Assembly: GCA_002294285.1 (NCBI GenBank)
Contig: DBFL01000079.1
Span: 1 to 14,886 of the forward strand
DNA from: Candidatus Neomicrothrix sp. UBA881
GTDB taxonomy: Bacteria; Actinomycetota; Acidimicrobiia; Acidimicrobiales; MedAcidi-G1
Length of the DNA stretch: 14,886 bases
Direction of reading: 5' to 3'
Shown piece after piece: positions 1 to 14,886 of this stretch (position 1 is the stretch's first letter; every line of letters begins with the position of its first letter). The position numbers and the translations under genes are program-made. The notes beneath the pieces were generated by a model. The model saw only the letters and a list, made by a program, of their open reading frames with translations, ran no database searches and was not told the DNA's origin.

Positions 1-46
1 CTTCTATTGAGGCTGAAATTGTTACTGAAACAGATTTTTTTGACAT
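1..46 (-). CDS. Possible N-terminus of an unidentified protein, cut by the window edge
   Basis: An ATG at 46-44 on the minus strand opens a frame that runs off the window. Its 15 visible residues, MSKKSVSVTISASIE, alternate polar and hydrophobic residues like a first beta strand; SRPBCC-type proteins often begin this way, but too little is visible to assign a family. No ribosome binding site is seen. A competing reading is a plus-strand C-terminus ending at the TGA at 81-83 (last residues ITGSIVGGFPAM). Both frames are open and the window alone cannot decide. The minus-strand reading agrees with the direction of the neighbouring tRNA. Confidence 0.35.
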   Translation of the reverse strand, partial: MSKKSVSVTISASIE

Positions 47-79
47 AACAGGTTCAATCGTAGGAGGTTTTCCAGCAAT

Positions 80-89
80 GTGATATCAC
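80..89. promoter_or_regulatory. 10-bp perfect palindrome GTGATATCAC, possible operator
   Basis: GTGATATCAC is a perfect inverted repeat with no spacer, extended imperfectly to 78-91. It lies in the gap between the tRNA 3' end and the possible minus-strand start at 46, about 34 bases upstream of that start. A short palindrome can occur by chance in AT-rich DNA, so the operator role is only a suggestion. Confidence 0.2.
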
Positions 90-140
90 GTTATATGAGA
101 TTATATTTGTGTAGCAATTTCTTAGCGGTAGCTGATCTTG

Positions 141-214
141 TCGGGTAGGCGGGATTTGAACCCACGACCTCCTCGTCCCGAACGAGGCACGCTACCAAGC
201 TGCGCCACTACCCG
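141..214 (-). tRNA. tRNA-Pro (anticodon CGG)
   Basis: On the minus strand the sequence folds as a cloverleaf. The 7-bp acceptor stem CGGGTAG (214-208) pairs with CTACCCG (148-142), with discriminator A at 141. The D arm carries the TTGGTA loop segment. The anticodon stem CCTCG/CGAGG encloses the loop TTCGGGA, which puts CGG at positions 34-36. The T arm GTGGG-TTCAAAT-CCCGC follows. The CCA end is not encoded: the next three bases on the minus strand read CAA. It reads the proline codon CCG. The receiver-domain gene begins upstream on the same strand and ends 35 bases before the tRNA. No clear terminator follows. Confidence 0.96.
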
Positions 215-249
215 TATGATGCAAATACTTTTAGAGTTTTACTTAACGA

Positions 250-624
250 TCAACTATTAACAATTTCGTCAACTTTTTGGCTGAGTGCTAAGGGATCTAT
301 AGGTTTGATTATCCAGCAATCCGCTTCAGAACGTTTTCCAAGAAACTCATCCGCTTCTCTGTCTAATAACATCAATACTTTTTGAGGGGGAATACGACCC
401 GCTCTTTGCTCAAGGCGAAGGTCAAGTGAAGTTGCCATGCCTCCCATATTTCCTATTTGAAGATCGAGAATTGTTAATACAGGAGCATTTTGAATAACAG
501 TTTCAAGTACTTCCACTCCTTCTTTTACCCATATGACATCATGATTTTGACTTAATGCAGCACAAACTTCTTTAAAAATATGATTTTCAGTACTTGCTAG
601 CAAAACTTTTGTTTTTTCAGGCAT
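250..624 (-). CDS. Stand-alone response-regulator receiver domain, partly degenerate
   Basis: This 124-residue protein is a single CheY-like receiver fold with no output domain. The phosphoacceptor appears to be D54 in ILDLQIGNMGG, and the conserved lysine is K107 in IIKPIDP. The acidic pair that binds Mg2+ is reduced: the first strand VLLAS is followed by T-E-N, so only E13 could serve. The switch Thr/Ser at the end of beta 4 is replaced by Leu (VLMLLD, 83-88). It may therefore be weakly phosphorylated or act as a phosphorylation-independent binding module. It is divergent from the STAS-domain gene that starts at 732, so the two may share a stress or partner-switching role, though no kinase is nearby. 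The ATG at 624 has no Shine-Dalgarno sequence; a TACGCT element lies 6 bases upstream, so the mRNA may be leaderless. Confidence 0.82.
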   Translation of the reverse strand: MPEKTKVLLASTENHIFKEVCAALSQNHDVIWVKEGVEVLETVIQNAPVLTILDLQIGNMGGMATSLDLRLEQRAGRIPPQKVLMLLDREADEFLGKRSEADCWIIKPIDPLALSQKVDEIVNS

Positions 625-630
625 AATGCG

Positions 631-636
631 AGCGTA
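631..636 (-). promoter_or_regulatory. Candidate -10 element for a leaderless receiver-gene transcript
   Basis: On the minus strand TACGCT (pattern TANNNT) is followed by six bases and then the ATG at 624. This spacing would start transcription at the start codon itself. No convincing -35 box is visible. The same arrangement occurs before fxsA. Confidence 0.3.
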
Positions 637-721
637 GCGGAGGAATTACTGACTCGATGTTTACTTTTGTGTTGAGCTTTGTAATCTTCTATCTAAGAGC
701 TAATACAAGAGAAGCTTAAAT

Positions 722-726
722 AAGGA
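722..726 (+). promoter_or_regulatory. Ribosome binding site of the STAS gene
   Basis: AAGGA lies 5 bases before the ATG at 732, a normal position for 16S rRNA pairing. It supports this start codon over any later one. Confidence 0.65.
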
Positions 727-731
727 AAAAT

Positions 732-1079
732 ATGCTAGAGATTACGGTTGAAAGAAACGAAAAGTATGTGTTATGCAGACCTACCGGTGAACTTGATGCT
801 TATACAGTTGCTCAATTTCGTGAAGCACTAATGGAACTAGCAGAAGAGAAATTTGTTTTAGTTGATTTATCAGATGTTCCTTTTATGGATTCTGCAGGTT
901 TAGGGGCTTTAATTGGAGGCATACGGAGAGCAAGAGATAATGATGGTGATGTTTCTGTCGCGTGCAATAGACCTGCTTTGGTGAGACTCCTTCATACCAC
1001 GGGTTTCGATAGAATTGTCCCTGTTCGCGAAACGGTAGAAGAGGCAGTCTTAGCTTTACATGATCCAGAAGCTATCTAG
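732..1079 (+). CDS. STAS-domain anti-sigma-factor antagonist (SpoIIAA/RsbV type)
   Basis: This 115-residue protein is a complete single STAS domain, the usual length for the SpoIIAA/RsbV family. The hallmark segment VDLSDVPFMDSAGLGAL (44-60) carries the serine (S54) that a partner anti-sigma kinase phosphorylates in this family. The unphosphorylated form normally binds the anti-sigma factor and frees the sigma factor. The glutamate/aspartate-rich helix and the FDRIVPVRET end (92-101) also match. Neither an anti-sigma kinase nor a sigma factor is present in the window, so its partners must be encoded elsewhere. It is followed after 28 bases by the NfeD gene on the same strand and is divergent from the receiver-domain gene. 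It is soluble and cytoplasmic, with no signal peptide. The start is well supported by AAGGA at 722-726. Confidence 0.9.
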   Translation: MLEITVERNEKYVLCRPTGELDAYTVAQFREALMELAEEKFVLVDLSDVPFMDSAGLGALIGGIRRARDNDGDVSVACNRPALVRLLHTTGFDRIVPVRETVEEAVLALHDPEAI

Positions 1080-1107
1080 TTAAGGTTCTTTAGCTAAAAA
1101 TTTAGAT

Positions 1108-2391
1108 ATGAGAGAAACAAAAACTTTAAACAAATTGTTTCGTGTAATTTTTGCATTTTCTGCAATTCTTCTAATTAATTTGTTTTCTAGCAATGCAGCA
1201 GCAGACTCGATGCCGGTTTCTACAAAAGGTGTAGTGGTGGTGGAAGCATCAGGCCTAATGGATCCAGTGATGTTTGAAATGATGATGGAAACGCTTGAAA
1301 AAGTAGATCCATCTGAGACTATTGCTTTGGTTTTTCAAGTTAATGTTTCTGGGAGCGTTATTGGGACTGAGGAAATAATTGAACTAGGTCAGGTAATAAC
1401 TTCTTCAAAGATACCAATTTCTTTTTGGGTGGGTCCTTCAGGAGCACGAGCAAAAGGACCAATCGCAGAACTAGCGTTGCTGAGTGGTGATGTAGGAATT
1501 TCACCCGGATCGAAGATTGGCAAGATCGGAAGCAATATTTTTTCATCGAGCAGTAATGCAGAAAAAACCGTCTTGGACTTAAGTGAAAAAACTTTCAACT
1601 ATAAGGAAGCTGTAGATAGTGGGATAGCAAGAAGTTCTCCAGTTTTGTTAGAGCACCTTGTTGGTCTAGAAGGCTTTGAAGTTATTTCAGATATTGAAAC
1701 AGGAGAAACAAAGCCATTGACTCAGACACGTTTTGAAGAAATGGATCCCATCGACCAGTTTTTTCATAGTGTGGCAAGTCCTGCTATCACCTACTTACTT
1801 TTCTTAGCTGGTATGGGATTGTTGATTTTTGAACTTTATACAGCCGGTGTAGGCATTGCAGGTGTTTTGGGGGCTTTATGCCTTTTACTTGGTTTTTATG
1901 GATTAGCAGTCTTACCATCTAACCCTTGGGGGTTGGCTCTACTCATTTTCTCTATGCTGGGATTTGCTATAGATGTTCAGACTGGTGTTCCAAGACTTTG
2001 GACAGGTATTGCAACTACAAGTTTGGTGACAGGTTCACTTCTATTATTCGACGGCGTATCACTCTCTTGGCTTACTTTACTCTTTGGCATTTTGTTAACA
2101 GTTATTTGCATGTCAGCGGGAATGCCAGCAATGATTCGTACTCGTTTCGCTACACCGACCATCGGTCGAGAATGGATGATTGGTGAAATAGGTATGGCTA
2201 TAGATGAGATAAATCCCAATGGAACAATCGAAGTAAAAGGAGCAATTTGGAAAGCTCAAACTAACAGAGCGACTCCCATCAAAGCCAAAGAGGAAATAAG
2301 AGTCGCGGCTGTGGATGGATTTTGGTTGCAAGTAGAGCCCTTAGAAGGAGCAGCTCGTGACTATAGAGAGCGCAGAGGTAAAAAGAAATAA
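1108..2391 (+). CDS. NfeD-family membrane protein with degenerate ClpP-like domain
   Basis: This 427-residue protein has the long-form NfeD (NfeD1b) layout. A signal-like hydrophobic segment spans about 11-32. A ClpP-class serine-protease-like domain spans about 40-195. Four or five membrane helices lie in about 224-340, and a C-terminal OB-fold-like NfeD domain spans about 350-412. The family signature WVGPSGARA is present (107-115), but the next residues read KGPIAEL where active members have an ASAG-type motif with the nucleophilic Ser; position 117 is Gly. The segment that normally holds the catalytic Lys is short. Proteolysis is therefore doubtful. Long NfeD proteins usually work with SPFH/stomatin partners in membrane quality control; none is seen here. 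It probably shares a transcript with the STAS gene. The ATG at 1108 has only a distant TAAGG (1081-1085), so the start is moderately sure. Confidence 0.85.
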   Translation: MRETKTLNKLFRVIFAFSAILLINLFSSNAAADSMPVSTKGVVVVEASGLMDPVMFEMMMETLEKVDPSETIALVFQVNVSGSVIGTEEIIELGQVITSSKIPISFWVGPSGARAKGPIAELALLSGDVGISPGSKIGKIGSNIFSSSSNAEKTVLDLSEKTFNYKEAVDSGIARSSPVLLEHLVGLEGFEVISDIETGETKPLTQTRFEEMDPIDQFFHSVASPAITYLLFLAGMGLLIFELYTAGVGIAGVLGALCLLLGFYGLAVLPSNPWGLALLIFSMLGFAIDVQTGVPRLWTGIATTSLVTGSLLLFDGVSLSWLTLLFGILLTVICMSAGMPAMIRTRFATPTIGREWMIGEIGMAIDEINPNGTIEVKGAIWKAQTNRATPIKAKEEIRVAAVDGFWLQVEPLEGAARDYRERRGKKK

Positions 2392-2411
2392 GAGACTACT
2401 TAGTTAGATTT

Positions 2412-4136
2412 TTAATTTTCTACTTTAGGAAGCCGAGGTCCGGCAATGCGAACATTTTCTCGCCTGCGAGTAATTCCATTCTCATCTAAATAGTTCAAAA
2501 GAGGCAATGCATGCTTTCTGGTATTGCCGGCTGCTTCCCTGAATTGTGAAACAGTAAAACCTTGGGGGGTTGATTGTAGAAGTTTTGCAGCCAGTAATGC
2601 AGCTTTTTCGATTGCTGTTGAAGAAAAAAAGATTCCATCTTTTTCAATAACAACTCCTTTGTGAATCATTTCGCGCAATTCAGAACGGCTTATATCAAGA
2701 GGATCCGGAGGGGCAAAAAGTGAAATTTCTAATTTTTCAACAAACGGATGATTAGAAGTCAGATCTTTATATTTTGCAAGTTTTAGTTTTCCACTATCGA
2801 TAATGACTTCTTCAACTAAGGAAACGGTTAATCTCTGTTTTTCATCCAATATAGAAAGTTCAATTCCAGATGATCCTGCAGATTCGGCTAGCTTTTTTAT
2901 TTCTTCAATTGCTGTCTGGAGGATTTCTGGATTCACAACCCAATTACCTACACTTGGTTCAATAGTTTCGCCTGTTAGTAGTTTTAGTTCTCCAACATCT
3001 ATCCAACCTCTTTCTTTGATGACTCGAGTTATTGAACGATCTGGTTTAGCTTTTGAGGCCTTTATTATTGGGTCAACATCGAGGACTTCACCACCGCCAA
3101 TAGTTTCTTCGCGTCCACTTTCACGCAAAATAAACCGATCACCCGGCAACAAGGGGAGAGGTTTTGACGTAAATAGTCTCACTAAACCAGTTGATCCAGG
3201 TTTAATTGAATTCGGTCCAAGAATCCTTAACCTTATTGGGTATTCACCCGATCCAAAGTAGGCGACGAATGAACCTCTACGTGATACATGGTGATCTAGA
3301 TCATCTAATACTTTTAATGACGCATCCAACATTTTAGTTAAATGCCATTGCTTCGGTTTAATTAATACATTTCCACGAGAAATATCAGTAGATGAAAGTC
3401 CGGTGATATTTACTGCGCATCGACTACCGGGTTGGATTTTTTCCTCGTCTAGATGATGTGATTGAAGTCCTCTGATTCTGACTTTTTCTCCTAAAGGCCA
3501 AACTTCTAGATCATCATCAATTTCAAAACTCCCACCTGAAAGAGTTCCTGTTACGACAGTTCCAGTTCCCTTAATTGAGAAAGAACGATCTACCCAAAGC
3601 CTTGGTCTTTCATGATCTTCTGGCTCATGCTCTTTACTAACAAGTTTCGATAGTTCTTCTAAGAGAGTGTCAATTCCAGTTCCATCTAAAGCGTTGGTTT
3701 TAACCAAAGGAGCATTTTCCAAGAAAGTGTTTTGAACTTTTTCTTTTATTTCTAAAAGGGAAAGTTCGGTAAGTTCATCGTCAGCTTGGTCTATTTTCGT
3801 TACAACTATTATTCCACTTTTAAATCCGAGTAATTCTAGGATTCGAAGGTGTTCCTCTGATTGAGGTTTCCATCCTTCAGTAGCCGCGACGATAAAAAGA
3901 CATGTTTGGACACTCCCAACACCGGCCAGCATATTTTTTAGAAACCTGACATGACCCGGCACGTCAATTATTGATAAAACATCTCCAGAAGACAACGTGG
4001 TCGAAGCGAAACCTAAGTCGATGGTTAAACCACGGATTTGTTCTTCTATAAATCGATCAGGATCTGATCCAGTTAAAGATTTAACAAGAGTAGATTTTCC
4101 ATGATCAACGTGTCCAGCAGTAGCTACTATGTGCAT
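2412..4136 (-). CDS. selB: Selenocysteine-specific translation elongation factor SelB
   Basis: SelB is the GTPase that carries Sec-tRNA(Sec) to the ribosome at UGA codons marked by a SECIS hairpin. The 574-residue protein starts with MHIVATAGHVDHGKST, with the P-loop GHVDHGKS at 8-15. The switch I motif GLTIDLGFA is at 36-44, DVPGH at 58-62 and TKID at 113-116. EF-Tu-like beta-barrel domains follow (IKGTGTVVTGTLSGG is the start of domain 2). Winged-helix repeats fill the C-terminal third and end in LPLLNYLDENGITRR, the SECIS-binding end typical of SelB. The length is slightly below the E. coli protein but all domains are there. The ATG at 4136 lies 18 bases after the selA stop, so the two are co-transcribed. 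It converges on the NfeD gene with a 20-base gap that has no clear terminator. Confidence 0.96.
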   Translation of the reverse strand: MHIVATAGHVDHGKSTLVKSLTGSDPDRFIEEQIRGLTIDLGFASTTLSSGDVLSIIDVPGHVRFLKNMLAGVGSVQTCLFIVAATEGWKPQSEEHLRILELLGFKSGIIVVTKIDQADDELTELSLLEIKEKVQNTFLENAPLVKTNALDGTGIDTLLEELSKLVSKEHEPEDHERPRLWVDRSFSIKGTGTVVTGTLSGGSFEIDDDLEVWPLGEKVRIRGLQSHHLDEEKIQPGSRCAVNITGLSSTDISRGNVLIKPKQWHLTKMLDASLKVLDDLDHHVSRRGSFVAYFGSGEYPIRLRILGPNSIKPGSTGLVRLFTSKPLPLLPGDRFILRESGREETIGGGEVLDVDPIIKASKAKPDRSITRVIKERGWIDVGELKLLTGETIEPSVGNWVVNPEILQTAIEEIKKLAESAGSSGIELSILDEKQRLTVSLVEEVIIDSGKLKLAKYKDLTSNHPFVEKLEISLFAPPDPLDISRSELREMIHKGVVIEKDGIFFSSTAIEKAALLAAKLLQSTPQGFTVSQFREAAGNTRKHALPLLNYLDENGITRRRENVRIAGPRLPKVEN

Positions 4137-4154
4137 GATTGAACTAGAAAAACC

Positions 4155-5444
4155 TCAAAGAATTGTTTTAATCGCTTTATCGATTAAAACATCATCAGTT
4201 GGATGCACAGTCATTAGATCTATAACAGTTTGGTCGTCATCCATACGGCAAATAATAGGTGGATCTTGCTGACGAAAGAATTCAACATGGTTACCTTCTA
4301 AATGTAAACCAGCAGAAGGTATTTCAACCCCTGGAAGAGTTCCACCGCCGGGGGTGGCAAAAGTTTTGGTAGCAAATTTTGGTTCTATATTTTTTGCTCT
4401 ATCAAATAGTTCATCTACTGAAGTGGTGGCCATTTTCCAAAAAGGAATAGAAGATCCTTCACGTTCCAAATAAGACAGAGTTACTTCCTGAAGTACAGAC
4501 ATAATCAGGTTGCCGGGGCGAAAAGCTCTAGAAAGAGGATGTTGCATACAAAGATCAATTAATTCTGTTTTTCCAGCGATAATTCCGGCTTGCGGTCCGC
4601 CGAATAACTTGTCACCGGAAAAAGTTACTATGTCAGCACCTGATTCTAAACTTTGACGTGCAGCAGGTTCACCTATAAGCCATTTTGGAGGTCCATCATC
4701 CAACCAAGGACAAGCTGCATCAAGTAATCCGGAACCAATATCAGCTAAAAGAGGAATTCCTAAATCTTTCATTTCAGAAATTTCAGTGGTTTCAGTAAAA
4801 CCAACAATTCGATAATTGGATTGATGAACTTTCAACACTAATGAAACTTCATTTTTGTTTACTGCTTTTTCGAAATCTTTCCGTCGTGTTCTATTAGTCG
4901 TTCCAACTTCGATTAATTTAGCTCCTGATTGTTCGATAATTTCAGGGATTCTAAATCCTCCACCAATTTCGACTAATTCACTTCTTGAAACTGCAACTCC
5001 TCGGTTTTGAGCCAGTGCTGCAATCACTAGAAGAACTGCCGAAGCACAGTTGTTGACTACTAACGCTGACTCTGCTCCACAAGAACGAGCGATTAATTTT
5101 GATGTTTTGTCATGTCTCGAACCGCGTTCTCCTGTTTCTAAATCCAATTCAAGATTTGAAAACCTGAACGCCTCGTCTCGATTTCCAATATTTAACGGAG
5201 CGCGACCCAAATTAGTGTGCAAAAGAACGCCAGTTGCATTAATAACGTCACTAATTAATCTTCTTGAAATCGATTCGCCTATTTTTCTCGCTTCTTCAAG
5301 TACATCATTCCCAACAGATCTATTTACTGCATCTCTAGCCGCATCAACTAGAAGCGGGTGAGGTAAACCTAAGTCGGAAATAGCGCGAGCTATTTGATCT
5401 ATTGAAGGCGGTCTTTCTGGAGTGGGTTTCGAGTTTTCAGACAT
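4155..5444 (-). CDS. selA: L-seryl-tRNA(Sec) selenium transferase SelA
   Basis: SelA is the PLP enzyme that converts seryl-tRNA(Sec) to selenocysteyl-tRNA(Sec) using selenophosphate. The 429-residue protein shows the family N-terminal region (RPPSIDQIAR, LPHPLLVDAAR) and the stretch INATGVLLHTNLGRAPL (68-84). The glycine and cysteine region NNCASAVLL and GGGFRIPEII are also present. The PLP-binding lysine is K279 in FSGDKLFGGPQAG. The C-terminal TPGGGTLPG and SAGLHLEG stretches complete the fold. It is a little shorter than the E. coli enzyme but has no visible gap in conserved parts. It is the first gene of selA-selB. The ATG at 5444 has only weak Shine-Dalgarno complementarity (GAAGA). A plausible sigma-70-like promoter lies just upstream. 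selD and selC are not in the window. Confidence 0.96.
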   Translation of the reverse strand: MSENSKPTPERPPSIDQIARAISDLGLPHPLLVDAARDAVNRSVGNDVLEEARKIGESISRRLISDVINATGVLLHTNLGRAPLNIGNRDEAFRFSNLELDLETGERGSRHDKTSKLIARSCGAESALVVNNCASAVLLVIAALAQNRGVAVSRSELVEIGGGFRIPEIIEQSGAKLIEVGTTNRTRRKDFEKAVNKNEVSLVLKVHQSNYRIVGFTETTEISEMKDLGIPLLADIGSGLLDAACPWLDDGPPKWLIGEPAARQSLESGADIVTFSGDKLFGGPQAGIIAGKTELIDLCMQHPLSRAFRPGNLIMSVLQEVTLSYLEREGSSIPFWKMATTSVDELFDRAKNIEPKFATKTFATPGGGTLPGVEIPSAGLHLEGNHVEFFRQQDPPIICRMDDDQTVIDLMTVHPTDDVLIDKAIKTIL

Positions 5445-5462
5445 ATTAATTCTTCACAAAGA

Positions 5463-5491
5463 AAGATATTTTTTACTTCTAGTGGTTACAA
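5463..5491 (-). promoter_or_regulatory. Candidate promoter of selA-selB
   Basis: On the minus strand TTGTAA (5491-5486) is separated by 17 bases from TATCTT (5468-5463). The -10 keeps the three most conserved bases (T, A and final T). Initiation near 5456 would leave a leader of about a dozen bases before the ATG at 5444. It overlaps the presumed promoter of divergent fxsA. Confidence 0.4.
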
Positions 5492-5496
5492 ACACG

Positions 5497-5502
5497 TAGC
5501 AT
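5497..5502 (+). promoter_or_regulatory. Candidate -10 element for leaderless fxsA
   Basis: TAGCAT is followed by exactly six bases (AAATTT) and then the fxsA ATG at 5509, with no Shine-Dalgarno sequence between. This is the layout of a leaderless promoter, which is common in Actinobacteria. No good -35 box is visible upstream. Confidence 0.35.
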
Positions 5503-5508
5503 AAATTT

Positions 5509-5985
5509 ATGCTCTTTTTACTATTTGCTGCTTTTTTAATAATTCCTGCAGTTGAGTTGTATTTAATCATTGAAGCTTCTCACCAATTTGGTTTTGGAAA
5601 TACTCTAATTGCTCTTGTATCCATCAGCGTCATTGGTGCATGGATGGTGAAAAGAGAAGGATTAGAAATAATAAGAAAGGCTCAAATTGAGCTTTCAAGA
5701 GGAAAACTTCCTGGTAAGCAAATAGTAGAAGGTTTGCTTATTCTTATTGCTGGTGTTTTAATGCTTACCCCGGGTTTTGGAACTGATGCTCTTGGTTTGG
5801 TACTACTTTTCCCTCTAACACGAATCATGTTGCGATCCATATTTACACGTTTATTTATGAAAAAACTTGAAACAGGAAAATCGTTTTTATGGTCGACAAA
5901 AAGCAATGGCGGTCAACAAGTTGTCGATGTTGAATGGGATAAATCCAACTCAAAAGAGGAAAACCAAAAAGAGCTTGAAGAGTAA
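5509..5985 (+). CDS. fxsA: FxsA family membrane protein
   Basis: This 158-residue membrane protein matches the FxsA family. In E. coli, overproduced FxsA relieves exclusion of phage T7 by the F plasmid; its normal role is unclear. The first helix (about 1-22) holds the PAVELYLIIE signature. The second (about 28-46) is followed by a charged cytoplasmic-type loop, GLEIIRKAQIELSRGKLPG (51-69). The most typical motif, LTPGFGTDALG (86-96), lies between the third and fourth hydrophobic segments. The C-terminal 40 residues are hydrophilic and end in an acidic, lysine-rich tail. It is divergent from selA and 94 bases ahead of the P450-ABC1 gene on the same strand. It may be a separate unit, since a promoter-like element lies in that gap. 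The ATG at 5509 has no ribosome binding site. Confidence 0.88.
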   Translation: MLFLLFAAFLIIPAVELYLIIEASHQFGFGNTLIALVSISVIGAWMVKREGLEIIRKAQIELSRGKLPGKQIVEGLLILIAGVLMLTPGFGTDALGLVLLFPLTRIMLRSIFTRLFMKKLETGKSFLWSTKSNGGQQVVDVEWDKSNSKEENQKELEE

Positions 5986-6019
5986 TAACATAGATGAATT
6001 TGAAGTGTCGGATTTCATA

Positions 6020-6048
6020 TTGTTTTACTTCTTTAAAGGATCCATACT
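6020..6048 (+). promoter_or_regulatory. Weak candidate promoter before the P450-ABC1 operon
   Basis: TTGTTT (6020-6025) and CATACT (6043-6048) are separated by 17 bases, which is ideal spacing. The -10 lacks the first conserved T. Initiation would fall near 6055, giving a leader of about 25 bases. It is the best candidate in the 94-base gap after fxsA, but it is weak. Confidence 0.22.
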
Positions 6049-6079
6049 TCAGTAGAGATAAAGAAAACATCTTTTGGTT

Positions 6080-9016
6080 ATGACAGATCCAGACCTTGAA
6101 ATTAGATCAGACAAATTTGATCGGAATAGTCGTGTGATAGTAACTGATCCTGGCGCGGTTCCATATGTTGATTTGCAGCCAGAAAGTTTTTCGCAAATTA
6201 TTTCTTCAAACAAAAAATTAGCTGACCGTTCTGATTGGATTGTTCAAACTCCAGTGGGTTTATTGGTTCATGGTTACAAACAGACAAGGTCGATACTAAG
6301 AGATCAGCGGTGGATTTCTGTTCTGTCAGGTATCTCAATGCTTGATTCTTTAGAGTCAACAGCTTCTGATTTAAATGTTCTATTTGAACGAGCTCGTCGG
6401 TCAATTCCGGACGTTGAAATTCCTACAAATTTTACAATCAGACCAAATGTTCTATCTGTTGAAGGTGAAGATCATCGACGCCTCCGAAAACTAGTCAATC
6501 CATCATTTAACTCTAAAAACGCAGATCGATTGAGACCATTTATGCGCGAATATGCAATTGAGCTAGTTGAATCATTTTTAAAAAAAGAAACAAGTGAAAT
6601 CGTTCAGGATTTTTGTCGTCCATATCCCATACCAATCATCTGTCGACTTCTGGGTGCAAATGACAAAGATTGGGAGAGTTTTGATCATTGGGCGGATGTT
6701 ATTTTCTCTGCTTTAGATGCAGATACCGATGCTGTAATAAATCGTTTAGATGAAGTTTCAAATGCGCAAAAAGAACTTGATGAATATATAAAAACCTTAA
6801 TTGAGGAGCGCTCTAGAAATCCACAAGAAGATCTAGTTTCAGAACTAATTCAAAATCAGGTAGATGGTGACCGTCTAAGTTCAGATGAACTTGTCGCCAT
6901 GGTAGAGGCTCTTTTATTAGCAGGCACCGACACAACCAGAAATCAGCTAGGTGCAATAATTGCAGTTCTAGCAGACCACCCCGAGCAATACTCACTTCTA
7001 AATGGCAATCATGACCTCATTCCAGCTGCTGTCGAAGAATCACTTAGGTATATAGGTGCTGTGAGGACGACTGCACGTTTGGCTGTTGAAGACATTGAAT
7101 TTGAGGGAAAAATATTTCCAGCAGGAACCACAGTTTTTTTGGGTCTCCATTCAGCAAGTCTTGCCGAAACTGATGATCCTGATGGTTACTCTTTCAATAT
7201 TCTGCGAGAGCGTGAATGTCCGCATCTGGCTTTCGGTAGTGGTGCTCATCATTGCTTAGGAGCATTCCTCGCGCGAGCCGAACTTCAAGAGGCTCTAAAA
7301 GTTTTTGTCGAAAGAATCCCGAGATTGAATTTAATAAGCCCAGTTGAATGGAAACCATTGTCTATGGGCATATGGGGACCAAGCCGTCTTGAAATTGCTT
7401 TTCAGGATTTATCAAGCAACAAAGTTTTTACAGCTGGAACGAACGATAACATCGAAAAAAATCCAATCACAGGTCACATATCTGAAAAAGACGAAGACTT
7501 ATTAATAAGAGAATCTTCCAAAAAACGTTTTGAAATTCAAAAATCAATTCCGTATTTGATTCAACGACCCAAGTTTCCTCCTATCCGGAGACTATTAAAA
7601 ACTGTGTTTACTTTTGGAAAAGCTTTTATTACCTGGAAAATAGTTGACGCACGAAAAGAAAACGAAGTAAAGAAAACTGTTCTATATAGAAGAGTTAGAG
7701 AAGCAGCAGAACAGTTAGGGCCGACGTATGTCAAACTTGCACAATTAATTTCAGCAGCTGAGGGGGTATTTCCAGATGCTTTAATTGAGGAGTGCAAAAA
7801 ATGTCGAGATGAGGTTCAAGCAGAAACATGGTCAACTGCAAGGAAAACTATTGAAAATGAACTGGGCCCTCTAAATGATATTTTCAAATCAGTAGATCCA
7901 ATTCCGATAGCAGCAGCTTCCATCGCCCAAGTTCATTCAGCAATACTGCATGATGATTCTTCAGTAGTTGTAAAAGTTCAAAGACCGAAAATTCAAGATC
8001 AAGTAATAAGTGATCTGAAAGTCCTAGCATGGTTAGCTCCAAAATTTGTGGGAAGAATTCCCGTTGCGGCTTTAACAAATCCACCTGCTTTAGTGGAGCT
8101 ATTTGCGGAAACAATTTGTGAAGAGTTGGATTTTAATCTTGAAGTAGCAAATCTTTTCGAATTGGAACGAGCTTTAAGAGCAAACCCCAAAAATTCTTGG
8201 GAATTTCCGATACCGAACTTAGATTACGTAACGTCGAGAATTATTGTTATGAGTGCAGTTGAGGGAGTTTCACTCGGCAACGCAAATGAAATGCATCTGG
8301 AAGTCGAAGAAATTTCGGATGTTTTCCGCCAAATGGTTGATGGTTTATTAGAAGGGGCGGTCATTCATGGAATCTTCCATGGTGATTTTCATGCAGGAAA
8401 CGTATTTTTAAACCACGAGAAAAAAATAGGACTTGTTGATTTCGGTATAACTGGAAGGTTGAATGGTGAACGCAGGATTGCTTTTCTTCGCTATGTCGTA
8501 GGTTTGATGACTGGCGATGCAGAAGCTCAGATTTCAGGCTTACGTGACCTTGGAGCATTTCCAGATGATTCTGATATCAAAACGTTGATTAAAGATTTCA
8601 AATTAGAACGAGACGATTTTGATCCTCTAGAAATGAGTGAAGAAGAATTTGTTGCAGAGATACGCCTTTTGGTTAAAGACCTTTTAACTCACGGAGCTCG
8701 GATTCCTAAAGAACTAATGCTTTTCGTTAAAAACTTTGCTTATCTTTCTTCTGTAATCCAAGATCTTCACCCAGAAATGGACCTACTTGAAGAGTTCGAA
8801 AAAATTTCATCAAGTTTTTTCACTCGTAATGGGGTCCGAGTCGCTACAGAAGTTGGTTTTTCAGTAACAACTGATGATATTTCAGATCAGTCACTGAGAA
8901 GAGTTGCAGGTATCCGAAACAGTGAAAGAACTTTAACTTGGAGTGCTTTACAAAACCGTAGAAATGAAGCAATTGAACGTTTACCTGTCAGATCTGTGGT
9001 CGAGGAAATCTCATAG
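6080..9016 (+). CDS. Fusion protein: cytochrome P450 + ABC1/UbiB-type atypical kinase
   Basis: One uninterrupted frame of 978 residues joins two complete enzymes. Residues about 25-440 are a class-typical bacterial P450. The I-helix AGTDTT is at 281-286, the ExxR pair is E320/R323, and the heme loop FGSGAHHCLG is at 385-394 with thiolate ligand C392. A charged linker (about 441-520) leads to an ABC1/ADCK/UbiB domain. There LGPTYVKLAQ (546-555) is a KxGQ variant with Ala for Gly. The Ala-rich loop AAASIAQVH starts at 611 and the ATP lysine is K632 in VVVKVQRP. EELDF follows, then the catalytic HGDFHAGN (767-774) and DFG (787-789). No membrane helix is obvious. There is no Met between about 429 and 725, so an internal ATG start for the kinase half is excluded. 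An upstream in-frame TTG at 6074 is possible, but the ATG at 6080 is preferred. P450s hydroxylate lipophilic compounds; UbiB/COQ8 proteins support quinone-lipid biosynthesis. Substrate and redox partner are unknown. Confidence 0.93.
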   Translation: MTDPDLEIRSDKFDRNSRVIVTDPGAVPYVDLQPESFSQIISSNKKLADRSDWIVQTPVGLLVHGYKQTRSILRDQRWISVLSGISMLDSLESTASDLNVLFERARRSIPDVEIPTNFTIRPNVLSVEGEDHRRLRKLVNPSFNSKNADRLRPFMREYAIELVESFLKKETSEIVQDFCRPYPIPIICRLLGANDKDWESFDHWADVIFSALDADTDAVINRLDEVSNAQKELDEYIKTLIEERSRNPQEDLVSELIQNQVDGDRLSSDELVAMVEALLLAGTDTTRNQLGAIIAVLADHPEQYSLLNGNHDLIPAAVEESLRYIGAVRTTARLAVEDIEFEGKIFPAGTTVFLGLHSASLAETDDPDGYSFNILRERECPHLAFGSGAHHCLGAFLARAELQEALKVFVERIPRLNLISPVEWKPLSMGIWGPSRLEIAFQDLSSNKVFTAGTNDNIEKNPITGHISEKDEDLLIRESSKKRFEIQKSIPYLIQRPKFPPIRRLLKTVFTFGKAFITWKIVDARKENEVKKTVLYRRVREAAEQLGPTYVKLAQLISAAEGVFPDALIEECKKCRDEVQAETWSTARKTIENELGPLNDIFKSVDPIPIAAASIAQVHSAILHDDSSVVVKVQRPKIQDQVISDLKVLAWLAPKFVGRIPVAALTNPPALVELFAETICEELDFNLEVANLFELERALRANPKNSWEFPIPNLDYVTSRIIVMSAVEGVSLGNANEMHLEVEEISDVFRQMVDGLLEGAVIHGIFHGDFHAGNVFLNHEKKIGLVDFGITGRLNGERRIAFLRYVVGLMTGDAEAQISGLRDLGAFPDDSDIKTLIKDFKLERDDFDPLEMSEEEFVAEIRLLVKDLLTHGARIPKELMLFVKNFAYLSSVIQDLHPEMDLLEEFEKISSSFFTRNGVRVATEVGFSVTTDDISDQSLRRVAGIRNSERTLTWSALQNRRNEAIERLPVRSVVEEIS

Positions 9017-9020
9017 GAAA
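9015..9020 (+). promoter_or_regulatory. Ribosome binding site overlapping the upstream stop codon
   Basis: AGGAAA overlaps the TAG stop of the P450-ABC1 gene and sits just before the ATG at 9023. It supports this start and suggests translational coupling between the two genes. Confidence 0.55.
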
Positions 9021-9022
9021 AT

Positions 9023-9397
9023 ATGCGATACACAGAATCTTCAAAAAGTATTCAAAATACAGTTATTTATGATGGTGGTTGTGGTCTGTGTCAAAGTCTT
9101 GCTTCATGGGCTTCAGAAAAGACGGTAAAAGATTTAAAATTTATTGATTCTGAATCGATAGAACCTGAAAATTATGGACTCAGTCGAAAAGATTTCGATA
9201 AATATATATGGCTAATACAGTCTGACCAGAAAAAAATTAAAGGAGTTTTTGCGATTGCAGAAATTTTAAAACGAATGGGATTTAGTTGGATGATCTTGGG
9301 TTTCATTATTTTGACACCCCCATTCTCTTTTGCTGCTACTGGCGTTTATGCCTTGGTTGCGAAAAATCGTAAGCGATTCGGAAATTGTTGTTCTTAA
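9023..9397 (+). CDS. DCC-family thiol-disulfide oxidoreductase (DUF393)
   Basis: This 124-residue protein carries the family signature YDGGCGLCQ (16-24), a CxxC redox pair (C20, C23) near the N-terminus preceded by a beta strand. The family is named for its Asp-Cys-Cys residues and is predicted to be thioredoxin-like; a firm substrate is not known. A hydrophobic stretch (about 88-112) near the end is usual for the family and could touch the membrane. The last residues, GNCCS, add two adjacent cysteines. The gene begins 6 bases after the P450-ABC1 stop, with a ribosome binding site overlapping that stop. It ends exactly where the photolyase begins, so all three are very likely on one transcript. 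A redox role beside a P450, or in the photo-oxidative set downstream, is an inference. Confidence 0.85.
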   Translation: MRYTESSKSIQNTVIYDGGCGLCQSLASWASEKTVKDLKFIDSESIEPENYGLSRKDFDKYIWLIQSDQKKIKGVFAIAEILKRMGFSWMILGFIILTPPFSFAATGVYALVAKNRKRFGNCCS

Positions 9398-10750
9398 GTG
9401 AGCAAACCAGTAATCATAGTTTTTACAAGAGACCTACGGATTCGTGATAATCCAGCTCTTGTCGAAGCAGTTGCAACAAAAAGACCATTATGCGCCCTTT
9501 TTGTTTTTGATGATGCAATCATTGAAAACAAAAATCTGAGTTCTAACCGAATGGGATTTCTGATTGATTCTTTAAAAGATCTCGAAATGTCTTTAAATAA
9601 ATTTGGTTTGGATCTTATTTTTCGTAGGGGCAACTGGGTTGAAGAGGTCACAAAGTTGGCAAAAGAGATCAATGCAGAACATATTCACATGTCGGCTGAT
9701 TTCAGCCTTGTAGCAAAAAAACGTCAAGAAGCACTTAGTAAAGCTGGAGATTTAAATGGATTCAAAGTATTCCAACATCAAGGGGTTTCTGTACTAGAAC
9801 CTGGTTTTGTGACTCCGACAGATGGTAGTGAATACAAAATTTTTACACCTTATTATCGTCGATGGTCTACAGCTACTTGGAGAAAGCCTCTAGGAGTACC
9901 AGAGTCAATTAAAAGTATCCCAATAGAAAAAAATGGTATTGAAATTTTTGAAGAACTTAAAAGAAAAAACTTTTCACCAGATTTGTTAAAAGGTGGTGAA
10001 AGCGAAGGAATCGTAAGATTAAAAGATTGGATGGCAAAGGAACTAAATGATTATGAAAAAGGGCGCGATGATATAGGAGCTGATCGGACATCGCGTCTTT
10101 CCCCTTATTTGCATCTAGGTTGTATTTCTCCTTTAGAGGTAGCGCTACAAGCATTGAAGTTAGGTGGCGATGCTTTTGTTAGGCAATTGTGTTGGCGTGA
10201 CTTTTATCTTCAAATTTTGGATCAGAGACCAGATGTTTCGCACAATGATTATCGAGACCGGAAATACAAATGGAACCAAGATTTTGAAGCATTAAACCTA
10301 TGGAAAGAAGGTCAAACTGGCTTTCCAATAGTTGATGCAGGTATGCGGCAATTATTATCTGAAGGTTTTATGCACAATAGGGTAAGAATGGTTGTTGCAT
10401 CTTTTCTCACAAAGGACTTACACATAGATTGGCGGCACGGGGCAGGGCATTTCATGAATTATTTGGTCGATGGTGACATAGCTTCCAATCAATTGAATTG
10501 GCAATGGGTTGCTGGAACAGGGACAGACAGCAACCCTAATCGGATTTTCAATCCGACTCGTCAGAGTGAAAAATTCGACAAGGATGGAAATTACATCCGT
10601 AGGTGGGTTCTGGAATTAAAAGATGTCGATTCAAAAGAAATACATGAACCCAACAGTGAAATTCGGTTAGAGAAAAAATATCCGAAACCCATTGTCGACC
10701 ATCATGAAGCAATTTCGATTTATAAGTCAAAGTATTCTGGTAGTCGTTGA
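9398..10750 (+). CDS. phr: Deoxyribodipyrimidine photolyase, class I (CPD photolyase)
   Basis: This enzyme repairs UV-induced cyclobutane pyrimidine dimers using blue light and FAD. The 450-residue protein starts with the antenna-binding Rossmann domain (VIIVFTRDLRIRDNPAL, 5-21). The FAD-binding helical domain includes TSRLSPYLHLGCIS (231-244), RQLCWRDFY (262-270) and TGFPIVDAGMRQL (307-319). It continues with MHNRVRMVVASFLTKDL (325-341) and WRHGAG, then NWQWVAGTGTD (367-377) and RIFNPTRQSEKFD (382-394). The tryptophans around 345-370 are placed as in the electron-transfer chain of class I photolyases. Length and motifs fit CPD photolyase better than DASH cryptochrome, but lesion preference cannot be proved by reading. 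The GTG start at 9398 abuts the TAA of the DCC gene; no strong ribosome binding site is seen, so coupled translation is likely. Confidence 0.95.
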   Translation: MSKPVIIVFTRDLRIRDNPALVEAVATKRPLCALFVFDDAIIENKNLSSNRMGFLIDSLKDLEMSLNKFGLDLIFRRGNWVEEVTKLAKEINAEHIHMSADFSLVAKKRQEALSKAGDLNGFKVFQHQGVSVLEPGFVTPTDGSEYKIFTPYYRRWSTATWRKPLGVPESIKSIPIEKNGIEIFEELKRKNFSPDLLKGGESEGIVRLKDWMAKELNDYEKGRDDIGADRTSRLSPYLHLGCISPLEVALQALKLGGDAFVRQLCWRDFYLQILDQRPDVSHNDYRDRKYKWNQDFEALNLWKEGQTGFPIVDAGMRQLLSEGFMHNRVRMVVASFLTKDLHIDWRHGAGHFMNYLVDGDIASNQLNWQWVAGTGTDSNPNRIFNPTRQSEKFDKDGNYIRRWVLELKDVDSKEIHEPNSEIRLEKKYPKPIVDHHEAISIYKSKYSGSR

Positions 10751-10754
10751 TTTA

Positions 10755-10760
10755 GAAAGG
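10755..10760 (+). promoter_or_regulatory. Ribosome binding site of the PPOX-family gene
   Basis: GAAAGG lies 8 bases before the ATG at 10769, just after the photolyase stop. It fixes this start and supports the gene as the last member of the operon. Confidence 0.6.
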
Positions 10761-10768
10761 TTTAACTT

Positions 10769-11179
10769 ATGGCAATCTTTTCTCCGCAAGAAATAGCCCC
10801 CTCACTTAATGATTTTCTTAGCGAAAGACATTTAGCGATCTTGACTTTAGTAAGAAACGATGGGAAGCCACATTCAACCCCTGTTGGATTCATGTGGGAC
10901 GATGATGAAAAAACTGTAAAGATAATCACTTGGTCAGGGAGTCTGAAATCTCGCCTTCTTGAAAAGGGGAGTCTTGATGGAACAATTTCTCAGGTAGATG
11001 GTGGCCGGTGGGTGACATTTGAAGGTAAGTGTTCAGTTACGAATGATTCGGTTATCTGCACAGATGCAATCGAAAGATACTCCGTGAGATATCAACAGCC
11101 AAAAGATCGAGGTGATGAACGAAGAACGATAGTGATGTCTGTAAATCGGATACTTTCCAGTGCTGGATTAGCACCTTAA
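10769..11179 (+). CDS. PPOX-class F420-dependent oxidoreductase-like protein
   Basis: This 136-residue protein has the split beta-barrel fold of the pyridoxamine-phosphate-oxidase (PPOX) superfamily. Its motif order is typical of small F420-dependent members from Actinobacteria: FLSERHLAILTLVRNDGKPH (16-35), STPVGFMWD, SGSLKSRLLE (56-65), DGGRWVTFEG (77-86) and a paired RY..RY (103-108). Such enzymes bind deazaflavin F420, FMN or a related cofactor and usually act as dimers in the cytoplasm; the substrate is not evident. The name F420-dependent rests on family resemblance, since flavin-binding relatives look similar at this length. It starts 18 bases after the photolyase and ends the plus-strand operon. 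Its stop overlaps the stop of the convergent FAD-enzyme gene by 4 bases, leaving no room for a separate terminator. Confidence 0.85.
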   Translation: MAIFSPQEIAPSLNDFLSERHLAILTLVRNDGKPHSTPVGFMWDDDEKTVKIITWSGSLKSRLLEKGSLDGTISQVDGGRWVTFEGKCSVTNDSVICTDAIERYSVRYQQPKDRGDERRTIVMSVNRILSSAGLAP

Positions 11180-12414
11180 ATTTGTTGCTTTAAACAAAGT
11201 TCAGCTGTTCTTCTACCTGACACCATGGCTCCCTGGATTGATGGTGTATCTCTATGATCTCCGCACATGAAAACTCCATCACTAATTTTTATTTCTTTTC
11301 TAAATGAATCCTTAGGTCGTAAAGCGGGTTGACCATGTTCGATTGAAAAAGTCTTTAGGTGCTTCCAATCATCGACCATGTCACCGAACCATTTTTTCAT
11401 TTGTGTGACGACAGGTTCAGTTGAATCACACACAAGTTGTCCAGGTATTGCTACAGCGATCAAAGCTTCATTTGTAGAAGAATATGAAGAAGAAACATTT
11501 GTCATGATTGCCACGTTGAGCCCTGGACCTCCGTTTTCTCCATCAAGAAGAATTGCTCTGGATTTAATCGGTGCTTCTGGAGCCGAAAAATAAACACATG
11601 ATACAGACTTGGAAGGGGTGATTTCATTACCAAATAATTTTGCTGCTGCAGGGTTTTCTGTAGCAATTATCAAATTAGAAGGCGAAAAGGATTCTCCTTC
11701 TGAAATAAAAATTTTCTTACCTTCGATTTTTTCAACCGATGCATTGAGGAGAACATTGTTTTCTCCTACTTTTCTTAAAAGCTGCTGACTAATTGCACCC
11801 ATTCCTCTTTCAGGGACTGCTGCATCTCCAAGAAATAACATTTTCAGTATCAGTAGAGAAAGTCTTGCAGAACCATTGAGTTCGGGATCTAATTGAATTC
11901 CACCGATCAGAGGTTTAAAAAAGCTGTCAATGGCTTTCGTGGAGAATCCAAATTTGCCTAAAGTTTCAATAATTCGTTGATCATCTTTTCTATTGGTGTA
12001 GAAGTTTTTCTCTTTCATTAATTCGTATCTCAATTGCAGCAGTTTTATTTTGTCGGTAAATGTTATTGTTCTTGTAAATATGGTTGGAGCTATTGATGAG
12101 AAATTTCTAAACGGGTCACCAATTAGTGAAAATGTTCCGTTTTTGAAAATTGTCGCCCCAGGTTCAAAAGTTTTCAGGTTTAAAGAAGAAAGGTCTAGTT
12201 GATTATGAACTTCGGGGTAAGCGGTTAATAGAACTTGAAAACCGTGATCAAGTAGAAAACCCTCATACATATCGGTTTTCACACGTCCACCCACCGAATT
12301 AGATTTTTCGACCAGTAAAACTTCTTTATTATTTTCACTTAAAATTTTTGCAGCTGTTAACCCAGCAATTCCTGCTCCAACAACCACAAACTCAGGAGAT
12401 GAAAGTGCAGTCAA
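11176..12414 (-). CDS. FAD-dependent amine-oxidase-like oxidoreductase
   Basis: This 412-residue protein belongs to the flavin amine oxidase / phytoene desaturase / protoporphyrinogen oxidase superfamily. The N-terminal Rossmann motif VVGAGIAGLTAA has glycines at 13, 15 and 18, an adenosine-ribose acidic residue at E36 (LLVEKS), and VGGRVKTD (41-48). The substrate-domain signature ERGMGAISQQL and the C-terminal FAD motif CGDHRDTPSIQGAMVSGRRTAE (from about 384) are intact. The substrate is not identifiable; desaturation or oxidation of a lipid or isoprenoid is plausible by family. It is the last gene of the minus-strand operon, 25 bases after DUF1295. The start is TTG (12414-12412). No ATG or GTG in frame lies between the upstream gene and the Rossmann motif, so a rare start must be used. 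Its end overlaps the PPOX gene by 4 bases. Confidence 0.88.
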   Translation of the reverse strand: MTALSSPEFVVVGAGIAGLTAAKILSENNKEVLLVEKSNSVGGRVKTDMYEGFLLDHGFQVLLTAYPEVHNQLDLSSLNLKTFEPGATIFKNGTFSLIGDPFRNFSSIAPTIFTRTITFTDKIKLLQLRYELMKEKNFYTNRKDDQRIIETLGKFGFSTKAIDSFFKPLIGGIQLDPELNGSARLSLLILKMLFLGDAAVPERGMGAISQQLLRKVGENNVLLNASVEKIEGKKIFISEGESFSPSNLIIATENPAAAKLFGNEITPSKSVSCVYFSAPEAPIKSRAILLDGENGGPGLNVAIMTNVSSSYSSTNEALIAVAIPGQLVCDSTEPVVTQMKKWFGDMVDDWKHLKTFSIEHGQPALRPKDSFRKEIKISDGVFMCGDHRDTPSIQGAMVSGRRTAELCLKQQI

Positions 12415-12439
12415 AATTTCTACCGTTCGTGGATCAAAA

Positions 12440-13306
12440 TTATTTAGGTGGTCTTGGGATTAGAACAGGTGTTGCTTCTTTGTATTCCAGAAATCTAGGG
12501 TCATCTCCCCATCGTTTTCTAGCAGCTGAATCGAGCATTGGTATTCCGCTGATCCGTGTTAGGAGGAGAAACACAAAAACAGGTGAAATAAGGGTGAAGT
12601 GCTGCCAACTTGATAGACCAGGAAGCGCTACGAGAGAAATTCCTATCCATAAGACAATTTCTCCAAAATAGTTCGGGTGTTGTGACCAACCCCATATTCC
12701 CTCAGTAATGAACGAGTTTTGGTTTGAGGGATCCATTTTAAATCTTCTCTTTTGTTCATCGGCGATAATTTCAATAACAAAACCGGTTAACCAGAGAATA
12801 ATTCCAATAATTCCAATAATTCCAAAGTCATTGCGTTCGCTAGCAGTAATTGCTGCTAAAGCGGCTGAAGAGGTGAGTAAAACCCAAAGACCTTGAACAG
12901 TCCAACTCATTAAAAACCATGCGAATTTATGTTTTATTAAATTGAAGCGGGCATCATGTCCTACTGCCTGTACACGCGCAAAAAGGAAAGTTCCTAAGCG
13001 CAAGCCCCATAAACAAATCATCAGACCCAAAAGAACAGATCTAGTATCAATCTCAGGGACTGCTAGAAGTGCGACCACAGTAACAGTCATATAAGTTGCT
13101 GAACCAACAAGATCGAAGAAACGTTCTGAATGTAAGAACCAAGACGGTATAAAACAAATCCATTGAATTCCGAAAGCAATAAGTCCACATATTGCAAAAA
13201 GACGGATACCAGACGCGTCAACTCCGTTACTGCTACCTGCGAGGATTATTAACAATGCAGCAACCAAACTTACGGCAATTGCAAAAATTGAATTTTTAGT
13301 AGTCAT
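12440..13306 (-). CDS. DUF1295 membrane protein (steroid 5-alpha-reductase/ICMT-like)
   Basis: This 288-residue protein is mostly hydrophobic, with about seven membrane segments (for example 6-24, 33-53, 89-108, 133-154, 162-181 and 236-252). The C-terminal core GIWGWSQHPNYFGE (203-216) and the late EYKEATPVLIPRPPK end are the signature of DUF1295. The family is related to 3-oxo-5-alpha-steroid 4-dehydrogenases and isoprenylcysteine methyltransferases. The reaction is not established: NAD(P)H-dependent reduction or methyl transfer on a lipid are the two family options. Its start ATG overlaps the stop of the upstream SDR gene in the sequence ATGA (13306-13303), so translation is probably coupled. 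The in-frame run GII-GII-GII at 162-170 is encoded by three identical 9-base units. Confidence 0.88.
   Translation of the reverse strand: MTTKNSIFAIAVSLVAALLIILAGSSNGVDASGIRLFAICGLIAFGIQWICFIPSWFLHSERFFDLVGSATYMTVTVVALLAVPEIDTRSVLLGLMICLWGLRLGTFLFARVQAVGHDARFNLIKHKFAWFLMSWTVQGLWVLLTSSAALAAITASERNDFGIIGIIGIILWLTGFVIEIIADEQKRRFKMDPSNQNSFITEGIWGWSQHPNYFGEIVLWIGISLVALPGLSSWQHFTLISPVFVFLLLTRISGIPMLDSAARKRWGDDPRFLEYKEATPVLIPRPPK
12797..12823. repeat. Three perfect 9-bp tandem units inside the DUF1295 gene
   Basis: AATAATTCC occurs three times without a break on the plus strand; read as coding sequence on the minus strand it is (Gly-Ile-Ile)3. Copy number could change by slippage without shifting the frame, lengthening or shortening one membrane helix. 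Confidence 0.9.
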
Positions 13307-14778
13307 GAATTCAAGTCTATTTCTGCTCCGGCAATAATTTTTGAAAGCATCGATCTAAAAATTAATGAATGAGGGATTAAGAGTGCAAACCAATAAAGCC
13401 TTCCTATTACGCCACGTGGAACAAACTGTGCTCTTTGTTCAACTAAACAGCCCTTTTCTAAATCTGTTACCGACCACCCCAACCACGCGTGACCTGGGAT
13501 AAGCATTTCTGCTCTTAGCAGTAGTGAATTACTGTCAACTTTTACAACAGTAAAAAAATCAACTGGGTCACCAACGCGGAGTTCAGTAGGGTGTCTTCTG
13601 CCTCGTCTTAGACCAACACCGCCCACCATTTTGTCTATGAAGCCACGAACAGCCCATAACCGGTTAAAGGTAAACCAACCAGTATCGCCACCAATAGTTC
13701 TAATAGTTGACATTACTTGATCACTTGACGCTGTTGAATTTTGTTTTCGCGAATCAAACAGAACTCTACCTCCAGACCAATCCGGATCACTTAATTCTGG
13801 CAATTCAGCTATTTGGACTTTGCCAGGATCTGACCATCGTGTAGGAATTTGAAGATCTTGCACTCTAGTTAAGGCACGACCAATTGAATTATGCAAGTTA
13901 TCCGGCTCATGGTCAAAGGCAGCTGAAATAGGATTGCTGCCTATAACAACATCCGAGGTAAGTGAATCAATTAGTGCACGGGCTAGACGAATAGGCAGGG
14001 GGCTTGTCAAATTTACCCAGTGAGAAGAGAGTCGAGGGGTCAAAACAGGAACGGGAACAATTATTCGCTTTTTGAGACCTGCTACCTCTGCATAGGTATG
14101 CATCATTTCCTTATAGGTCAAAACATCAGGACCACCTACATCAAAAACTTTTCCAAGAGATTTTTTACTTCCCAGAACAGACACTAAATAGAACAAAACA
14201 TCACTTATTGCTACAGGTTGGCAACGAGTTTTGGTTACCCATTTTGGAACTATCATGACCGGGAGTATCTCAACCAGTGATCTGAGCATTTCAAATGAAG
14301 CGCTTCCCGATCCAATAATTATTGCTGCTCTTAGTTCAGTTACAGGTGTAATTCCACTTGCTAAAATCTCGCCGACTTTCTGACGACTAGTTAAATGTCG
14401 TGACAGATTACCTTTTTCTTCTCCAAGACCACCTAGATATATAATCTGTTTTATTTGGTTAACTTCTGTAGCAGCAATGAAAGTTTTAGCCATTGAAGCT
14501 TCTAAATCCTCAAAATTAGATGAAACTGCCATTGAATGGACCAAATAGTATGCTCTGTCCACTCCTCTAAGCGCTTCAATAACTTGATCTTCAATATTTA
14601 AATCACAAGTAAAAACTTCAACTTGAGATCGCCAAGGTCTGTCATCGAGAGCTTTAGAATTCCTAACGATGCATCTAACTCTGTATCCAGTTTTAAGAAG
14701 GCGAGGAATTAATCTTCCACCGACATATCCGGTTGCACCGGTAACTGCTATTAATTCAGTTCCATTATCGTTAGTCAC
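13303..14778 (-). CDS. Atypical NmrA-like SDR with C-terminal DUF2867 domain
   Basis: This 491-residue protein has two domains. Residues about 8-300 form an NAD(P)-binding extended/atypical short-chain dehydrogenase with the motif TGATGYVGGRL (GxxGxxG, 14-20), DRAYYLVHSM, IIYLGGLGE and LRAAIIIGSGSASFEMLR. The usual catalytic YxxxK is not obvious, as in NmrA-like sensors and quinone-related SDRs. Residues about 340-485 match DUF2867, an SRPBCC-like ligand-binding fold: GDTGWFTFNRLWAVRGFID, then VGGVGLRRGRRHP and LRVGDPVDFFTV. This architecture is often annotated as NAD(P)H-binding/DUF2867 and occurs beside photolyase and DUF1295 genes in other bacteria. It is the first gene of the minus-strand operon. 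The start is GTG at 14778, with AGGA (14787-14784) five bases upstream, so the start is well supported. Confidence 0.88.
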   Translation of the reverse strand: MTNDNGTELIAVTGATGYVGGRLIPRLLKTGYRVRCIVRNSKALDDRPWRSQVEVFTCDLNIEDQVIEALRGVDRAYYLVHSMAVSSNFEDLEASMAKTFIAATEVNQIKQIIYLGGLGEEKGNLSRHLTSRQKVGEILASGITPVTELRAAIIIGSGSASFEMLRSLVEILPVMIVPKWVTKTRCQPVAISDVLFYLVSVLGSKKSLGKVFDVGGPDVLTYKEMMHTYAEVAGLKKRIIVPVPVLTPRLSSHWVNLTSPLPIRLARALIDSLTSDVVIGSNPISAAFDHEPDNLHNSIGRALTRVQDLQIPTRWSDPGKVQIAELPELSDPDWSGGRVLFDSRKQNSTASSDQVMSTIRTIGGDTGWFTFNRLWAVRGFIDKMVGGVGLRRGRRHPTELRVGDPVDFFTVVKVDSNSLLLRAEMLIPGHAWLGWSVTDLEKGCLVEQRAQFVPRGVIGRLYWFALLIPHSLIFRSMLSKIIAGAEIDLNS

Positions 14779-14783
14779 AATTG

Positions 14784-14787
14784 TCCT
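14784..14787 (-). promoter_or_regulatory. Ribosome binding site that decides the GTG start of the SDR gene
   Basis: On the minus strand AGGA lies 5 bases before the GTG at 14778. This supports a GTG start over any internal ATG. Confidence 0.6.
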
Positions 14788-14800
14788 AAGTGCCTAAGTG
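14785..14800. repeat. Tandem 8-bp direct repeat in the leader of the SDR operon
   Basis: CCTAAGTG occurs twice in direct tandem (14785-14792 and 14793-14800); on the minus strand it reads CACTTAGG twice. The unit nearer the gene contains the AGG of the ribosome binding site, so the second copy makes a duplicate upstream AGG. It may be a protein-binding site or a chance duplication. Confidence 0.6.
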
Positions 14801-14815
14801 ATTAGTTACAAATAA

Positions 14816-14821
14816 ATGTTA
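14816..14821 (-). promoter_or_regulatory. Candidate -10 element of the SDR-DUF1295-FAD operon
   Basis: TAACAT on the minus strand keeps the key T, A, A and T positions of a sigma-70-type -10. The matching -35 region is poor (TTAAAA-like at 18 bases), so activator dependence is possible. Transcription would begin near 14809 and include the tandem repeat in its leader. Confidence 0.25.
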
Positions 14822-14850
14822 TTTGACAGGCTTTAAAAGTTTTAAGTTTG

Positions 14851-14860
14851 GACTTAAGTC
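14851..14860. promoter_or_regulatory. Palindrome GACTTAAGTC, possible operator
   Basis: This perfect 10-bp inverted repeat lies about 35 bases upstream of the candidate -10 of the minus-strand operon, a usual position for a regulator site. A TTGACA (14823-14828) on the plus strand could be a -35 box for a divergent gene beyond the window. No function is assigned. Confidence 0.25.
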
Positions 14861-14886
14861 ACAGGGCTTATTTCTGAAATTGTTTT

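Follow-up and report, generated by a model that had tools for sequence, protein, structure and literature searches.

A cytochrome P450 fused to an ABC1/COQ8-type kinase-like domain lies beside light-type genes in actinobacteria

The fusion gene and its two halves

The window, by which we mean the whole 14,886-nucleotide stretch of DNA analysed here, encodes on its forward strand (6080-9016) a single 978-aa chain in which a variable linker joins a complete P450 to a complete ABC1/COQ8-type kinase-like domain (Table 1). From the ATG at 6080, the frame (6074/6080-9016) is uninterrupted over 978 residues. When the whole protein was searched against the database, both Pfam domains were found in 93 of 111 matches (its own included); the 92 other both-domain proteins are 49-91% identical to the window protein, and one of the P450-only matches has no Pfam call. 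The frame, the Pfam calls and these relatives confirm the initial annotation, which had read the gene as a one-frame fusion of a P450 and an ABC1/UbiB-type kinase. No description of a P450 + ABC1/UbiB/AarF fusion was found in the open-licence PMC literature.

Table 1. Features of the fusion gene and of its neighbours in the window
Feature	Position	Strand	Basis and remarks
Whole fusion gene, stop included	6080..9016	+	Open frame; both-domain relatives
P450 domain, residues 1-440	6080..7399	+	Pfam PF00067 E 4e-28 (residues 111-411); motifs; Foldseek
I-helix AGTDTTRN	6920-6943	+	Motif table; AGTDTT, residues 281-286, includes the acid-alcohol pair
ExxR (P450)	7037-7048	+	Motif table; ESLR, residues 320-323
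Heme loop FGSGAHHCLG	7232-7261	+	Motif table; residues 385-394, heme Cys 392
Variable linker, residues 441-482	7400..7525	+	dN/dS; no Met between 429 and 724
ABC1/COQ8-type kinase-like domain, residues 483-978	7526..9013	+	PF03109 E 3e-49 (residues 575-816); Foldseek COQ8A
Amphipathic helix, residues 502-522	7583-7645	+	Amphipathicity
KLAQ	7733-7744	+	Motif
AAAS	7910-7921	+	Motif table; residues 611-614
Lys632	7973-7975	+	Motif table
HGDFHAGN	8378-8401	+	Motif table; residues 767-774
DFG	8438-8446	+	Motif table; residues 787-789
DCC1-like gene	9023..9397	+	PF04134 E 4.7e-16; 6 bases downstream of fusion
DNA photolyase	9398..10750	+	PF00875, PF03441; abuts DCC1-like gene
PNPOx-like protein	10769..11179	+	PF01243; homologue in light cluster of L065
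Flavin amine oxidase, HpnE-like	11176..12414	-	PF01593
DUF1295 protein	12440..13306	-	PF06966 E 1.3e-56; homologues in clusters
SDR-DUF2867 protein	13303..14778	-	PF11066, PF13460; homologues in clusters

An error of assembly or a frameshift in the linker had been named initially as what might have joined two separate genes. Two separate genes were not seen in relatives, 12 of the 14 matches in the window's family spanning both halves, and the same frame, uninterrupted and without internal stops, recurs in many separate genomes in the family, order and f91 searches. Chance and assembly error are thus excluded as the source of the fusion; nothing speaks for an assembly or annotation artefact, which counts as refuted and retains a negligible probability. 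One gene (G511) looks split in its contig, yet a stretch of N separates the halves, with 421 N counted over the first 1800 bases, and the separation is hence a sequencing gap. As annotated, the chain has no internal Met around the linker: after Met429 the next is Met724, initially placed at about 725, so that no ATG start exists within the linker.

The P450 half scores 98.8 bits against PF00067 (cut-off 22.8), which places it in the P450 family. Its predicted structure (AlphaFold, mean pLDDT 76 for the model) has the P450 fold, with Foldseek TMt values of 0.82 to AurH (3p3l) and 0.86 to P450BioI (3ejb_H). The bacterial P450s AurH, OleP, MycG, PikC and P450BioI share the complete fold and motifs at 25-30% identity but, unlike the fusion, are without a C-terminal ABC1 domain. 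Natural fusions of P450s to redox partners exist (P450-BM3 type) and likewise join a P450 to a C-terminal partner domain on one chain. In those proteins the partner is a reductase or ferredoxin, whereas here it is an ATP-binding kinase-like domain.

The second half scores 167.8 bits against PF03109 (cut-off 22.9) and contains the Ala-rich loop, the Lys, the catalytic loop and DFG, as expected of an ABC1-family domain; the full catalytic motif sets initially ascribed to both halves were all located (Table 1). Foldseek on the predicted model matched COQ8A (5i35; E 7.7e-13, TMt 0.73), indicating a COQ8-type fold. Against the UbiB equivalog TIGR01982 the protein reached 260.2 bits, far below the cut-off of 487.55, and the domain is therefore of the ABC1 family but no UbiB by that model. 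The ABC1 family signature is KxGQ. In its place, all 95 fused rows, counting fragments, have KLAQ. KLAQ was ruled out as a fusion-specific change because about half of the unfused relatives share it (n=103: 54 with KLAQ, 45 with KLGQ, 4 outside the pattern used). The fusion hence has PF03109, the COQ8A fold, the Ala-rich loop and the catalytic and DFG motifs in common with COQ8A/COQ8B (ADCK3/4) and UbiB, but is set apart from them by its P450, its KLAQ and its low UbiB score. Among solved structures, the top sequence matches of this half are the mycobacterial ABC1 proteins Rv3197 and MSMEG_1954, which have similar folds and, unlike the fusion, stand alone. We take their group to be the macrolide-binding ATPase MABP-1; the MABP-1 model gave 74 bits on the window protein against a cut-off of 800. 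No transmembrane anchor was found in the whole chain (best 19-residue hydropathy 1.31), and helix 502-522 is its strongest amphipathic helix. The fusion is the sole ABC1-type gene found in its own genome (80% complete), the other two matches scoring far higher as Ser/Thr protein kinases (186.5 and 143.5 bits, vs 39 and 37 as ABC1).

Distribution, selection and joint descent

A search for the domain pair across genomes, foreseen in the initial annotation, returned the 92 further proteins and, in the samples searched, placed the fusion in three families of one actinobacterial order, with marine and sponge-associated actinobacteria among the carriers. In the window's family it is present in 14 of 48 genomes; the two matches that do not extend over both halves (G397, G402) are cut by contig ends. 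Neither the fused nor the unfused form was found in the other 34 of the 48, many of them incomplete. Twelve f74 genomes match the fusion. In the class and phylum samples the window's genome was the only fused one; as both samples were drawn evenly and left out carriers that the family and order searches did recover, absence outside the order is weakly supported. Elsewhere in the class, many genomes (79 of 395, E<=1e-120) have an unfused ABC1 relative of 43-46% identity; the window's family yielded no such relative at E<=1e-60.

Across six pairs, dN/dS was 0.035-0.082 for the P450 and 0.038-0.071 for the ABC1 half, and 0.13-0.40 for the linker. By this measure both halves are under strong purifying selection, and both domains with their motifs persist throughout the 49-91% identity range of the fused proteins. 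The distances of the two halves correlate (r 0.95, 55 rows), and in both the P450 and the ABC1 tree, which sampled 33 of the 86 usable fused rows, the fused rows form one side of one branch (SH-aLRT 100). Both halves look catalytically competent and are kept together, which fits a functional partnership. To this extent there is partial support for the initial suggestion that the kinase-like domain may present a lipophilic substrate to the P450, or that ATP turnover may gate access to it.

Light-type genes around the fusion

The DCC1-like gene that follows the fusion matches PF04134, presumably the former DUF393, and further neighbours in the window include a DNA photolyase and a flavin amine oxidase (Table 1). 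The light-type character of these surroundings had not been remarked upon initially. In family f91, the photolyase, amine oxidase, DUF1295 and SDR-DUF2867 genes also lie near the fusion, the amine oxidase homologue directly upstream. Outside the Poriferisodalis-like genus, 15 of 28 f91 genomes carry the fusion and a CarH-like B12 regulator side by side and the other 13 have neither at the thresholds used; throughout f91 (n=39), all 15 regulator genomes have the regulator beside the fusion. The gap between the two genes was -11 to +18 bases in all nine pairs measured (longest-frame starts). G1072, at first a candidate regulator genome without fusion, holds the fusion on a small contig, cut by the contig start and a 334-N run. 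The regulators have HTH and B12-binding domains (PF12728 and PF02607 each exceed the cut-off in all seven scanned, PF02310 in 4 of 7), and the Wx9EH motif, which we take to be the CarH photosensor motif, is present in 10 of 10 checked. The one regulator scanned with the NCBIfam CarH equivalog (from L064) scored 44.5 bits against a cut-off of 400.

Adjacency of the fusion to light-type genes was observed in two families. The regulator is not a trait of every fusion genome: it was detected in 2 of 14 in the window's family (E<=1e-8) and in none of 11 genomes of the Poriferisodalis-like genus, does not stand beside the fusion in f74, and was not found at E<=1e-8 in the window's genome, its genus or genus g2. 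Light control therefore does not extend to every carrier, and the window's genome may be without it. All but one of the 11 photolyase genomes in the window's family have the fusion as well (Fisher p 1.5e-6, descent ignored); in genus g5 the two genes coincide in 3 of 17 genomes and occur in no others. Fusion and photolyase are on different contigs in G418, G404 and G406, and 4 of the 14 fusion genomes are without PF03441. This link could stem from a sunlit habitat or, within g1, from physical linkage combined with missing contigs. In G418, the C-terminal remnant of a heliorhodopsin immediately precedes the fusion on its upstream side (80% over 25 aa); taken alone, it falls below the profile cut-off (E 9.1e-4).

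Described CarH/LitR, heliorhodopsin and RpoE-ChrR photo-oxidative gene sets, in the portions of PMC8612252, PMC11109279 and PMC5507510 available to us, share photolyase, flavin amine oxidase, SDR, B12 regulator, DCC1/DUF393 and heliorhodopsin with the neighbours of the fusion; the terms P450, UbiB and ABC1 are absent from the main texts of PMC8612252 and PMC11109279. Judged by gene content, the fusion looks to be placed in a light-response cluster in several lineages, and this context is the most informative evidence on the protein's possible purpose.

Possible function and alternatives

We tentatively propose, at somewhat short of an even chance, that the protein is one enzyme, a lipid monooxygenase linked to light or photo-oxidation, in which a COQ8-like ATPase is tethered to a soluble-type P450 and helps a hydrophobic substrate to reach it. 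In several lineages, and presumably in their ancestor, the fusion would be part of a light-response operon with a CarH-like B12 regulator, near a DNA photolyase and lipid/redox enzymes. The ABC1 half would dock at the membrane through its amphipathic helix and, using ATP, pull out or present a very hydrophobic substrate, perhaps an isoprenoid, quinone, carotenoid or photo-damaged lipid, which the P450 would hydroxylate with electrons from a separate ferredoxin. A more specific version is doubtful: the lipid monooxygenase would be induced by light, bring its own ATP-driven substrate loader and serve marine actinobacteria of sunlit waters in remodelling membrane isoprenoids or photo-damaged lipids. 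Precedent comes from COQ8: in the available part of PMC7615680, a reconstituted metabolon containing COQ6, a ferredoxin-driven monooxygenase, has a higher output with COQ8, a pathway that we liken to the pairing in the fusion. There, ATPase activity of COQ8 rises with CoQ intermediates, with cardiolipin and with the COQ6:COQ3 pair, and COQ8, whose physiological roles in CoQ biosynthesis are called unclear, is hypothesised to organise the metabolon.

The fusion offers a way to ask how ABC1/UbiB/COQ8 proteins use ATP and what they do for a partner enzyme. An ABC1 domain tied to one monooxygenase has a defined client at a fixed stoichiometry, and the heme spin shift serves as a spectroscopic readout, which makes ATP-dependent substrate loading directly testable; the operon context adds light and photo-oxidation as a condition to examine. 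If the more specific version is true, the fusion itself identifies the client of an ABC1/COQ8-family protein. Ocean bacterial P450s have so far been read, in what is accessible of PMC10205998, as tools for recalcitrant carbon.

The ABC1 half could instead be a regulatory switch that controls the P450, or the supply of electrons to it, through ATP binding, hydrolysis or phosphorylation and carries no substrate. Retention of kinase-type catalytic motifs is consistent with this, as is in vitro phosphorylation of COQ3, though not of the monooxygenase COQ6, by COQ8B (PMC7615680, part available). We consider a switch unlikely, given that the COQ8-type fold resembles proteins with a lipid-responsive ATPase and that the linker is the least conserved part of the chain and so gives no sign of a regulated segment between the two domains. 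That same variability would suit two independent activities, simply co-expressed on one chain, with the ABC1 half doing its usual stand-alone actinobacterial job and the P450 another. Unfused ABC1 genes are common elsewhere in the class and none was seen in the window's family, where the fusion may therefore have replaced them; its being the only ABC1-type gene found in its genome points the same way. Against this, the fusion is intact across three families with no split pair among the 14 family matches, and most genomes of the family, many of them incomplete, showed neither form, which speaks against a housekeeping function that is essential. Co-expression may be all that joins the two domains, but on balance we regard independent activities as rather unlikely.

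Action on retinal or carotenoids for a rhodopsin system is improbable. It would accord with a heliorhodopsin in the matching locus of G412, an intact one elsewhere in G430, and the remnant next to the fusion in G418. Type-1 rhodopsin is present in three fusion genomes of the window's family and, occurring in only 3 of the 48 family genomes, was rejected as a linked trait. However, neither rhodopsin type was seen in 10 of the family's 14 fusion genomes (G418 remnant not counted), and the nearest solved P450s include macrolide, polyketide and fatty-acyl oxidases.

A single-frame P450–ABC1 fusion

The initial annotation described a P450 fused to an ABC1/UbiB kinase in one frame. All the P450 and kinase-like motifs it listed were found in the window's protein, and the linker indeed has no internal Met, residue 429 being followed by none until 724 (placed earlier at about 725). 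Hydropathy revealed no transmembrane segment when 19-residue stretches were scanned over the chain. The helix at residues 502-522, just N-terminal to the ABC1 core, gave the most amphipathic 18-mer of the whole fusion. The predicted ABC1 half (pLDDT 84.8, 46-row alignment) has a fold like those of COQ8A and the mycobacterial proteins MSMEG_1954 and Rv3197. Its KxGQ position reads KLAQ, as it does in 54 of 103 unfused relatives. By score, the two other ABC1 matches in the window's own genome (80% complete) are protein kinases of the Ser/Thr type, which leaves the fusion as the one ABC1-type gene detected there. No stand-alone ABC1 of this kind was detected in the 48 genomes of the window's family at E<=1e-60.

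The whole protein was used as a database query. Both Pfam domains were present in 93 of the 111 matches (window's own counted); the fusion is genuine and conserved, and the pair can be seen in database domain calls. Fifteen matches had P450 without ABC1, one had no Pfam call, and two (P0095, P0096) had ABC1 without a P450 call but still contained the heme motif. Among the 95 rows P0002-P0096, some of them fragments, the heme motif and KLAQ occur in all, AGTDTTRN in 91 and HGDFHAGN or HGDLHAGN in 93. Three matches with odd architectures, P450 with alanine-dehydrogenase (P0097), homoserine-dehydrogenase (P0100) or macro (P0105) domains, may be gene-prediction artefacts.

Quick LG+G4 trees were built for each half. 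They used a thinned selection of the fused rows (33 of the 86 usable), to which 28 unfused P450s or 25 unfused ABC1s were added. In both trees, the fused rows form one side of a single branch (SH-aLRT 100), which is compatible with, rather than proof of, one origin of the fusion. Distances in the two halves correlate (r 0.95 over 55 rows; reached by 0 of 999 permutations). Six pairs gave dN/dS values of 0.035-0.082 (P450 half) and 0.038-0.071 (ABC1 half); the linker, computable in five of them, ranged from 0.13 to 0.40 (0.13-0.40). The ratios are rough in two pairs because synonymous sites are near saturation.

Taxonomic spread and gene neighbourhood

Fusion matches were found in 14 of the family's 48 genomes (genus g1, 6/9; g2, 5/8; g5, 3/17; three remaining genera, 0/14). 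The order sample gave 29 of 397 genomes (3 in family f1, 12 in f74, 14 in f91), counting G511 and G543, where N or the end of a contig breaks the fusion. Within f91, 25 of 39 genomes match and G1072 is a 26th with a cut copy. One f91 genus, g216, is called Poriferisodalis-like here because its fusions closely resemble proteins that carry the name Candidatus Poriferisodalis (84-87% to P0060). The phylum (396 genomes) and class (395) samples matched in the window's own genome only, with 79 others in the class matching the ABC1 part alone, but these even draws missed known carriers and are weak evidence for absence elsewhere. One f74 genome, G610, has two copies on different contigs (L129, L130), which may represent genuine paralogues or a bin of mixed strains.

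Features of the fusion locus and related loci
Feature	Position	Strand	Remarks
Fusion gene	6080-9016	+	window; single 978-residue open frame
p450 domain	residues 111-411		fusion; Pfam
ABC1 domain	residues 575-816		fusion; Pfam
DCC1-like gene	9023-9397	+	window; 6 bases downstream of fusion, before photolyase
Photolyase		+	window; abuts DCC1-like gene, 0 bases
PNPOx-like gene		+	window; after photolyase
Amine oxidase, DUF1295, SDR-DUF2867 genes		-	window; beyond PNPOx-like gene
STAS-domain protein (PF01740)	732-1079	+	window
Response-regulator-like protein	250-624	-	window; beside STAS gene; under Pfam cut-off
SelB and SelA, adjacent	2412-5444	-	window; both over NCBIfam cut-offs
MshC-like gene	L069 7039-8232	-	g2; near fusion
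Light cluster without fusion	L077 6569-13009		G412; interrupted photolyase, CarH-like regulator, intact heliorhodopsin, fasciclin gene
Heliorhodopsin C-terminal remnant	L066 17193-17267	-	G418; 25 aa, internal stop; directly upstream of fusion
Sulfatase + DJ-1/PfpI protein	L072 1525-4104	-	859 aa

The DCC1-like gene between fusion and photolyase is also present in locus L012 and was not seen in L013 or L073. In two of the three g5 fusion genomes, the fusion abuts a 273-274-aa HTH and B12-binding protein (the CarH-like regulator), with SDR-DUF2867 after it and photolyase farther along. In f91 outside g216, this regulator adjoins the fusion in all 15 loci read; an amine oxidase lies directly upstream in 11 (contig starts cut three of the remaining four), and DUF1295, SDR-DUF2867 and photolyase are nearby in 13, 10 and 7, several contigs ending early. 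At the thresholds used, fusion and regulator were both not detected in the other 13 of the 28 f91 genomes outside g216. The longest frames of nine fusion-regulator pairs are separated by -11, -4 (five pairs), 0, 11 and 18 bases, and this adjacency suggests co-expression. Wx9EH, which we take to be the CarH photosensor motif, was present in all ten regulators checked. The STAS and response-regulator-like pair is kept with the fusion locus in g1, and also lies near the fusion in L064.

Light-related genes with and without the fusion

Several results count against a universal light link. The regulator occurs in 3 of the family's 48 genomes, two of them with the fusion, and was not found in 12 of the 14 fusion genomes, the window's included (E<=1e-8), nor in any of 11 g216 genomes. 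Nor does it adjoin the fusion at the 13 f74 loci (12 genomes) or the five g2 loci. Fusion neighbours are FKBP, cNMP-binding and SDR genes in f74, SDR genes in g216, and tRNA-editing and CysS/MshC-like genes in g2, where three of five loci have a photolyase-related DPRP gene; loci L139-L144 were examined for six named genes only. The g2 MshC-like gene, whose best model is the mycothiol ligase MshC, scored under that model's cut-off and over that of CysS, and adjoins a full CysS gene. Photolyase (PF03441) occurs in 11 family genomes, ten of which have the fusion (Fisher p 1.5e-6, descent uncorrected); the one without it, G412, has a photolyase frame that is interrupted. Within g5, the 3 genomes (of 17) with the fusion are also those with photolyase. 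PF03441 is absent from four of the 14 fusion genomes, in one of which (G402) the fusion is truncated by the contig end.

The slot held by the fusion in G419 and G430, flanked by the regulator and a fasciclin gene, is occupied in the G412 cluster by a heliorhodopsin (PF18761, E 1.3e-87). The G418 remnant was detected at E 6.8e-6 over 14 loci (profile E 9.1e-4, under cut-off), and G419 has a 12-aa match at the same place (E 4.2, weak alone). These traces suggest that a heliorhodopsin formerly stood ahead of the fusion in g5. Published heliorhodopsin neighbourhoods (PMC8612252, PMC11109279) contain photolyase, MerR-type regulators, SDR, amine oxidase and DUF393. The RpoE-ChrR photo-oxidative core set includes SDR, flavin amine oxidase and photolyase (PMC5507510).

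A possible role in lipid oxidation

When a metabolon containing the ferredoxin-driven monooxygenase COQ6 is reconstituted, COQ8 boosts and streamlines its synthesis of CoQ; CoQ intermediates, cardiolipin and the COQ6:COQ3 pair stimulate the ATPase of COQ8 (PMC7615680). In the most likely reading, drawn by analogy, the ABC1 half would handle a membrane lipid using ATP and the P450 half would oxidise it. This activity may be part of a light response, with putative induction by light; candidate substrates are photo-damaged lipids, quinones, carotenoids and retinoids. A literature search of open-licence PMC papers found no description of a P450-ABC1 fusion, and neither UbiB nor ABC1 occurs in the main text of PMC10205998, a survey of P450s of the window's family.

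Apart from the fusion, the adjacent SelB and SelA genes suggest that the window's marine actinobacterium probably makes selenoproteins. The sulfatase and DJ-1/PfpI protein of L072 has homologues in three other g1 loci.
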